From positions 62,001 to 126,000 of the forward strand of contig NZ_JGZE01000010.1 in NCBI RefSeq assembly GCF_000741285.1: DNA of 64,000 bases, read 5' to 3'. Both the position numbers and the translations under genes were made by a program. Source of the DNA: Bifidobacterium mongoliense DSM 21395 (GTDB taxonomy: Bacteria; Actinomycetota; Actinomycetes; Actinomycetales; Bifidobacteriaceae). Below, one piece after another: positions 1 to 64,000 of the stretch. The notes below the pieces were generated by a model. It was not told the origin of the DNA and ran no database searches. It saw only the letters and a list, made by a program, of their open reading frames with translations. Each line of letters opens with the position of its first letter. Position 1 is the first letter of the stretch.

Positions 1-294
1 GGAACCGCCCGGGGAATTGATGTAGATCATGACGTCGCGGTTCGGATCCTGGCTTTCCAGGACCAACAGCTGCGCCATGATGTCATCGGCCGACGTGTCG
101 TCGACCTGCACGCCCATGAAAATGATGCGATCCTCGAACAATTTGGTGTACGGATCCTGCGTCTTCATGCCGTACGGGGTCTTCTCGCTGAACTGCGGCA
201 GAACGTAGCGGTTCTGCGCCTGGACGGCGGCGACGCCACGAGGTCCGGCCAACCGGTCGGCCCGGGCGATGAATCGTGCCTCTTCGCTCGCCAT
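1..294 (-). CDS. clpP2: ATP-dependent Clp protease proteolytic subunit ClpP2 (partial)
   Basis: Serine-protease subunit of the cytosolic Clp protease, which degrades unfolded and tagged proteins handed over by ClpX or ClpC. Only the first 98 codons are here; the gene runs off the left edge. The visible part has the ClpP N-terminal region, then a stretch ending in YINSPGG, the conserved loop beside the catalytic site. The catalytic Ser, His and Asp lie outside the window and cannot be checked. The ATG lies 2 nt after the stop of the preceding clpP and has its own ribosome-binding site (GGGGGAG), so the two are one operon and probably form a mixed ClpP1P2 tetradecamer as in other actinobacteria. 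Confidence 0.93.
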   Translation of the reverse strand, partial: MASEEARFIARADRLAGPRGVAAVQAQNRYVLPQFSEKTPYGMKTQDPYTKLFEDRIIFMGVQVDDTSADDIMAQLLVLESQDPNRDVMIYINSPGGS

Positions 295-296
295 GC

Positions 297-947
297 TCAC
301 TCCCCCTTGCTTTCGTCGGATGCGCCCTCGTGCTGCCCCTGGGCCGTCATGGTCTCGGGGGTGGTCACGATCTTGTCGACGAATCCATAGTCCAACGCCT
401 GCTCGGCGGTGTACCAATGGTCGTATTCGTTGTCGCGGTAGATCTCCTCGATCGTGTGACCGGTCTGTTCGGCGGTCAGCTGCGAGAGGGTCTTCTTCAT
501 GTCCATGATGAGTTCCGCGTTGATGCGCACATCCGTGGCCGTGCCGCCCACACCGCCGGAAGGCTGGTGCATGAGCACACGGGCGTGCGACGTGATGAAG
601 CGCTTGCCCTTGGTGCCTGAGCTGAGCAGGAACTGCCCCATGGAGGCGGCCATGCCGACGGCCACCGTGGCGACGTCCGGTTCGATGAGCTGCATCGTGT
701 CATAGATCGCCATGCCCGAGGTGATGGAGCCACCCGGGGAGTTGATGTACAGCCAGATGTCGCGCTTGGGATCCTCCGCGGCCAGCATCAGCATCTGGGC
801 GCAGATCACATTGGCGTTCTCGTCCTTGACCTCGGAACCAAGCCAGATGATGCGGTCCTTGAGCAGCCGGGTGAAAATCGGATCCGTGGGCGAGGGTTGT
901 CCCCCATCGTCCATGCTGGGTGAGGATGTCAGAAAATCTGCCACCAT
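297..947 (-). CDS. clpP1: ATP-dependent Clp protease proteolytic subunit ClpP1
   Basis: 216-residue ClpP with a complete catalytic triad: Ser102 in GMAASMGQ, His127 in LMHQPSGG and Asp176 in [18 protein letters not shown] is the conserved oxyanion/handle region. Length is normal for the family. The start is slightly ambiguous: AAGGAG lies only 2 nt before the ATG at 947 but 5 nt before an in-frame GTG one codon later, so translation may begin at GTG 944. It leads a two-gene operon with clpP2. In bifidobacteria and relatives this operon is known to be activated by ClgR, whose gene lies in this window at 53.0-53.6 kb. A promoter-like pair is visible just upstream. Confidence 0.95.
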
Positions 948-962
948 ATCTCCTTATCGATC

Positions 963-992
963 GTTATACATGTAGAAGATTACCGCGTCGAA
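963..992 (-). promoter_or_regulatory. putative promoter of clpP1-clpP2
   Basis: On the minus strand a -35-like TTCGAC (992-987) and a -10-like TATAAC (968-963) are separated by 18 bp, 16 bp before the clpP1 ATG. This is a pattern match only. An imperfect CGC-N5-GCG inverted element (1004-1014) sits just upstream and might be an activator site, but it does not match a ClgR consensus well enough to call. Confidence 0.4.
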
Positions 993-1005
993 ACGACGGC
1001 ACACG

Positions 1006-2376
1006 CTAGTTGCGCTGACTGCGAGAACGGGATGTGCCGGGGCGGCGTGACAGCTGGGTGGAGACGAGGCAGGAGACGGCGACGGCGATGCCGGCCGGCA
1101 CCATGAACGCGAGAGGAGCGGCGCAGAGTTCCATCACGAGACACAGCGCCATGAGCGGGGCATGCTGCGAGGCGGCGAGCAGCGCGCACGCACCGATGAG
1201 CGCGTAGGCCGCGGGCGATGCACCGGGGACCAGCAACGTCCACCCCATGCCGAGCAACGCGCCGAGGTTCGCCCCGACGGCGATACCGGGCTGCAGCACC
1301 CCTCCCGACGCCCCGGAACGGATGGTGAGTATCGTGACGCCGGCCTTGGCGACCACCGTGACCACAAGTATGAGCGCGACCGCCACGGTCCGGCTGCCCA
1401 CCCCGGCGACAAGGTTCGAAAACCCGGGAACAAGACGGCCGATCATCGTCGGATCGAAGGCGAGCTGGGCGGCGGCCCGGCCGTTACCGAAGACCTGGGG
1501 CAGCACGACGGCCACGAGCCCGGTGAAGGCCGCCGCGGCCGGCATGCGCCAGAGCAGACCGGCATCGCGTCGTGGCCCCGCCTCACCCCACCGCGAACCC
1601 GCACGGAAGAGGGCTCCGCCGATGCCGCAGATCGCACCGGCCAGCACGGCGAACACCATGAGACTCGGCGAGCCCGAGGACGGCAGTCCCGGCAGCACAT
1701 AAAACACGTGGTGGCCATGCTCGACGGCGTCTTTGATGGCGGTGGCGACGGCGGCGGCCAGGGCGGACATGCCGAGCGATACGGCGACCTTCTCCAGGGT
1801 CACCTCGGCCAGGAGTATCTCCACCGAGAAGAAGGCCCCGGCCAACGGGGCGTCGTACACGCCCGCCAGACCGGCCCCCGCGCTGACCGCCACCAGCATG
1901 CGCCGATCGGCGTCCGACCACGCATAGGTCCATCGCTCGAAACGGGTCGAAGCCCAGCGTGCCAGGCGCAAATACCGCTGGGCCAGCATCGCGGCGAACT
2001 CGCGCGGTGCCACCTCCCTGCCGATCGAAGACCCGGAACCGACGATCACGATCTGCAACAGGACATGGACGGTGGTCTGCCACCACGGCATCTCGTCGCC
2101 GGCGACCGCCCGACCGACGCTTGGCACACGTGTGGTCCGGGTGCGCAGCACCCACCAGATGAGGGCCGCGATCGCCGCGCCCACGACCACCGAGATCACG
2201 CGGCGGGATGCGGATACATGAAACGGGCCGGGGATCGAGGAATTCTCGATGAAACCCATGGCGACCCGCTCGATACCCAACAGCAGCAACGACAGCCCTC
2301 CCGCCGCGATGCCGATGAGCAGGCCCAGCACGATCACGGCCATTGCGAGATGGCCCATCCGTCGTCGATCGTTCAT
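1006..2376 (-). CDS. ClC-family chloride channel/transporter
   Basis: 456-residue polytopic membrane protein of the ClC family, which moves chloride or fluoride either passively or in exchange for protons. Family motifs appear in order. GSGSSIGREVAPRE is the selectivity-filter region and keeps the gating-type Glu after GR. AGAGLAGVYDAPLAGAFFSVE is the conserved AP-LAG-FxxE helix. SGASGGVLQPG replaces the usual GxFxP. The first motif normally reads GSGxGxExP followed by GREGP; here it is GSGSS and GREVAP, so ion preference cannot be read from E. coli-type rules. There is no CBS domain. It stops about 60 nt before clpP1 in the same direction. The start ATG follows AAAGG by 7 nt. Confidence 0.85.
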   Translation of the reverse strand: MNDRRRMGHLAMAVIVLGLLIGIAAGGLSLLLLGIERVAMGFIENSSIPGPFHVSASRRVISVVVGAAIAALIWWVLRTRTTRVPSVGRAVAGDEMPWWQTTVHVLLQIVIVGSGSSIGREVAPREFAAMLAQRYLRLARWASTRFERWTYAWSDADRRMLVAVSAGAGLAGVYDAPLAGAFFSVEILLAEVTLEKVAVSLGMSALAAAVATAIKDAVEHGHHVFYVLPGLPSSGSPSLMVFAVLAGAICGIGGALFRAGSRWGEAGPRRDAGLLWRMPAAAAFTGLVAVVLPQVFGNGRAAAQLAFDPTMIGRLVPGFSNLVAGVGSRTVAVALILVVTVVAKAGVTILTIRSGASGGVLQPGIAVGANLGALLGMGWTLLVPGASPAAYALIGACALLAASQHAPLMALCLVMELCAAPLAFMVPAGIAVAVSCLVSTQLSRRPGTSRSRSQRN

Positions 2377-2680
2377 GCTCCGACCTTTCCCGTGGTTCGT
2401 GGCAGGTGGTTCGTGGCTGGTCGAGTACCGACAGACGATTACCCATTGATGATCGCCGGACGAGGGCCGATCATCTATGACGAAGGCCCGAAGTCAGGAC
2501 AGACCCCACATCGCAATGCTCCGATGCATGGGTACCGCCGGACCTCGGGCCCTGAAACCGCTCCCGGCCGAATCGACCGGTGTTCCGCGCCTTGGCTGCC
2601 GGCCATCATGGCGTGCGCTCAGGCACACGCCACATCATGCACGCATCTTGGGCGTGCGGACGCCGTCAGCCGGAAGTCGC
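2377..2680. other. intergenic region between tig and the ClC gene
   Basis: About 300 bp without a supported gene. It should hold the end of the tig transcript and the promoter of the ClC gene. The only structure I see is a 7-bp inverted repeat, TGGCGTG/CACGCCA (2609-2632), about 50 nt downstream of the tig stop. I found no tRNA or riboswitch. Confidence 0.5.
2609..2632 (-). terminator. possible tig terminator hairpin
   Basis: Inverted repeat TGGCGTG/CACGCCA with a 10-nt loop, 50-70 nt past the tig stop. There is no following T-run, so this is only a weak candidate. Confidence 0.3.
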
Positions 2681-4054
2681 CTACTTGGACGACTTGGGAT
2701 CCTTCGACACCTCATCCGCAACCGCGGCCGCGGCGGATGCCGCTTCCACGCTCTCGGACTCCTCGTCCTGTGCCTCTTCGCCGAGGAAGGCGGACAGGTC
2801 GAGGACCTCGTCGCCGCTCTTGAAGGTGACGGCGCGCATGCCGGCGAGCAGACCCTTGGAACGACCCACCTCCTGCACCGCGGAACCAAGCTGGCCGTTG
2901 TTGACGATCGCGTTGATGAACTGGCTGGGATCCATGCCGTACTGCTGGGCGATGGAAGCCAGGAAGTTGGTGACGTCGGCCTGGGACACCTGGACCTTGA
3001 CCTCTTCGGCGAGGGTGTCGAGGACCATCTGATCGCGCAGTTCCTTGACGGCGCTCTCCTCGGCCTCCTTCTTCTGCTCGGGGGTGGCGCTCTTCTCGTC
3101 GGTCTTGAGATTCTTGAGGTGCTCGGCCACCGCATCGGCCTTCACGCCCTTGGGCACCGGGATCTCCGCGCCCTCTTCAAGCCTGGCGATGAAGGCGTCG
3201 CGCGCCTCGGTCGCCTGACGGCTCTCGGCGTCACGTTCGCTGGCCTTGCGCACGTCGGCCTTGAGCTCGTCGAGCGTGTCGAATTCCGAAGCGTCCTTGG
3301 CGAAATCATCGTCGAGGTCGGGCAGTTCCTCGGTCTTCACCGAGTTGACCTTGACCTTGACCTGGGCCTTCTGGCCAGCGTGGTCGCCGGCCTCGAGCGT
3401 GCCTTCGAACGTCGTCTCCTCGCCCGCGGACAGGCCGTCGAGCGCCTCATCGAGACCGTCGAGCATGGTGTTCGAACCGAGTTCGTAGCTCACGCCCTCC
3501 TGGGAGTCGACGCTTTCACCGTCGATGGTGGCGTTGAGATCGATGTTGGCGAAGTCGCCCTTGCCCGCGGGACGATCGACGCCCACCAGGGTACCGAAGC
3601 GCTTGCGCAGCGTTTCGAGACGATTGTTCACATCCTCATCGGTGACCTCGGGCTTGGCGACCTCGATCTCCAGGCCCTCGAGCTTCGGCAGCTCGATGTC
3701 GGGACGACGCTCGACGGTGGCGACGAACTTGAGCTTGGTATCGTCCTTTTCGGTCGACGGCACGTCCTGCACGTCCAGCTGAGGCTGGGCCATCGGGCGG
3801 ACCTTCTTCTCCTCCAACGCCTTGGAGTAGAGATCAGGAACGGCCTTGTTCACCGCTTCGCCGGCGACGGCGGCGAAGCCGACACGCTGGTCGATGATCT
3901 TGCCGGGCACGTGGCCCTTGCGGAACCCGGGGACGTTGACCTGCTTGGCGATCTCCTTGCGGGCACCGTCCAGATAGGGGGCGAACTCCTCCGGATCGAC
4001 GGTGATGGTGAGCTTCACCTTGGTGGGCTCGAGATTCCTGACGCTGATTTTCAC
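2681..4054 (-). CDS. tig: trigger factor, ribosome-associated chaperone/PPIase
   Basis: 457-residue trigger factor that binds the ribosome exit tunnel and folds nascent chains; it often sits close to clpP. The N-terminal ribosome-binding domain has the signature GFRKGHVPGKII. An FKBP-like prolyl-isomerase domain follows (around GDFANIDLNATIDGESV). A long helical SurA-like C-terminal region ends in an acidic tail rich in Glu, Ser and Ala. The start is GTG at 4054, 7 nt after AGGAG. Length is typical. It is transcribed toward the ClC and clpP genes, but a 300-bp gap separates them. Confidence 0.97.
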   Translation of the reverse strand: MKISVRNLEPTKVKLTITVDPEEFAPYLDGARKEIAKQVNVPGFRKGHVPGKIIDQRVGFAAVAGEAVNKAVPDLYSKALEEKKVRPMAQPQLDVQDVPSTEKDDTKLKFVATVERRPDIELPKLEGLEIEVAKPEVTDEDVNNRLETLRKRFGTLVGVDRPAGKGDFANIDLNATIDGESVDSQEGVSYELGSNTMLDGLDEALDGLSAGEETTFEGTLEAGDHAGQKAQVKVKVNSVKTEELPDLDDDFAKDASEFDTLDELKADVRKASERDAESRQATEARDAFIARLEEGAEIPVPKGVKADAVAEHLKNLKTDEKSATPEQKKEAEESAVKELRDQMVLDTLAEEVKVQVSQADVTNFLASIAQQYGMDPSQFINAIVNNGQLGSAVQEVGRSKGLLAGMRAVTFKSGDEVLDLSAFLGEEAQDEESESVEAASAAAAVADEVSKDPKSSK

Positions 4055-4106
4055 TCTTGCGCTCCTGAATTACGGTTTTTCATGTGCTTCTGCCATGTGG
4101 CAACCG

Positions 4107-5477
4107 TTACATGATAGCGCGAGTTACGGACGCTGAGACCAGATCCACCTGCCATTGGCGCGCACCCTGATCACGCAGGAATGACGCGACGTCGCACTCC
4201 TGCGGCGCATCCGTCCAGCACAGGTTGCGCAGCATCTGGGGTTTGACGAGCAGCTCGGGCGGCGTTCGGGTGTCCTGGGATATCTGATTGATCGCCTTGC
4301 GGGCGGCCTGCAGCCGTACATAGCGTTCGGGATGCCTGGTCGACCACACACGCATGGATCGCGGCGCGTTCGCGTGGACCTGCTCATGGGGTTCGGGCAT
4401 GGTGGGCCATTGGTCCTCGGGCAGCGCCAACGCCTCCTGGATCACTCGTTTCCATGCCGCGGGCTTCACCTGCCGCTGTATGGGTCCGTACCGTTCGAAC
4501 ATCTTGTCCTGCTCACCCCCCGTATGGATCCTCACCCGTTCGTTCAGGATGCGCATGGCACGAAACTCCTTGGCGTTGCGGGGCTTGGTGCGGGCCGCGG
4601 CGATGATGGCCGCGTCCGACAGCAGCAGCGTGGGGGCGATGTCGTGAAGTCTGGCCAATCGCTCGCGTTCCTCCCACAGCGCCTTGGCCACGGCTTGCCC
4701 CTGGGGATCGTGCCCGAGCACGGTGACATGCGAGAGCCTCATCCATGGGGTCGGATGCGGGGGGCGCGGCGTCATGCCCTTGTGCAGTGCATAGGCGAAC
4801 TCCTCCTCGGCCCACCGGTCCTTGCCGGCTTTGACGAGTGCGTCATGCAGACGGTGCCTGAGTTCGATGAGCAGTTCCACATCCAACGCCGCGTAATTGC
4901 GCCAGTCACGGGGCAAGGGCCGATACGACCAGTCGGCGGCGGAATGTTCCTTGGCCAAGGTCAGCCCCAGCAATCGTTCGGTGACCGCCGCCAGACCGAA
5001 GCGGTGCATGCCGAGCAGCCGGGCGGCGATTTCGGTGTCGAACAGCTCCGACGGCCTCATGCCCAGCTGGGAGTACCCGGGCAGATCCTGGAGCGAATCA
5101 TGCAGGATCCAGACCGCACCGTCCACGGCGCCGTTGAATTCCTCCCAGTCGACATGCCGATCGCCCAGTGCGATCGGATCGAACAGGACGATCCCCGCGC
5201 CGTCGCGTTTGAACTGCACGAGCCAGTCCTCATGTCCGTAGCGGAATCCCGATGCACGCTCGGCATCGGCGGCCAATGGGCCACGCGCCCCGGCCAGACG
5301 CTCGCACGCCTCGTGGAAACCCTCCAGCGTATCGACGACCTCGGGTATCCCCTCGCGCGGTTCCTTGAGCAGTCTGGGTTCATCGGCCAACCGGAGCATC
5401 CTCCTCGTCATGGGCGCCGACCACCGCACTCCCCGGCTCGATGGTTCGTTCAACGATTCGCTCAACGATTCGCTCAT
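4107..5477 (-). CDS. rnd: ribonuclease D-type 3'-5' exonuclease with HRDC domain
   Basis: DEDDy-family exoribonuclease that trims structured RNA 3' ends. Exo I is seen as ADAERASG, Exo II as the HDSLQDL region and Exo III as YAALDVELL (Tyr-x3-Asp). A helical HRDC-like nucleic-acid-binding region follows. The open frame extends back to 5603. I place the start at ATG 5477 because a -10-like TATGCT (5543-5538) lies inside the upstream extension, and homology only begins around residue 25. ATG 5411 and ATG 5402 (after AGGAGG) are alternatives. The N-terminal tetrapeptide repeat SESL comes from a 12-bp tandem repeat. The protein is about 456 aa from the chosen start. Confidence 0.85.
   Translation of the reverse strand: MSESLSESLNEPSSRGVRWSAPMTRRMLRLADEPRLLKEPREGIPEVVDTLEGFHEACERLAGARGPLAADAERASGFRYGHEDWLVQFKRDGAGIVLFDPIALGDRHVDWEEFNGAVDGAVWILHDSLQDLPGYSQLGMRPSELFDTEIAARLLGMHRFGLAAVTERLLGLTLAKEHSAADWSYRPLPRDWRNYAALDVELLIELRHRLHDALVKAGKDRWAEEEFAYALHKGMTPRPPHPTPWMRLSHVTVLGHDPQGQAVAKALWEERERLARLHDIAPTLLLSDAAIIAAARTKPRNAKEFRAMRILNERVRIHTGGEQDKMFERYGPIQRQVKPAAWKRVIQEALALPEDQWPTMPEPHEQVHANAPRSMRVWSTRHPERYVRLQAARKAINQISQDTRTPPELLVKPQMLRNLCWTDAPQECDVASFLRDQGARQWQVDLVSASVTRAIM
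5441..5476. repeat. 12-bp tandem repeat at the rnd N-terminus
   Basis: Three 12-bp units: gatggttcgttc, then aacgattcgctc twice. They encode SESL-SESL-NEPS at the extreme N-terminus of RNase D. The unit is a multiple of three, so changes in copy number would keep the frame. Confidence 0.7.
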
Positions 5478-5686
5478 CGGGGGGTGCAGCCGCGCGGCGT
5501 CCGGGCTTTCGCCCGTTCTCAACACAAAACGCCGCCCAGCATACTCCCCACGAACAACCGCGCCCGGCTGGCCCATACCCGCGGGCTCATGGATATATCC
5601 CATGGGTCAGAACACCGTAGGTCGATACGAGCGTGTGTGAGAGGAGGGTGAGTGGGTTACACCATGGTAGGCGAACGGACCGTGGG

Positions 5687-6580
5687 TTAGAACACGGTGA
5701 AGCCGTGCGCCTCGAACTGGCGCCTGACCCGGTCCTTGAGTTCGGCCGAAGGACCCTTCTGGTGTTCGAGCGGATACGGGATGCGCAACTCGTGCCATTT
5801 CGGCCGCCCCAGCTGGTGGAAGGGCAGCACGTCGATATGCTCCACCGCGCCGTCGAAGGACTCGCAGATGCGGGCGATGTTCTCCACGTTCTCGGGGGCG
5901 TCCGTAAGGCCGGGGATGAGCACGAAACGCACCCAGATCTTCTTGTGGTGCGCCGCCAGGCGTTTGCCGAAGGCGATGGTGGGGGCCAGCATGCCCCCCG
6001 TGAGGACCTTGTAACGCTCCTCGTCGCCGGCCTTCACGTCGAGCAGGCACAGATCGATGTCCTCGATCATCTCGTCGGTGTAGTTCTTGTTCAGGAAGCC
6101 CGCCGTATCGAGGCAGGTGTGCACGTCCATCTCCTTGGCGGCCCGGAAGACGCGCGACACGAAGGCCGGCTGCATCATCGATTCGCCGCCCGAGAAGGTG
6201 ATGCCTCCCCCGGTGGCCTGGAAGACGTCGCGGTAGCGCGCCACCTTGTCGATCATCGCCTCGAGATACACCGGCTGCCCGTCACGCATCTTCCACGTAT
6301 CGGGGTTCTGGCAGAACTGGCAGCGCAGGGGGCACCCGCTCATGAAGACCGTCATCCTGGTGCCCGGACCATCGACGGCCGTGTTGATGTCCCAGGAATG
6401 CACGAAGCCGATATCCCCGGTCTTCAGCGCCGCGATGCGGTCGTGCCTGTCGAGGCCGATGGGTGATTCGAAGCCCGACAGGCCGCCCATCAACGTGCGC
6501 CGCGCATACTCCTTGGACACCTTGAGCATATGCGGTGTGGTGGTGTGGAAAGCCGTCATCGCGGACATCATCGTCGACAT
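5687..6580 (-). CDS. pflA: pyruvate formate-lyase activating enzyme (radical SAM)
   Basis: Radical-SAM glycyl-radical activase that installs the radical on PflB under anaerobiosis. The [4Fe-4S] motif CPLRCQFC gives Cys83, Cys87 and Cys90 from the chosen start. The SAM-binding GGE motif is in TFSGGES. The start is ATG 6580, with AAGGAGGA 5 nt upstream; an adjacent in-frame ATG at 6583 is only 2 nt from it. The protein is 297 aa with an N-terminal extension of about 60 residues before the core, longer than the E. coli enzyme. It lies downstream of pflB on the same strand, with a strong hairpin between them. Confidence 0.95.
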   Translation of the reverse strand: MSTMMSAMTAFHTTTPHMLKVSKEYARRTLMGGLSGFESPIGLDRHDRIAALKTGDIGFVHSWDINTAVDGPGTRMTVFMSGCPLRCQFCQNPDTWKMRDGQPVYLEAMIDKVARYRDVFQATGGGITFSGGESMMQPAFVSRVFRAAKEMDVHTCLDTAGFLNKNYTDEMIEDIDLCLLDVKAGDEERYKVLTGGMLAPTIAFGKRLAAHHKKIWVRFVLIPGLTDAPENVENIARICESFDGAVEHIDVLPFHQLGRPKWHELRIPYPLEHQKGPSAELKDRVRRQFEAHGFTVF

Positions 6581-6769
6581 CATCGTCCTCCTTGGGAACC
6601 TATCCCATTCATAGTACCGAAAAGCGCCGGTAGCGTCATCGACCAAGCTACGCCTGCGGCGCAACGTGTCATACGGTGGGCGGGCGGTGTCGCGGATCGC
6701 ACATCACACGCCCGGAACGCAGCATGGCGCAACGGGACGCACCACGACACATGACGCACCACGACATGA

Positions 6770-6800
6770 CAGGGGGCGAGGCTTCTCGCCCCGCCCCCTG
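6770..6800 (-). terminator. hairpin downstream of pflB
   Basis: GGGGCGAG (6773-6780) pairs with CTCGCCCC (6785-6792) around a GCTT loop. In an alternative register CAGGGGGC pairs with GCCCCCTG at the outer edges. It sits 62 nt after the pflB stop and before pflA, so it may end or reduce read-through into pflA. There is no U-tract. Confidence 0.6.
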
Positions 6801-6861
6801 CACTTACCTCAACCCGCGGTTCGCGCGACACCCGTTCAGATGGCGGGCGCCGCGGATCCGT

Positions 6862-9255
6862 TCACCGGGCCGACCTCCATTCAGTCAACGACCGAGCCTG
6901 GTGGAAGGTACGGGAGATGACGTCGAGCTGCTGCTCGCGGGTGAGCTTGACGAAGTTCACCGCGTAGCCCGAGACGCGCACCGTGAGATGCGGGTACTTC
7001 TCGGGATGAGCGACGGCGTCCTCGAGCTGCTCCTTGCGCAGCACGTTGATGTTGGCGTGGTACAGACCGTGACCGTTGCCCGCATCGAGGATGCCCACGA
7101 GGTTGTTCACCCGCTCGGACTCATCGCGGCCCAGGCCGTCGGGCGTGATCGTGTTGGTCAGCGAGATGCCATCGAGCGCATCGTCGTAGTCGATCTTGCC
7201 CACGGAGAACATCGACGGCAGCATGCCGTGCGCGTCCATGCCGTTCTCGGGGTTGGCCCCGGGAGCATAAGGCGCGCCCTTCTTGTGGCCCGAAGGGAAG
7301 GAGCCGGTGTTGGTGCCGTACTCCACGTTCGAGGTGATGGTCAGGATGGACTGCGTCGGCACGGCGTCGCGATAGATCGGCAGGCGCTTGATCTGCCCCA
7401 TGACGGTCTTCACCGTCCACGTGGCCAGCTGGTCGGCGCGATCGTCGTCGTTGCCATAGACCGGGAAGTCGCCCTCGGTGCGGTATCCGACCACCAGGTC
7501 GTCATCGGCGCCCTCGACGTACTCGGCCTCGTGACCCTCGAGGTTCTTGGCGTCCTTGTTGTAGATCGGGTAGACCTTGGCGTACTTGAGCGCGGACAGG
7601 GAGTCGGCGGCGATCGACAGGCCGGACATGCCGCAACCCAAGGTGCGGTAGACCTCCTTGTCGTGCAGCGCCATCTCGATGGACTCGTAGGCGTACTTAT
7701 CATGCATGTAGTGGATGATGTTCAACGCCTCGATATAGGTCTCGGACAGCCACTGCAACGCCTTCTCGTAGTTGCTCTTGACCTGCTCGAAGTCCAGGCT
7801 GCCGTCGGCCGACGGGCGAACGGGCTCGATGATGCCCTTGTCGATGACCTGCATGCCGGTCATCTCGTCGCGACCACCGTTGATGGCGTAGAGGAACGCC
7901 TTCGCGGAGTTGACGCGGGCGCCGAAGAACTGCATCTGCTTACCCACGCGCATCGGGGACACGCAGCACGCGATCGCGGCGTCGTCACCCCAGTGGTTGC
8001 GAATCTCCTTGTCGGACTCGTACTGGATGGCCGAGGTGTCGATCGAGATGCGTGCGCAGAAGCGCTTGTAGCCCTCAGGCAGCTTCGGATCCCAGAAGAT
8101 GGTGATGTTCGGCTCGGGACCGGGTCCCAGGTGCTCGAGCGTCAGCGTGTTGAGCAGACGGAACGAGGTCTTGGTCACCATCGGGCGGCCGTCATCGCCG
8201 AAGCCCGCATCGGACCAAGTGGCCCAGTATGGATCGCCGGAGAAGATCTTGTCGTAGTCCAGCGTACGCAGGAACCGCACGATGCGCAGCTTCATGACGA
8301 TCTGGTCGATGATCTCCTGGGCGCCCTGCTCGTCGAGCGCGCCGTTCTTGAGGTCGCGCTCGAAATAGCAATCGAAGAACGCGGAGTTGCGGCCGAAGCT
8401 CATGGCCGCGCCATCCTGGCTCTTGACCGAGGCGAGGTAGCCCATATAAGTCCACTGCACCGCCTCCTGCGCGGTCACCGCCGGGCGGGAGAGGTCGAGA
8501 CCGTATTCGTTGCCCAGCTTAAGCAGCTGCTTGAGTGCCTTGATCTGATCGTCGTGCTCTTCACGGAAGCGGATCCAATGCTCGATCTCGGGCTCGGTGA
8601 AATCGTTGCGATACGGAATCGAATCCTTGTCGCGCTTCTTCATCGCGATGAGCTCGTCGACGCCGTACAGGGCGACGCGACGGTAGTCGCCGATGATGCG
8701 GCCACGGCCGTAAGCGTCGGGCAGACCGGTGAGAATCTTGTTGTGACGGGCGATCTTGATGTTGCGTGTGTAGACGCCGAAGACACCGTCGTTATGGGTC
8801 TTACGGTAGCGGGTGAAGATCTTCTTGATCTCGGGATCGGGCTCCTTGCCGGCCTCCTTGATGGCCTGCTCGACCATGCGCCAGCCGCCGTTGGGCATCA
8901 TCGCACGCTTGCAGGGGACATCGGTCTGCAGACCGACCACCACGTTGTCGACCTCCGGGCTCTCGATGTAGCCGGCCGGGAAGGCGTCGATACCCGCCGG
9001 GGTGTGGGTGTCGACATCGTAGACGCGCTGCTTGCGCTCGACGGCGAGATAATGCTCGTCAAGATATTCCCACATGCTCCTGGTCTTGTCGGTGGCGTCG
9101 GCCAGGAAGGATTCATCGCCCTCATACGGCGTGTAATTCTTCTGGATGAAGTCGCGGACATCGATGTCGCGCTCCCAATTGCCACCATTGAAGCCATGCC
9201 AGGCTTGTGCTTTGAGTTCCTCGGGAGACAGAGCGGCTTCTTCGACTGCTGTCAT
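6862..9255 (-). CDS. pflB: formate C-acetyltransferase (pyruvate formate-lyase)
   Basis: Glycyl-radical enzyme converting pyruvate and CoA to acetyl-CoA and formate. In bifidobacteria it diverts pyruvate from lactate to formate/acetate/ethanol and yields extra ATP. The paired catalytic cysteines are in IACCVSPM (residues about 430-431). The radical glycine is in [10 protein letters not shown] (about residue 763 of 797). The start is ATG 9255, 5 nt after AAGGAG; an in-frame GTG two codons upstream is rejected on spacing. Two palindromes at 9339-9353 and 9390-9401 lie within 150 bp upstream and may be operators. pflA follows in the same direction. Confidence 0.97.
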
Positions 9256-9338
9256 AATCACTCCTTCGTGTTGTACGAAACGCTCTCATGCGCCCCGCCT
9301 GAGGCCATTGTAGGCACCCTTAGTCGACAACGTCTCGG

Positions 9339-9353
9339 AACTCAACGTGAGTT
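9339..9353. promoter_or_regulatory. palindrome upstream of pflB
   Basis: Inverted repeat AACTCA-acg-TGAGTT, 84-98 bp before the pflB start. The arms are perfect. It may be a regulator-binding site; the regulator is unknown. Confidence 0.35.
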
Positions 9354-9389
9354 ACCTCACACTGCACCGTGGCATACGCACCATATCGT

Positions 9390-9401
9390 GTGAACGTTCA
9401 C
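9390..9401. promoter_or_regulatory. LacI-family-like operator upstream of pflB
   Basis: Perfect 12-bp palindrome GTGAACGTTCAC about 135 bp upstream of pflB. Centre-CG palindromes of this kind are typical of LacI-family regulators, which control sugar and central carbon genes in bifidobacteria. Assignment to a particular regulator is inference. Confidence 0.45.
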
Positions 9402-9417
9402 GTCACGACTGGTCCTT

Positions 9418-9747
9418 CTACCGGTCCGCCACCCGGCCATCCCCGCGATCGGTGCCGTCATCGTCACCCCACCGGTTCCACGCCTTCGTTTCGGCGTCCC
9501 ACAGGGCGTTGCGCTCCTCGGCGATCTGGAACGCACGCATGGCGTCCTCCCTGCTGGCATATGGCCCCATGCGTTGGGTCACGGGGGACTTCATGCCCAA
9601 CTCGGGTTCGCCGGTGACGGTGTTGACGTACCACTGCGCCCGTTCACCGTAGCCTTGGTCCGGCATGCCGGCGTCGTGCCGACCACCGGCGTCACCCCTT
9701 GTGTCCGCACGTTCTCCTTCGTGGGAATCGACCCTGTCGTCATCCAT
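9418..9747 (-). CDS. SPOR-domain-like small actinobacterial protein
   Basis: 109-residue protein of a family widespread in actinobacteria and often annotated as SPOR-domain-containing. The conserved core is a QWYVNTVTGEPELG block followed by MGPYASREDAMRAFQIAEERN and an acidic C-terminus containing WDAE. The first 30 residues are charged low-complexity sequence. There is no signal peptide or membrane segment. Its role is unknown; the YxSRxxAxxA pattern resembles the SPOR peptidoglycan-binding fold, but the match is short. It lies between nadE and pflB on the same strand. Confidence 0.7.
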   Translation of the reverse strand: MDDDRVDSHEGERADTRGDAGGRHDAGMPDQGYGERAQWYVNTVTGEPELGMKSPVTQRMGPYASREDAMRAFQIAEERNALWDAETKAWNRWGDDDGTDRGDGRVADR

Positions 9748-9830
9748 GTTCCGCTCCTTCGTTCATCGTCACGATACGGTGCAACCGCACGACCGGCCGC
9801 CGTTCGAGGGACCGTGGTCCCCCACCCCGC

Positions 9831-11516
9831 TCATTCCCTGAATGCGCTGGTGATCGGCAGCCTGCGGTCGCGGCCGAACGCCAAGGCCGTCACCTTAGGA
9901 CCAAGCGGATACTGCCGCCGCTTCCATTCGGCCCTATCCACCAGGCGCATCACCGTATCGACGGTATCCTCGTCGAACCCGTCACACAGCAGGTCGGCCC
10001 TGCCGTGGGCATGCTCGATGTAGGCCGCCAGCACCTGATCAAGCAACTCGTACTCCGGCAGGGAATCGGAATCCTTCTGCCCGGGGCGTAGCTCGGCGCT
10101 GGGCGGCTTCTCGATGCTGCTGCGCGGGATGAGCTCGCCGACGTCGTGCGCGCCGTGCCGGGCATGCCACACGAGCACCTGCCCCAAGGCCATACCTTCG
10201 GAGGCGGCCTGGTTGCGCCAGCGGGCCAGATCCCACACCCGGGTCTTGAGCAGATCCTTGATGGGGGCGTATCCGCCTACGGCGTCGCCGTAGATGGTCG
10301 AATACCCGCAGGCGAGTTCCGACTTGTTGCCCGTCGCCAGGGCCAGCAGATTGCGGCTGTTGGAGTAGGCCATCACGATCACGCCACGCACGCGGGCCTG
10401 CAGGTTCTCGGCCGCGACCCCTTCAAGGGACAGCTGCCGCTGGAAGGCGGTGAACAACGGCTCGATCGGCCGGACGTCGTACCGTGCGCCCAGATTGCGC
10501 GCGAGTTCGGCGGCGTCATCCTTCGAACCGTCCGAGGAGTACATGCTCGGCATCGAGATGCCCTGCACGTTCGCTCCTCCGCAGGCGTCCGCGGCCATGG
10601 TCGCCACGAGGGCCGAATCGATGCCACCGGACAGCCCCAGGCACACGCCCGTGAAATGGTTCTTGACCATGTAGTCCGCGAGCCCCAGCACGCAGGCCGC
10701 GTAGACCTCGTGATCGGGGTCGAGGGCGGCGGCGATGCGCGCCCGGCGCTGATGATCGGCGCTGCTGTCGAAATCCCAGAAGTCGATCGCCGGGGAGAAC
10801 ATGACCGAACGCTGCAATACGGTGCCGTCCGCGTCGACCACGAAGCTGCCGCCGTCGAAGACCAGATCGTCCTGTCCGCCTACCTGGTTGAGGTAGATGA
10901 CCGGGGCGTTGACCTCATGCGCGCGCCGAGCCGCCAGATCGACGCGGGTATGCACCTTGCCCTCCTCGTAGGGCGAGCCATTGATGGTCAGGAGCAGATC
11001 GATGTGTTCCTTGGCGAGTTGCGCGACGGGGCCGCCATCCTGCCAGATGTCCTCGCATATGGCCAGGCCGATACGGACACCGTCCACATCGAGCACGACC
11101 GAACGCTCGCCGGAGGAGAAGATGCGGAATTCGTCGAAGACCCCGTAGTTGGGTAGGAAATGCTTGTCGTATCCGGCCCAGACGACCCCGTCGTGCAGGA
11201 CGACGAGACGGTTGCGGGGCTTGTCGCCCTCGACATCGGTGCCCACGGTGCCCGCCACGACGAACAGGTCACCCATGTGCTCCTTCTTGAGCGCCTGGGC
11301 CAACGCATCCGCCTTGTCCCAGGCGGCCTTGCGGAAGGTGGCACGCAGGGCGAGATCCTCGATCGGATACCCGGTCAGCGTCATCTCGGGGAAGACGACG
11401 ACCCGGGCTCCCCCTCGGCGGGCCCGGCGCGCATATTGCATGACCAGGGCGGCGTTGCCGTCCAGGTCACCCACGCAGGTGTCGATTTGTGCCAGGGCGA
11501 AACGCAGTTGAGTCAT
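9831..11516 (-). CDS. nadE: glutamine-dependent NAD(+) synthetase
   Basis: 561-residue two-domain enzyme for the last step of NAD synthesis: it amidates deamido-NAD with ammonia released from glutamine. The N-terminal nitrilase-like glutaminase carries Glu44 (FPEMTLTGYP), Lys118 (GYDKHFLPNYG) and Cys154 (LAICEDIW). The C-terminal synthetase has the adenylation loop GLSGGIDSA. ATG 11516 has no good ribosome-binding site, but TAGTAT (11528-11523) ends 6 nt before it. The mRNA may therefore be leaderless. The gene precedes the SPOR-type protein and pflB on the same strand. Confidence 0.96.
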   Translation of the reverse strand: MTQLRFALAQIDTCVGDLDGNAALVMQYARRARRGGARVVVFPEMTLTGYPIEDLALRATFRKAAWDKADALAQALKKEHMGDLFVVAGTVGTDVEGDKPRNRLVVLHDGVVWAGYDKHFLPNYGVFDEFRIFSSGERSVVLDVDGVRIGLAICEDIWQDGGPVAQLAKEHIDLLLTINGSPYEEGKVHTRVDLAARRAHEVNAPVIYLNQVGGQDDLVFDGGSFVVDADGTVLQRSVMFSPAIDFWDFDSSADHQRRARIAAALDPDHEVYAACVLGLADYMVKNHFTGVCLGLSGGIDSALVATMAADACGGANVQGISMPSMYSSDGSKDDAAELARNLGARYDVRPIEPLFTAFQRQLSLEGVAAENLQARVRGVIVMAYSNSRNLLALATGNKSELACGYSTIYGDAVGGYAPIKDLLKTRVWDLARWRNQAASEGMALGQVLVWHARHGAHDVGELIPRSSIEKPPSAELRPGQKDSDSLPEYELLDQVLAAYIEHAHGRADLLCDGFDEDTVDTVMRLVDRAEWKRRQYPLGPKVTALAFGRDRRLPITSAFRE

Positions 11517-11553
11517 GCACCCATACTAACCCCGCAACCGGGCGTCTCCCCGA

Positions 11554-11586
11554 GGGTTCCCCAGCCGTGAACGGCGCAGGGGACCC
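11554..11586 (-). terminator. stacked hairpin downstream of the M20 peptidase gene
   Basis: GGGTTCCCC pairs with GGGGACCC (one bulge) around an inner perfect stem GCCGT/ACGGC. It lies 10-45 nt past the M20 stop and before nadE, and is probably a transcription end. Confidence 0.5.
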
Positions 11587-11596
11587 ATGGTGGGAG

Positions 11597-12760
11597 CTAG
11601 CGGCCCAATTCGTCCAGCACCCGCAACGCCGCATGCGCGTAGAAGCGTGCGGTCGGTGCAATGGCATCGTCGAGGGCGACGAACCGCGGGCTGTGCAACC
11701 CGTGATAACCGGGCCGCCCGTTCGACCCGATGAAGGCGAACAGCAGCCGGGTGCGGGACGCATACTCGCAGAAATCCTCGCCCGCCATCGATGGGCGTAT
11801 CGCCGCCAAGGTCGCATATCCGGGCACATCCTGCATGACGGCCTTGACCAACGCGGCATCGCTGACGAGCGGTATCGCGAAATCGTTCCAATCCACGTCG
11901 GCGGTGATGCCGTAGGAGGACGCCGTGCCCGCGACGATCTCACGGAAACGACGCTCGGCCATGGCCCCGTCCTCCGGGTAGAAGTAGCGTACGGTCCCCA
12001 TGAAACCGGCCTCGGCGGGGATGACGTTCCACACGTCGCCGCCGCGCACCGCGGTCACCGACACCACCAATGGATGGAACGGCGTCTCGTTACGGCTCAC
12101 GATCGTCTGAGTGGCCAGGATCATCGAGGCGAGCGCCTCGAGGGGTCCGGTGCCGCGGTCCGGGTACCCCGCGTGCGTGCCCTGGGCGTGCAGGGTGACC
12201 GAGAACTTCACGCATCCCGCCATCATCGGCTCGACGCCGACGGCGATCTGCCCCGGCTCGTAGTCGGGATTGTTGTGCGTGCCGATGATCGCGTCGATGC
12301 CGTCGAGGACACCGGCGTCGACCAGGGCCTGAGCCCCTTCGCCGGTTTCCTCGGAGGGTTGGAAGACCAAGGTGATGTCCCCGTGGACGGCATCACGGTG
12401 GCCGGCGAGCCATTGCGCGGCGGCCAGCAGCCCGGTCATGTGGATGTCGTGCCCGCAGCCGTGCATGACCCCATCGTTGCGTGAACTGTCGGCCTGGCCG
12501 GTCTGTTCGGTGATGGGCAGAGCGTCGATATCCGCGCGCAGGGCGATATGCGGCCCCGGATGGGCCCCGTGGATGAGGGCGAGGACCCCTGATGACACGG
12601 GGTTGTCGAGGATTTCCACGCCATGTTCGCTCAACCAACGGGTCAGGTACGCGCTGGTGTCGCGCTCGCGGAATCCGAGTTCCGGATGGGCGTGCAGATG
12701 ATGGCGCACCTCCAGCAGCTCGTCCCCTATCGTGATGTCCACGTCTTCATGATCGACCAT
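11597..12760 (-). CDS. M20 family metallopeptidase/amidohydrolase
   Basis: 387-residue zinc-dependent hydrolase of the M20D group (hippurate hydrolase and N-acyl-amino-acid or IAA-amino-acid hydrolase relatives). Metal and catalytic motifs are visible: ALRADIDALP, MHGCGHDIHMTG and PSEETGEGA. A dimerisation domain sits in the middle (around GTHAGYPDRGTGPLEAL). The start is ATG 12760, 7 nt after GGAGG; the open frame extends upstream without homology. The substrate cannot be told from sequence. It lies 126 nt downstream of metI on the same strand, so it may serve amino-acid salvage, for example deacylating methionine derivatives. That link is inference. Confidence 0.85.
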   Translation of the reverse strand: MVDHEDVDITIGDELLEVRHHLHAHPELGFRERDTSAYLTRWLSEHGVEILDNPVSSGVLALIHGAHPGPHIALRADIDALPITEQTGQADSSRNDGVMHGCGHDIHMTGLLAAAQWLAGHRDAVHGDITLVFQPSEETGEGAQALVDAGVLDGIDAIIGTHNNPDYEPGQIAVGVEPMMAGCVKFSVTLHAQGTHAGYPDRGTGPLEALASMILATQTIVSRNETPFHPLVVSVTAVRGGDVWNVIPAEAGFMGTVRYFYPEDGAMAERRFREIVAGTASSYGITADVDWNDFAIPLVSDAALVKAVMQDVPGYATLAAIRPSMAGEDFCEYASRTRLLFAFIGSNGRPGYHGLHSPRFVALDDAIAPTARFYAHAALRVLDELGR

Positions 12761-12886
12761 GATGATGCCTCCATACTCTGTGCCGACGCAACCAATCCGT
12801 ATCGACGAAACCCTCCTCGACGGATGCCGCACGCGACGGGCACCCTACCGACCGGTCTCATGCCCACCGATGTCTTGCCGTCCGGT

Positions 12887-13612
12887 TTAGTGCTGACGGT
12901 TGATCATGCGTTTGGCGAAGGCGTTGGCCACCGCCTGCACGCATTGGACCAGGACGATCATGATGATCACCGCCGTCCACGTCACGACCGGATCGAACTT
13001 CTGGTAGCCGTAGGCGATGGCGAAATTACCCAGTCCGCCGCCACCGATGTATCCGGCCATCGCCGACATATCGAGCACCGCGATGAACATGAAGGCGTAG
13101 GCCAGGATGAGCGGACCCAGCGCCTCGGGAATAAGCACCGTGCGGATGATGGTGAATTTCGAGGCGCCCATGGAACGCGCGGCCTCGATGACACCGGAAT
13201 CGACGGGCACGAGGTTCTGCTCCACGAGACGGGAGGTGGCCACCGTGCACATCACGACCATGGGGAAGACCGCGGCCGCGGTGCCGATCGACGTGCCGAC
13301 CACCGAGATGGTCACCGGTTGCATGGCGGCCAGGAAAATGATGAACGGGATCGGCCGGATGATGTTGACGACCGTGTCGAGCACCCGATAGACGACGGCG
13401 TTGCCGAACAGGTTCCCGGGACGGGTGCCGTAGAGCACCACGCCGAGGATGAGCCCGAGGAACCCGCCGATCAACAGGGTGGCGCAGACCATCTCCAACG
13501 TCTGCGCCACCGAATCGATCAGGAGCGGGCGCAGCACCTGCCAATCGCGCTCGCCCACCGCCTCGACCACACCGGCGCCATGCGCGTCGCCGTACCATAC
13601 GAATTCCCGCAT
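12887..13612 (-). CDS. metI: methionine ABC transporter permease MetI
   Basis: 241-residue inner-membrane permease of the MetNIQ importer with about five transmembrane helices. The EAA loop that docks on the ATPase is visible as EAARSMGASKFTIIRTVLIPEA. Other conserved stretches are RPIPFIIFLAA and SAMAGYIGGGGLGNFA. The ATG at 13612 shares one base with the metN stop (TGATG), and GGAGG lies 7 nt upstream within metN. The two are translationally coupled. Confidence 0.94.
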   Translation of the reverse strand: MREFVWYGDAHGAGVVEAVGERDWQVLRPLLIDSVAQTLEMVCATLLIGGFLGLILGVVLYGTRPGNLFGNAVVYRVLDTVVNIIRPIPFIIFLAAMQPVTISVVGTSIGTAAAVFPMVVMCTVATSRLVEQNLVPVDSGVIEAARSMGASKFTIIRTVLIPEALGPLILAYAFMFIAVLDMSAMAGYIGGGGLGNFAIAYGYQKFDPVVTWTAVIIMIVLVQCVQAVANAFAKRMINRQH

Positions 13613-14835
13613 CACGCGTCCTCCCCTACCTGATCGTTCGTTGCATCGTTCGATGCATCGTCCAGCGCATCGTCCGTTACGCCGTCCCTTGCGCCGGTAT
13701 CCCTCACCCGAGCCACGGCATCGTCGTAGGCGACCGGTGCCGCGGCGGTCCCGAAATCGACCACATCGCTGTGCTCTCGCAGGGCCTCGAGGAACGCGTC
13801 GGCTCCCGGACGGCCCATATCGAGTTCGTAGGTCATGGCGCCGACGGCCGCGCCGCCGACGGTATCGATGCCGCCGAACAGCAGGTCGCTGCGCATGTCA
13901 TAGCGGGCGAGCAGCTCGGAGACGTCCTGTCCGGAGACCGGCACCGCGGGCCGGTCCGGCCCCGAGGCGACCGGCCGTTGCCGGACGAGGACCGTGACGA
14001 TGCGCCCGGACCACTCCCGGTGCAGGGCCTCTACGCGGGCCTCATCGGGCACGCCGGCGAGCGCCGTGGCGATGAACCGCCTAGTCACGTCCCGCCGGGG
14101 CGCCGCGAAGACGTCATACACCGGTCCACGCTCGACGACACGGCCTGCACTCATCACGGCGACGCGGTTCGCGATCCGTTGAACCACGGCCATCTGGTGG
14201 GTGATGAGCACGATGGTGACGCCCAGGCGTTCGTTGACGCGCTTGAGCAGCGCCAGGACCTCTTCGGTGGTCTCGGGGTCCAGCGCGCTGGTGGCCTCGT
14301 CGGCCAGAAGGATCTTGGGGTTCGTCGCCAGGGCGCGGGCGATGCCGACCCGCTGCTTCTGCCCGCCCGACAGTTGAGACGGATATTTCGAGGCGTGGTC
14401 CTCGAGACCGACGAACTCGAGCAGCTCGCGCACCCGGCGCTCCTGGTAATCCTTGCGCCAATGGTCGAGCTGCAGCGGATAGGCGATGTTCTGGGCGACC
14501 GTCTTGGTCGAGAACAGATTGAACTGCTGGAAGATCATGCCGATCTTCTGTCTGATGGTCCGCAGCTTCGTCTCCGACAACCCGGTGATATCGGTGCCCA
14601 TCACCCTCACCTGGCCGGACGTGGGCCGTTCCAGAGCGTTGATGAGACGCACCAACGTGGACTTGCCGGCGCCGGAGTACCCGATGATGCCGTAGATGTC
14701 GCCGGCGCGCACGCTCAGGCTCACATCGTCCACCGCACGCACGACGCCCTCGTGCGCGGTCTCGCCGCCCTTGCGACGGAACTCCCGGACCACATGGTCC
14801 AGCGTGATGATCTCGTCTGCCATTGCCACCGCCAT
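13612..14835 (-). CDS. metN: methionine ABC transporter ATP-binding protein MetN
   Basis: 407-residue ATPase of the methionine importer. The nucleotide-binding domain has Walker A GYSGAGKST, signature LSGGQKQR, Walker B ILLADEATSALD and the switch His in LITHQ. A C-terminal NIL domain (about residues 290-370), the methionine-sensing regulatory module, follows. The last 25 residues are a low-complexity acidic tail (DDAL-DDAS-NDAT-NDQ) encoded by 12-bp tandem repeats not expected in the family. It overlaps metI by one base and is separated from metQ by 205 bp containing a strong hairpin. Confidence 0.94.
   Translation of the reverse strand: MAVAMADEIITLDHVVREFRRKGGETAHEGVVRAVDDVSLSVRAGDIYGIIGYSGAGKSTLVRLINALERPTSGQVRVMGTDITGLSETKLRTIRQKIGMIFQQFNLFSTKTVAQNIAYPLQLDHWRKDYQERRVRELLEFVGLEDHASKYPSQLSGGQKQRVGIARALATNPKILLADEATSALDPETTEEVLALLKRVNERLGVTIVLITHQMAVVQRIANRVAVMSAGRVVERGPVYDVFAAPRRDVTRRFIATALAGVPDEARVEALHREWSGRIVTVLVRQRPVASGPDRPAVPVSGQDVSELLARYDMRSDLLFGGIDTVGGAAVGAMTYELDMGRPGADAFLEALREHSDVVDFGTAAAPVAYDDAVARVRDTGARDGVTDDALDDASNDATNDQVGEDA
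13630..13689. repeat. 12-bp tandem repeat in the metN 3' end
   Basis: About five degenerate 12-bp units (for example tgcatcgttcga, tgcatcgtccag, cgcatcgtccgt). They encode the tetrapeptide-repeat tail DDAx/NDAT of MetN. Confidence 0.65.
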
Positions 14836-14952
14836 TCATCCTCACATCCGGTACTGGTACAACCCCCACTGCGAGAGACGCACCGCGTTCGTGTCCGGGC
14901 GCCTCGCCGCGCGAGCGGACATCATGCTACTCGCCGCTCCGGTCGTGGCTGG

Positions 14953-14984
14953 ATGGTGCGGCGATCAGGCGATCGCCGCACCAT
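14953..14984 (-). terminator. perfect hairpin between metQ and metN
   Basis: Fourteen-bp perfect stem ATGGTGCGGCGATC/GATCGCCGCACCAT with loop AGGC, 57 nt after the metQ stop and 118 nt before metN. It has no U-tract. It may protect the metQ mRNA end or attenuate metNI relative to metQ, since binding proteins are needed in excess. Confidence 0.6.
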
Positions 14985-15040
14985 GGACACGTCACCGCGG
15001 ACCGGGGTCCGTCCTCTGCGTCAGCGGGTGGACCCGTGGC

Positions 15041-16018
15041 CTACTTCGCCGACCCGGCGTCCCGTTCGATGTCCGCCAGGAACCCTTGCAGGTCGGCGGC
15101 GCTGTACTTGGTCGCGAACGAGGCGGTGCCGTTGAATTTGCGCTGCAGCGCGTCGAGCACCTCCTTGCTCTGGAAGATGGTGACGACCTTGCGGTAGACG
15201 GGATTGTCGACGTCGGCCTTGCGGGCCACGAAGACGTTGATGTACGGCCGGGCCGAGGCGCTGTTCGCGTCGTCTCGGTAGATGGCGTCGGTGGTCTTGA
15301 GCCCGGCGTCGGACACGTAGTCGTTGTTGATGACGCCCGCGGCGACCTGGGGGTCCTTGAGCGCGTTGGCGACCTGCTCCGCCTTCAACGCGGTGACCTT
15401 GACCTTGGAGGCGCTCGCGTCGACGTCCGCGGGTGTCGAGAACGCCGTCCACTTGCCCTTGAGCTTGATCAGGCCGGCGGATTCGAGCACGCCGAGTGCG
15501 CGGGCCTGGTTCGTCTCGTCGTTGGGGATGGCCACCGTGCTGCCCTCGGCGATCTGCTTGACGTCGCGGACCTTGGCCGAATAGATGCCCATCGGGTAGA
15601 TGGCCACGCCGCCGATCGGGCGCAGCGTCTTGTTGTTCTTGACGTTGTAGTTGGCCAGGTAGAGCAGATGCTGGAACTCATTGAGGTCGAGGTCGCCGGC
15701 GTCGAGCGCCGGGTTCTCGGAGGTGTAGTCCTGGAAATCGACGATCTTGACGGACAGATGCTCCTGCTCGGCCTTCTGCTTGAACACGACCCACTGCGGG
15801 CTCGTGGCACCCACGACACCGATTTTCACCGGATTGGAAGGCGTGCCCTTGGCCGCCTCCCCGTCGCCCGAACGCAGGGCCCTCACGCCGAACACCGCCG
15901 CGACGGCCACCAGGGCCACCACGAGCACCGCGATGATGATGTTGCGCACGGTGTGGTTTTCACGCACCGGCTCCTCCGGGGCACCTTCGGCCCCGGACCA
16001 TTGATTGTCGTCTGCCAT
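15041..16018 (-). CDS. metQ: MetQ-type methionine-binding protein with N-terminal membrane anchor
   Basis: 325-residue substrate-binding protein of the NlpA/MetQ family. The core runs from PVKIGVVGATSPQW to the C-terminus with typical blocks (FQDYTSENPALDAGDLDLNEFQ, STVAIPNDETNQARAL, GVINNDY). MetQ is normally a lipoprotein. Here the polypeptide has no cysteine at all, so lipidation is impossible. About 24 polar residues precede one hydrophobic helix (IIIAVLVVALVAVAAVFGV) that probably acts as an uncleaved signal anchor. The start is ATG 16018, 7 nt after AGAGGA. It is first in metQ-metN-metI, with a good promoter upstream. Confidence 0.92.
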   Translation of the reverse strand: MADDNQWSGAEGAPEEPVRENHTVRNIIIAVLVVALVAVAAVFGVRALRSGDGEAAKGTPSNPVKIGVVGATSPQWVVFKQKAEQEHLSVKIVDFQDYTSENPALDAGDLDLNEFQHLLYLANYNVKNNKTLRPIGGVAIYPMGIYSAKVRDVKQIAEGSTVAIPNDETNQARALGVLESAGLIKLKGKWTAFSTPADVDASASKVKVTALKAEQVANALKDPQVAAGVINNDYVSDAGLKTTDAIYRDDANSASARPYINVFVARKADVDNPVYRKVVTIFQSKEVLDALQRKFNGTASFATKYSAADLQGFLADIERDAGSAK

Positions 16019-16077
16019 GGTCTCTGTCCTCTCATTCACTCTCCGCCGCGGCACCCCTCGGGCGCCCGGACACCGTC

Positions 16078-16107
16078 ACTATACGGAACGACGCCCGCTC
16101 CGGGCAA
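16078..16107 (-). promoter_or_regulatory. putative metQ promoter
   Basis: -35 TTGCCC (16107-16102), 18-bp spacer, -10 TATAGT (16083-16078), about 60 bp before the metQ start. I see no convincing SAM riboswitch between promoter and gene. Confidence 0.5.
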
Positions 16108-16230
16108 CGGCGAGCCCATACGCGTTGGTTATAGCCCGTTGCAGAACCCCGGAGCCGCAACGATTCGCGCCGACGGACATCCGGTGCGGCACGCCCGTCG
16201 ACGTCCCGCTGCCATGACAGACTGACACCC

Positions 16231-16773
16231 ATGAGCACCATCATCATGCATACCTCAGCAGGTAACGTCACCATCACCCTCTTCGACGATCAGACGCCGA
16301 AGACGGTGCGCAACTTCCTCGACCTCGCCACCGGGGCCCGCGAGTGGACCGATCCGGCCACCGGCGAGGCCTCGACCAAGCCCTTCTACGACGGTCTGAC
16401 CTTCCACCGCATCATCAAGGACTTCATGATCCAGGGCGGTTGCCCGCTGGGCACCGGCACCGGCGGCCCGGGGTACGACTTCGACGACGAGATCGTGCCG
16501 GCGCTGACCTTCGACCACCCGTATCTGCTCGCCATGGCGAACGCCGGCCTGCGCCGCGGGTCCGACGGCAAGGCCCATGGCACGAACGGTTCGCAGTTCT
16601 TCATCACGACCGTCCCGACCCCTTGGCTCAACGGCCACCACACCATCTTCGGCGAGGTCGCCGATCCGGAATCCAAGGCGGTCGTCGACAAGCTGCAGGC
16701 GCTGCCCACGGACCGTCGCGATGCGCCGTTGGAACCCGCGTTCATCGAATCCATCGAGGTGCTTCCCGCCTGA
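16231..16773 (+). CDS. ppiA: peptidyl-prolyl cis-trans isomerase (cyclophilin)
   Basis: 180-residue single-domain cytosolic cyclophilin. Active-site blocks are FHRIIKDFMIQGG (catalytic Arg), GSQFFITTVPTPWLNGHHTIFG and MANAG. No signal peptide. The family accelerates proline isomerisation during folding. It is divergent from metQ and convergent with rel; an imperfect 15-bp hairpin separates it from rel. Confidence 0.95.
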   Translation: MSTIIMHTSAGNVTITLFDDQTPKTVRNFLDLATGAREWTDPATGEASTKPFYDGLTFHRIIKDFMIQGGCPLGTGTGGPGYDFDDEIVPALTFDHPYLLAMANAGLRRGSDGKAHGTNGSQFFITTVPTPWLNGHHTIFGEVADPESKAVVDKLQALPTDRRDAPLEPAFIESIEVLPA

Positions 16774-16837
16774 CCAGTACTGATCAGGCCATGCGGCATG
16801 ACCGTCATGGCCCGGTCGCCGACACGGCCACGAACCC

Positions 16838-16880
16838 AACGCCCGGACTCCCCGCTTACCGCGGTGGGAATCCGGGCGTT
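16838..16880. terminator. bidirectional terminator hairpin between ppiA and rel
   Basis: AACGCCCGGACTCCC pairs with GGGAATCCGGGCGTT with one mismatch, around a 13-nt loop. It lies between the two convergent stop codons. Confidence 0.65.
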
Positions 16881-16902
16881 CGTCGTATTGGGCGTCGCCG
16901 AT

Positions 16903-19245
16903 TCAGATGCTGCGCAACCGTGGACGTGCGGAATCCTTGGCTCCGGTGATGCGATAGACGTCGAAGACGCCGTCGATCTTGCGCACCGAGGCGAGCAGAC
17001 GGTTGAGATGCTGGGGGTCGGCCATCTCGAAGGAGAACTGGCTGGTCGCCACGCGGTCCGATCCGGTGGACACCGAACCGGAGATGATGTTGACGCCGTG
17101 GTCGGAGAGCACCCGGGTCACATCCGACAGCAGATGCTGACGATCGAGCCCCTCGACCTGGATCTTGACCATGAACAGGCCCTTGGTGCTCGTCCAGGAG
17201 ACCTCGATGACGCGCTCGGGCTGGTTCTGCTCGAGGCTGAGCATGTTCTGGCAATCGGCGCGGTGCACGGAAACGCCGTCGTTACGGGTGATGAAGCCCA
17301 CGATGGAATCCCCCGGCACCGGCGTGCAACAGCGGGCCAGCTTGACCCAGACGTCGCCCACGCCCTTGACCGAGATGCCGGTCGAACTCGTGGTCGTGCG
17401 GTTGCGTTCCATCTGCCGCAACGGCAGGGCCTCCTGCTCGACCTCCTCGTCGACCTCATCGGACCCCGCGTCCTTGACCAGGTGGGCGATGACGTTCTGC
17501 GTGGAGACCTGACCCTCGCCTATCGCCGCCATCACGGCGTCGGCGTTGTCGAAGTTGAGATCGTCGGCGATGCCGACCAAGGCTTCCGGGGTGAGCAGCG
17601 TGGCGACGGGCAGGTTGCGCTTGCGCATGGCGCGGGCCAATTCGTCCCGGCCCTCCTCGATGGCCTCGGAACGACGCTCCTTGCTGAACCACTGCCTGAT
17701 CTTGTTGCGCGCCTTGGGGCTCTTGGCGAAGCTCAGCCAATCGCGCGACGGACCGGCGTTGTCGGATTTCGAGGTGAGGATCTCGACCGTATCGCCGCTC
17801 TCCAACACCGTGTCGAGCGGCACGAGCCGTCCGTTGACGCGGGCGCCCATGGTGCGATGGCCGACCTCGGTGTGCACGGCATACGCGAAGTCGACCGGGG
17901 TGGCCTTGGCGGGCAGGGAGATGATCTTGCCCTTCGGCGTGAAGACGTAGACCTCGGCGGCCCCGAGATCCTCTTTGAGCGAACCCAGGAACTCGTCGGA
18001 ATCCGGGGTCTCGCTGGTCCAATCCGCAAGCTGCTGGATCCACTTGAGGTTGTCGGCCTGGCTGAGCTCCTGATTATCGTCGTCGGCGCGGTTGCGATCC
18101 GTGGCATCCGGCGCGCTCAGCGCACGGCCGGCCTGCGCGTTCTCCTTGTATTTCCAATGCGCCGCGATGCCGAACTCGGCGCGCCGGTGCATCTCCTTGG
18201 TGCGGATCTGGATCTCGACGGGACGGCCGCCCGGCCCCACGACCGTGGTGTGCAGGCTCTGGTACATGTTGAGCTTGGGCATGGCGATGTAATCCTTGAA
18301 CCGCCCCGGCACGGGGTTCCAACGCGCGTGGACGGCGCCGAGGGCCGCATAGCAGTCGGGAATCGAATCGACGATGATGCGCACCCCGATGAGATCGTAG
18401 ATGTTGGCGAAATCATGGCCGCGCACGATCATCTTCTGATAGATCGAGAAGTAGTCCTTGGGTCGGCCGCTGATGAAGGCCTTGATGTGCTGGGATCCGA
18501 GATCGGCGTCGATCTCGGCGACGATCTCCTTGAGGAACTCGTCGCGCTGGCCGGTGCGCCGGGCCACCAACATGACGATCTCGTTGTAGATCTTCGGGTA
18601 CAGGACCTTGAAGCTCAGTTCCTCGAGCTCGGTCTTGATGGCGTTCATGCCCAGCCGGTTCGCCAACGGCGCATAGACGTCGAGCGTCTCGCGGGCCTTG
18701 CGCTGCGCATTGGCGGGCTTCACGTAGCGCCAGGTGCGGGCGTTGTGCACCCGGTCGGCCAGTTTGACGACGAGCACGCGCACGTCGCGGCTCATGGCCA
18801 CCACCATCTTGCGGATGGTCTCGGCCTGGGCGGAATCGCCGTAATCCATCTTGGTCAGCTTGGTGACGCCATCGACCAGACCGGTGATGGTGTCACCGAA
18901 TTCGGCGCGACACTCCTCGAGCGAATAATCGGTGTCCTCGACCGTATCGTGCAACAGTCCCGCCGCCACGACCGAAGGTCCCATGCCTAGGTCCGCGAGG
19001 ATCTGCGCCACCGCCAGCGGGTGGATGATGTAGGGCTCGCCGGATCGCCTGCGCTGGGAGGCATGCTGTTTGACGGCGCGTCGATAGGCGCGCTCCAGCA
19101 CGTCGAGACCACGCAGGTCGGGATGATGGTCGGCGCACATCTCACGGATGGGCTGCAGTGGATCCAAGGGGTCGCTGCTGATCTCACAGCCAAGCATGCG
19201 CGAGGCGATGCCCTCGGGCTCCTTATCGGGCTCGTTATCGACCAT
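16903..19245 (-). CDS. rel: bifunctional (p)ppGpp synthetase/hydrolase Rel
   Basis: 780-residue long RelA/SpoT homologue that makes and degrades the stringent-response alarmone. Domains in order: HD hydrolase (IIHPLAVAQ, LLHDTVEDT), synthetase (GRPKDYFSIYQKM, NIYDLIGVRI, YQSLHTTVVGPGGRPVEIQIRT), TGS (VYVFTPKGKIISLPAKATPVDFAYA), a Cys-rich region (ARCCTPVPGD) and a C-terminal ACT domain. Both catalytic HD pairs are intact, so both activities are expected. A second, small synthetase is encoded at 60.2 kb. The dut/DUF4193 genes lie just upstream on the same strand. Confidence 0.96.
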   Translation of the reverse strand: MVDNEPDKEPEGIASRMLGCEISSDPLDPLQPIREMCADHHPDLRGLDVLERAYRRAVKQHASQRRRSGEPYIIHPLAVAQILADLGMGPSVVAAGLLHDTVEDTDYSLEECRAEFGDTITGLVDGVTKLTKMDYGDSAQAETIRKMVVAMSRDVRVLVVKLADRVHNARTWRYVKPANAQRKARETLDVYAPLANRLGMNAIKTELEELSFKVLYPKIYNEIVMLVARRTGQRDEFLKEIVAEIDADLGSQHIKAFISGRPKDYFSIYQKMIVRGHDFANIYDLIGVRIIVDSIPDCYAALGAVHARWNPVPGRFKDYIAMPKLNMYQSLHTTVVGPGGRPVEIQIRTKEMHRRAEFGIAAHWKYKENAQAGRALSAPDATDRNRADDDNQELSQADNLKWIQQLADWTSETPDSDEFLGSLKEDLGAAEVYVFTPKGKIISLPAKATPVDFAYAVHTEVGHRTMGARVNGRLVPLDTVLESGDTVEILTSKSDNAGPSRDWLSFAKSPKARNKIRQWFSKERRSEAIEEGRDELARAMRKRNLPVATLLTPEALVGIADDLNFDNADAVMAAIGEGQVSTQNVIAHLVKDAGSDEVDEEVEQEALPLRQMERNRTTTSSTGISVKGVGDVWVKLARCCTPVPGDSIVGFITRNDGVSVHRADCQNMLSLEQNQPERVIEVSWTSTKGLFMVKIQVEGLDRQHLLSDVTRVLSDHGVNIISGSVSTGSDRVATSQFSFEMADPQHLNRLLASVRKIDGVFDVYRITGAKDSARPRLRSI

Positions 19246-19310
19246 CGTCCGCTCCTCCCTCTTCGTTGCACACCATCCTACCTGCGCCGGATTGCGGCGC
19301 GACCCGGCGA

Positions 19311-19799
19311 TCAGGCGCCGGCGACCCGACCGAGTCCCGTCGACCCGAACCCACGCTCGGCCCGGTCGGAGCCGGGCAGGGTGTCGGCATGGACGAACCG
19401 GGCTTCGACGTAGCGCTGGATGACCAGCTGCGCGATGCGATCGCCCGGGTGGAAGACCGCAATGCGTTCGGGGTCGAGGTTGATCAACGGCACTTTGATC
19501 TCGCCACGGTATCCGGCATCGATGGTGCCCGGAGCATTGAGCACGGTGACGCCGCGCTTGACCGCGAGTCCCGAACGCGGATGGACCAAAGCCACATAGC
19601 CCGAGGGCAGTGCTATCGCCAGTCCGGTGGGGACCAGGGCGCGATGGAAGGGCTCGAGCACGACTTCCTCGCAGGTGCGCAGATCCGCCCCGGCATCCCC
19701 GGCGATCGCATAGTGCAGGTTCGCCTTGACATCAGGTCGGGTCGAGGTGATGAGCACCTCGACGTTCTCCGGCTCGTTATAGGCCTCGTCGAATGCCAT
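19311..19799 (-). CDS. dut: deoxyuridine 5'-triphosphate nucleotidohydrolase
   Basis: 162-residue trimeric dUTPase that hydrolyses dUTP to dUMP, keeping uracil out of DNA. All five motifs are present: AGADLR, PRSGLAVKRGV, GTIDAGYRGEI, PGDRIAQLVIQ and RGFGSTG. The start codon overlaps the DUF4193 stop by one base (TGATG), so the pair is translationally coupled, an arrangement seen in other actinobacteria. Confidence 0.96.
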   Translation of the reverse strand: MAFDEAYNEPENVEVLITSTRPDVKANLHYAIAGDAGADLRTCEEVVLEPFHRALVPTGLAIALPSGYVALVHPRSGLAVKRGVTVLNAPGTIDAGYRGEIKVPLINLDPERIAVFHPGDRIAQLVIQRYVEARFVHADTLPGSDRAERGFGSTGLGRVAGA

Positions 19800-20089
19800 C
19801 AGGCGGCGCACTCCTTGCACACCGGCTGGCCGTCGGCGGTGGTGTAGGCCAACTGGCTGCGGTGCTTGACCAGGAAGCACTCGGAGCAGATGAATTCGTC
19901 ACCCTGCATGGGGATGACCGTCACGGAGGCATCCTCGTTGCTCAGATCGGCGCCGGGCAGTTCGTAGTCCTCGGCGATGGCGTTCTCGTCATCGTCCTCG
20001 CCACCGGTATTCTGGGACCCCTTGCCCAACGCCTGCAGCGATTCGTCATCCTCATCCTTGTTGCGGGGGGAATCATAATCCTGAGCCAT
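19799..20089 (-). CDS. DUF4193 family zinc-ribbon protein
   Basis: 96-residue protein almost universal in actinobacteria, function unknown. It begins MAQDYDSPRNKDEDDESLQA, passes through a very acidic stretch, and ends with two CxxC pairs (CSEC and CKEC) that would bind one zinc. The start ATG 20089 follows AAAGGAAC by 3 nt; the open frame upstream has no homology. Divergent from sepH and coupled to dut. Confidence 0.92.
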   Translation of the reverse strand: MAQDYDSPRNKDEDDESLQALGKGSQNTGGEDDDENAIAEDYELPGADLSNEDASVTVIPMQGDEFICSECFLVKHRSQLAYTTADGQPVCKECAA

Positions 20090-20253
20090 TGCGTTCCTTT
20101 CGTCGTTGGCGTCGTTGATCTGCGCCATAGAATACATGACTTTTACCCCGCATAGGATACACGATTCGAAAAGCTCGTAAAATACGACACGTGGGGCACA
20201 ATGGGATGAGCAGAACATCCGGACGGGCCAAAGAATGAGGAAAGTGATGCGAT

Positions 20254-21516
20254 ATGCCTGAGAACACGCAGAACAAGGCGACGCTGGTCTCCGTGGGGGA
20301 CCATGGGGAGCTGGTGTTTTCGGCCCATGGCTCATCTTTCGTCGTGCAGGTCGACGACGCCTTGGAACACGCGATTCTCGAGGCGAAGCAGATCAAGGCG
20401 GAACGGGTCGCCTTCGAACAGCCCTCCACGGCCCACACCCTGCCGATATCGCAGATCCAGGCCCTGATCCGGGCCGGCGCACAGCCCGCGAAGGTCGCCG
20501 AACGATACGGCATGAGCGCTGCTCTGGTGCGGCGTTTCGCCTCTTCGGTGCTGACCGAACGGCAGTATGCCATCGAACAGTTCCTCGCCGTGCCCGCTCC
20601 CAAGGAGAGTCGGATGCACACCGTCGCCGAACTCGTGGAACGCTCGCTGGCCGCCGCGCAGATCGGCATGGAGGATGTCGACTGGACCGCGACACGCCGC
20701 GGTCTCGAACCATGGCGCGTCACGGCGCGATTCGACTCGGCGGGCCGGCACATACGGGCCGACTGGAGTTGGAACATGCACGACAACGCCATTCTGCCCA
20801 TCAATCCGACCGCCCAACGGCTCATAGGCGAATCCGGCACGAGAAACACCGCGGCGTCCGCGACACGCCCCGACGACGCGCCGACGGACGGATTCCTGGA
20901 TCGCGTGGAACTCCCGGGCGATTCGGTGCGGTCCGCCCGCATCCAGCGCGCCGTGTCGGCATGGTCGGACGACCCCGACGATGACGCCCGGACCAGACCG
21001 GGCACGACCTCCGCCACCCCGACCGCCGCCGCAACGACGAATCGACGCGACACGCCGTCGTCCGGTCGACCGGGTGGCCCGGCCTCAACGACCGACACGG
21101 TGTCAGCGACCAACGAGGCATCGCGGACCAACGAGGCATCGCAGATCACCCCGATTTCGGCCATCGCACGCCGGCCGTTCAGCCGGCATCATCAGCAGGG
21201 CGGTGGTCCGGCAACAATCCCGGTCCGTGTTCCCGACGCGTCGCGCGCGAACGCCACGCCTCAGCCTGCGGGAACGGACACCACATCGGCCAAGACTGCG
21301 CAACCAGTGAACGGGGCCGACCCACATACCGGCGGACTCCAGACCCAGACCCCAACAGCACAGGTCTCGCCGACACAGACGTCACAGACGGATGGCGCCG
21401 ACGACCCCCAACCGCACGGGGGCCATGAGCAAGACACATCGGGAGCCCATGCGCAGAAACGCCGTTCCGGGCGTTCCGCAGTGCCCAGCTGGGACGAGAT
21501 CCTGTTCGGGGAATAA
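20254..21516 (+). CDS. sepH: septation protein SepH (DUF3071)
   Basis: 420-residue actinobacterial cell-division protein. In Streptomyces and mycobacteria SepH binds FtsZ and stimulates its assembly. The conserved N-terminal domain (residues 1-190) ends in a helix-turn-helix-like segment IQALIRAGAQPAKVAERYGMS and the block FDSAGRHIRADWSWNM. Residues about 195-400 are a disordered Thr/Pro/Gln-rich tail, ending in a conserved SWDEILFG patch. The ATG lies about 9 nt after a GAGGAAAG box. Confidence 0.9.
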   Translation: MPENTQNKATLVSVGDHGELVFSAHGSSFVVQVDDALEHAILEAKQIKAERVAFEQPSTAHTLPISQIQALIRAGAQPAKVAERYGMSAALVRRFASSVLTERQYAIEQFLAVPAPKESRMHTVAELVERSLAAAQIGMEDVDWTATRRGLEPWRVTARFDSAGRHIRADWSWNMHDNAILPINPTAQRLIGESGTRNTAASATRPDDAPTDGFLDRVELPGDSVRSARIQRAVSAWSDDPDDDARTRPGTTSATPTAAATTNRRDTPSSGRPGGPASTTDTVSATNEASRTNEASQITPISAIARRPFSRHHQQGGGPATIPVRVPDASRANATPQPAGTDTTSAKTAQPVNGADPHTGGLQTQTPTAQVSPTQTSQTDGADDPQPHGGHEQDTSGAHAQKRRSGRSAVPSWDEILFGE

Positions 21517-21603
21517 TCCCCCGTCACCGATCAGTCTGACCCGTACGGCGATCGGTCTCCTCCGACCAGTCCCTTCTGAATGAGCCCAGTCGAATCAGCC
21601 CAG

Positions 21604-22872
21604 TCAGATCAGATCGATCAGGCAAGGTATATCGGACTCCAGCAGGCTCATCGAGCCGTGCACGCTGGGCAGGCGTGTCGCCTTGTCGCTTTGCGTCCGG
21701 CTGTCCACGATGGTGAGCTGCTCCCCCGCGGACACCAACACATCGCCCAGCATGGGCTCCACACGCGGGTCGACCGGCCCGTATGCACCGGCCTCGATGG
21801 CCTCTTGGCGTGTCCTGACGATCGCCCGCCCTTCCAACGCCTCACTCCATCGCCCTGCGATGACGCCGGGATCCGCACCGGGTTCGGCATAGAGCATCAC
21901 CGCCCGGGGCTCGCCGCCCACCAGGGCGACATCGCGGGCCAGGTCGGGACGATCGCGCAGATCGAGACGCTGCCGGGGATCCGAGGAGATCATGCCATGG
22001 TCGGCGACGATGACGATCACGGTGCCCGCAGGCGCGAGCCGGTGCAGCATGCCCAACTGGGAGTCCACGCGCTCGAGGGCTTCTATCCAGCGCTCGCTCT
22101 GCCAGCCGTAATTGTGCCCGATCTTGTCCGTGTCGCGGATATACAGATACGTCAGCCCCGGGCTCGACGCCGCCCGTACGGTCGCTCGCACCCGATCACC
22201 GGCGCGTTCGTCGCCCACATAGTGGCTGCCACGGAATGCGGCGTCGGTCAGCGGCGAGTGCGCGAACTTCGGCAGCCCGCAGCTGGTCACCCGCACGCCT
22301 TGCGCGGCCAACCCCTCGAAGATGGTCGGCTGGCGCTGCAGATCGGTGGGCTCCGGCGCCTCCTTGAACTGGATGAGCTGTTCGAGACGGCCCGTCTGCG
22401 GATTGCGTTGCGTGTACCCCGTCATCCCGGTCATGCCCGGACAAGTGCCGGTGCCGAACGTCGCCACGGCGGCGGCGGTGGTGCTCGGGGAACATGTGGC
22501 GATGGACCGCTGGTTGACGCTCTCCCTCATCAGCGAGCGCAGGTAGGGCGTATGCCCGATGCGGGCGTTGATGTTCCAGAATCCCAGGCCGTCGACGAGG
22601 ACGACGATCGCTGAAGGGGCCTCGGGAATGCCCAGGGCCCGCCGCGCCGCCGCGGGATCGTGATGCACGGTAGTGGCGACGGGCGCGCCGATGGCGTCGC
22701 TGAGCGCCGGAAGGACGCTGGACAAATGCAGCAGGCCGCCCCTCACGGCCGATGACCCGTGCGACGGATTCCGTGACCCATCCGTCGAGACAGCCTGCGG
22801 CGAACCGTCGCCGTATCTCGTCGTGGTCACCAAATGCAGCAGTTCTTCCCGTGACGGTAGTTCAACACCCAT
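21604..22872 (-). CDS. alkaline-phosphatase-superfamily phosphodiesterase/nucleotide pyrophosphatase
   Basis: 422-residue cytosolic metal-dependent phosphohydrolase (type I phosphodiesterase/nucleotide pyrophosphatase fold). Metal-binding motifs include IVVLVDGLGFWN at the start of the catalytic domain and VIVIVADHGMI near the C-terminus. The nucleophile Thr/Ser is in the CSPSTTAAAVATFGTG segment. The substrate is unknown. The frame is open to 23100, but homology starts near ATG 22872 and the longer form would overlap the divergent parC. AAGGGG is only 1 nt from this ATG, so the start is uncertain. Confidence 0.82.
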   Translation of the reverse strand: MGVELPSREELLHLVTTTRYGDGSPQAVSTDGSRNPSHGSSAVRGGLLHLSSVLPALSDAIGAPVATTVHHDPAAARRALGIPEAPSAIVVLVDGLGFWNINARIGHTPYLRSLMRESVNQRSIATCSPSTTAAAVATFGTGTCPGMTGMTGYTQRNPQTGRLEQLIQFKEAPEPTDLQRQPTIFEGLAAQGVRVTSCGLPKFAHSPLTDAAFRGSHYVGDERAGDRVRATVRAASSPGLTYLYIRDTDKIGHNYGWQSERWIEALERVDSQLGMLHRLAPAGTVIVIVADHGMISSDPRQRLDLRDRPDLARDVALVGGEPRAVMLYAEPGADPGVIAGRWSEALEGRAIVRTRQEAIEAGAYGPVDPRVEPMLGDVLVSAGEQLTIVDSRTQSDKATRLPSVHGSMSLLESDIPCLIDLI

Positions 22873-23005
22873 GCCCCTTATTGAATCACCGTAGGCGGAG
22901 ATGCGTCGGCAATGACTGCCGACCGGGCGCCTTCGACGCGGGCGTTGGCCAACCGGTCGGCTACCATGAAGCGGATTGTGACGAACATCAAGGGAGTTTT
23001 CAGGA

Positions 23006-25663
23006 ATGGCAGCACGTCGTAGACCGGCACACCCGTCCTTTGACCCGAGGACGGTCAAGGAGCATATCGTCGAAACGCCGTTGAACGAGGAAATGAGCAA
23101 ATCCTTCCTCGAATACGCGTATTCGGTGATCTACGCACGAGCCCTGCCCGACGCCCGTGACGGGCTCAAGCCGGTGCAACGCCGCATCGTCTACCAAATG
23201 GGCCAGATGAACCTGGCCCCCGACCGGGCCTACATGAAGTCGGCCCGCGTGGTCGGCGAGGTCATGGGCAAGCTCCATCCCCACGGCGACTCGGCGATCT
23301 ACGAGGCGATGGTCCGGCTCGCCCAGCCCTTCGCGATGCGTCTGCCGCTGGTCGACGGACACGGCAACTTCGGATCCCTGGACGACGGCCCCGCGGCCTC
23401 GCGGTACACCGAAGCGCGGCTGGCCCCGGCGGCGCTGGGCATGAACGCCAGCATCGGCGAGGACACGGTCGACTTCACGCCGAACTACGACAACAAGCTC
23501 CAGGAGCCCACGGTCCTTCCCGCCGCCATCCCGAATCTGCTGGTCAACGGCGCCTCCGGCATCGCCGTGGGCATGGCGACCAACATGGCGACCCACAATC
23601 TGGGCGAGGTCGTCGCGGCGGCGCAACACCTCATGGCCCATCCCGACGCCGACGTCGAGGAGCTCATGCGCTATGTGCCCGGGCCGGATTGGCCGGGCGG
23701 CGGCATCATCATCGGGCGCGACGGGATACGCGACGCCTACCGCACGGGGCGCGGGACCGTGGTCACACGGGCGAGCGCGCATATCGAAAACGTGACGGCG
23801 CGCAAAAAGGCCGTCGTCGTCACGGAACTGCCGTTCATGATCGGCCCGGAACGCATACTCGAACGCATCTCCGAAGGCGTCAAGAACCATAAGCTCGAGG
23901 GCATCTCCGGGGCGATCGACCTGACCGACCGGCACAACGGGACGCGCCTGGTGATCGAGGTCAAAACGGGGTTCGACCCCGACGCGGTCATGGCGCAGCT
24001 GTTCAAGCACACGCCGCTGCAGGAGAACTTCACCATCAACAACGTGGCTCTGGTCGACGGGCGGCCGCACACCATGGGGCTCAAGGAGATGCTCGAGGTC
24101 TGGGTGGCCCATCGCCGCACCGTGGTGCGTCGGCGCAGCGAATACCGCCGGCGCAAGGCGCAGGAACGTCTGCATCTGGTCGAAGGGCTGCTGTTGGCGC
24201 TCATCGACATCGACGAGGTCATCCAGGTCATCCGCACCTCGGAGAACGCCGATGCGGCGAAGGGCCGGCTCATGCAGGTCTTCGACCTCGATGAGATCCA
24301 GGCGCAGTACATCCTCGATCTGCGGCTGCGGCGCCTGACGAAGATCAGCCGCATCGAGTTGGAATCCGAACGCGACGATCTCGCCCGCAGCATCGCGGAG
24401 CTCGACCGGATCCTCGCCTCCGCCGAGGAACTCGACAAGGTCATCGTCGCCGACATGGACGATGTGGTCGAACGCTGGGACACCCCGCGCCGCACCGTGC
24501 TGCTGGACCAGGGGCCGTCGGGCGGCCTGGCCCCGGTCCTGGCCGAGGGCGACGCCTCGCTGCGCCACTCCGCCATCGCGGCCATCCAGGCGGCGCATAC
24601 CGTATCCTCGGCGGCAGCCGACGTCGCCGCCGCCGCGAAGGCCACGAAAGCCGGACAGCATGACGCCGCCGCCTCGGCCCTGCAGCTTGACGACGCCCCT
24701 TGCACCGTGCTGCTCAGCGCCTCCGGACTGATCGCCCGCAGCACACCCGAAGCCGCCGAGATCTGGTCCACCCGCTCGGCTTCCGACGGCAGGGCCGGCG
24801 ACGATCAGATCGTCGCCATCGTCCCCACCACGACACGGGCCTCGTACGGTCTGGTGACCTCCGCGGGACGTCTCGTCCTCGCACAGGTGGCCGATCTGCC
24901 GGTTCTGCCCGCGACCGTGACCCTGTCACTGACCGGTGGGGTGCGGGCCGATGAGTTGCTCGCGCTGACCTCCAGCACCGATCCGGTGGCGGACGAACAC
25001 GTCGTCACGGCCATCTCGATGGATGACGGGCGACCACCACTCGCGATCGGCACCGGGCACGGCGTCGTCAAACGGTGGAACCGGGAGGCGCCCTCGACCA
25101 TGGATTCCTGGCCCATCATCGAACTCAAGGATGGCGATGCGGTCGTTTTCGCCGCCGACGCCGCCGACGGAGACCGCCTGGTCTTCGTCTCCTCCGACTC
25201 CTCACTGCTCACCTACGATGCGAAGCTGGTGCGACCGCAGGGCCGCACGGCGGCGGGCATGGCGGGCATCAAGCTGGAACCCGACCGTCGCGTCATGGCG
25301 TTCAACGCCGTCCCGGCCCGGCACCTGCCCTGGTCGTATGAGGAGGGTGACAACGGCCTGTTCTCCGCCTCCGGAGCCGTGGTGCTCACCGTGGCCGGCG
25401 ATGGCGACGCCCTGGCGGGGACGGATAACGGTTCGGCCAAGATCACACCCCTCGAGATGTACCCGGCGAAGGGCCGGGCCACCGGTGGCGTGCGTTCGCA
25501 ACGGTTCCTCAAGGATCAGAACACCCTGCTCACGGCCTGGGTCGGCAACTATCCGCTGCGGGCCAGCTCGGCCGGCAACACCCCCGTCGAGCTGCCGAAG
25601 CCCGACATGCGGCGCGACGCCTCAGGCGTGGAGCTCGACGCCGCGATCGCCTACATCGCCTGA
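23006..25663 (+). CDS. parC: DNA topoisomerase IV subunit A
   Basis: 885-residue type IIA topoisomerase A subunit that cuts and rejoins DNA for decatenation. The catalytic Tyr134 is in [10 protein letters not shown]. The quinolone-determining region reads [10 protein letters not shown], with the Ser and acidic residue linked to drug sensitivity in relatives. A coiled-coil gate and a C-terminal beta-pinwheel follow; an Ala-rich insert lies around residues 525-560. I choose topoisomerase IV over gyrase because the gyrase pair is usually near the origin, and the matching B subunit is in this window at 33.5-35.8 kb. The Streptomyces hrdB-parE-parC-sepH-dut neighbourhood is similar. Confidence 0.88.
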
Positions 25664-25675
25664 TCACCCGCATCG

Positions 25676-25721
25676 GCCACACGGCCACAGGACCACGCGG
25701 GTGGTGATGCGGCCGTGTGGC
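25676..25721. terminator. cruciform-like terminator between parC and lhr
   Basis: Outer stem GCCACACGGCC/GGCCGTGTGGC (perfect 11 bp) encloses an inner stem ACCAC/GTGGT with loop GCGG. It lies between two convergent genes and probably acts in both directions. Confidence 0.65.
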
Positions 25722-25752
25722 GTCTCGTCACGTGGTCTCACTGACACACGGC

Positions 25753-27510
25753 TCAGCGGTACCACGTCATCCCCTGGGGCCCCGGCGTGAAGCCGGCCTC
25801 ACGCATACGTCCCGTCGCGGGATTGCGCATATCGAAAGGGGCCCCGTCGATATCGCGGAAGGTCACGTTGCGCAGACCCGACCGCACCGCGGTCAGCGCC
25901 ACCTCGCGCACCGCCGCCGCCAAGTTGTCGCCGCGCAATGCGTCGTGGGATCCATGGCCCTGTTCCGCCGACCCATCCCCCGATGGCGTATTCCCCACGA
26001 AACCGAGCAAGTGTCGGGCCGAAGGCGCAGCGAAGAGCACCGGGGCACCGGCGACGAACGCCACCATGCCACCGGTCCGATGCGTGGGCCGTACGCGGCC
26101 GTCGCCGCGATCCTCGGGCCAGGGCACGCCCCATCCGGCGAGATTCGCGGGATCGCGGGCATCGAGCACCACCGGATCATGCGATGCATGGTCATCGTCG
26201 TCGTGAATCCCGGCACTCGCCACGCGCCGCAAGTCGTCGATGGTGTCGCGGCGCGCGAACTGCGAGGCCCCGTATCCCTTGACGAACATGCCGCGGAGCA
26301 GGACGCCGGCGTTTTCCATGCCATGCAGGACGGGGTACAGCGACGAAAATCCACCGGGCACCGCTTCCTTCTCGACAAGCGGCTGCGCCACGATACCGTA
26401 CCGGTCGAGCATCGACTCCACCAGGGCCACGAGGCGTTCCTCGACGCCCGCACTCCCCGGCCCCGTCATCGACCACAGCCCGCCCAGATCGCCATGCCAG
26501 CGACTGAAGGCCCGCGCGACGCCGTACGCCCGATCACTGCAGGGACGGCCTGACCGACGCAGCCGTCGACCACGGTAGGACCCGGCTCCGTACCCCCCGG
26601 CTCCATATCCCCCACCGTGCACGCCCGGACCGGAGGCACGGCTAGGCTCGACCATCGAAGCACGCATGCGCACGGGTGCGAAGGAGCTGTTGGTGACGCT
26701 TCCCCGCCACACCAGTGCCCACAGGGCACGACCCCACTCCTCCTGGTCGATTCCTGTCGCGTCCGGAGTCGGGGAACCCGCCATTGCTCCGTGATCGTGG
26801 TCGGCCGCGTACCTCGTGGCCAGCTCGACCAGCCGGGCAATCGGATAGGCACCGCCGCGCGACAGCGCCGACATCAGCGCATCCTCTAGGATCGTTGTGG
26901 TTGGCCTTGTACTTGGCGTTGTTGCCGTTGTCGACGGCGGCGAAATTCTGGTCGTGACTGCCTTCGCACGCCCGGCCGGGACCTCATGCCCACGCTCGTT
27001 CGTGACTTCGACGGCGCCCTCGCCACCGTCATCGTCTGCATGCTGCTCCCGGGCCGGAAGCAGTGGGGAATCCGCAAGGAACCACGCGATGTCGCCGGTA
27101 CGGCCGTCGCCGGTGGGCGACGACCCCACCCACACCACATCGCCTGACGCCAGCGCGGCGTCGAGCATCATAGGCTCATAGTCACGCAGTCGCGCCGGGA
27201 AGACCGATCCCTCCCACAAAGCCGCGGGCAGAAACACCCCTTCCAGTTGCTCGATGACGCGCAGCAGCCCGTCCATGTCCTCGTGACGCTCCGCGCCGAC
27301 GGGGCCGACGCCTTGGCGCTCGATCACGAAGCGTTGGATGACGGACGCGTCGACGGGCCGCACCGCACGCCGGGCCTTGGCCAGGGAGCGGGCGCGGATG
27401 CGGCGGAACACCTCGCGATGCAGGTATTGGTCGACCCGTGCATCCGGGGTGAACCGCCCCACCATGAGATCGCCCTTCGCCCGCAACGCGTCAAGCTCGT
27501 GCACGGCCAC
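25753..27510 (-). CDS. lhr: Lhr helicase, C-terminal fragment
   Basis: 585-residue frame with the Lhr C-terminal region; the frame is open from 27543. Recognisable blocks are VIQRFVIERQGVG, MLDAALASGDVVWVGSSP, EEWGRALWALVWRGSVTNSSF, LYPVLHGMENAGVLLRG and FRDIDGAPFDMR. A Gly/Tyr-rich repeat (GGYGAGGYGAGSY) sits in a linker. The annotated GTG 27510 has no ribosome-binding site, so without frame restoration this part is probably not made. Confidence 0.7.
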   Translation of the reverse strand: MAVHELDALRAKGDLMVGRFTPDARVDQYLHREVFRRIRARSLAKARRAVRPVDASVIQRFVIERQGVGPVGAERHEDMDGLLRVIEQLEGVFLPAALWEGSVFPARLRDYEPMMLDAALASGDVVWVGSSPTGDGRTGDIAWFLADSPLLPAREQHADDDGGEGAVEVTNERGHEVPAGRAKAVTTRISPPSTTATTPSTRPTTTILEDALMSALSRGGAYPIARLVELATRYAADHDHGAMAGSPTPDATGIDQEEWGRALWALVWRGSVTNSSFAPVRMRASMVEPSRASGPGVHGGGYGAGGYGAGSYRGRRLRRSGRPCSDRAYGVARAFSRWHGDLGGLWSMTGPGSAGVEERLVALVESMLDRYGIVAQPLVEKEAVPGGFSSLYPVLHGMENAGVLLRGMFVKGYGASQFARRDTIDDLRRVASAGIHDDDDHASHDPVVLDARDPANLAGWGVPWPEDRGDGRVRPTHRTGGMVAFVAGAPVLFAAPSARHLLGFVGNTPSGDGSAEQGHGSHDALRGDNLAAAVREVALTAVRSGLRNVTFRDIDGAPFDMRNPATGRMREAGFTPGPQGMTWYR

Positions 27511-27536
27511 GGCAGCGTCGACCCGCAGATCGGCGA

Positions 27537-27543
27537 TCAGGCG
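27537..27543 (-). other. frameshift site in lhr
   Basis: On the minus strand the text is GACGCCTGATC. GACGCCCTGATC would keep the reading frame. There is no slippery heptamer or downstream structure that would suggest programmed frameshifting. Confidence 0.75.
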
Positions 27544-30509
27544 TCCGCGGTGAACGGCCCGTGGGTTTTGGCGTATCGGCTGATGCGACCGGGCACGTCG
27601 GCCTCGTCCAGTTCGTTCCAGAAGACGCGTTGTCCGAGTTCTCCGGCCACTTCATCGATGATGTCGGGATCGAGCACCTCGGCGATGTGATCGGTGCCGA
27701 TGAGCCGTTCGAGCGCTTCGGCGTCCATGGACAGCAGCGCGGCGCTCCGCTCCGCCTGCGGGACATCGTACTGGTACATCACCGCACCCACGAATCCGAA
27801 CAGGAGGTCGTCGGCGAACGTCGACGGCGTGGCCGTGGTCGCGCCGAACAGCCTGATGTCGCCGCGCCGCAGACGCCCCATGACCCGCTTCAGGGCGGGC
27901 ATGTCGTACACATCCTGCAGACACTGCCTGGCCGTCTCCAAGATCAGGGGGAAGTTACGGCGTTTCCTGGCCGCGGCGAGCAGCTGCGCGGCCCTGAGGC
28001 GCTGCTGCCACAACGGCACCCGTTTGCCCGGACTCGTGCGGGGCATGTACAGGGAGCGGGCGGCGCATTCACGGAACGTCGCGGCGAACAGCACCGAATC
28101 GCCGACCTGCTCCTCGACATCGCGCTGCAATTCGGATTCGTCGAAGAGGAACAGTTCGTCGTCCGAAATCGCACCATCCTCCTGCGGCAGCACCAGGATG
28201 ATGCCATCATCGGCCGCGTGGCACTGGCCATCGAAACCGTACCGGGCGCTGAGCCGGTGCGCGATGGCGAGCGCCCATGGTTCATGCACCCTGCGCCCGT
28301 AGGGGGAATGCAGGATCACGCGCCAGTCCCCCTGCTCGTCGGGGCAACGCTCCACCACGAGCGTGCGGTCGTCGGGCACCCTGCCCGTGGCCTGTCGCTG
28401 CCGATCGAGCAACCCGGCCAGCGTCGAGATCGCCTGATCATCCATGCCGTCGGCATGCAGACGGTCCAGCGTCGGCGCTTCGAATCGGGGCGCGGGCGGC
28501 AACACACCGGAACCGTCGGACGTGCTGCCACGCAACGCGGTGTCATCCAACGCACTGTCATGCAACGCGGTGTCACACAATGCTCGGGACAACGCCCTGA
28601 TGAAGGATCCCAGCGCCTCGCCTGAACCGGCGTCACGGCCCGGCCCCTCACCATGCCAGAACGGCAGGCGCGCGGTCGCACCCGGGGCGGGCATGACGAC
28701 GACGCGGTCATGGGTGATCTGCTGGATCCGCCAGGTCGAGGTCCCCAAGGTGATCACATCCCCCACACGGGATTCGTACACCATCTCCTCGTCGAGTTCG
28801 CCGACCCTCCTTGGCCCCGTACTCCCCTCGTCCTGCGGGATCACCACGCTGTACTGGCCCCGGTCGGGGATGGTGCCGCCGGAGGTGACGGCGAGCCGCT
28901 GAGCCCCCGGTCGCGCGACGATGGCACCGCTGTCGCGATCACGGGCCAACGGCGGGCGGAACGCGGAGAAATCCTCCGCATCGTAGGCGCCGGTCAGCAT
29001 GCCGATCACCGCATCGAACGACGTGCGGTCCAAGTGGTCGAAGGGCGCGGACCGACGGACCAGCGCATACCACGAGTCGGGATCGAGATTCGCCATGGCC
29101 GCCGCGGCGACGGTCTGCTGGGCGAGGACATCGAGCGGGTTGCGCAGCACCCGCAGCGGCTCGATGGCCCCGGCCCGCATGGCTTCGATCGTCGCCCCGA
29201 GGGCGAGGAGGTGACGGGGTGTGATCGGATAGAACAGAGCGTGGGAGATGCCGCCCACCTGATGGTCGGCGCGGCCCACACGCTGCAGACCCGAGGAGAC
29301 GGAGAAGGGCGGCGCTATCTGGATCACCAGATCGACCGACCCCATATCGATGCCCAGCTCGAGGCTGCTCGTGGCCACGACACACCGCAGACGGCCGTGC
29401 TTGAGATCTTCTTCTATGCGTTTGCGCCGGTCCTTGGACACCGAACCGTGGTGGGCCATCGCGATGGCGTCACCGTCGTCATGCGACCCCACCAGAGCGG
29501 TGGTCGAACCGACGACCGAATCGACATGCAACGCATTGCCGTACCCCTTCACCGCGTCATGCCCCAACACGGCCCCGGCGTACAGGTCGTTGAGCCGTGC
29601 GGTGAGCTTCTCCGCCAAGCCACGGGAGTTCACGAACACCAATGTCGTATGGTGTCGAAGCACCTCATCGAGCACGCCGCGTTCGATGAGGGGCCACACG
29701 GAGTCCGAAGCGGCATCGCCCGTCGCACCACCCGCCGTCGCACCAACCACAGCGTCACCGACCGGTCCGCGTTCGTTCTCGACGCCCACGACACGCAGCG
29801 CCATGGGCGCGGCCGACTTCGGTTCCACGATGGTGACGGGGCGCCCGCCTCCGATGAACCGCGCGGCCTCCTCAGCGGGCCGGACCGTTGCGGACAATCC
29901 GATGCGCTGTATCGGATGCGCGGACAGCGTTTCGAGCCGCTCAAGACTGAGCGCCAGATGGGCGCCGCGCTTCGACCCGGCGAGCGCATGCACCTCGTCC
30001 AGAATCACGGTATGCACCGAAGCGAGCACCTTCGAGGCCCTCGAGGTGAGCAGGAGATAGAGCGATTCGGGGGTGGTCACGAGGATGTCCGGCGGGTGCG
30101 ACGCGATGGCGCGGCGCTCGCGTGGCGGGGTGTCGCCGCTGCGTGTGGCGACACGAATCGCCGGCGCCGGCAGGCCACGACGACGGCATTGCGCGGCGAT
30201 GCCGTCCAGAGGCGCGGTGAGATTCCTGGCCACATCGACGGCCAGCGCCTTGAGCGGCGAGACGTAGAGCACCTTCACGCCGGACACGCTCGCATCCGAT
30301 TCCGGCCGGGCTCCGTGCCCCATCAGCCCGTCGATCGACGAAAGAAACGCCGCCAACGTCTTGCCCGATCCGGTGGGGGCGATGAGCAGCACGTTATTGC
30401 CCGAGGCGATCGCCGGCCACGCCTCGCGCTGGACCGCCGTCGGCTCGCCGAACGCCGACTCGAACCAGTCCCTCGTCGTTGGGGCGAACCGGTCCATGCA
30501 TGCGTACAT
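27537..30509 (-). CDS. lhr: Lhr helicase, N-terminal fragment
   Basis: 990-residue fragment holding the whole helicase motor: Walker A APTGSGKT, DEVH (VILDEVHALAGSKRG) and C-terminal RecA-like motifs (LELGIDMGSVDLVIQIAPP, QRVGRADH). The winged-helix and start of the Lhr core domain follow. It ends prematurely at the frameshift. Residues encoded by 28525-28584 form a pentapeptide repeat (DTALx) from 15-bp tandem repeats. The start is either ATG 30509, with CATAAT 7 nt upstream (leaderless), or ATG 30497 (MDRFAPTTRDWF), where homology begins. This fragment alone could retain ATPase activity. Confidence 0.8.
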   Translation of the reverse strand: MYACMDRFAPTTRDWFESAFGEPTAVQREAWPAIASGNNVLLIAPTGSGKTLAAFLSSIDGLMGHGARPESDASVSGVKVLYVSPLKALAVDVARNLTAPLDGIAAQCRRRGLPAPAIRVATRSGDTPPRERRAIASHPPDILVTTPESLYLLLTSRASKVLASVHTVILDEVHALAGSKRGAHLALSLERLETLSAHPIQRIGLSATVRPAEEAARFIGGGRPVTIVEPKSAAPMALRVVGVENERGPVGDAVVGATAGGATGDAASDSVWPLIERGVLDEVLRHHTTLVFVNSRGLAEKLTARLNDLYAGAVLGHDAVKGYGNALHVDSVVGSTTALVGSHDDGDAIAMAHHGSVSKDRRKRIEEDLKHGRLRCVVATSSLELGIDMGSVDLVIQIAPPFSVSSGLQRVGRADHQVGGISHALFYPITPRHLLALGATIEAMRAGAIEPLRVLRNPLDVLAQQTVAAAAMANLDPDSWYALVRRSAPFDHLDRTSFDAVIGMLTGAYDAEDFSAFRPPLARDRDSGAIVARPGAQRLAVTSGGTIPDRGQYSVVIPQDEGSTGPRRVGELDEEMVYESRVGDVITLGTSTWRIQQITHDRVVVMPAPGATARLPFWHGEGPGRDAGSGEALGSFIRALSRALCDTALHDSALDDTALRGSTSDGSGVLPPAPRFEAPTLDRLHADGMDDQAISTLAGLLDRQRQATGRVPDDRTLVVERCPDEQGDWRVILHSPYGRRVHEPWALAIAHRLSARYGFDGQCHAADDGIILVLPQEDGAISDDELFLFDESELQRDVEEQVGDSVLFAATFRECAARSLYMPRTSPGKRVPLWQQRLRAAQLLAAARKRRNFPLILETARQCLQDVYDMPALKRVMGRLRRGDIRLFGATTATPSTFADDLLFGFVGAVMYQYDVPQAERSAALLSMDAEALERLIGTDHIAEVLDPDIIDEVAGELGQRVFWNELDEADVPGRISRYAKTHGPFTADA
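28525..28584. repeat. 15-bp tandem repeat inside lhr
   Basis: Four 15-bp units (ctgccacgcaacgcg, gtgtcatccaacgca, ctgtcatgcaacgcg, gtgtcacacaatgct). They encode a pentapeptide repeat in a linker of the helicase. Confidence 0.7.
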
Positions 30510-30516
30510 ATGTTCG
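30503..30516. promoter_or_regulatory. LexA box (SOS box) on the lhr start
   Basis: CGTACATATGTTCG differs at one base from the actinobacterial LexA consensus CGAAC-N4-GTTCG, and from the perfect box before recA in this window. It spans the first lhr ATG and the spacer to a -10-like CATAAT (30522-30517). LexA bound here would block transcription start. Confidence 0.65.
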
Positions 30517-30517
30517 A

Positions 30518-31777
30518 TTATGACAGTGCACGCCGACCGGAGCCCACGGTTCGCCGCAATCGCTCATGCAACAGCACCATGACCACCAACAACGCGAGCA
30601 GGCACCACGGGAACCAAGCGAGAGTAACACGCTGCGCTATCAGACCGAAGACCGGAGGCACGATCAACGACCCGGTGTAGGCCCCCGCCATCTGGACACC
30701 GACGATTGACTGGGATCGCTCCTCACCGAAATATCCGGGGGTCGCGTGAATGATGCTCGGGTAGATGGGGGCGCAACCGAGTCCGACGAGCCCGAGCCCG
30801 GCCAGGGTCCAGCCATGTTGAGACGCCGGAATCATCATGAGCAGCAGGCCGCACCCCAGGATGGCCTGACCCAGGCGGATCATGGTCGGGTCATCGCACC
30901 ACAGGGTGAGCAGTCCCCCCACGGCCCTGCCCACGGTGATGCCGACGAAGAACAAGGCCACCCAGGCCGCCGCCACAGCCCGATCGACGCCGCGCTGCTG
31001 CACCATATAGCTGCCCGCCCACAGCCCGGTGGTCGTTTCCAGAGCGCAATAGCAGAAGAACATCGCGATGGTCGGTGCGACACCGCGGATGGCCATGACC
31101 TGTGCGAGTCCCATGGGATGGGCGCCGCGCGATTGCGCCCTCCCCCGTGCGGTCGTAGAAGCGGTCCCCTCCGGCGCATCACCCGCTTTTCGGGTATCCT
31201 CCTCATGCTGTGCGCCCGGGGCTAATACGACCCGCCCACGCCATAACGGCAGGGTACAGAGCAGCACCGCGGTCAACACCATCTGGATGACGCCGATGGC
31301 CCGATACCCCCATGGCCACCCGTGGCCGTCGGTGAGCGCCAGGGACATGACGTAGGGCCCCACGGAGGCGCCGACACCCCACATGCAGTGAAGCCAGCTC
31401 ATATGCCTGCTGGCGTAATGGACGGCCACATAGTTGTTCAATGCGGCATCGACGCCGCCGGCCCCCAGACCATAGGGCACGGCGCACACGAGGAGCATCC
31501 AGTACGCGGAGGACCACGAGAACCCCATGAGCGCCACCGCCGTGGTGGCGACGGAACACGCCGTGACCCGCCCGACGCCGAAACGCAACGTCATACGATC
31601 CGACATCAGCGCGGAGACGATCGTGCCCAGGGAGATCACCGTCGAGATGCCCCCGGCCCAGGACACCGGTACCCCGAGAGCGGGTCCCATCGTCGGCCAC
31701 GCCGCACCAAGGAGCCCATCGGGCAATCCCAAACTGACGAAGGCGAAATAAATCACCGCAAGCAACACACCCGTCAT
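30518..31777 (-). CDS. MFS transporter (FucP-like)
   Basis: 419-residue major-facilitator protein with about twelve transmembrane helices. The N-terminus SLGLPDGLLGAAWP resembles the fucose-permease-type branch. The loop between the halves is charged (residues about 190-225). The substrate cannot be read from sequence. The start is ATG 31777, 5 nt after GAGGAG. It is divergent from aspA (167 bp apart) and ends 8 nt before lhr on the same strand. Divergence from aspA could hint at dicarboxylate or amino-acid export or import, but that is speculation. Confidence 0.8.
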   Translation of the reverse strand: MTGVLLAVIYFAFVSLGLPDGLLGAAWPTMGPALGVPVSWAGGISTVISLGTIVSALMSDRMTLRFGVGRVTACSVATTAVALMGFSWSSAYWMLLVCAVPYGLGAGGVDAALNNYVAVHYASRHMSWLHCMWGVGASVGPYVMSLALTDGHGWPWGYRAIGVIQMVLTAVLLCTLPLWRGRVVLAPGAQHEEDTRKAGDAPEGTASTTARGRAQSRGAHPMGLAQVMAIRGVAPTIAMFFCYCALETTTGLWAGSYMVQQRGVDRAVAAAWVALFFVGITVGRAVGGLLTLWCDDPTMIRLGQAILGCGLLLMMIPASQHGWTLAGLGLVGLGCAPIYPSIIHATPGYFGEERSQSIVGVQMAGAYTGSLIVPPVFGLIAQRVTLAWFPWCLLALLVVMVLLHERLRRTVGSGRRALS

Positions 31778-31944
31778 CACAACTCCTCTATCCTTGGGTC
31801 AGACAAACCACGGTGGTCCAATAGGCAACGAGAGACGGCATCGCTCCCGTCCACCCCACCGGTATGCACCATCGCGCCACACCGCGGCCATTCGACTCAC
31901 AGACACCTACAGTAGACGACAGCGAACAACGAGAGGAACACACC

Positions 31945-33465
31945 ATGACCCATGAGCACACGATACCGGCAGCCGAAGGCCACACGGCGGACCACGGCTC
32001 CGGGATGCCCGCCACCCGTCTCGAACACGACTGCATCGGGCAGCTCGAAGTACCTGCCACCGCCTACTGGGGCATCCACACGTTGCGTGCCGTAGGCAAC
32101 TTCACGGTCTCAGGCATGCACGACGCGCAGCACACGCAGCTCATCCGCGCCTACGCGACCGTCAAACGCGCCTGTGCGCAGGCCAACGAGGAGCTCGGCA
32201 TCATCACGGCGGACAAGGCCCATCACATCGTCACGGCATGCCTCGAGATCGAGGGCGGGGCGCTGAGTGACCAGTTCCCCATCGACCCGCTGCAGGGTGG
32301 CGCGGGCACGTCGACGAACATGAACATGAACGAGGTCATCGCGAACCGGGCACTGGAGCTCGCAGGCCGGCCACGGGGCGATTACGCCGCCCTGCACCCC
32401 AACGACGACGTCAACGCCTCGCAGTCGACGAATGACACGTATCCGGCCGCGTGCCACCTGGCCATCATCAACGAGATCCACCCGCTCATCATCGCATGCC
32501 AGCGGCTCGCCCGATCGTTCCACGACCTCGCCGACCGGCACATCCACGATGTGACCATCGGCCGCACCCAACTCCAGGACGCCGTCCCCATGACGTTCGG
32601 CCAGGAGTTCCACGCGTTCGCCAGCTTCCTCAAATCGGACTGGCAGGCGCTCGAAGCGCTCATCCCCCGGCTCTGCCAGGTCAACCTCGGCGCCACCGCC
32701 ATCGGCACCGGCATCTGCGCCGACCTGCGCTTCAGGAACGCGGCCGTGGGCCATCTCGCCGTGGACACTGGGCTGCCGATGACCGCGGCGCCCGATCCCA
32801 TCGCGGCGGTGACGGACACGAGCATGTTCCTCGAGACCGCGGCGGCGCTCAAGACGCTGGCCATGCATCTCAAGAAGGCCGCCGACGACCTGCGTCTGCT
32901 CAATTCCGGACCCCGCGCCGGATTCGACGAATTGGACGTGCCGGCCCGCCAGGCGGGCAGCAGCATCATGCCCGGCAAGATCAACCCCGTCATCCCCGAA
33001 TGCGTGGATCAGTGCTGCTTCATGGTGTTCGGCATGGATACGACCGTGACGTGGGCGGCCAACGAGGGTCAGCTCCAGCTCAACGCCTTCGAGCCGGTGA
33101 TCATCCACTCACTGCTTGAGGGCATGACCCTGATGATCAACGCGATGGACATGTTCCGCATGCGCTGCGTCGAGGGCATCACCGTGCACATCGCCGTCGG
33201 GCGGGACCACGCCCTGCGCTCGCCCTCCATCTCCGCCTCGCTCAACGCCCGCATCGGCTACGAGCACTCCATGGCCATCGCACAGGCGGCGGTGGAGAGC
33301 GGCCGGACGGTGCGTGAGGTCGCCGGCGAACGCACCGATCTTCCCGCCGCCACACTCGACGAACTGCTCGACCCCATCACGCTCTCGCGCCGGTTGGGTC
33401 AGACCTGCCGCGAACGGCCGACAAAGCCGGAGGCCCGGCAAGCAGCCAGTCGGACGGCCAACTAG
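31945..33465 (+). CDS. aspA: aspartate ammonia-lyase
   Basis: 506-residue enzyme of the fumarase/aspartase superfamily that reversibly deaminates aspartate to fumarate and ammonia. The superfamily signature is GSSIMPGKINPV (catalytic Ser in the flexible loop). Other blocks are GAGTSTNMNMNEVIANRA, NASQSTNDTYPAA and TIGRTQLQDAVPMTFGQEF. Fumarase is a less likely alternative. Length exceeds the usual 470 because of about 25 extra N-terminal residues and a 20-residue C-terminal tail. The start is ATG 31945, 8 nt after GAGAGGAA. Confidence 0.87.
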   Translation: MTHEHTIPAAEGHTADHGSGMPATRLEHDCIGQLEVPATAYWGIHTLRAVGNFTVSGMHDAQHTQLIRAYATVKRACAQANEELGIITADKAHHIVTACLEIEGGALSDQFPIDPLQGGAGTSTNMNMNEVIANRALELAGRPRGDYAALHPNDDVNASQSTNDTYPAACHLAIINEIHPLIIACQRLARSFHDLADRHIHDVTIGRTQLQDAVPMTFGQEFHAFASFLKSDWQALEALIPRLCQVNLGATAIGTGICADLRFRNAAVGHLAVDTGLPMTAAPDPIAAVTDTSMFLETAAALKTLAMHLKKAADDLRLLNSGPRAGFDELDVPARQAGSSIMPGKINPVIPECVDQCCFMVFGMDTTVTWAANEGQLQLNAFEPVIIHSLLEGMTLMINAMDMFRMRCVEGITVHIAVGRDHALRSPSISASLNARIGYEHSMAIAQAAVESGRTVREVAGERTDLPAATLDELLDPITLSRRLGQTCRERPTKPEARQAASRTAN

Positions 33466-33547
33466 GCAGGCACCCGGCGACCCAACCAGACGGCCTCGCG
33501 CCGATGACGCGGACGGCCACGAGGACCTCCACGCCGCCACGCGCCGA

Positions 33548-35797
33548 TCAGGTATCGATCTTCGTGCGGTCGAAGTCGTCGGCGTTGTCGATGATGAACC
33601 GTTTGCGCGGCGGTACGTCGTCGCCCATAAGCAAGCCGAACACGTCACTGGCCTGCGCCGCGTCCTCCATCCGGATGCACCGCAGCATGCGGGTGCGTGG
33701 ATCCATGGTCGTATCCGCGAGCTGATCGGCGTCCATCTCGCCCAAGCCCTTGTAGCGCTGCACTTCGGGATTGAAATCGATCTTCTCGCGCGTCAACTGC
33801 TCGATCTTGCCGGCGAGTTCGTCGTCGGAATACGTGTAGATGTACTCACCCTTGTGCGAGCCCGCAAGCGCGATGCGGTGCAGCGGCGGCACGGCGGCGT
33901 AGACGTGGCCGTATTCGATGAGCGGACGCATGTAGCGGTAGATCAGGGTGAGCAGCAGGATGCGGATGTGCGCCCCGTCCACGTCGGCGTCGGTCATCAT
34001 GATGAGCTTGTTGTAGCGGGCCTGCTCGATATCGAAGTTGGCGCCCGACCCCGCGCCGACGACCTGGATGATGGCGGAGCATTCCTTGTTTGCCAGGATC
34101 TGCGCCAACGAGGCCTTCTGCACGTTGAGGATCTTGCCACGAATGGGCAGCAGGGCCTGGAACGACGAGTTGCGCGCCGCCTTCGCCGTGCCCAGTGCGG
34201 AGTCGCCCTCGACGATGAACAGTTCGGCGATGTCGTCGTTGCCCGGCTGGCAGTCGGAGAGCTTGGGGGGCATCGAAGCGGATTCGAGCGCGTTCTTACG
34301 CCGGGTGACCTCCTTGGTCTTACGCGCCTGGATGCGGGCGTGCATCTCACCGGTGATCTTCTCCAACACCCGGCCGGACTGCTCCTTGAAGCCCCGCCTG
34401 GAGCCGGAGATCATCTCGCCGAACTGCTTGTCGGTCATCCGCGCCACGATCCCCTTGACGGGGGCGGTGCCCAGGACGTCTTTGGTCTGCCCCTGGAACT
34501 GGGGCTCCGCGATTCGGACGGTCACCACGGCGACCAGACCCGACAGGATGTCGTCGCGTTCGATGCGGGTGCCGGAATCCTTGAGATTCACCTTGTAGCG
34601 CCGCGCGTTCTCCTCCACCATCTTGCGCACCTGCCGGGTGAGGCCTTGCAGGAATCCGTCGACGTGCATACCGCCGCCCGGCGTCTCCACGACGTTCACG
34701 AAGCTGCGCATCGTCGTGTCGTAGCCGTTGATCCAACGCAATGCGATATCCACGCCGCATTCGCGGGTGATGTGTTCGGCGTGCAGGTCACCGTTCGCAT
34801 CGACCGCCTGGGTCTCCTCCTTGTAGTTGGCCGTGCCGGTGATATGCCAGATGCCGCTGACCGGTTCGCCATGGGAAAGGTAGTCGACGAAATCCTTCAC
34901 GCCACCGTTGTGCTGGAATTCCTCGACACGCCTGTGGCTCGACCGCGGGCTCTCCCCCACGCCGGCGAGGCGCACGGATGCGTCATCGTCCACGTCTGCG
35001 GGCGTCGCCGGGTCATCGACATCGGCACGCGGTGAAGCGTCCGGCCCATCCACTTCGAGCATGTCGTCGACATTCACGTCGCCGGTCGGCGCGATGGACT
35101 CGTCGATCACGGTGATCTTGAGGCCCGGCACCAGGAAGCTGGTCTGACGCACGCGGTCGATCAACTGCTCGTAACTGAATCGCGCGGTGTCGTTGAAGAT
35201 GTCGGGATCGGCCCAGTAGCGCACCCTCGTGCCGGTGGTCTTCGCCGTGACCTTGCCGATGACCTCGAGTTCGGTGGGTTTGTTCTTGCGGGTGCGCTTG
35301 AACGGCGCGTCGGGCGACGGGTTCTGCGTATCCTCGTCGCGGTAGACGCCGGGATGCCCCTGGTGGAACGCCATGTGATAGGTCTTGCCGTTGCGGTCGA
35401 CCTCCACGTCGAGACGGGAGCTCAGGGCGTTGACCACGGATGACCCCACACCATGCAGGCCGCCGGCGGCGTGGTAGGAATCATTGCCGAACTTCGCGCC
35501 GGCATGCAGTTTGGTGAGCACGACCTCGACACCGGTGAGCTTGGTCTTCGGTTCGACGTCGACGGGGATGCCCCTGCCGTTGTCGGCCACCTCGACGGAT
35601 CCGTCTTCGTGGAGGGTGACCGTGATGCGGTCGCAGGCCCCGGCCAGGGCCTCGTCCACCGCATTGTCGATGATCTCCCACAGGCAGTGCATGAGACCCT
35701 GGCTGTCGGTGGTGCCGATGTACATGCCGGGACGCTTGCGCACGGCGTCCAACCCCTCCAACACGGAGAGGTTCTTGGCGCTGTAATTGTCAGTCAT
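33548..35797 (-). CDS. parE: DNA topoisomerase IV subunit B
   Basis: 749-residue ATPase subunit of a type IIA topoisomerase. The GHKL ATP site is EIIDNAVDEALAG, ADNGRGIPV and GGLHGVGSSVVNALS. The TOPRIM motifs are IVEGDSALG and MTDADVDGAHI. An acidic Asp/Ala-rich insert (about residues 230-285) lies in the transducer domain. Paired with parC, which lies 8 kb away in the opposite orientation. It is just downstream of rpoD on the same strand. Confidence 0.9.
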   Translation of the reverse strand: MTDNYSAKNLSVLEGLDAVRKRPGMYIGTTDSQGLMHCLWEIIDNAVDEALAGACDRITVTLHEDGSVEVADNGRGIPVDVEPKTKLTGVEVVLTKLHAGAKFGNDSYHAAGGLHGVGSSVVNALSSRLDVEVDRNGKTYHMAFHQGHPGVYRDEDTQNPSPDAPFKRTRKNKPTELEVIGKVTAKTTGTRVRYWADPDIFNDTARFSYEQLIDRVRQTSFLVPGLKITVIDESIAPTGDVNVDDMLEVDGPDASPRADVDDPATPADVDDDASVRLAGVGESPRSSHRRVEEFQHNGGVKDFVDYLSHGEPVSGIWHITGTANYKEETQAVDANGDLHAEHITRECGVDIALRWINGYDTTMRSFVNVVETPGGGMHVDGFLQGLTRQVRKMVEENARRYKVNLKDSGTRIERDDILSGLVAVVTVRIAEPQFQGQTKDVLGTAPVKGIVARMTDKQFGEMISGSRRGFKEQSGRVLEKITGEMHARIQARKTKEVTRRKNALESASMPPKLSDCQPGNDDIAELFIVEGDSALGTAKAARNSSFQALLPIRGKILNVQKASLAQILANKECSAIIQVVGAGSGANFDIEQARYNKLIMMTDADVDGAHIRILLLTLIYRYMRPLIEYGHVYAAVPPLHRIALAGSHKGEYIYTYSDDELAGKIEQLTREKIDFNPEVQRYKGLGEMDADQLADTTMDPRTRMLRCIRMEDAAQASDVFGLLMGDDVPPRKRFIIDNADDFDRTKIDT

Positions 35798-35886
35798 GAT
35801 TGATGGTCCTCACATCGGAAGGCCCCGCGCCGCCTGGTGCGACGAGGAGCCGGAAACGAACGCTGATCGGTGCGACGGGCGCCGGA

Positions 35887-37485
35887 TCACTGATCGAGGA
35901 AGTCCCTCAGGGTCTGCGAGCGGGAGGGGTGGCGAAGCTTCGACATGGTCTTGGATTCGATCTGCCGGATGCGTTCGCGGGTGACGCCGTAGACGCGACC
36001 GATGTCGTCGAGCGTCTTGGGCTGGCCGTCCTCGAGGCCGTAGCGCATCTTGATGACGCCGGCCTCACGCGGGGAGAGCGTTTCCAGCACCTGCTTGAAC
36101 TGCTCCTGCAGCAGTGAGAAGGCGACGGCATCGGAAGGCGCGATCGCGTCGGTGTCCTCGATGAGGTCGCCGAACTCCGAATCGCCGTCCTCGCCGAGCG
36201 GGGTATGCAGGGAGATCGGCTCGCGGCCGTACTTCTGGACCTCCTGGACCTTCTCCACGGGCATGTCGAGCTCGCGGGCGAGTTCGTCGGGCGTGGGTTC
36301 GCGGCCCAGATCCTGGAGCATCTGGCGCTGCACGCGCGAGAGCTTGTTGATGACCTCAACCATGTGGACGGGCACTCGAATCGTGCGGGCCTGGTCGGCC
36401 ATGGCGCGGGTGATGGCCTGGCGGATCCACCACGTCGCATAGGTGGAGAACTTGAAGCCCTTCTTCCAGTCGAACTTCTCGACCGCCCTGATCAGGCCGA
36501 GGTTGCCCTCCTGGATGAGGTCGAGGAACAGCATGCCGCGACCGGTGTACCGCTTGGCCAGGGAGACCACGAGACGCAGGTTGGCCTCGAGGAGGTGGTC
36601 CTTGGCCTTCTTACCATCGTTGGCCGCCCATTTGAGCTCGCGCTTGCGCTTGAACTCCATGTGCTCGGACTCGGTGTCCAACAGATGCTGGGCGAACAAT
36701 CCAGCCTCGATGCGCTCGGAAAGGTCGACCTCCTGCTCGGCGTTCAGCAGGCTGACGCGACCGATCTGCTTGAGATAGTCCTTGACGGGGTCGGCGGTGG
36801 CGCCCGCCGCGATCACGCGCCGCTTGGGATTGCCCGACGGCGTGACGTTCTCGTCATCGTCGTCATCGCGGACCACGAAGGCCCCCTTGGCTTTCGGCGC
36901 CTCGGATTCCTTGATATGCCGTTCGTCGTCGGCGTCATCGGAATCATCGTCCCGGGGGTCCCCGTCATCGTCGTGATCGTCATCGGTATCGGCGTCATCG
37001 AGATCGATCGGCTCGTTGTCGTCGTCGCCGTGATCCTCACCGTCGTCCTCGTCGTCATGGGCATGCACCCCGTGATTCTCAACCCCGGCATCATGGGACC
37101 GCTTCGTACGCTTACGCCCCGTCGCGGTCTTGGGCTTGGCCGTCGCCTTCGGCTTGGCCTGCTTCGTAGACGATGCGTCATCCTCCGACTCGGTTTGCGT
37201 CTCATCCGAAAACTTCGTTGCGGCCTCCTGATCCTTACCGCGCTTCGCGGCACCGACGCGTTTCTTCGACGACGGGCTCTTCGAGGACGTCTTGGACGCC
37301 GTCTTCTTCTTCGCCGTCGGCCCTTGCGCTTCGGAGCCTTCCGCCGAGGACGTGGTCACACTCTTGACCGCCGCACTCTTGGCCGTCGAACGCCTCGTGC
37401 TCCCCTTCGCCGTACGCTCCGTGGAGGCCGGGCTCTTGGTCTGATCAGCCTGTTCCGTCGTAGCCGTCGTTTCCTTAGTGGGCAA
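35887..37485 (-). CDS. rpoD: RNA polymerase primary sigma factor (RpoD/HrdB/SigA)
   Basis: 532-residue group 1 sigma factor. Region 1.2 begins near residue 233 ([16 protein letters not shown]). Regions 2.1-2.4 contain [19 protein letters not shown] and [16 protein letters not shown]. Region 4.2 has [19 protein letters not shown]. The first 230 residues are a low-complexity Lys/Ala/Ser-rich segment followed by a long Asp-rich run, an actinobacterial-style region 1.1 replacement. The start I favour is TTG 37485, preceded by AGGAGG at 5-nt spacing; the upstream ATG at 37527 lacks a site. Divergent from no gene; the DUF4192 gene is upstream on the same strand. Confidence 0.94.
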
Positions 37486-37643
37486 ACTATCCTCCTGGTC
37501 GTTCCCGCCGCACCGCGCATACCACAAGGGCGTAGTTCTGGCAAGGGCAAATCGTCAACTATAGGAGTTAACCACGTTCATGGGACGATTATTCCCGGAG
37601 GTTCGTCGACGGCCCCACCATCCGTCACCCGATCACCGCACCA

Positions 37644-38252
37644 TCACCCCGTTCGACCGGTGCTCCGGGCAACGGCATTGGCGGGAAAGATGTCGCGATC
37701 ATAGGCTGAGGTGACGATGGCCGCGAGCGAACAGGTCCCATCGATGGCCAGCGCCGCACGCGCCAGCCCCAAGCCCCGCTTCTCCCCCATCCACCAATGG
37801 ATGTAGCCGCTCAACGCCATGGGTTGCGCCCGTAGCCGACCGGGGACTCGGGACATGATGCCATCGATCATGACGAGCCCACGACGGCACCGGTCCACAT
37901 CGAGGACCGCATCCTCATCGTCGAAGGCACGACGCAATATCCGATACATCACCCGTACATTCGGCGGATCGTGCGGCCTCGAAGCGAAGGCGACCATCCG
38001 CCGCTCATCGCAGCCCTCCGGTCCGGAGACCAGTGACACGATGAGGGCGTCACGGATCGCCAGGGACACCCCCATGCCCACCGCCAGGGCATCCTCATGG
38101 TCATGCGACAGCGTACCGCCGTCACAGCGCAGATGGTGCGTCCATGCTCGAAACGCCTCACGGACCCACCGCTCGTCGGCGAGCGCGATGCCGATGCGTT
38201 CCCGGTCCCGCCTCAACCGTGACTCGAGGTCCTCCCAGTGCCTGGATTCCAT
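37644..38252 (-). CDS. DUF4192 family protein
   Basis: 202-residue protein of an actinobacterial family of unknown function, often next to the principal sigma-factor gene. The C-terminal half carries the family pattern: Gly-Tyr-Ile-His-Trp-Trp, then LGLARAALAIDGTCSLAAIV, a helical repeat-like region. No signal peptide or catalytic motif. The start is ATG 38252, preceded by AAAGGGGG at 7 nt; the upstream extension is discarded. Confidence 0.78.
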   Translation of the reverse strand: MESRHWEDLESRLRRDRERIGIALADERWVREAFRAWTHHLRCDGGTLSHDHEDALAVGMGVSLAIRDALIVSLVSGPEGCDERRMVAFASRPHDPPNVRVMYRILRRAFDDEDAVLDVDRCRRGLVMIDGIMSRVPGRLRAQPMALSGYIHWWMGEKRGLGLARAALAIDGTCSLAAIVTSAYDRDIFPANAVARSTGRTG

Positions 38253-38504
38253 ACCATTGCCCCCTTTCTTAGCAATGCGACCCATGCGATAGGCCGCCAT
38301 ACACGGGCGTTCCCCATGCAGCACACCTCTGAATCCCATCCCGGGTGGTGCCGGTATCGACCCCATGGGACCACTGTGGCCCAGACCGCCCACGCACCCG
38401 CTGCGGTTCGGACGACTGTGGATAAACGGTGGCCTCGGGTCGCGCTTCCCCGCACGCCCCGACGGACCACCGATTTGTCGCCGTGCCGTGCCTTACTCGT
38501 AGCT

Positions 38505-39674
38505 ATGAACCCGCATCCCACCGCCCACGACATCGAACAGCGCATGATGGCGCTGCTCGCATCATTCCTCCATGATCCGGACACCGTGTCCCGCCTGGGC
38601 AACGGCACGACCACCCTGCGCACGGTGCGCGAGGAGGCCCTCGGGTCGAGCGCGGGGGGCAAACGCATCAGGGCGCTGCTCGCGTACGACGCCTTCCACG
38701 CCATATCCTGTGCGGCCCAAAATGCGGACCAGGGCCACGCGATGTCAGATGGCTCCGCAACCGCCGACCGGTCGATGCTCGACCTCGCCTGCGCGATCGA
38801 GGTGTACCAGACCTCGGCCCTGATCCACGACGACATCATCGACGAATCGGCCGTGCGCCGCGGTCGCCCCAGCGCCCACCGACACCTGAGCGATGTCATG
38901 GCGGACCGACGCCAGGGATCGGGGCTGGCGCTGATGCTCGGCAACACGCTCGCCACGGCCAGCGTCGCCATAGCCCATGAAGCCCTGTCGCACCTGCCCA
39001 ACACGGAAGCGGGAACCCGGGCCTTCCTCGACATGCAGCACGCCGTGGAGATCGGTCAGATGCTCGACCTGTCCCTGGAACGAATGCCTCTGGACTCCCC
39101 GAAGGATCTGGTGACAGCGGCCGTGGACGTCGACCATTGGAAGACGGCGAGCTACACGGCCGTGGCGCCGTTGGAACTGGGCGCATTGGCCGGCGGCATG
39201 GAACCGGTACGGGCACGGCGACTCGCCCGCACGGTGGGCGCTCCCCTGGGGCTCGCCTTCCAGCTCTACGACGACCTGCTCGACATCGTCGGTTCCAGCG
39301 CCCGCACCGGCAAACCCACGGGCGGCGACATCCGCGAGGGTAAACGCACGGTGCTGCTTGCCGATGCCCTGAATCTGGCCGATGAACCGACGCGGGCCTA
39401 TCTGGCGCACGCTTTCACGAGCGAAGCCCGCGACGAGGACACCATCACGACTGTCATGGCCATCTATGAGGACACCGGGGCGATCGACTCGTCCCGATGC
39501 AGAATCGACGCCCTGCTGGACGACAGCGTCCAGGCCTTGCGCGACAGCGGCCTGGCCACGGAGACGATCGACGCACTGTCACACGCATGCTCGCGTGTCG
39601 TACCAAGAACGGCGCATCCCGGCCATCCCACCCACGGCACCAGGACCCCACCGGAACACAACGGCGGCATGTAG
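38505..39674 (+). CDS. idsA: polyprenyl (geranylgeranyl-type) diphosphate synthase
   Basis: 389-residue trans-isoprenyl diphosphate synthase. The first Asp-rich motif is LIHDDIIDESAVRRG, and the second is QLYDDLLDI. GGKRIRALL is the conserved substrate-binding stretch. It adds isopentenyl units to an allylic primer; chain length is not predictable here. The likely product feeds undecaprenyl or menaquinone-type lipids. The C-terminal 30 residues are Pro/His-rich and unconserved. The start ATG 38505 matches where homology begins; there is no clear ribosome-binding site. The kinase gene follows 45 nt later. Confidence 0.87.
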   Translation: MNPHPTAHDIEQRMMALLASFLHDPDTVSRLGNGTTTLRTVREEALGSSAGGKRIRALLAYDAFHAISCAAQNADQGHAMSDGSATADRSMLDLACAIEVYQTSALIHDDIIDESAVRRGRPSAHRHLSDVMADRRQGSGLALMLGNTLATASVAIAHEALSHLPNTEAGTRAFLDMQHAVEIGQMLDLSLERMPLDSPKDLVTAAVDVDHWKTASYTAVAPLELGALAGGMEPVRARRLARTVGAPLGLAFQLYDDLLDIVGSSARTGKPTGGDIREGKRTVLLADALNLADEPTRAYLAHAFTSEARDEDTITTVMAIYEDTGAIDSSRCRIDALLDDSVQALRDSGLATETIDALSHACSRVVPRTAHPGHPTHGTRTPPEHNGGM

Positions 39675-39719
39675 ACTGAACACCGAGCATTCCTGAAGAC
39701 GAGGACCGCATAGAGCACC

Positions 39720-42203
39720 ATGACACAAGTCGCAGACGCGCCGGCGGGGCGCAGCATCGACCACCGCTACCGCATCGTCGCGCGCATCGCCGATGGCGGC
39801 ATGGCCACGGTCTACCAGGCGGTCGATGAACGCCTCGGCCGCACCGTCGCGGTGAAGGTCATGCACCGACAGCTGGCCCAGGGTCCCCACCACGACCAGT
39901 TCGTGGAGCGGTTCCACCGCGAGGCGCGCTCGGCCGCCTCAATCGCCAACCCCCACATCGTCCAGGTCTACGACACCGGCGAATACAAGGGCCTGGGCTA
40001 CCTGGTGATGGAATACGTCCACGGGGTCACGCTGCGTCAGGCGATGCGGACCCAGCGCACGTTCAGCGTGCGCGAGACGCTGCGCATCCTCCTTGAGACG
40101 CTCGACGGCCTGGCATCAGCACATCGCGCCGGGGTGATCCACCGCGACATCAAGCCCGAGAACCTCCTGATCAACGACCGTGGCCACGTGCAGATCACCG
40201 ATTTCGGACTGGCCAAGGCCATCTCGCAGGAGACCCTGTCCTCGACCGGTATGCTGCTGGGCACCGCCTCGTATCTGGCCCCCGAAATGATCGCCGAGAA
40301 CCGGGGCACGCCGCAGGGCGACCTATACGCCGTAGGCATCGTCGGCTGGGAAATGCTGGCCGGAGAGGTGCCGTTCCCCACCAGCAACCCAGTGACCATG
40401 GTGTTCAAACACGTGCACGAGGACGTCCCCGGAGTGCAGACCCGCTGCCCCGGGGTGGACCCCTCGGTGGCACGGTTCCTCTCGCGTCTCACCGCCCGCG
40501 ACCTTGCGCAACGTCCCGCCGACGCCGTGGTCGCCCACCAGGACCTGCACGAACTCATGACCCGACTCGACACCACCGCCTGGGGATACCGCAGGGATCC
40601 GGCGAGTCTGGCGGTCGTTGGCCCCCTGAATCCGGCACGACCGCACACACCTGCCCCGGCTGCTCCAACACCCGGCACACCGAAGGCTGCATCCACTTCG
40701 ACCACACCGACCGCCATATCCACCGAGGCCCGCCAAACCGCCATCCCGAGCACTGCACGGGGCACCACCTCGGACACCACAGCCACGTCGACACGGACAC
40801 CGCCCTCCCCGCCGTCGTCGAACCATGCCGCCGTGAATGCCACGGTGAACGCCACGGTGAACGCCACGGACACCGATACGCTGTCGCCATCCTCCGGCGC
40901 CGACGAACCACGACCGATGCGGGACGGCGAGGAGTCCGACGACCAGGTCTCCCCAACCGCATCGTTCGACGCGTTCCTCACCCGGCATCTCGGCAACGAC
41001 CGAAGCGACACTGACGGAAGCGACACTGACCGGACCGAGACAGACCCGTCTGGTGCACCCCGCCGCCTGAGTAACCGCGACCGCGGCCACGCCTCGAACG
41101 GCACCAGAACGCAGAGTTTCACGGATGCGGGCTACGGACTTGCCCGAGGCCATGCGACGACACGCCTCACCCGCATGTCATCGACACAGGGCTCGCAGGC
41201 ATCGACCGACACGCCATCGAGAACCTCGCGTCGCCGGCTGCCGACGACGACGCTGGCGGCGGTAATGGCGGCAGTCCTCGTGGTGCTGGCAGCGGCGGCA
41301 TCCGCGGTGTGGTGGTATCTGCGAGGTCCGGGAAGCTATCGCACGGTCCCCCGTCCCACTGACGTGGCGTGCGTCGACGAACGGCCGTGCACGCTCACCG
41401 GGGCCGGATGGGCCGCGTACGAATCCACCCTCAAGGTGTCGGGCATCCCGTACCGCGTATCGCGCGCGTTCAGCGACACCGTCACCTCGGGCGACATCGT
41501 GTCGAGCACCCCGAGTCATGTGGGAGCCCATCTCAGCAGGCGCGGCGGCGACGCCATCGATGTCATCGTCTCCAAGGGCGTGCGCATGGCGACCATTCCC
41601 CAGGACATCGACGACCCCACGACCGAATCGGGCAGGGATCCCCTGGCCGCCCTCAAACGCGCCGGATTCAGCAACATACGCCATACCGCCGGTCGCGACC
41701 CTTACAGCCAGAACCTCCCGGAACGAGCCCTGGTCAGCGTCGATCCGAAACCGGGGACCACGCTCAAGCACAGTGCACCCGTCACCGTCACCCTTTCCAA
41801 GGGGCCGATGCCGGTGAGCATGCCCGACATCGTGGGCCGCCGACGCGAGGACGCCCAGGCGGCGCTGGATGATGCGAAGCTGCGTGTGTCCTACACGGAG
41901 GAGCACAGCGACTCGGTCGACGCCGGATCGATCATTTCGGTCTCCGTGGCGAAAGGCACGCAACTGCACTGGGGTGATGCCGTCCAGGCCGTGGTATCCA
42001 CCGGCCCGGAAACGGCGGATGTGCCGAGCGTCGTGGGCTCGACCCCCAGCGCGGCGCGCAGCAAACTCGAGGCATTGGGGTTCACGGTGAAAGTGGAAGG
42101 CACTCCCATCCTGCATCTCATCCGGCAACAAAGCGCCCAGGGCAGGACGCGTCTGCGGGATGAGCACGGCACGGCCACGGTCATCACCCTGACGGTGGTG
42201 TGA
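39720..42203 (+). CDS. pknL: PASTA-domain Ser/Thr protein kinase (PknL-like)
   Basis: 827-residue membrane kinase. The catalytic domain (residues 15-280) has a Gly-rich loop (IADGGMATVY), AVKVM lysine, HRDIKPENLL and DFGLAKA with TSYLAPEM-type P+1 loop (GTASYLAPEM). A long Thr/Ser/Pro linker (about 290-505) carries VNAT repeats. One transmembrane helix (about 508-530) and four PASTA domains outside follow, for muropeptide or lipid II sensing. The context idsA - kinase - plsC - trpD matches the pknL neighbourhood of mycobacteria and corynebacteria, which supports the symbol by synteny. Confidence 0.87.
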   Translation: MTQVADAPAGRSIDHRYRIVARIADGGMATVYQAVDERLGRTVAVKVMHRQLAQGPHHDQFVERFHREARSAASIANPHIVQVYDTGEYKGLGYLVMEYVHGVTLRQAMRTQRTFSVRETLRILLETLDGLASAHRAGVIHRDIKPENLLINDRGHVQITDFGLAKAISQETLSSTGMLLGTASYLAPEMIAENRGTPQGDLYAVGIVGWEMLAGEVPFPTSNPVTMVFKHVHEDVPGVQTRCPGVDPSVARFLSRLTARDLAQRPADAVVAHQDLHELMTRLDTTAWGYRRDPASLAVVGPLNPARPHTPAPAAPTPGTPKAASTSTTPTAISTEARQTAIPSTARGTTSDTTATSTRTPPSPPSSNHAAVNATVNATVNATDTDTLSPSSGADEPRPMRDGEESDDQVSPTASFDAFLTRHLGNDRSDTDGSDTDRTETDPSGAPRRLSNRDRGHASNGTRTQSFTDAGYGLARGHATTRLTRMSSTQGSQASTDTPSRTSRRRLPTTTLAAVMAAVLVVLAAAASAVWWYLRGPGSYRTVPRPTDVACVDERPCTLTGAGWAAYESTLKVSGIPYRVSRAFSDTVTSGDIVSSTPSHVGAHLSRRGGDAIDVIVSKGVRMATIPQDIDDPTTESGRDPLAALKRAGFSNIRHTAGRDPYSQNLPERALVSVDPKPGTTLKHSAPVTVTLSKGPMPVSMPDIVGRRREDAQAALDDAKLRVSYTEEHSDSVDAGSIISVSVAKGTQLHWGDAVQAVVSTGPETADVPSVVGSTPSAARSKLEALGFTVKVEGTPILHLIRQQSAQGRTRLRDEHGTATVITLTVV
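40833..40868. repeat. 12-bp tandem repeat in the kinase linker
   Basis: Three units gtgaaYgccacg encode VNAT three times in the juxtamembrane linker of the PASTA kinase. Confidence 0.75.
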
Positions 42204-42222
42204 CCCGTTGATCGAACCCGGA

Positions 42223-42981
42223 CTACGACCGGGCTTCGGACGATGACCCGGCAGTGGCGCCGACGTCGGCTGCAGCCTTGGCGGCCGCCTCGGCCTTGAG
42301 TCGGGCCTTGACCTTCTGCGCGTATTCGTCGACGTATTCCTGACCGCTCATGCGCCCGATGGTGGCCACCACGCGATCCGTGAGTTCACGCAGGGACTCG
42401 TGGGTGATCTGCTCGGGGGCGCGGCGTTTGACGAGGATGGGAGCGCCGTAGATCACCATGGCATGCCCCTTGGCGGGGATGACCTGACCGGGACGCTGCA
42501 ATTCCCTGCTGCCGATGATGGCGGTGGGGACGATCGGGCACCCGGTCTCCATGGCGAGTTTCGCGGCTCCCGCATGGCCCCGGTACAGGCGTCCATCCGG
42601 GCTGCGCGTGCCCTCCACATGGATACCGAACAGTTTGCCCTGCTCGAGTATCCCGCGGGCGTGCGCCAGCGCCCCCAGGGACTTCGAGCCGCCGGATCGA
42701 TCCACGGGGAAGACGCCGACCGACGTGAACCACCACTTTTTGAACCGGCCCTTGATCCCCTTGCCTTCGAAGTATTCGGCCTTGCCCATGAAATGGACCA
42801 TGCGCGGGCAGGTCAACGGGATGAGGGCGTCATCAATGACGGCCAGATGGTTCGCCGCAATGATCGCCCCGCCGGTGCTGGGGATATTCGACACACCCTT
42901 GGCCTGCGGATCGATGCGCCAGCGCGCCAGCGGCCCCAACCCTTTGACGAACAACCAGTAGAGCACGTGCAGTCCTTTCAT
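42223..42981 (-). CDS. plsC: 1-acyl-sn-glycerol-3-phosphate acyltransferase (PlsC family)
   Basis: 252-residue membrane-associated acyltransferase that transfers an acyl chain to lysophosphatidate or a related acceptor. The catalytic NHxxxxD motif is NHLAVID, preceded by AIIAA. The phosphate-binding motif is VEGTRSPDGRLYRGHAGAAKLA. A further block is CPIVPTAIIG. The C-terminal 25 residues are Ala/Lys-rich. The frame extends far upstream; I choose ATG 42981 (alternative 42996) at the homology boundary. Convergent with the kinase gene. Confidence 0.85.
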   Translation of the reverse strand: MKGLHVLYWLFVKGLGPLARWRIDPQAKGVSNIPSTGGAIIAANHLAVIDDALIPLTCPRMVHFMGKAEYFEGKGIKGRFKKWWFTSVGVFPVDRSGGSKSLGALAHARGILEQGKLFGIHVEGTRSPDGRLYRGHAGAAKLAMETGCPIVPTAIIGSRELQRPGQVIPAKGHAMVIYGAPILVKRRAPEQITHESLRELTDRVVATIGRMSGQEYVDEYAQKVKARLKAEAAAKAAADVGATAGSSSEARS

Positions 42982-43038
42982 CGGACGTCGCCCCATGACG
43001 ACGTCGGCTTCTACAGCACCTCGATTACAGTGTTGCCT

Positions 43039-43590
43039 ATGACCGACCCCAACAATAGCAATGACGAGCATGACCGTCCAACGCAGGACGGTGCAGGGCA
43101 TGACGACGATGCCCTGTGGAGCGATTTCGAACGCGACCACGCCCACGATCTGGACGACATCGCCCGGTCCCGCGAGGCCAAACGTTTCGAACACCATGCC
43201 AAACGCCAGGAGAAGAAGGCGCTGTTGTCCGTGAACGACCTGGATAACGGCGCCTTCACCGACGACGCGGCGCATGCGGGCGCGGGACCTCGGGATTTCA
43301 CCGGATCGAGTTGGCTGGACACCGATGACGTCATGGACCGGTTCGGCGACGATTTCGTACCCCCGAATCCCACGATCGGCCATGTCAAAACGACGACGCT
43401 GGTGTTCTGGATACTGCTGGTCGTAGGTGTGCTCGGCGTCATCCTCTCGACCCCGGTGCCGTCATGGACGGGGTTGCTCGGCACGGTGTTCGGCACCTGC
43501 GCGCTCCTGGGAGGCGCCGGACTCATCATCGGGCATCGCGGCCATACCCAGACGCGTACCGACTATTCCGACGACGGTTCGCGCGTCTGA
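43039..43590 (+). CDS. conserved two-helix membrane protein, function unknown
   Basis: 183 residues. Residues 1-110 are acidic and charged, with a VPPNPTIG segment just before the membrane, as seen in a family of small actinobacterial membrane proteins. Two hydrophobic helices follow (TTLVFWILLVVGVLGVIL and LLGTVFGTCALLGGAGLII) with a short hydrophilic tail. I do not recognise an enzyme. TACAGT (43026-43031) lies 7 nt before the ATG and no ribosome-binding site is visible, so translation may be leaderless. Divergent from plsC and convergent with trpD. Confidence 0.7.
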   Translation: MTDPNNSNDEHDRPTQDGAGHDDDALWSDFERDHAHDLDDIARSREAKRFEHHAKRQEKKALLSVNDLDNGAFTDDAAHAGAGPRDFTGSSWLDTDDVMDRFGDDFVPPNPTIGHVKTTTLVFWILLVVGVLGVILSTPVPSWTGLLGTVFGTCALLGGAGLIIGHRGHTQTRTDYSDDGSRV

Positions 43591-43620
43591 CACGGGCATG
43601 TGACGTCGATGGTGCGGGCA

Positions 43621-43638
43621 GCCCCACACACATGGGGC
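43621..43638. terminator. hairpin between the two-helix protein gene and trpD
   Basis: Perfect 6-bp stem GCCCCA/TGGGGC with a six-base loop, between convergent stop codons. Confidence 0.5.
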
Positions 43639-43639
43639 A

Positions 43640-44683
43640 TCAGTCGGTTTGCGCCGCGGCGATCCACGCGTCGAATTTCCGCACTGCGGCACCGGAATCC
43701 ACGGCTTGTTCGGCCAGCGCATAGGCCTTGACGAAGCGGTCGTGCAGATCGCCGTCGCCGACCAAATGACCATCGGCGACGATGGCCGAAGCGGCATTGA
43801 GCAATGCGGTGGATCGCGAGGGCACCGGCTCCCCCGCCAGGAACCGACGGAAGATATCGGCGTTCACCGCAGGCTTGCCGCCCTTGAAATCGGCGATGGC
43901 CACGGGTTCGAGTCCCAGTTGCGAAACCGGATCGAATTCGGTTTCACGCACCGTGCCATCGGCGATCTCCCAGATGCTCACCGGGCCGGTCGGGGCCATC
44001 TCGTCGAGCCCTTCATGCGAAGTGTAGACCATGCCACTCTGACCACGGCCAGCATACACGCCGGCCATCAACGGGCTGAGTTCACGGTTGGCGCAGCCGA
44101 TGGCGACATGACTCGGCCGGGCGGGATTGGTCAATGGGCCCAATACGTTGAACACACAGGGGATGCCGAGCGCCGAACGCACGGGGCCGACGAACCGCAT
44201 GGCGGGATGGAAGGTCTTGGCGTAGGCGAACGTGATGCCCACCTCGTTGCCGATTCGCGCGACCCGCTCAGGCGAAAGATCGAGGGGCAGCCCCATGGCC
44301 TCAAGCACATCCGCGGCGCCGCACTGCGAAGAGGCTGCGCGGTTGCCGTGCTTGACGATGCGCACGCCACAGGCGGCGGCCACCACGGCCCCCATGGTGG
44401 AGAGATTCACCGTGGCGGCACCGTCGCCACCGGTGCCGACGATATCGGTCGTCTCACCGTCGACGTGCAGAGGCACAGCGTGTCGCACCATGGCCTCGGC
44501 CGCCCCCGCCACTTCGGGCGAGGTGAGCCCCAACTGCTGCTGCGTGGCGAGCACCGCACCCACCGCCGCCGGATTCGCATCACCCTGCATGAGGGCGTCC
44601 ACATACCATCGAGATTCGTTGAAATCCAAGTGATCCCCACCGACCAACTTCAGCAGAATCGACTTCCACGTAATCTCGGCCAT
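43640..44683 (-). CDS. trpD: anthranilate phosphoribosyltransferase
   Basis: 347-residue enzyme joining anthranilate and PRPP to give phosphoribosyl-anthranilate, the second step of tryptophan synthesis. The PRPP site is VGTGGDGAATVNLST. The anthranilate-binding/catalytic segment is KHGNRAASSQCGAADVLEAMG, followed by NVLGPLTNPA. It stands alone, not in a trp operon, as is common in actinobacteria. A 7-7-7 inverted repeat overlapping a -10-like sequence upstream suggests its own regulation. Confidence 0.95.
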   Translation of the reverse strand: MAEITWKSILLKLVGGDHLDFNESRWYVDALMQGDANPAAVGAVLATQQQLGLTSPEVAGAAEAMVRHAVPLHVDGETTDIVGTGGDGAATVNLSTMGAVVAAACGVRIVKHGNRAASSQCGAADVLEAMGLPLDLSPERVARIGNEVGITFAYAKTFHPAMRFVGPVRSALGIPCVFNVLGPLTNPARPSHVAIGCANRELSPLMAGVYAGRGQSGMVYTSHEGLDEMAPTGPVSIWEIADGTVRETEFDPVSQLGLEPVAIADFKGGKPAVNADIFRRFLAGEPVPSRSTALLNAASAIVADGHLVGDGDLHDRFVKAYALAEQAVDSGAAVRKFDAWIAAAQTD

Positions 44684-44725
44684 CGGCCCTCCCTCGATGA
44701 GCGCGCCGGGCGTTGGGCCCCGCGT

Positions 44726-44746
44726 GCATGGTGTTGTTCACACACC
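44726..44746. promoter_or_regulatory. operator-like inverted repeat upstream of trpD
   Basis: ATGGTGT and ACACCAT are perfect inverted 7-mers with a 7-bp spacer, 43 bp before trpD. On the minus strand the right arm overlaps a -10-like TATGGT (44748-44743). A repressor bound here would block the promoter. Confidence 0.45.
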
Positions 44747-44804
44747 ATAACCCGCGATGATCACACCCACCGCCACCGTCCCATATGGTGACGCCGAACG
44801 CGAC

Positions 44805-44841
44805 GATGGCGTGAGCGGGGACGAACCCCGCTCACGCCATC
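44805..44841 (-). terminator. perfect 16-bp hairpin downstream of secA
   Basis: GATGGCGTGAGCGGGG pairs perfectly with CCCCGCTCACGCCATC around ACGAA, about 97 nt after the secA stop. There is no U-tract. Very stable; it probably ends the secA transcript or protects its 3' end. Confidence 0.7.
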
Positions 44842-44937
44842 ATGCACGTACATCCACGGGCGGCATCACCTCACGCACCCGGCCCAATCACCGGAGCGCA
44901 GACGACGCCCTCGCGTTCAGCGCCGCTCCCGAAATGT

Positions 44938-47802
44938 TCAGCGCTCGTTCTGACCGTGGCACATCTTGTACTTGCGCCCCGACCCACATGGGCACGGCGC
45001 GTTCTTCGAGGTGCCCGGGAAGACGCGACCATCCGCCCACGGCGTGCTCAGTTCCTCGCTCTTGGGACGCTTGTCCGCAGGCACCTTGCCATCGGCGTGG
45101 CTCATCGGCTCGGGACCCGCCGGTGCCGGGGCGACCGTCGTCTTCACACCGTTCTCCTCGCCATCGGAGGCGGAGGTTTCGACATCCTCGGCTGTGGAAC
45201 CCTGTTCCCCAGCCTGGGAGGCGATGCCCATCACGGCCTCGGCCTGATCGACGGCCTCATCCTCATCGCGTTCGCTGTCCTCATCCTGGTTGGCGGCCAC
45301 CTGTTGGACGTCGACGTGGAAGAGCAGCTGCACGCTCTCCTCCTTGATCGCCTCGATCATCGAGTTGTACATCTGGTAGCCCTCGCGCTGGTACTCGACC
45401 AACGGATCGCGCTGACCCATGCCGCGCAGGCCGATGCCGTCCTTGAGGTAATCCATCTCGTAGAGGTGTTCGCGCCACTTGCGGTCGAGCACCGCCAGCA
45501 CCACACGTCGTTCGAGCTGGCGCAGACCCTGCTTGCCGATCGTCTCCTCGATGGAGGCGTACTGGGCCTCGGCGTCCTTGACGATGCGGTCGCGCAATCC
45601 TTCGACGGCCTTCTCGCCGTGCTTCAACGGCAGCGTGGCGTTGCGGGTCTCCTCGAGATCCAACGAAATCGGGTAGACCGCGGCCAAGGCCTTGAACAGT
45701 CCCTCGAAGTCCCAATCGGCGGGCTTCTCGGAACCGTTGTCGGCCCCCTTGATGTAGCTCTCGACCGTATCGGCGATGAATCGCAGGATATCCTCATGGA
45801 TGTCCTCGCCCTTGAGCACCGCCTGGCGCTCCGCGTAGATGACGGTGCGCTGCTTGTTCATGACGTCGTCGTATTTGAGGACGTTCTTACGAATCTCGAA
45901 GTTGCGCGACTCGACGGACTTCTGCGCGGCGCGCACACCCTTCGACACGCTCTTGGCCTCGATCGGTTCGCCCTCGGGCATGCCCTTGGACATGACCCTG
46001 GCGACCAGCTGCGTGTTGAACAGGCGCATGAGGTCATCCTCGAGGCTCAGGTAGAACCGGGATTCACCCGGATCGCCCTGACGGCCGGAACGGCCACGCA
46101 ACTGATTATCGATGCGCCGCGACTCGTGGCGTTCGGTGCCGAGCACATAGAGACCGCCGAGTTTGACGACCTCCTCGTGTTCGTCCTTGACCTGCGCCTT
46201 GATCTGCGCGAGGGTGCCGGGCCAACGGCTCTCATACTCCTCCGGCGTGTCCTCGGGCGAATATCCTTCGGACTTGAGCTTCTGGTCGGCCAGGAACTCG
46301 ACGTTGCCGCCGAGCATGATGTCGGTGCCTCGACCAGCCATGTTCGTGGCGACCGTGACGGCGCCCTTGCGACCGGCGACGGCGACGACCGAGGCCTCCT
46401 TGGCATGCTGCTTGGCGTTGAGGACCTGATGATCGATTCCGGCGACGTCGAGCAACGAGGAGACGACCTCGGAGGATTCGACGGAGGCGGTGCCCAGCAG
46501 GACGGGCTGTCCCGCATGGTGGCGGGTGGCGACATCCTTGACGATCGCGGTGAGCTTCTCCTTCTTCGTACGGAAGATGAGATCGTCCTTGTCCTTGCGG
46601 ATCATCGGCTTGTTGGTGGGGATCGGCAGCACACCGAGCTTGTAGGTGCCCATGAACTCGGCGGCCTCGGTTTCGGCGGTACCGGTCATGCCCGCGAGCT
46701 TGTCGTACATGCGGAAGTAGTTCTGCAGGGTGATGGTGGCGAAGGTCTGGTTTTCGGCCTTGACCTCGACGCCCTCCTTCGCTTCGATGGCCTGGTGCAG
46801 GCCCTCGTTGTAGCGGCGGCCGGGCAGGATGCGGCCCGTGTGTTCGTCGACGATGAGCACCTCGCCGTGGGTGACGACGTAGTCGCGGTCCCGCAGGAAG
46901 AGCTCCTTGGCCTTGATGGCGTTGTTGAGATAGCCGATGAGCGCGGTGTTGTCGGGCTCGTACAGGTTGTCGATGCCGAGGAAGTCCTCGACCTTGGTGA
47001 TACCCGGATCCAGGATGCCGACGACCTTCTTCTTCTCGTCGACGTCGTAGTCCTCGTCGCGGGTGAGCTTGAGCACCAGTCGCGCGAACTGGCGGTACCA
47101 GCGGGTGACGTCACCCTCGGCCGGGCCGGAGATGATCAACGGGGTACGCGCCTCGTCGATGAGGATGGAGTCGACCTCATCCACGATGGCGAAGTGGTGG
47201 CCGCGCTGCACCAGCTCGTTCTTGTCCCAGGCCATGTTGTCGCGCAGGTAGTCGAACCCGAATTCGTTGTTGGTGCCGTAGGTGATGTCCGCCTCATACT
47301 GCTTGCGACGCACCGGGGGCTTCTGATCGGTGATGACGCAACCGACGTTCATGCCCAGGAAACGGAAGATGCGCCCCATGAGCTCGCTCTGGTAGCTCGC
47401 CAGGTAGTCGTTGACGGTGACGATGTGCACGCCTTCGCCGCTCAACGCGTTGAGGTAGGCGGGCAGCGTGGCGACCAGGGTCTTGCCTTCACCGGTCTTC
47501 ATCTCGGCGATGTTGCCCCAGTGCAGTGCCGCACCGCCCATGAGCTGCACGTCGAAATGGCGCTGGCCCAGGGTGCGCTTGGACACCTCGCGGACCGTGG
47601 CGAACGCCTCAGGCATCAGATCGTCGAGCTTCTCGCCGTTTTCCAGCCGACGCCGGAACTTGGCGGTCTGGCCCTTGAGCTCCTCATCGCTCAGCGCCGA
47701 AATCTCATCTTCGAGGGCGTTGACGGCCCGCGCCACATCCCCAAGCTTCTTGATCTGGCGTCCCTCGCCCATGCGAAGGGCCTTGTCGACGATATCTACC
47801 AC
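44938..47802 (-). CDS. secA: protein translocase subunit SecA
   Basis: 954-residue motor ATPase of the Sec pathway, driving preproteins through SecYEG. Walker A is [12 protein letters not shown]-type Walker B is [18 protein letters not shown]. The preprotein cross-linking, helical scaffold and two-helix-finger regions follow. The C-terminus has the zinc SEC-C motif [16 protein letters not shown], which is missing from many SecA2 paralogues; this is therefore the housekeeping SecA. The start is GTG 47802, 6 nt after AGGGAG; the upstream frame to 47913 is not used. Length is normal. Confidence 0.97.
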
Positions 47803-48125
47803 GTTTCGCTCCCTAGTTCGTTTGTCATTAAACGAGCATAACCCAGCCTGGTTCGACCGGACACAAACCTCGTCCAAGTGTACGCGGCCTTGAGGATTAT
47901 ACCGCCACGACACGGATGCTCCCCCTACCCGACCGCAATATCAGGACAGGCCGTGGGGTTGGGCCGCTACGACCCGAGTCGGCATACGCATCTTGGGCAT
48001 GGTTCGGGGCCGGGACGAATGTCCGTCCCGGCCCCGAACACAAGGGCTGCGCAATCCTGCGCACAGCCTCGGAAGGGTCCGCGGGGATCAGATCAGCTCA
48101 TCCGACCACCCGCCGACCGCATCCC
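47803..48125. other. intergenic region between hpf and secA
   Basis: It holds a -10-like TATGCT (47840-47835) about 33 bp before the secA GTG and a perfect 16-bp hairpin after hpf (48002-48039). No gene is supported in the remaining sequence. Confidence 0.5.
48002..48039 (-). terminator. perfect 16-bp hairpin downstream of hpf
   Basis: GTTCGGGGCCGGGACG pairs perfectly with CGTCCCGGCCCCGAAC around a 6-nt loop, 86 nt after the hpf stop. No U-tract follows. Confidence 0.7.
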
Positions 48126-48791
48126 TCAGTCCTCGTCATCCTTCCGGACATTCTCCGGGGTGTCGATCTCGAAGACGCCGTAGCTCCACCCGTGACGGTG
48201 GTAGACCACGGAAGGACGCTTCGTCTCCTTGTTGACGAACAGGAAGAAGTCGTGCCCGATAAGCTCCATCTCGTACAGCGCCTCGTCGATGCTCATCGGC
48301 TCGGCGATGTGCAGCTTGCGACGGATGACGATCGGGGTGTCCCCGACCTGGACCTCCACCGACTCCCCCGGCCCCAGATCGGATGCCACCGCAGCCTGGG
48401 GACTGGTGTTCACCTCGTCCGAGGTCTTGTCCTCGACGGGAGTAGCGACTCCCATATCGACGGGCATGGGGTTGATGTAGCCACGGCGATGGTTCTTGCG
48501 GCGATCGCGTGTACGGCGAAGACGCAGCGTGAGCTTGTCAAGCGCCATGTCGAGCGCGCTGAACTCATCGGTGCTGGAAGCCTCGGCCCTGACCACGGTA
48601 CTGCCGGCGATGATGGTGATCTCCACGCGACGCGCGGTGTCCGCCTGACGCGGATTGCCCTCATGGGTCAGCACGATCTGCGCGCGCTGGGCGTCGGGGG
48701 CTATGGCGGTCACACGATTCATCTTGCTCTCTACGACATCACGGAATTTCTGCCTGATCTGCGTGTGACGTCCGGTGACGACGATTTCCAT
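48126..48791 (-). CDS. hpf: long-form ribosome hibernation promoting factor
   Basis: 221-residue long HPF. The N-terminal domain (1-100; starts MEIVVTGRHTQIRQKFRDVVE) binds the 30S mRNA channel. A linker of about 50 residues leads to the C-terminal dimerisation domain (IVIRRKLHIAEPMSIDEALYEMELIGHDFFLF), which pairs ribosomes into 100S dimers in stationary phase. The start has AGGAGG at good distance. A -10-like TACAAT (48868-48863) lies 72 nt upstream; the leader contains a GGCGG-GAAA-CCGCC hairpin. Confidence 0.94.
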   Translation of the reverse strand: MEIVVTGRHTQIRQKFRDVVESKMNRVTAIAPDAQRAQIVLTHEGNPRQADTARRVEITIIAGSTVVRAEASSTDEFSALDMALDKLTLRLRRTRDRRKNHRRGYINPMPVDMGVATPVEDKTSDEVNTSPQAAVASDLGPGESVEVQVGDTPIVIRRKLHIAEPMSIDEALYEMELIGHDFFLFVNKETKRPSVVYHRHGWSYGVFEIDTPENVRKDDED

Positions 48792-48926
48792 GTGGACCTC
48801 CTTATGTCGGGCGGTTTCCCGCCGTGGTGCCGGACAGCTTCTTCACCGTCCAAGTAGGTTTCATTGTAACCGAGGAACGTCGCACAAACCGATAACTCGC
48901 TGAAGGAATACCGAGTTTCCGCCGAT

Positions 48927-48956
48927 TTGGGCGGTTCGTGAAATCCTTGGTAGACT
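48927..48956 (+). promoter_or_regulatory. putative rnpB promoter
   Basis: -35 TTGGGC (48927-48932), 18-bp spacer, -10 TAGACT (48951-48956), ending 9 bp before the first base of the P1 helix of RNase P RNA. Confidence 0.6.
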
Positions 48957-48963
48957 TGGCTCT

Positions 48964-49334
48964 TTGAGACCTCTTGATGGCCGCGGCACACTTCGGTGTG
49001 CTGAGGAACTTCCGGGCTCCACAGAGCACGATGGCGGATAACGTCCGCCCAGGGTGACCTGAGAGAGAGCGCAGCAGAGAACAGACCGCCCGGTTTCGGT
49101 CGGGTAAGGGTGAAACGGCGGTGTAAGAGACCACCGGGCCGCTGGTAACAGTCGGTCGCACGGCAAGCCTCATCGGGAGCAAGGCCAAGCAGAAGGCACG
49201 TCGATGCAAGTCGACAGGGGTTGCTCGCCCACGCCTTCGGGTAGGCTGCTAGAGCCTGGCGGCGACGTCAGGTCGAGATGGATGGCCATCCATGTGGCGA
49301 CACATGACAAAACCCGGGGTATAAGAGGTCTCAT
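48964..49334 (+). ncRNA. rnpB: RNase P RNA component (class A)
   Basis: Catalytic RNA that matures tRNA 5' ends. The 5' and 3' ends pair to form P1: GAGACCTCTT (48966-48975) with AAGAGGTCTC (49323-49332). Universal conserved pieces are visible: GAGGAACTTCCGGGCTCC near the 5' end, CAGGGTGA, a run of AGAGACCACCGG (CR-type core), and ACAAAACCCGGGGTATAAG near the 3' end. Length about 370 nt is typical of actinobacteria. It is divergent from hpf. A T-rich stretch (TCTTCTTTTCCTG) follows the 3' end and may be the termination zone. Confidence 0.95.
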
Positions 49335-49446
49335 CTTCTTTTCCTGTATCCGTTGTATATCGGTCCTCTTGTCATGAGTCTTGTCGCATCGGACTTCGCG
49401 GACCCCGACCGGGACCTCGTCATCGGTGATGCCCCGCAGGGGTTCA

Positions 49447-49571
49447 GTGCATATCGCACGGTGAGTGCGCACACGGAGTCGGTGCACATCGCAGAGTCAG
49501 TGTGCACCACAACACCAGTGCGCATCGCAACATCAGTGCGCATCGCAACATCAGTGCGCATCGAAGATGCC
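49447..49571. repeat. 18-bp tandem repeat at the recX 3' end
   Basis: Seven units of 17-18 bp with consensus gtgcgcatcgcaacatca; two adjacent copies (49518-49535 and 49536-49553) are identical. The recX stop codon lies in this array. Confidence 0.8.
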
Positions 49572-50483
49572 GTGCTGCACTTCGTGCACCGTCGCCACAT
49601 CATGACCGCGACGCCCGGCGGCGCTCCAGAATCGGCGCCGACGGACCTGGGGATCGAGACCTTCGGTCTTCTGCGCGATGGAACGGCCCAATTCCCAGGC
49701 CGCATCGACGAACACGCCCTCCTGGGCGGCTTCGCGCACCAGACGCTCGGCAAGCTCGCGTCCAACACCCTTGCGGCGCATCTCGCGCATGACCCCGCGT
49801 TCCCCGTACATCCGATCCGCACAGTATCCGATCAGGGTCCGGGCATACCGTTCATCATCAAGGAGGTCGACCCGCGTCAGCCTCGCAATCACGTCATCCA
49901 CGACGGCCTGCTCGTGCCCTTTGGCGAGCAATCGGTCCCGCAATGCACCGGAGGCACGCGGTGCCGCATCCAACAAAGTCAACGCGGCCTGACGACACCG
50001 CTCCAGAACCTCGTCGACATCGTCCCTCGATGCTCCGTCCCCCGATGCATCTCGCGTGCTGGCGGCATCGTCACGACCGGCCCTCGCATCATCGACGGAC
50101 CTGGTGAATGCTGGACCACGACCGTTGTCCCGGCGTCGAATGCCACGGCCGAACCCTCCGTCCCGACCACGGCGTTTGGCATGTGCAGCGTGCCCCGGGC
50201 GTCTGGAGCGTCCGAAACGTCTCGAATCCGACGCAGCACCGCCTTCACGGGCGTCATCGTCACGAGGCGCCGCGCCGAACGACGCGACGTGCATGCCCTG
50301 GTCACGCCGTACCGACGCCGCGTCGCCACCACCGTCTTCATGATGGCCATCAGCACCGGCGCACCGGTCCGCGACTCCCCCGTCTGCGGTTGGGGTGGAT
50401 CCCACCGGTTCGACCGCATCCGGCGGGACCGGAGGTGCTATGGTCGGCGGATGCCGGTTGAGGAATTCCTCGGCGCTGAGCAT
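49551..50483 (-). CDS. recX: regulatory protein RecX
   Basis: 310-residue RecX, an inhibitor and modulator of RecA filaments. The conserved three-helix-repeat domain occupies the last 150 residues: ALTLLDAAPRASGALRDRLLAKGH, RVDLLDDERYARTLI, YGERGVMREMRRKGVGRELAERLV. The first 150 residues are low-complexity Arg/Gly/Asp/Ala sequence, longer than usual. The start ATG lies 1 nt after the recA stop, so translation is coupled. It ends inside an 18-bp repeat array. Confidence 0.9.
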   Translation of the reverse strand: MLSAEEFLNRHPPTIAPPVPPDAVEPVGSTPTADGGVADRCAGADGHHEDGGGDAASVRRDQGMHVASFGAAPRDDDAREGGAASDSRRFGRSRRPGHAAHAKRRGRDGGFGRGIRRRDNGRGPAFTRSVDDARAGRDDAASTRDASGDGASRDDVDEVLERCRQAALTLLDAAPRASGALRDRLLAKGHEQAVVDDVIARLTRVDLLDDERYARTLIGYCADRMYGERGVMREMRRKGVGRELAERLVREAAQEGVFVDAAWELGRSIAQKTEGLDPQVRRRRFWSAAGRRGHDVATVHEVQHGIFDAH

Positions 50484-50484
50484 A

Positions 50485-51684
50485 TCAGGCCTTGGAGTGC
50501 GCGGCCTTGGAGGTCCGGGATGAATCTCCCTTGCCGGCCACGTCCTTCACCGAAGGGTCCGAACCGTCATGCTTGCCATCACCATTGCCGTCGCCCTGGC
50601 CCTCCTCGCCGTCGGCTCTCTGATCGTCCGCCGGAATCATGCCGAATGCGACCTTGACCCGGTGCTCGATCTCCTCGGTGATCGCCGGGTTATCCTTGAG
50701 GAACTGACGAACGTTTTCGCGTCCCTGTCCCAGTTGATCACCGTCGTAGGTGAACCACGAACCGGACTTCTTCACGACGTTGCACTGCAACGCCATGTCC
50801 AGCACCGACCCCTCCTTGGAGATGCCCTCGCCGTAGAGCACATCGAACTCAGCGAACTTGAAGGGCGGCGCCATCTTGTTCTTGACGACCTTCACCTTCG
50901 TGCGGTTGCCCACCGCCTCATCGCCGTTCTTGAGAGTCTGGATCCGCCTGATGTCGAGACGCACCGAGGCATAGAACTTCAACGCCTTACCGCCGGTCGT
51001 GGTCTCGGGGCTGCCGAAGAACACACCGATCTTCTCACGCAACTGATTGATGAAGATGGCGGTGGTGCCCGCCTGGGCGAGGGCGCCCGTCATCTTGCGC
51101 AGGGCCTGACTCATGAGACGGGCCTGCAACCCGACGTGGCTGTCGCCCATCTCGCCCTCGATCTCGGCCTTCGGCACCAGTGCCGCCACCGAGTCGATGA
51201 CGATGATGTCCAACGCTCCGGACCGGATGAGCATATCGGAGATCTCCAGCGCCTGCTCGCCGTTGTCGGGCTGCGACACAATGAGCGAATCCGTATCAAC
51301 CCCAAGATGCCTGGCATACACGGGATCAAGGGCATGCTCGGCGTCGATGAAGGCGGCTACACCACCCGCCTTCTGGGCATTGGCGACGGCATGCAACGCC
51401 AACGTAGTCTTGCCGGAGGACTCCGGGCCATAGATCTCCACGATGCGGCCACGGGGAAGCCCCCCAATGCCCAGCGCCATGTCGAGCGCCAAGGAACCCG
51501 TCGGTATCACCGCGACATCCTGGGCGGGCTTGTCGCCCAGGCGCATGGCCGAACCCTTGCCGAAGTTCTTCTCAACCTGCTGCAACGCGGTCTCCAAGGC
51601 CGCCTGGCGACGTGGATCAACACCCGATGCCCCTTGTGCGCCGCCGTTGGCGCTCTTCGACGCCGCTTTCGTCTGCTGTGCCAT
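50485..51684 (-). CDS. recA: recombinase RecA
   Basis: 399-residue strand-exchange and SOS coprotease. Walker A is GPESSGKTT. Conserved loops include [21 protein letters not shown] and [16 protein letters not shown]. The C-terminal 45 residues are an acidic and Ser/Lys-rich tail. AAGGAG precedes the ATG by 5 nt. A perfect LexA box lies 166 bp upstream, so induction by DNA damage is expected. recX follows. Confidence 0.98.
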
Positions 51685-51849
51685 CTGTACTCCTTATATG
51701 CGTGGCTCGCGCCACTCGATCCATGCCTTACACGGTATCCGAATGATGGCGGCCCATGCCGTTCCCCGACGGGGGTGGTCGAAGGCCCATCTTCCGACAC
51801 GCCGTATCGAAACCTCACGCTCGGCTCGGCTCCACACTAGCGCACCATG

Positions 51850-51863
51850 CGAACATATGTTCG
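51850..51863. promoter_or_regulatory. LexA box upstream of recA
   Basis: Perfect palindrome CGAACATATGTTCG, the canonical actinobacterial SOS operator, between recA and the DUF3046 gene. Confidence 0.9.
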
Positions 51864-51883
51864 AATAACTCTATCGGCAACCG

Positions 51884-52117
51884 TCACGCCGCGGGTAGCG
51901 GCGGCGCTTTGTGGCCCTTACCCCAGCGCCGCGAATCCGGGATGTCCATCTGATCGCACAGGACGTTCCAGACGACACGCGGCTCAACGCCGGCGGCGAG
52001 GGCCTTGACGACCGTCATGCCATCCAGTTTGGTGAGCTGTTGGTCACAGGACAGGCTGCGTCCGTAGACGCGTCCGAAGACCTCCTCCACCAGCTCCCAC
52101 AATTCTCGTTCATGCAT
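51884..52117 (-). CDS. DUF3046 family protein
   Basis: 77-residue protein of a family that precedes recA in many actinobacteria; function unknown. Conserved features are HERELWELVEEVFGRVYG, a CDQQL segment, and VVKALAAGVEPRVVWNVLC. All helical, with no signal or membrane segment. The start ATG 52117 matches the family N-terminus; GGTGGGG is the likely ribosome-binding site. Confidence 0.88.
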   Translation of the reverse strand: MHERELWELVEEVFGRVYGRSLSCDQQLTKLDGMTVVKALAAGVEPRVVWNVLCDQMDIPDSRRWGKGHKAPPLPAA

Positions 52118-52176
52118 ACGCCCCACCATACGCGCCCATGGACGCGAGGCAACCCCCGGCGGCGGCCATGGCATGA

Positions 52177-52827
52177 TCACCGGGCCGCCGAAGCGATGTC
52201 GAGCCATGTGTGGCGATTGCCCCACCAACACCATCCGAGTTTGGGGGCACCCCGTCGTTCGATGCCGTCGCGCCCCGTGCCGGAACTGACCCACAGCGCC
52301 GGCGTGCGCGCATCGTAGATCGTCTCACCCGAGGGCCTGACCCGCTTGACCTTCCGGGAACCAATCGTCATGAAACAGTAATTCGGCTCGATGATTGCGG
52401 GATCGCCCAGCGCCCAACTCAGGCCTTCCTGAAGTGTGAGGGGGCGCCGGTGCGAAGCTTCAATCCGAATGATCGCCTCTTCGGGACTTACGTTGCGCAG
52501 ATCGTCGCCTCGACTCACCTGGCGAACCAGATACAGTGGGGTGTTCGGGATTTCGATCCCGACCGGAGTGAATTCGTCGACATCGATCATGTCTTCGACG
52601 ACGAAGCCGGGCTGTGCATTCAGCGACAACAACGGTGCGAGTGCCGATGCGGCGAACCAATGCGGATGCAACGCAACCAGACCCCCGGTCTTCTCGGCAC
52701 GCAACGCCCTGAACGCCGCGCGCACGTCGGTCCGATCACCGTGGGCCCGGGCAAGAACCCCAGCGCGTTCAAGGGCATCCAACTGTTCGGCAACCGGTCG
52801 CATAGGAGTCGAGGCGCTCCTGTCCAT
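52177..52827 (-). CDS. DUF5701 family protein
   Basis: 216-residue member of an actinobacterial family of unknown function. The C-terminal signature PKLGWCWWGNRHTWL and the middle blocks NVSPEEAIIRIEA, PLTLQEGLSWAL and FMTIGSRK are the family pattern. The protein is cytosolic with no catalytic motif I can name. The start is ATG 52827, 6 nt after GGAAGG; ATG 52845 is possible. Position between DUF3046 and clgR is not part of the usual recA-clgR order, so this is an insertion or a local partner. Confidence 0.75.
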   Translation of the reverse strand: MDRSASTPMRPVAEQLDALERAGVLARAHGDRTDVRAAFRALRAEKTGGLVALHPHWFAASALAPLLSLNAQPGFVVEDMIDVDEFTPVGIEIPNTPLYLVRQVSRGDDLRNVSPEEAIIRIEASHRRPLTLQEGLSWALGDPAIIEPNYCFMTIGSRKVKRVRPSGETIYDARTPALWVSSGTGRDGIERRGAPKLGWCWWGNRHTWLDIASAAR

Positions 52828-52894
52828 CGGCATCCTTCCTGACATTGTTTACGGCATGACGATCCGCCACAAGATGCGCAACCCTTCGCACCAA

Positions 52895-52920
52895 CCAAGT
52901 GACACAACCAAAGGACACAA
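52895..52920. repeat. 13-bp direct repeat upstream of the DUF5701 gene
   Basis: CCAAGTGACACAA and CCAAAGGACACAA lie back to back, about 70 bp before the DUF5701 start. They may be two half-sites for a regulator. Confidence 0.5.
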
Positions 52921-52992
52921 CATCGAGTAAGCACCCATGCAGAAGAGCACCACGAACCGGAGACCGGGTCAACGCCATCGGCCAAGACCATG

Positions 52993-53012
52993 CCGGCACG
53001 GCACCGTGCCGG
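52993..53012 (-). terminator. hairpin downstream of clgR
   Basis: CCGGCACGG/CCGTGCCGG with a 2-nt core loop, 28 nt past the clgR stop. It is perfect; no U-tract follows. Confidence 0.55.
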
Positions 53013-53039
53013 TCTCGACCAGAATCAGAGCATCCGAAA

Positions 53040-53570
53040 TCAGAGCGTCGACTCCTCGACGGAATCGAGGTAATCGGCGACCATGCGCAACATCTGCGCG
53101 GTGCTCAATCCCAGCGACTGTGCAATGGAGCCCAGCAACTCGGAGCTCGCTTCCTTTTGGCCACGCTCGACCTCGGACAGATACCCAAGCGACACGCCGG
53201 CCTTCTCGCTCACCTCGCGCAACGTCTTGTGATCGGTGGTTCGCAGATCGCGGAGCACATGACCAATGGCCTCACGCAACGACAGATCATGGCCGTCTGC
53301 CACCGCGTCGCGCTGACGCACGGAAGGACGCGTCCGCGTCCGCTCCTCGTCCTCCTGCTGCCACATACGATTCAATACCGCCTGGCGCTCATCCTTGGCC
53401 CGCTTGGCCTCACGAGCGCGGATCACCTGCTGCTGGGCGAACATCACCGCACGCCTCTGTACGGGGGTGAGGCTGCGCATACGCGCTCCGCCCGCCTGTA
53501 CCGTCCGCGCACCCTGCGCGAACCGTGCGTTCACATCGACATGTTCCGTAGTCTGGGTCATCGAGTCCAT
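53040..53570 (-). CDS. clgR: transcriptional activator ClgR (XRE-type HTH)
   Basis: 176-residue XRE-family regulator. The HTH is [30 protein letters not shown], a near-perfect match to ClgR. The N-terminal half is Arg/Gln-rich and charged. In Streptomyces, corynebacteria and Bifidobacterium breve ClgR activates clp and related proteolysis genes and is itself degraded by Clp. Its likely targets clpP1-clpP2 are at the left end of this window. The start ATG 53570 has AAAGGG at 8 nt; an upstream TTG frame is rejected. It lies downstream of cinA. Confidence 0.88.
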
Positions 53571-53638
53571 GGCGTCATCCCTTTCCGCTGTCGTCCCTTC
53601 CGGGACCTTCACTACGGACAACCGACGATGACGTGAGA

Positions 53639-54340
53639 TTATTCCTGCAAATTTGCTGTGAGTAGGCTCAACTTTTGCAGAGTACGCAGGACGGTGAAGC
53701 GGCGAATGTCCTCCCGAGAGCCCGCGCCATGCAATTGGCCCACCCAGATGACCCGATCGGCGAACGAATCACGAGGCTGCGCATCCCGACCGTCAGCGGC
53801 GCCGGAGCGCGTCCAGGACCATTGCGTATCGCATGCTGACGAACCCACCATACTCCTGCCGCGCGAGTCGAGTTCGGCGTCGGCGCGCTGCCCCGGTTCC
53901 GGCATGAGCGTCACGGGGACGCTGATGCCCACATAGACCAGGCCGGCCGGTTTGTCCCCATCGGGCCCGGGGCCGGCGACACCGGTCGTGGACAGGCCGA
54001 TCACCCGATGACGGTAGGCCGCCTGGTCGTACAGCCGTGCGGTCGACGATGCCATCTGGGCCGCGACCATGGGATGCACCGCGCCTTCGCGGCGCAACAG
54101 CGCCTCATTCACACGCAGAATGGAGGCTTTGGCGGCGATATCGTACGTCACCGCAGACCCGAGAAACACCGTGGAGGCACCGGGGATGCGCACGAAGGCG
54201 TCGGCGAGCAATCCCCCGGTCAACGATTCGGCGGCGGCAATCCAGACCCGCGCGGCACGACAACGTCTCAGGATCACGGCGGCGGCTTCGTCGCACCGAT
54301 CCTCCATCACGCCGATCGTCGTGGCCTCCGGCGCGCTCAT
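53639..54340 (-). CDS. CinA C-terminal-domain protein (nicotinamide-nucleotide amidase)
   Basis: 233-residue stand-alone CinA/PncC domain that deamidates NMN or related nucleotides. The active-site region is [21 protein letters not shown], then [11 protein letters not shown] and [23 protein letters not shown]. About 60 extra residues ([13 protein letters not shown] to WVGQLHG) are inserted before the last helix, unusual for the family. The N-terminal molybdopterin-like domain is absent. The start is uncertain: ATG 54340 has no clear ribosome-binding site, and ATG 54307 is possible. Between pgsA and clgR on the same strand. Confidence 0.85.
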
Positions 54341-54413
54341 TGTGTTGCCCGGCACATGCCGGCCTCGGTATGTCCCGAAAGCCCCGCACCCATGAGCATC
54401 AACCGCATGGACG

Positions 54414-55073
54414 TTACCGGCCCGAAACCGCTTGCCCGCGACGATTCGCCAGAACCCCGGCGACATACACCCCGCCCGAATACAGGCACAGGGCCAAGGC
54501 TACGAAGATCACGGCCTGGGTCGCATACCCATAGAAGACCGCCCATCCGGGCTGTTCGCCGGGGCCTGCCAGGGATCCGAGCGGCACCAGGAGCATCGCC
54601 AGACCCACGCATTGGGCGAGGGTCTTGTATTTGCCCGCCTTGGAAGCGGCGATCACCTTGCCGCCGTGATCGATCACGAAGAAACGCATCACCGTGATGC
54701 CGATTTCGCGGATGAAGAACAACGCGGTGACCCACCAGAACACCTCGTTGAAGACGGAGGCGACGACCAAGGTCGCGAGGATGAGCAGCTTGTCGGCGAT
54801 GGGATCCATGAGTTTGCCCATCTCGGTGACCTGATCGTATGTCCTGGCCATCCAGCCATCAAGCTTATCGGTCGCCGCGGCGATGATGAACAGCACGGCG
54901 GCGGTCCATCGGAACGGAAGATTGTCCGCTCCCCACGGTCCGGCGGCGATGTCGAATCCGAGAAAGACGAGTACCAGGATGATGCGTGAATACGTCACGA
55001 GATTGGGCGGACTGTTCCACCCATCCAATAACGATGCCTTACGTGTACCTTGATTGTCCATACCGATTACCAT
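54414..55073 (-). CDS. pgsA: CDP-diacylglycerol-glycerol-3-phosphate 3-phosphatidyltransferase
   Basis: 219-residue membrane enzyme making phosphatidylglycerol phosphate. The CDP-alcohol phosphotransferase motif D-G-x2-A-R-x8-G-x3-D-x3-D is read as DKLDGWMARTYDQVTEMGKLMDPIADK. About four to six hydrophobic helices surround it. An in-frame ATG at 55061 is an equally good start. It is followed by cinA and clgR in the same direction and preceded by ftsK. Confidence 0.92.
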   Translation of the reverse strand: MVIGMDNQGTRKASLLDGWNSPPNLVTYSRIILVLVFLGFDIAAGPWGADNLPFRWTAAVLFIIAAATDKLDGWMARTYDQVTEMGKLMDPIADKLLILATLVVASVFNEVFWWVTALFFIREIGITVMRFFVIDHGGKVIAASKAGKYKTLAQCVGLAMLLVPLGSLAGPGEQPGWAVFYGYATQAVIFVALALCLYSGGVYVAGVLANRRGQAVSGR

Positions 55074-55099
55074 AGCGCCATCGCACTACGAGAGTTTCC

Positions 55100-55141
55100 C
55101 CGCACAGCGCGGCGCGAAACCGTTCGCAGACCCTGCGGGCC
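55100..55141. promoter_or_regulatory. nested inverted repeats between ftsK and pgsA
   Basis: GCGAA/TTCGC (55114-55127) sits inside an outer CCCGCA/TGCGGG pair. It could be an ftsK terminator or a protein-binding site for the pgsA-cinA-clgR operon. Which is undecided. Confidence 0.35.
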
Positions 55142-55234
55142 GGACCGAGGACGCACCATCATGGCCGCGACGATCCGTGAAGATCCGGGCCGATCCGCGA
55201 CGGAACACACGGACGGCCCCCGACCATCGCACGT

Positions 55235-58096
55235 TCACTCCTGCGGCGCATCGCCCCCCGGTTGCTCACCGGGGCCCTGCTGCAGCGAACTCGTCTCACC
55301 GCGCAGGAACGCCAACACCTGCTGCAGATCCTGCGGCTGTACGAGAACCTCGCGCGCCTTGGATCCTTCCGACGGTCCGACCACACCATGCGATTCGAGC
55401 AAGTCCATGAGACGGCCCGCCTTCGCGAATCCGACCCTGAGTTTGCGCTGCAGCATCGAGGTCGACCCGAACTGCGTGGTCACCACGAGTTCGGCGGCCT
55501 GCAGCAGCACGTCGAGATCGTCTCCGATGTCCTCATCGGGTTCGGCGGCGTGCTGTTCGGCCTCCTTGGCCATGCGCTCGATATCCTCACGGTAATGAGG
55601 CTTGCGCTGGGTCCGCACGGCGTCGACCGCCTTGCGGATCTCCGACTCACCGACCCATGAACCCTGCACGCGCAGAGGCTTGGCCGACCCCATGGGCAGG
55701 AACAGCGCGTCGCCCTGGCCGATCAGGGTCTCGGCGCCGACCGTGTCGAGGATGACGCGCGAATCCGTGGCGGACGAGGTCGCGAAGGCCAGGCGGGACG
55801 GGATATTCGCCTTGATGAGACCGGTCACGACGTCCACCGAAGGCCGCTGGGTGGCGAGGACGAGGTGCACGCCGGCCGCTCGTGCCAGCTGAGTGATGCG
55901 CTGGATGGAGCTCTCCACGTCGTTCTTCGCGATCATCATGAGATCCGCCATCTCGTCGACCACGACCAGCAGGTACGGGTACGGGGCGACCTTGCGGTTG
56001 GATCCTTGGGGAGCGTGGACCTTGCCCGCGCGAACGGCCTCGTTGAAATCCTTGACGTGCCGGAAACCGAAGAACTGCAGGTCGTCGTATCTGGCATCCA
56101 TCTCCTTGACCACCCACTCCAAGGCCTGCGAGGCCTTCTTGGGATCGGTGATAATGGGAGTGAGCAGATGGGGTATGCCGGCGTAGGCCGACAGCTCCAC
56201 GCGCTTGGGGTCGACGAGGATGAGCCGCACCTGCTCGGGGGTGGCCCGCATGATGATGGAGGTGAGCATCGAATTGATGAAGCTGGACTTACCGGAGCCG
56301 GTCGCGCCGGCCACCAGCAAATGGGGCATCTTGGTGAGATCCGCGGTGACGAAATGTCCCTCCACGTCCTTGCCGACGCCGGCCAGCATGGGGTTGGGGT
56401 CGTTCATCGCCTCGTCGGAACGCAGCACGTCACCGAGATGGACGATCTCGCGGTCAACGTTCGGAATCTCGATGCCGATCGCCGACTTGCCGGGAATCGG
56501 GGACAGGATGCGCACGTCTGAGCTCGCCACGGCATAGGCGATGTTGCGCTGCAGATTGGTGACCTTCTCGACCTTGACGCCCGGGCCGAGCTCGACCTCA
56601 TACTGGGTGACCGACGGGCCGCGCAGGAACCCGACGACCTTCGCGTCGATATCGAACTGCTGGAACGTGGAAGTGAGGGCGCGGATGACGTTGTCGTTGG
56701 CCGGGGTGCGCACCGCATGCGGCTGGCCTTTGACCAACAGGTTCGTATCGGGCAGCCGGTACGGCGGCAGGACTCCCGGGGCACCCTCCTCATCTCCCGT
56801 CGCTCCGTCGGCCGGATGCGTATCGGTGGAAGCATTCCCGCCGGATGGCGACGACACCGCAGCGTCCGGTCCTATCTCACCGGTCTGTGTATTGACCATG
56901 GTCCGGTCGCCACTCGCATCATCGGTCGTGGGGCGCGAACCCGTTCCATATCCGTCTCCGTCGGTGGATCCAGAGGCACCGGCGAATCCACCGACGGGGG
57001 AACCGACCGTAGCCCAGGGATCGGTTGCCGGCGACGCCGTGCGCGTGGGCAATACCGTCGTGGCCGACTCCCCCACGGGCAAGGCTCCGGAGAACCGCTG
57101 CGGCAACGTGTCGTCGCGCACCCGTGCGGCCAACAGCTGGGTCTCCGCGGCTTCGCCGTGCTGGCGTGCGGCCTTGGCGAAGGCCGTGTCGTTCTCATAC
57201 CGGTCAAGGCCGGTGTCCTCGCCGCCCCGCTTGCCTGAGGACAGCTTCGCCATAAGGCGCCGCCACAGGCCGGGGCGCTGCAAGTCATCGTCGACGGCAT
57301 CGCCACCCGCCTCGTCATGGGAAGGCACGCCCTGCGCGAAGGACAGGGTGCCGTCGCCGACGCGAACCTCGTTGGGGAACTGCTCGGCGCCCGCCGTGGC
57401 CCCGGCATCGTCCGCACGACGCGTGATGCCGAGCAGCGACCGGACCCGGTCGGGCACCTCATTGACATGGATGCGGGTAATGAGCAGGAGAGAAAACAGG
57501 ACGGTGACCGCGAAGATCACCATGGCAAACCCCTTCGAAAGCCCCCAGGCCAACGGCGAACCAAGCACGAAGCCGAATAACCCGCCGGCCTGCTGCAGCA
57601 TGGTCATGTCCATGCCACGGATGTCGGAGGCGACGATAACGTCGACCATCGAACAGATGGAAAACAGCAACAGGCCCCAACCGGTCACGACCTTGGGATT
57701 CTCGGCCTCATCGCCGCTGTTGCGCATGAGACGGATCGCCAGGTAGGTCAGCAACACCGGCAGAACCACGCTCATCACGCCGAATGCCCCCGATGCCAGG
57801 GCATGCAGCGCCCGACCGAGCGCGCCATCGACGCGGAACCATTCGGACGCGCAGAACAGGATGGCCAGCACCAGAAGGATGAAGCACCACCCGTCCGTGC
57901 GGTTGTCCGGGTCGTACTCACCCACACCGCCTATGGTCCGCACGACCTTACCCAGACCCCTTGGCAGGGCGAGGAGGATCTTATGCCATACCGGTTCGGG
58001 GCGTTGCCCGTCCGAATCGGTGCGTTTCGCCGACCCCGATGCGCCGGAGCGCGGGGATGTTGATCGTGAGTTGCGTGAGGGTGCCGTTCGTGCCAT
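55235..58096 (-). CDS. ftsK: DNA translocase FtsK
   Basis: 953-residue FtsK/SpoIIIE translocase. Four transmembrane helices lie in residues about 60-220. A Gly/Asp/Thr-rich linker (about 250-460) follows. The motor domain has Walker [11 protein letters not shown] (near residue 595) and [13 protein letters not shown] (Walker B). A C-terminal winged-helix gamma domain ([26 protein letters not shown]) reads polarity sequences on DNA. It moves chromosome termini through the septum. The ATG at 58129 is only 18 bp from the divergent fic gene; I prefer ATG 58096, although no strong ribosome-binding site marks either. Confidence 0.93.
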
Positions 58097-58147
58097 AACG
58101 GGACCGATTCTACCGGCTCCCATTCCCATCGGCTATCATGGCACGGT

Positions 58148-58960
58148 ATGACACCTGCGGAACGTGCGAGCGCAGTCGCATTTGCACTGAAGAACTGCGC
58201 ACTGGGCAATCTGTCTCCCGACGAGGCCACGTTGCAGGCCGCCCGGTTGTATGAGCATGAGGGCGGAGATCCGGCCCGGCTCCTCATGGCCGCGGGACGG
58301 CACGCGCCGAGCGCCATCTTCGCACGGACCGTCGCACTCAATGAACACGGATGGCGTGGCAGCGGGGATCTCAAGGAGCTGCAGGCCATCCACCTGGCGC
58401 TCTTCGACGGTGTTCACGAGGATGCCGGGAAGCTGCGCACCAAAAACGTGAAGGACCACGAAACCGACTCCGGCGCGGTGACTCGCCGTGTGAACGGCGG
58501 CCTGAACGGCGGCCTGAACGGCGCTGTCGACGCCAAGGACGCCGTAATCGCCTCGGGACCGCTCGACGACGATCCCCAGGCCTTCTTCCCCGCGAACCTC
58601 ATCACGACCGGAGCGATGAACATCTCGACCGAACTCGCCGAACAGCGTAACCTGCGCAGCCTGGATCGCGCCGTGTTCACGCACGCCCTGGCGAAGATCT
58701 ACGACGAACTGGGCTATCTGCACCCGTTCAACGGCGGCAACGCGATGGTGCTGCGTATCTTCGCATCCCGCCTCGCCCATGACGCCGGATGGGACCTCGA
58801 CTGGGGCGAGGTCACCCGCGAGCGCTATCGGAAGGCCAGGCGACAGGCCTGCCGCGGGGACATCACCGGATTCGAATCCCTGTTCGCCGACATCCAACGT
58901 CCGGCCAATCCGACGCGAGTCTTCCTCATCGCGGGCTGGGACCAGGGCCCGGCGCACTGA
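58148..58960 (+). CDS. Fic/DOC-fold protein with a degenerate catalytic motif
   Basis: 270-residue Fic-family protein. HEDAGKLRTKNV matches the conserved AGxxRTxNV strand region. The catalytic loop is HPFNGGNAMVLR, where the canonical form is HPFx[D/E]GNGRxxR. The His and final Arg remain, but the Mg-binding acidic residue is Gly, and the GNGR Gly and Arg are Ala and Met. Normal AMPylation is therefore doubtful. A low-complexity insert (about residues 105-145) contains NGGL repeats. TATCAT lies 8 nt before the ATG, so the mRNA may be leaderless. Divergent from ftsK, convergent with miaA. Confidence 0.75.
   Translation: MTPAERASAVAFALKNCALGNLSPDEATLQAARLYEHEGGDPARLLMAAGRHAPSAIFARTVALNEHGWRGSGDLKELQAIHLALFDGVHEDAGKLRTKNVKDHETDSGAVTRRVNGGLNGGLNGAVDAKDAVIASGPLDDDPQAFFPANLITTGAMNISTELAEQRNLRSLDRAVFTHALAKIYDELGYLHPFNGGNAMVLRIFASRLAHDAGWDLDWGEVTRERYRKARRQACRGDITGFESLFADIQRPANPTRVFLIAGWDQGPAH
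58493..58528. repeat. 12-bp tandem repeat in fic
   Basis: Three units aacggcggcctg (third copy diverged) encode the NGGLNGGLNGAV insert of the Fic-fold protein. Confidence 0.7.
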
Positions 58961-58979
58961 CCTGCGGTCCGCAGCCGGT

Positions 58980-60080
58980 CTATTCGTTGACGCCGCAGGC
59001 TTGGTTCATGCCACCATCAATCCGGTTCGTGCCATCATCGGCCCGGTTGGCAGCGCCGTCAGCAACATCGCCCAGGTGGTGGGAGGTGAAACCGTCGGCT
59101 TCGGCATCGCGGGCATCGTACTCCCCCGCATCGGCGCTCATGACGATTCCAAGCGCCTCGTCGACCAAGGTGGGCCTCAATGCCTGGAGCCAATGGATCC
59201 TCGGATCTCTGCCGAACCAACCCATCTGCTTGCGGGCCAGACGTTTCGTCAGGCGCGCGATCTCGGCATAGGCCGCGTCCTCGTCGATCTCGCCGTCGAG
59301 GAACCGCGCGATCTGCGGATACCCCAGCGCACGGGACGCGGTCGTACCCAGACGTTCACGCAATCGTTCGACCTCCCGCGTGAATCCCAGCGCACGCATC
59401 TGGGCCGTGCGGCGTTCGATGCGCTCGTCAAGCAGGTCGCGCGGCAGGTCGAGGCCGATCTGCACGGCGGGCATGACATAGTGGTACCGCGGCAACGACG
59501 CCGAATACGGGCGTCCGGTGATGGCGATGACCTCGAGGGCCCGTATCGTCCGCCGGACATTGTGCGGGTCCATGCGGCGCGCCGCTTCGGGGTCGCGATC
59601 CATCAACTCGTCGAACAACAATCCGGGACCTTCGCTCTCGGCGCGTCGCTCCAAGCCCTCCCGGATGGCGGCGTCGGTGGCGGGAAACGAGATATCGTCG
59701 ATGGCGGCGCGGGCGTACAGGCCCGATCCCCCGACCAGGATGGGCCGGATGCCGCGGCGCTGCAGATCCGCGATGCACGTTCTGGCGAGTCCTTGGAAAC
59801 GCGCCACGCTCATGGCGTCCTCGGGATCGATGACGTCGAGAAGATGGTGGGGCACGGCCGCACGCTCCTGCGCGGTGGGCTTGGCCGTACCGACGTCCAT
59901 CTGACGGTACATCTGATAGGCATCGGCGTTGACGATCTCGGCCCGTTGCCCACGTGCGGCCAACGCCCGGGCGAGTCCTATGCCCAACCCGGTCTTGCCC
60001 GAGGCGGTCGGACCGATGATCGACACCACCTTGGCGCGCCGTTCCTGGGTGTGCGTATCGAGACCTCGCTGCTCTTCCAT
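58980..60080 (-). CDS. miaA: tRNA dimethylallyltransferase
   Basis: 366-residue enzyme adding a dimethylallyl group to A37 of tRNAs that read UNN codons. The P-loop is [11 protein letters not shown]. Other blocks are [30 protein letters not shown] and [13 protein letters not shown]. The last 50 residues are a low-complexity tail with heptapeptide repeats such as [14 protein letters not shown], coded by 21-bp tandem repeats, beyond the family's usual end. Confidence 0.94.
59003..59065. repeat. 21-bp tandem repeat at the miaA 3' end
   Basis: Three 21-bp units starting ggttc/ggttg. They encode heptapeptide repeats in the MiaA C-terminal tail. Confidence 0.65.
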
Positions 60081-60162
60081 ACCGGCGATACTAGCGGGGT
60101 GAGTGAACCACCCGGCATATGTGCACCCAGGGCCTTCTCAGCACCGGCGTTATGATGGTGCC

Positions 60163-60909
60163 GTGATACTCGACCGACATGACCGAATCAACACCACAGA
60201 AATAGCCGCACGACTCAGGGGGCTGCAAGCAGGGGAAACGGGCTTTCCCACCGCGGAGATCGACAAGTTCGTCGATCTCATGCAGGTCTACGAGGGCGCG
60301 ATGTATGAGATCAGCACGAAGCTGGACATCCTGGACGGCGAATTCCAGGTCAGATTCGAACACAATCCCATCCACCATCTCGAGCGCCGGCTCAAATCCG
60401 TCAACTCGATCATCGGCAAGCTGGAACGCAAGAATCTGCCTGTTTCAGTCGAATCGATCAAGGACCATCTGTTCGACGTTGCGGGCATCCGCGTCATCTG
60501 CAACTATCGTGACGACGTGTATTCGGTGTCGAATTATCTGTCCGGGCAATCCGACATCCAGGTGCTGCGGGTGAAGGACTACATCAAGAACCCCAAGCAG
60601 AACGGTTATCGCAGCCTGCACGTCATCTATTCGGTGCCGGTCTTCCTCTCATCCGGGGCATACTACACACCCGTCGAGGTCCAGTTCCGCACCGTTGCCA
60701 TGGACTATTGGGCGAGCCTCGAGCATGCCCTGCGATACAAGGCCGACCTTCCCGACGCCCGGTTCGCCGAGCATTCCCAGACGCTGCTGGACTGCGCACG
60801 CAGCCTGCAGAACGTCGAGGCGCAGATGCAGAACATCCACCGCGACATCAATGGTGCGCCGCAAAGCGAGCAGACGCCGGAATCCAAGGCCAACGGCATC
60901 AAAGATTGA
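60163..60909 (+). CDS. small alarmone synthetase (GTP pyrophosphokinase)
   Basis: 248-residue single-domain (p)ppGpp synthetase of the RelQ/RelP type, with no hydrolase domain. Motifs are EHNPIHHLERRLKSVNSI, DVAGIRVICNY, RVKDYIKNPKQNGYRSLHVIY, VEVQFRTVAMDYWASLEH. The start is GTG 60163, 6 nt after a TATGAT -10, with no ribosome-binding site; an earlier ATG 60103 is upstream of the promoter. Works beside the long Rel enzyme at 16.9-19.2 kb. Confidence 0.88.
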   Translation: MILDRHDRINTTEIAARLRGLQAGETGFPTAEIDKFVDLMQVYEGAMYEISTKLDILDGEFQVRFEHNPIHHLERRLKSVNSIIGKLERKNLPVSVESIKDHLFDVAGIRVICNYRDDVYSVSNYLSGQSDIQVLRVKDYIKNPKQNGYRSLHVIYSVPVFLSSGAYYTPVEVQFRTVAMDYWASLEHALRYKADLPDARFAEHSQTLLDCARSLQNVEAQMQNIHRDINGAPQSEQTPESKANGIKD

Positions 60910-60966
60910 TGCGGTCCGAATGCTGACGGAATCCGAAAGCCAACGAAACTCCGCGGACTAACGAAA

Positions 60967-61002
60967 CCGGCGGCCTGGCGACCGGATACCTCAGTCCGCC
61001 GG
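60967..61002. terminator. hairpin between the small synthetase and the aldo/keto reductase
   Basis: CCGGCGG/CCGCCGG with a 22-nt loop, between convergent genes. A second AT-poor inverted pair lies at about 61030-61065. Confidence 0.45.
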
Positions 61003-61118
61003 ATCAATCCCTCAAACCCGACTCGTCACCGGCGAATCGACGCCCGCTCCGTCGCCGATTCGCGGCAGTGGCGTTGCGGCGATGTTGTTGCGACGATGAC
61101 GCTGAACGGCCGAAACGA

Positions 61119-61970
61119 TCAGAAGTCGAAATGATCGGGGTCGGCGCCGTTCCTGCGTCCGGTGTCCAACGCGGCGATGGCCCGCATCTGGGCGTCGTCC
61201 AGAGCGAAATCGAACACATCGAAATTCTGGCGGATACGTTCGGCATGCGTCGATTTGGGCAACACGATCACACCGCGCTGCAAGTGCCAGCGAATCACGA
61301 CCTGGGCGGGCGACTTGCCGTACTGCTCGCCGATGCGGGCCAACAGAGGGTCGGACAGCAGCGAGCCGCCCGTACCGCCCAACGGGCTGTAGGCCTCCAC
61401 GTCGATGCGCTTGGTGTGCACGGCGTCGACGAGTTCCTGGTTGACGAACTGCGGCGAGGATTCGATCTGATCCACCTGCGGTTTCGTGCCGCTCATCGCC
61501 AGCAACGATTCGAGATGATGCTGCTGGAAATTGCTCACGCCGATGGCGCGCACCCGCCGCTCCCGGTACAGCTCGACCATCTGCTCCCAGGCCCGTTCCC
61601 ATCCGTCGGCCGGCCAGTGGATGAGATAGAGATCGAGGTAATCGACCCCGAGCCTGTCCATGCTCCGATAGCAGGCCTCCCTGGCCTTGCCGGCGCGGAT
61701 ATCGTCGTTCCACAGCTTCGTGGTCAGGAAGATGTCGCGTCGATCGACGCCCGATTGCCGGATGCCTTCACCGACCGACTCCTCGTTGCGGTAGATCATC
61801 GCCGTGTCGATGTGACGGTACCCGGCTTGCAGCGCACTACGCACCGCGCCGATCGTCTCCTCGCCCTGTGGGGTTTGGAACACCCCGAGTCCCAACTGAG
61901 GGATCGTCACGCCGTTGTTCAACGTGATGGCCGCGTCGCTCGCCTGTCGTAATTCCTGCATCTTCTGCAT
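61119..61970 (-). CDS. aldo/keto reductase
   Basis: 283-residue NADPH-dependent aldo/keto reductase of the 2,5-diketo-gluconate-reductase-like group. The catalytic tetrad is in GYRHIDTAMIYRNEESVG (Asp, Tyr), TTKLW (Lys) and LIHWP (His). The coenzyme-binding block is VLPKSTHAERIRQNFDVFDF. The substrate is unknown. The start is ATG 61970, after AAGGAG at 5 nt. A 20-bp triple repeat lies 19-80 bp upstream. Confidence 0.9.
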   Translation of the reverse strand: MQKMQELRQASDAAITLNNGVTIPQLGLGVFQTPQGEETIGAVRSALQAGYRHIDTAMIYRNEESVGEGIRQSGVDRRDIFLTTKLWNDDIRAGKAREACYRSMDRLGVDYLDLYLIHWPADGWERAWEQMVELYRERRVRAIGVSNFQQHHLESLLAMSGTKPQVDQIESSPQFVNQELVDAVHTKRIDVEAYSPLGGTGGSLLSDPLLARIGEQYGKSPAQVVIRWHLQRGVIVLPKSTHAERIRQNFDVFDFALDDAQMRAIAALDTGRRNGADPDHFDF

Positions 61971-61988
61971 CGCCACTCCTTCGGTGTG

Positions 61989-62048
61989 TTGCCGTTCGTT
62001 GACTTGACTTGCCGTTCGTTGACTTGTGTTGCGGTTCGGTGACTTGTA
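61989..62048. repeat. 20-bp triple repeat upstream of the aldo/keto reductase
   Basis: Three consecutive 20-bp units beginning ttgcSgttcgKtgacttg, in non-coding DNA directly upstream of the ribosome-binding site. The third unit is more diverged. Confidence 0.75.
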
Positions 62049-62321
62049 TCGCTGTATGTTGCCACGCGTCCCGCATCCGCGCATCGCTCGTGCGTGATCG
62101 AATCGCAACAGAGGTCGTCCCTCTCGCTTAATCCCCATCGTAACCGCTGCCATCGGCGGTTGTGCCCGTGGCATAGGCCAGGAACTCCACATTCAGCGCT
62201 CACACCCCATCGCGCCTTTGGATGACATTGCCCGTCCTCGCAGAACCTCCTACGTTCAGAGCTAACACACAGGAGCGTCGATTATCCTGAGATTGGAATC
62301 ACGATACGTAAAGGAGCAATC

Positions 62322-63215
62322 ATGACGTTCGGAAGGCAACCGCAGGACGACCGCGATCACATGAATCAGCAACCCTACGGCCAGTCGCAGGGACAGCCAA
62401 CGCAACCGCTGTACGGCCAGGGCTACCAGAACCATCAGGGTTATCAGACGTCCACGGGATCACAGGCGCCCAGCGGCCAATACGGCTACGCGGCGCAGTC
62501 CGCATCGGGCCGCGCCCCCATCGACGCGCAACTCGCCTATTCCTACGAGCGCACCAAGCGGACCTCAATCGCGAGCGCCTACGGCCAGATGACCATTGGA
62601 CTGCTTATCACCGCCGTCGTCGCCATCGTCTCCCAGATGACGGGTGCGTTGGTCAGTTTCCTTGTCGCCACGGGCGGGCTCGGATGGATCGGCCTGGCCA
62701 TCGTCCAAGTCGTCATGGCTGTGACACTCGGAGCACGTGTCATGAAGATGCGCACCGGAACCGCCTACGCGATGTTCTATGTGTATGCGGCGCTCATGGG
62801 CTTCACATTGAGCTCGATCTTCCTGGTCTACGATCTTGGTTCGATCGGCATGGCTCTGGGATTGAGCATCGGTTTCTTCGTCGTCCTCACCATGTTGGCT
62901 CTGACTACCAAAATCGACATGCTCAAGACCGGTCCGATCCTCATGGTCGCCCTCATCGTGCTCATTGTGGGTCAGGTCATCCTCATGTTCATCTCCCCTT
63001 CGAACACCATCATGATGGCGATCTCCGCGGTTGGCTTGCTGATCTTCGCCGGTCTGACGGCATACGACGCCCAGCGCACCCGCGCACTGTTCGCCCAGTA
63101 CGCGACGAATCTCGACATGATCAAGCGCCTGTCCATCGTCTGCGCACTGAGCCTGTATCTCGATTTCGTCAACATGTTCCTCTATCTGCTGCGCCTGTTC
63201 GGCGGCCGCAACTAG
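62322..63215 (+). CDS. Bax inhibitor-1/YccA family membrane protein
   Basis: 297-residue membrane protein. Residues 1-75 are a Gln/Gly/Tyr/Pro-rich low-complexity N-terminus. Seven hydrophobic helices follow, with family blocks MTIGLLITAVVAIVS, AYAMFYVYAALMGFTLSSIF and the terminal LSLYLDFVNMFLYLLRLFG. Members act as pH-sensitive calcium leaks in some species; the role in bifidobacteria is not established. The start has AAAGGAGCAATC before the ATG. Confidence 0.9.
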   Translation: MTFGRQPQDDRDHMNQQPYGQSQGQPTQPLYGQGYQNHQGYQTSTGSQAPSGQYGYAAQSASGRAPIDAQLAYSYERTKRTSIASAYGQMTIGLLITAVVAIVSQMTGALVSFLVATGGLGWIGLAIVQVVMAVTLGARVMKMRTGTAYAMFYVYAALMGFTLSSIFLVYDLGSIGMALGLSIGFFVVLTMLALTTKIDMLKTGPILMVALIVLIVGQVILMFISPSNTIMMAISAVGLLIFAGLTAYDAQRTRALFAQYATNLDMIKRLSIVCALSLYLDFVNMFLYLLRLFGGRN

Positions 63216-63547
63216 GCCATATCCGGGTGCGCCCGCAGACGCCGGGCGCACCCTTCGACATTCGATCAGTTTCTCATTCCTCCATTCTTTCGGTCTTTCG
63301 GTCCCTCAGTCCTCTCACTCCCTCAGTCACTCACCCCCTCAGTCACCCAACCCTCCCCCTCCAGTCTCCCTGAGTTCCTCAGTCCCTCCCCTCATTCCCC
63401 CACTTCCTCAGTGCGCCCTTAAGTTGCGTGGTATGTCCCGCCCCGACACAGTCCGTCCTCGCGTGGCACAGTGAGCCCCAGTCACGCGGCGCTTCCTCGT
63501 ACGTCACGGTGCACGCTTCCCACACCGATTTCACACCTCGTATTTCG
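63216..63547. other. pyrimidine-rich intergenic region
   Basis: About 330 bp with no supported gene. From 63270 to 63410 the plus strand is almost pure C/T, with five copies of CTCAGT (63305, 63322, 63338, 63378, 63407) at irregular spacing. The composition is quite unlike the rest of the window. Confidence 0.6.
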
Positions 63548-64000
63548 TCATCGCTTCTTCCTATGATGCCTCCCATCCGCCAAACGCCATAAATCCCTAG
63601 GCTCCTCCACCACCGAGGAACCTCCCGCCGCAAGCAATGCGGATCTGACGTTACGCACATATCGATCCATGGCGCTCTCACTGCTGAGCATCGCGCCCCA
63701 TACCGGGAACACCTTCCACTCCCCCGCAGTCAAGGCATTCAGGCGTTCGCAGTCGTCGACGTACTGGGCTGTGTGGTGCATGCCGTGATATTCCATCCCG
63801 ATACGAAACTCTGGATATGCCATGTCCAACACCCGCACACGACCGTCCACCATCAAGGAATAGTTGATCACGGGCATCGGTAGGCCCCGGCGGAGTATCG
63901 CCAGTCTGAGCTTGCTCTCGTATGGGGAATCGGTGCCAGGCAGTGATAGTCTCAGCGCCCTCATGCACAGGCGCCGATTGGTCAGACGTCGCCCCTCGCG
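63548..64000 (-). CDS. DUF559-like (PD-(D/E)XK fold) protein, partial
   Basis: At least 150 residues; the frame is open to the right edge, so the N-terminus is missing and the first Met (63964) is not necessarily the start. The segment SPYESKLRLAILRRGLPMPVINY, then DMAYPEFRIGMEYHG and a following His, is the very-short-patch-repair-like nuclease fold found in many actinobacterial proteins, some fused to AbiEi-type antitoxin domains. Catalytic-type Glu, Asp and Glu are all present. Function in this genome is unknown. Confidence 0.7.
   Translation of the reverse strand, partial: REGRRLTNRRLCMRALRLSLPGTDSPYESKLRLAILRRGLPMPVINYSLMVDGRVRVLDMAYPEFRIGMEYHGMHHTAQYVDDCERLNALTAGEWKVFPVWGAMLSSESAMDRYVRNVRSALLAAGGSSVVEEPRDLWRLADGRHHRKKR

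What the first reader, a model, noticed from the sequence alone, without database searches (positions are those of the whole stretch)
58148..58960. Fic-fold protein whose catalytic loop has lost key residues
The loop reads HPFNGGNAMVLR. The acidic metal ligand, and the Gly and Arg of GNGR, are replaced, while the His and last Arg remain. The rest of the fold is intact and the gene is flanked by essential genes (ftsK, miaA). It may be a pseudoenzyme, use another cofactor, or act as a scaffold.
Basis: partly seen in the sequence, partly recalled or inferred. Interest (0 to 1): 0.55.

Follow-up and report, generated by a model that had tools for sequence, protein, structure and literature searches.

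The report
Disarmed Fic toxin-antitoxin fusion in bifidobacteria
This bifidobacterial gene encodes a toxin-like protein and its antitoxin joined into one chain, with the usual enzyme signature missing in every relative read, while its far end stays nearly unchanged, so it probably now works by binding a partner rather than by the usual chemistry.

Summary
The altered loop HPFNGGNAMVLR is real and is not strain-specific decay: 0 of 95 distinct intact orthologues have canonical HxFx[D/E]GNGRxxR. The first Arg is lost in 95 of 95; the acid remains in 13. Selection is purifying (median dN/dS 0.26, 374 pairs).

(1) Residues 1-52 are homologous to FicA/VbhA antitoxins, so this is a one-chain toxin-antitoxin pair with both halves altered. 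(2) The target-docking flap is replaced by a variable linker. (3) The last 20 residues are the most conserved region, ending GPAH in 95 of 96, yet AlphaFold2 does not fold them confidently.

Best explanation: a domesticated pseudoenzyme, locked by its own antitoxin helix, acting by protein binding, with the tail as docking motif. Anatomy and loss of the AMPylation residues are shown by sequence; the scaffold role is inferred and no partner is known. His is kept in 91 of 95, so another chemistry is not excluded. Non-canonical and antitoxin-fused Fic domains are known from Bartonella effectors (PMC8401265).

The parts
58148..58960 (+). Gene of the degenerate FicA-FicT fusion protein, 270 aa
   Evidence: Pfam Fic 29.1 bits
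58134..58139 (+). TATCAT, -10-like hexamer ending 8 nt before the start codon; suggests a leaderless transcript
   Evidence: sequence; TANNAT with a 5-9 nt spacer in 75 of 95 orthologues, 1.05 expected by shuffling
58148..58303 (+). Residues 1-52: FicA/VbhA-like antitoxin domain
   Evidence: hhalign 96.9% against bifidobacterial FicA segments; PF18495 in orthologues, not in the window's own copy; helices 3-19, 26-38, 42-49
58193..58210 (+). Residues 16-21 NCALGN, aligned with the inhibitory motif [S/T]xxxE[G/N]; the Glu is Gly in this copy
   Evidence: alignment; Glu/Asp in 81 of 95 orthologues
58448..58582 (+). Residues 101-145: variable linker where canonical Fic proteins have the flap hairpin
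   Evidence: entropy 2.48 bits; residues 106-128 and 130-136 below pLDDT 50
58721..58756 (+). Residues 192-203: altered Fic loop HPFNGGNAMVLR
   Evidence: 0 of 95 orthologues canonical
58898..58957 (+). Residues 251-270: near-invariant C-terminal tail ending GPAH, not folded with confidence in the models
   Evidence: entropy 0.32 bits; pLDDT 43 for residues 261-270, 40 for the last block in a second orthologue
55235..58129 (-). ftsK, divergent neighbour (context)
   Evidence: Pfam FtsK_SpoIIIE 1.3e-64
58980..60080 (-). miaA, convergent neighbour (context)
   Evidence: Pfam IPPT 1.1e-73

Best explanation
The gene is a domesticated class I FicTA toxin-antitoxin module. A FicA/VbhA-like antitoxin helix bundle (residues 1-52) is fused to the N-terminus of a FicT-like Fic core (about 53-250) [shown by sequence and profile comparison]. 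Determinants of AMPylation have been lost: the first Arg in all orthologues, the acidic metal ligand, the second Gly and the ribose-contacting Ser in most, and the target-docking flap [shown by sequence and prediction; loss of activity is inferred]. The second Arg is invariant and the antitoxin Glu/Asp is kept in 81 of 95, which fits a retained inhibitory salt bridge: a core clamped by its own antitoxin helix [inferred]. What selection now preserves is the N-terminal helix, the reshaped loop region and above all a 20-residue C-terminal tail that does not fold with confidence in the predicted monomer. Most likely the protein is a non-catalytic binding module whose tail docks on a partner or in the old cleft [inferred; partner unknown]. 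It is probably made from a leaderless transcript [inferred from promoter spacing].
For: 0 of 95 canonical motifs. R1 0, acid 13, G2 24, N 83, H 91, R2 95 of 95; position 220, which I align with the ribose Ser, is Gly in 88 and Ser in 1 of 95; residue roles from PMC8401265 section 12. 23 degenerate rows separate from 19 canonical Fics at 100/100 support. Antitoxin domain. Fold: VbhT of the VbhT/VbhA complex is the top Foldseek match, E 1.8e-8, and VIA Z 20.9, rmsd 2.6, 165 aligned. Purifying selection, median dN/dS 0.264 over 374 pairs. Tail entropy 0.32 bits against 2.48 in the flap-equivalent; tail pS 0.365 is like other regions (0.361-0.419), so the constraint is on the protein. Tail not folded with confidence in two models. 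Precedent: BepC, a non-canonical Fic with no enzymatic activity found, binds GEF-H1 (PMC8401265 passage).
Against: His is kept in 91 of 95, more than a pure scaffold seems to need. A degenerate Fic in Campylobacter fetus is still toxic through its His (PMC5651007 passages). The acid is present in 13 of 95, though in 12 of these the next Gly is Cys. The salt-bridge Glu/Asp is absent in 14 of 95, the window's own copy included. VbhA matches are below Pfam's cut-off in every fused gene listed (best 22.8 bits against 25.9), and 11 of 14 control genomes also gave matches at E up to 1 there (none over the cut-off). The tail's low pLDDT may reflect the shallow, near-one-genus alignment. No partner or phenotype is known, and 46 of 112 congeners lack the gene (tally).
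Confidence: 0.55

Rival explanations
1. The protein is still an enzyme with altered chemistry (different donor, metal-independent transfer or hydrolysis) that uses the conserved His.
For: His 91, R2 95, Phe after HP 95 of 95; the aromatic at the end of the flap-equivalent region is kept (residue 147: F 82, Y 13 of 95). Degenerate C. fetus Fic2 is toxic and needs its His (PMC5651007 passages).
Against: R1 lost in 95 of 95; G2 carries a side chain in 71 of 95, which PMC8401265 section 12 says would interfere with nucleotide binding; Gly at the ribose-Ser position in 88 of 95; flap lost; His replaced by Arg in 4 of 95 with the rest kept.
Confidence: 0.2
2. It is an antitoxin or decoy that neutralises canonical FicT toxins, through its FicA-like domain or by occupying their partners.
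For: FicA-like N-terminus; Fic1 of C. fetus, a Fic protein with its own inhibitory helix, neutralises Fic2 (PMC5651007 passages); canonical Fics occur in the genus.
Against: No association between carrying this gene and having a further Fic-profile match: 26 of 66 carriers against 14 of 46 non-carriers in the genus, p = 0.42 (tally, test; not every further match was listed or checked for its motif). The domain is fused and, in the model, part of one compact fold. The inhibitory Glu/Asp is absent in 14 of 95.
Confidence: 0.12
3. It is a deAMPylase: antitoxin Glu plus Fic His reverse an AMP modification, as in the Fic-1-AntF complex.
For: His 91 and Glu/Asp 81 of 95; Fic-1-AntF needs AntF Glu28, and a Fic-1 His mutant does not support the reaction (PMC13327609 passages).
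Against: Metal ligand mostly lost, R1 lost in all, flap lost; Glu/Asp absent in 14 of 95 including the window; no co-occurrence with other Fics (p = 0.42).
Confidence: 0.05
4. A decaying former toxin without function.
For: Many catalytic determinants are degraded; the gene is absent from 46 of 112 congeners (tally); one orthologue (G141) is split into two frames.
Against: 95 of 96 distinct orthologues are intact; dN/dS 0.26; tail and N-terminus nearly invariant; conserved promoter spacing.
Confidence: 0.03

Closest known systems
Class I FicTA module (VbhT/VbhA of Bartonella schoenbuchensis, EcFicT/EcFicA)
   Same: Fic core fold (Foldseek E 1.8e-8; VIA Z 20.9, rmsd 2.6, 165 aligned); antitoxin domain homologous to VbhA/FicA with the inhibitory motif in register.
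   Different: Antitoxin fused in cis; canonical motif and flap missing, as is the DPY segment seen in bifidobacterial FicTs; a near-invariant C-terminal tail is present.
Class II Fic proteins (inhibitory helix N-terminal in the same chain, e.g. FICD)
   Same: One-chain arrangement with the inhibitory helix first; the model aligns over residues 1-270 with FICD entries such as 6i7j, Z 17.8, rmsd 3.0, 206 aligned.
   Different: Sequence points to FicA plus FicT; motif degenerate in 95 of 95; FICD both AMPylates and deAMPylates (PMC13327609 passage).
Non-canonical Bartonella Beps (BepC; Bep3/1, Bep3/2 and Bep4 with an N-terminally fused antitoxin)
   Same: Non-canonical motifs in about half of the Bep Fic domains, a binding function for BepC, and fused antitoxin copies in a few (PMC8401265, passages and section 12).
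   Different: Beps are secreted effectors with BID domains and keep PFxxGN strictly; here G is Cys in 13 and N is Asp in 12 of 95, Pfam finds no BID domain, and the gene is chromosomal beside housekeeping genes.
Degenerate Fic2 of Campylobacter fetus
   Same: Degenerate Fic motif with a His that matters (PMC5651007 passages).
   Different: A toxin neutralised in trans that lacks its own inhibitory helix.
Fused FicA-FicT ORFs of other bifidobacteria (L193, L194, L195)
   Same: Antitoxin and Fic in one ORF (both Pfam domains shown for L195).
   Different: Loops HPFREGNGRTQR (HLFREGNGRSQR in L195); they group with canonical Fics, not with this family, so the fusions look independent.

Membership tests
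Fic/Doc fold family (PF02661) | Pfam gathering score and Fic fold | tested here: met
   29.1 bits against 24; 69 of 69 orthologues match at E up to 1; VbhT structure Z 20.9
AMP-transferring Fic enzymes | HxFx[D/E]GNGRxxR signature | tested here: not met
   0 of 95; R1 0 of 95
AMP-transferring Fic enzymes | beta-hairpin flap that docks the target | tested here: inconclusive
   region variable, pLDDT below 50, and no strand pair listed there in either model; prediction only, and flap tips can be disordered in crystals too (PMC5033356 passages)
AMP-transferring Fic enzymes | AMPylation activity | not testable with these tools
   needs an assay
Class I FicTA module | antitoxin of the VbhA/FicA family | tested here: met
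   hhalign 96.9%, score 47.5 against at most 14.1 in 100 column shuffles; PF18495 in 12 of 69 at E up to 1, best 1.1e-5, and 13 of 26 at E up to 10, best 5.8e-7. Against: the window's own copy gives no match, and fused genes listed stay below the cut-off
Class I FicTA module | antitoxin encoded by a separate small gene | tested here: not met
   same ORF in the window and in the 95 intact orthologues
Class II Fic | inhibitory helix with [S/T]xxxE[G/N] N-terminal to the core in the same chain | tested here: inconclusive
   position and helix fit; motif altered: N at the Ser position in 93 of 95, Glu/Asp in 81 of 95, mostly A or S after it
Doc-type Fic kinases | HxFx[D/N][A/G]NKR loop (motif recalled) | tested here: not met
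   no Lys or Arg at the R1 position in 95 of 95
Bartonella Bep effectors | Fic plus BID domain | tested here: not met
   only Fic found by Pfam in the window's protein
Bartonella Bep effectors | secretion by a type IV system | not tested
   -

The most novel reading that the evidence does not exclude
A toxin and its antitoxin were fused, disarmed and kept as a bifidobacterial docking factor: the old AMPylation cleft, clamped by its own antitoxin helix, has become a binding groove, and the near-invariant C-terminal peptide ending in GPAH (slotting into that groove or reaching a partner) is the functional site.
Probability: 0.4. Interest if true: 0.65.

Novelty: new variant of a known kind. Interest (0 to 1): 0.5.

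Why it matters
Fic proteins are commonly annotated as AMPylators by fold. This family is a genus-level lineage in which both the toxin and the antitoxin half have been rebuilt and the strongest constraint has moved to a C-terminal peptide, so 'Fic family protein' or 'cell filamentation protein' would mislead. If the tail is a docking motif, one short peptide can be used to pull out a partner, which makes the domestication of a toxin-antitoxin pair directly testable in a harmless gut genus.

Tried and rejected
Strain-specific decay: rejected, 0 of 95 canonical. Functional link to ftsK or miaA by position: not supported as general, since 7 of 68 named loci have neither gene in the fetched stretch (four of these looked at, two of the seven stretches cut short by a contig end), and in non-carriers ftsK usually lies near miaA without a Fic remnant (32 genomes searched; 30 loci read, ftsK in 26, fic at E up to 0.01 in 0; in a few the gap is 0.5-0.8 kb, translated without a Fic seen by eye). 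Pairing with other Fics: no association (p = 0.42). Tail shared with another protein of this genome: only the gene itself was found. PDB profile search with the N-terminal domain: a designed repeat protein (E 0.00099) and unrelated enzymes came first; the antitoxins of 5eu0 and 5nh2 only at E 0.56 and 0.67, not significant alone. PF18495 over 112 genomes of the genus: separate FicAs well over the cut-off, the fused genes listed only below it (best 22.8 bits, E 2.6e-4), and 11 of 14 control genomes with a match at E up to 1, none over the cut-off. So the antitoxin claim rests chiefly and the best hits. PADLOC gives PDC-S04 models (best 5.2e-31), unexplained candidates there; I read them as Fic-fold matches and not as evidence of defence (inference). 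History: on a miaA tree of 61 carriers and 30 non-carriers the label needs at least 14 changes, 9 forced by well-supported branches; a single-gene tree with long branches cannot tell repeated loss from gain by recombination. Orthologues further out: in 396 genomes sampled from the order, the best match outside the family was 144.4 bits, in the range of ordinary Fics.

Dropped rows and redone counts: L101 (canonical, outside the genus) was left out of A1. The split G141 orthologue was left out of the 95. The 96 carrier genomes are my reading of the rows by bit score (lowest intact 305, split G141 235, next match 124.5); one search gave 96 distinct proteins from 184 loci. The regular expression missed the asteroides loops, and that was wrong; both were redone. 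A2 was superseded by A3. In one search, 28 of 30 loci gave a FicA segment by a motif pattern, and one with unknown residues was dropped, leaving 27. In one search the 95 were picked by their GPAH ending; one search shows that the only one of 96 without it is the split G141.

Full report
WHAT IS THERE. The gene at 58148-58960 (+) encodes a 270-residue protein between ftsK (-) and miaA (-). Pfam Fic/DOC matches above its cut-off (29.1 against 24 bits). NCBIfam's nearest models are the E. coli-type Fic (PRK10347) and VbhT, both well below their cut-offs. The closest solved structures by sequence are Bartonella Bep and VbhT Fic domains (5eu0, E 3.1e-17; 3shg, E 1.6e-14).

IS THE ALTERED LOOP FIXED? 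Yes. A scan of named genomes gave 69 loci: 68 bifidobacterial and one outsider (L101) with a canonical loop. A profile search of 189 Bifidobacteriaceae genomes gave 96 carriers by a clear score gap: lowest intact orthologue 305 bits, a split one 235, next match 124.5 (my tally: 66 of 112 in the genus, 22 and 8 in two further genera of the family). Reading 184 loci gave 96 distinct proteins, one of them split. Among the 95 intact ones, none has HxFx[D/E]GNGRxxR. His is kept in 91 (Arg in 4), the acid in 13, Asn in 83, G2 in 24, R1 in 0 and R2 in 95; R1 has become Met in 88. In 12 of the 13 with an acid, the following Gly is Cys. The Ser that contacts ribose in known structures (PMC8401265 section 12) aligns, by my reading, with residue 220: Gly in 88, Ser in 1.

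A SECOND HALF THAT WAS MISSED. The AlphaFold2 model (pLDDT 85, pTM 0.82) has three helices before the Fic core. Pfam's antitoxin VbhA matches 12 of 69 full-length orthologues at E up to 1 (best 1.1e-5) and 13 of 26 isolated N-termini at E up to 10 (best 5.8e-7), though not the window's own. Against 27 bifidobacterial FicA segments gathered from PF18495 matches, the N-terminal profile of 26 orthologues aligns over 47 columns with probability 96.9 and score 47.5; 100 column-shuffled versions reached at most 14.1. The alignment sets N16-x-x-x-(E/D)20 on the antitoxins' S-x-x-x-E. Glu/Asp is kept in 81 of 95, is Ser in 13 and Gly in this window. So the protein is a FicA-FicT fusion in which both halves have left the standard. 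Results against it: the fused genes listed stay below PF18495's cut-off (best 22.8 against 25.9 bits), and in the PDB the antitoxins appear only at E 0.56-0.67.

WHAT IS CONSERVED NOW. Mean column entropy is 0.32 bits in the tail (251-270), 0.57 in residues 1-20, 0.64 in 187-222, and 2.48 in the flap-equivalent 101-145. Of 96 distinct proteins, 95 end in GPAH and the other is the split one. The tail is not folded with confidence: pLDDT 43 for residues 261-270, and 53 and 40 for the last two blocks of a shorter orthologue, with a low-confidence helix drawn in the first of these. No hairpin is listed in the flap-equivalent region of either model; in Fic enzymes the flap docks targets (PMC8401265 and PMC5033356 passages). 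Selection is purifying: median dN/dS 0.264 over 374 pairs with dS 0.05-0.8; the tail has pN 0.054 with ordinary pS 0.365. Residues 1-20 also have reduced pS (0.232), so part of their conservation may be at the nucleic-acid level. A TANNAT hexamer ends 5-9 nt before the start codon in 75 of 95 (1.05 expected by shuffling), and 10 of 95 have a Shine-Dalgarno-like pentamer, which suggests a leaderless transcript.

HISTORY. In a tree of the Fic core, 23 degenerate rows form one side of a branch against 19 canonical rows, support 100/100. Fused FicA-FicT ORFs with canonical-type loops also exist in bifidobacteria (L193-L195; domains shown for L195), but they group with the canonical Fics. Of 68 named loci, 59 have both ftsK and miaA in the fetched stretch, 2 have one and 7 have neither. 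In 30 non-carrier loci read around miaA, ftsK was found in 26 and a Fic remnant in none (32 genomes searched). On a miaA tree of 61 carriers and 30 non-carriers the label needs 14 changes, 9 forced. The gene is accessory, perhaps lost many times, yet strongly constrained where kept.

HOW IT MOST LIKELY WORKS. In Fic AMPylators the two Arg of the motif bind the outer phosphates, G2 must have no side chain, the acid takes part in Mg binding (PMC8401265 section 12), and the second Arg pairs with the antitoxin Glu (PMC5033356 passage). Here R1, G2 and the acid are mostly or wholly gone, while R2 and, mostly, its antitoxin partner remain. That fits a core kept in its locked, antitoxin-bound form as a scaffold. 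The strongest constraint lies in a peptide predicted to be free, so I take the tail as the functional contact. These steps are inference. Against them stand the kept His (91 of 95) and Fic2 of Campylobacter fetus, degenerate yet toxic through its His (PMC5651007 passages). A deAMPylase role as in Fic-1-AntF (PMC13327609 passages) seems unlikely without metal ligand and flap. A role as antitoxin for other Fics is not supported by co-occurrence (a further Fic match in 26 of 66 carriers against 14 of 46 non-carriers, p = 0.42; tally, test).

KNOWN OR NEW. Non-canonical motifs and fused antitoxin copies are both described in Bartonella Beps, and BepC shows that a non-canonical Fic can act by binding (PMC8401265, passages and section 12; the BepC papers PMC7842960 and PMC7842913 seen only in the search listing). 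My searches for bifidobacterial Fic proteins and for degenerate or fused Fic (two searches listed only part of their hits) showed no paper on this family by title or abstract start. A B. breve transcriptome paper reports a 'cell division protein Fic' (BBRE_0750) induced two-fold (PMC6955684 passages); whether it belongs here I did not test. I call this a new variant of a known kind.

Noticed in passing
L001 and L002 (own genome, contig C2): Two Fic copies with canonical loops, about 4.5 kb apart, look broken: beside an intact-looking FicA (59 aa, VbhA 6.7e-13) the FicT's N-terminal segment and core lie in separate ORFs, and the other copy lacks its N-terminal part.
   Followed up: partly
window 60103-60909 (+): A 268-aa RelA_SpoT-domain protein (6.4e-33) next to miaA; it looks like a small alarmone synthetase (name recalled).
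   Followed up: no
L193, L194, L195: FicA-FicT fused in one ORF with canonical-type loops in other bifidobacteria, apparently independent of the degenerate family (domains for L195).
   Followed up: partly
window 58493-58522: In-frame short repeat coding NGGLNGGLNG inside the variable linker, in this copy but not in the other 68 aligned orthologues.
   Followed up: no
L265 (G141): The one orthologue of 96 split into two reading frames.
   Followed up: no
L087-L089, L091-L095, L097, L100: Asteroides-group orthologues read HPFADCDGMTLR or close variants: an acid is present at the metal position (His in L094), but GN has become CD.
   Followed up: partly
L096, L098: Orthologues of Bifidobacterium sp. 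ESL0682 and ESL0763 in which the Fic His is Arg while much of the rest is conserved.
   Followed up: partly
L075-L080, L083: Clade in which the gene lies away from ftsK and miaA; the new neighbours were not identified.
   Followed up: partly
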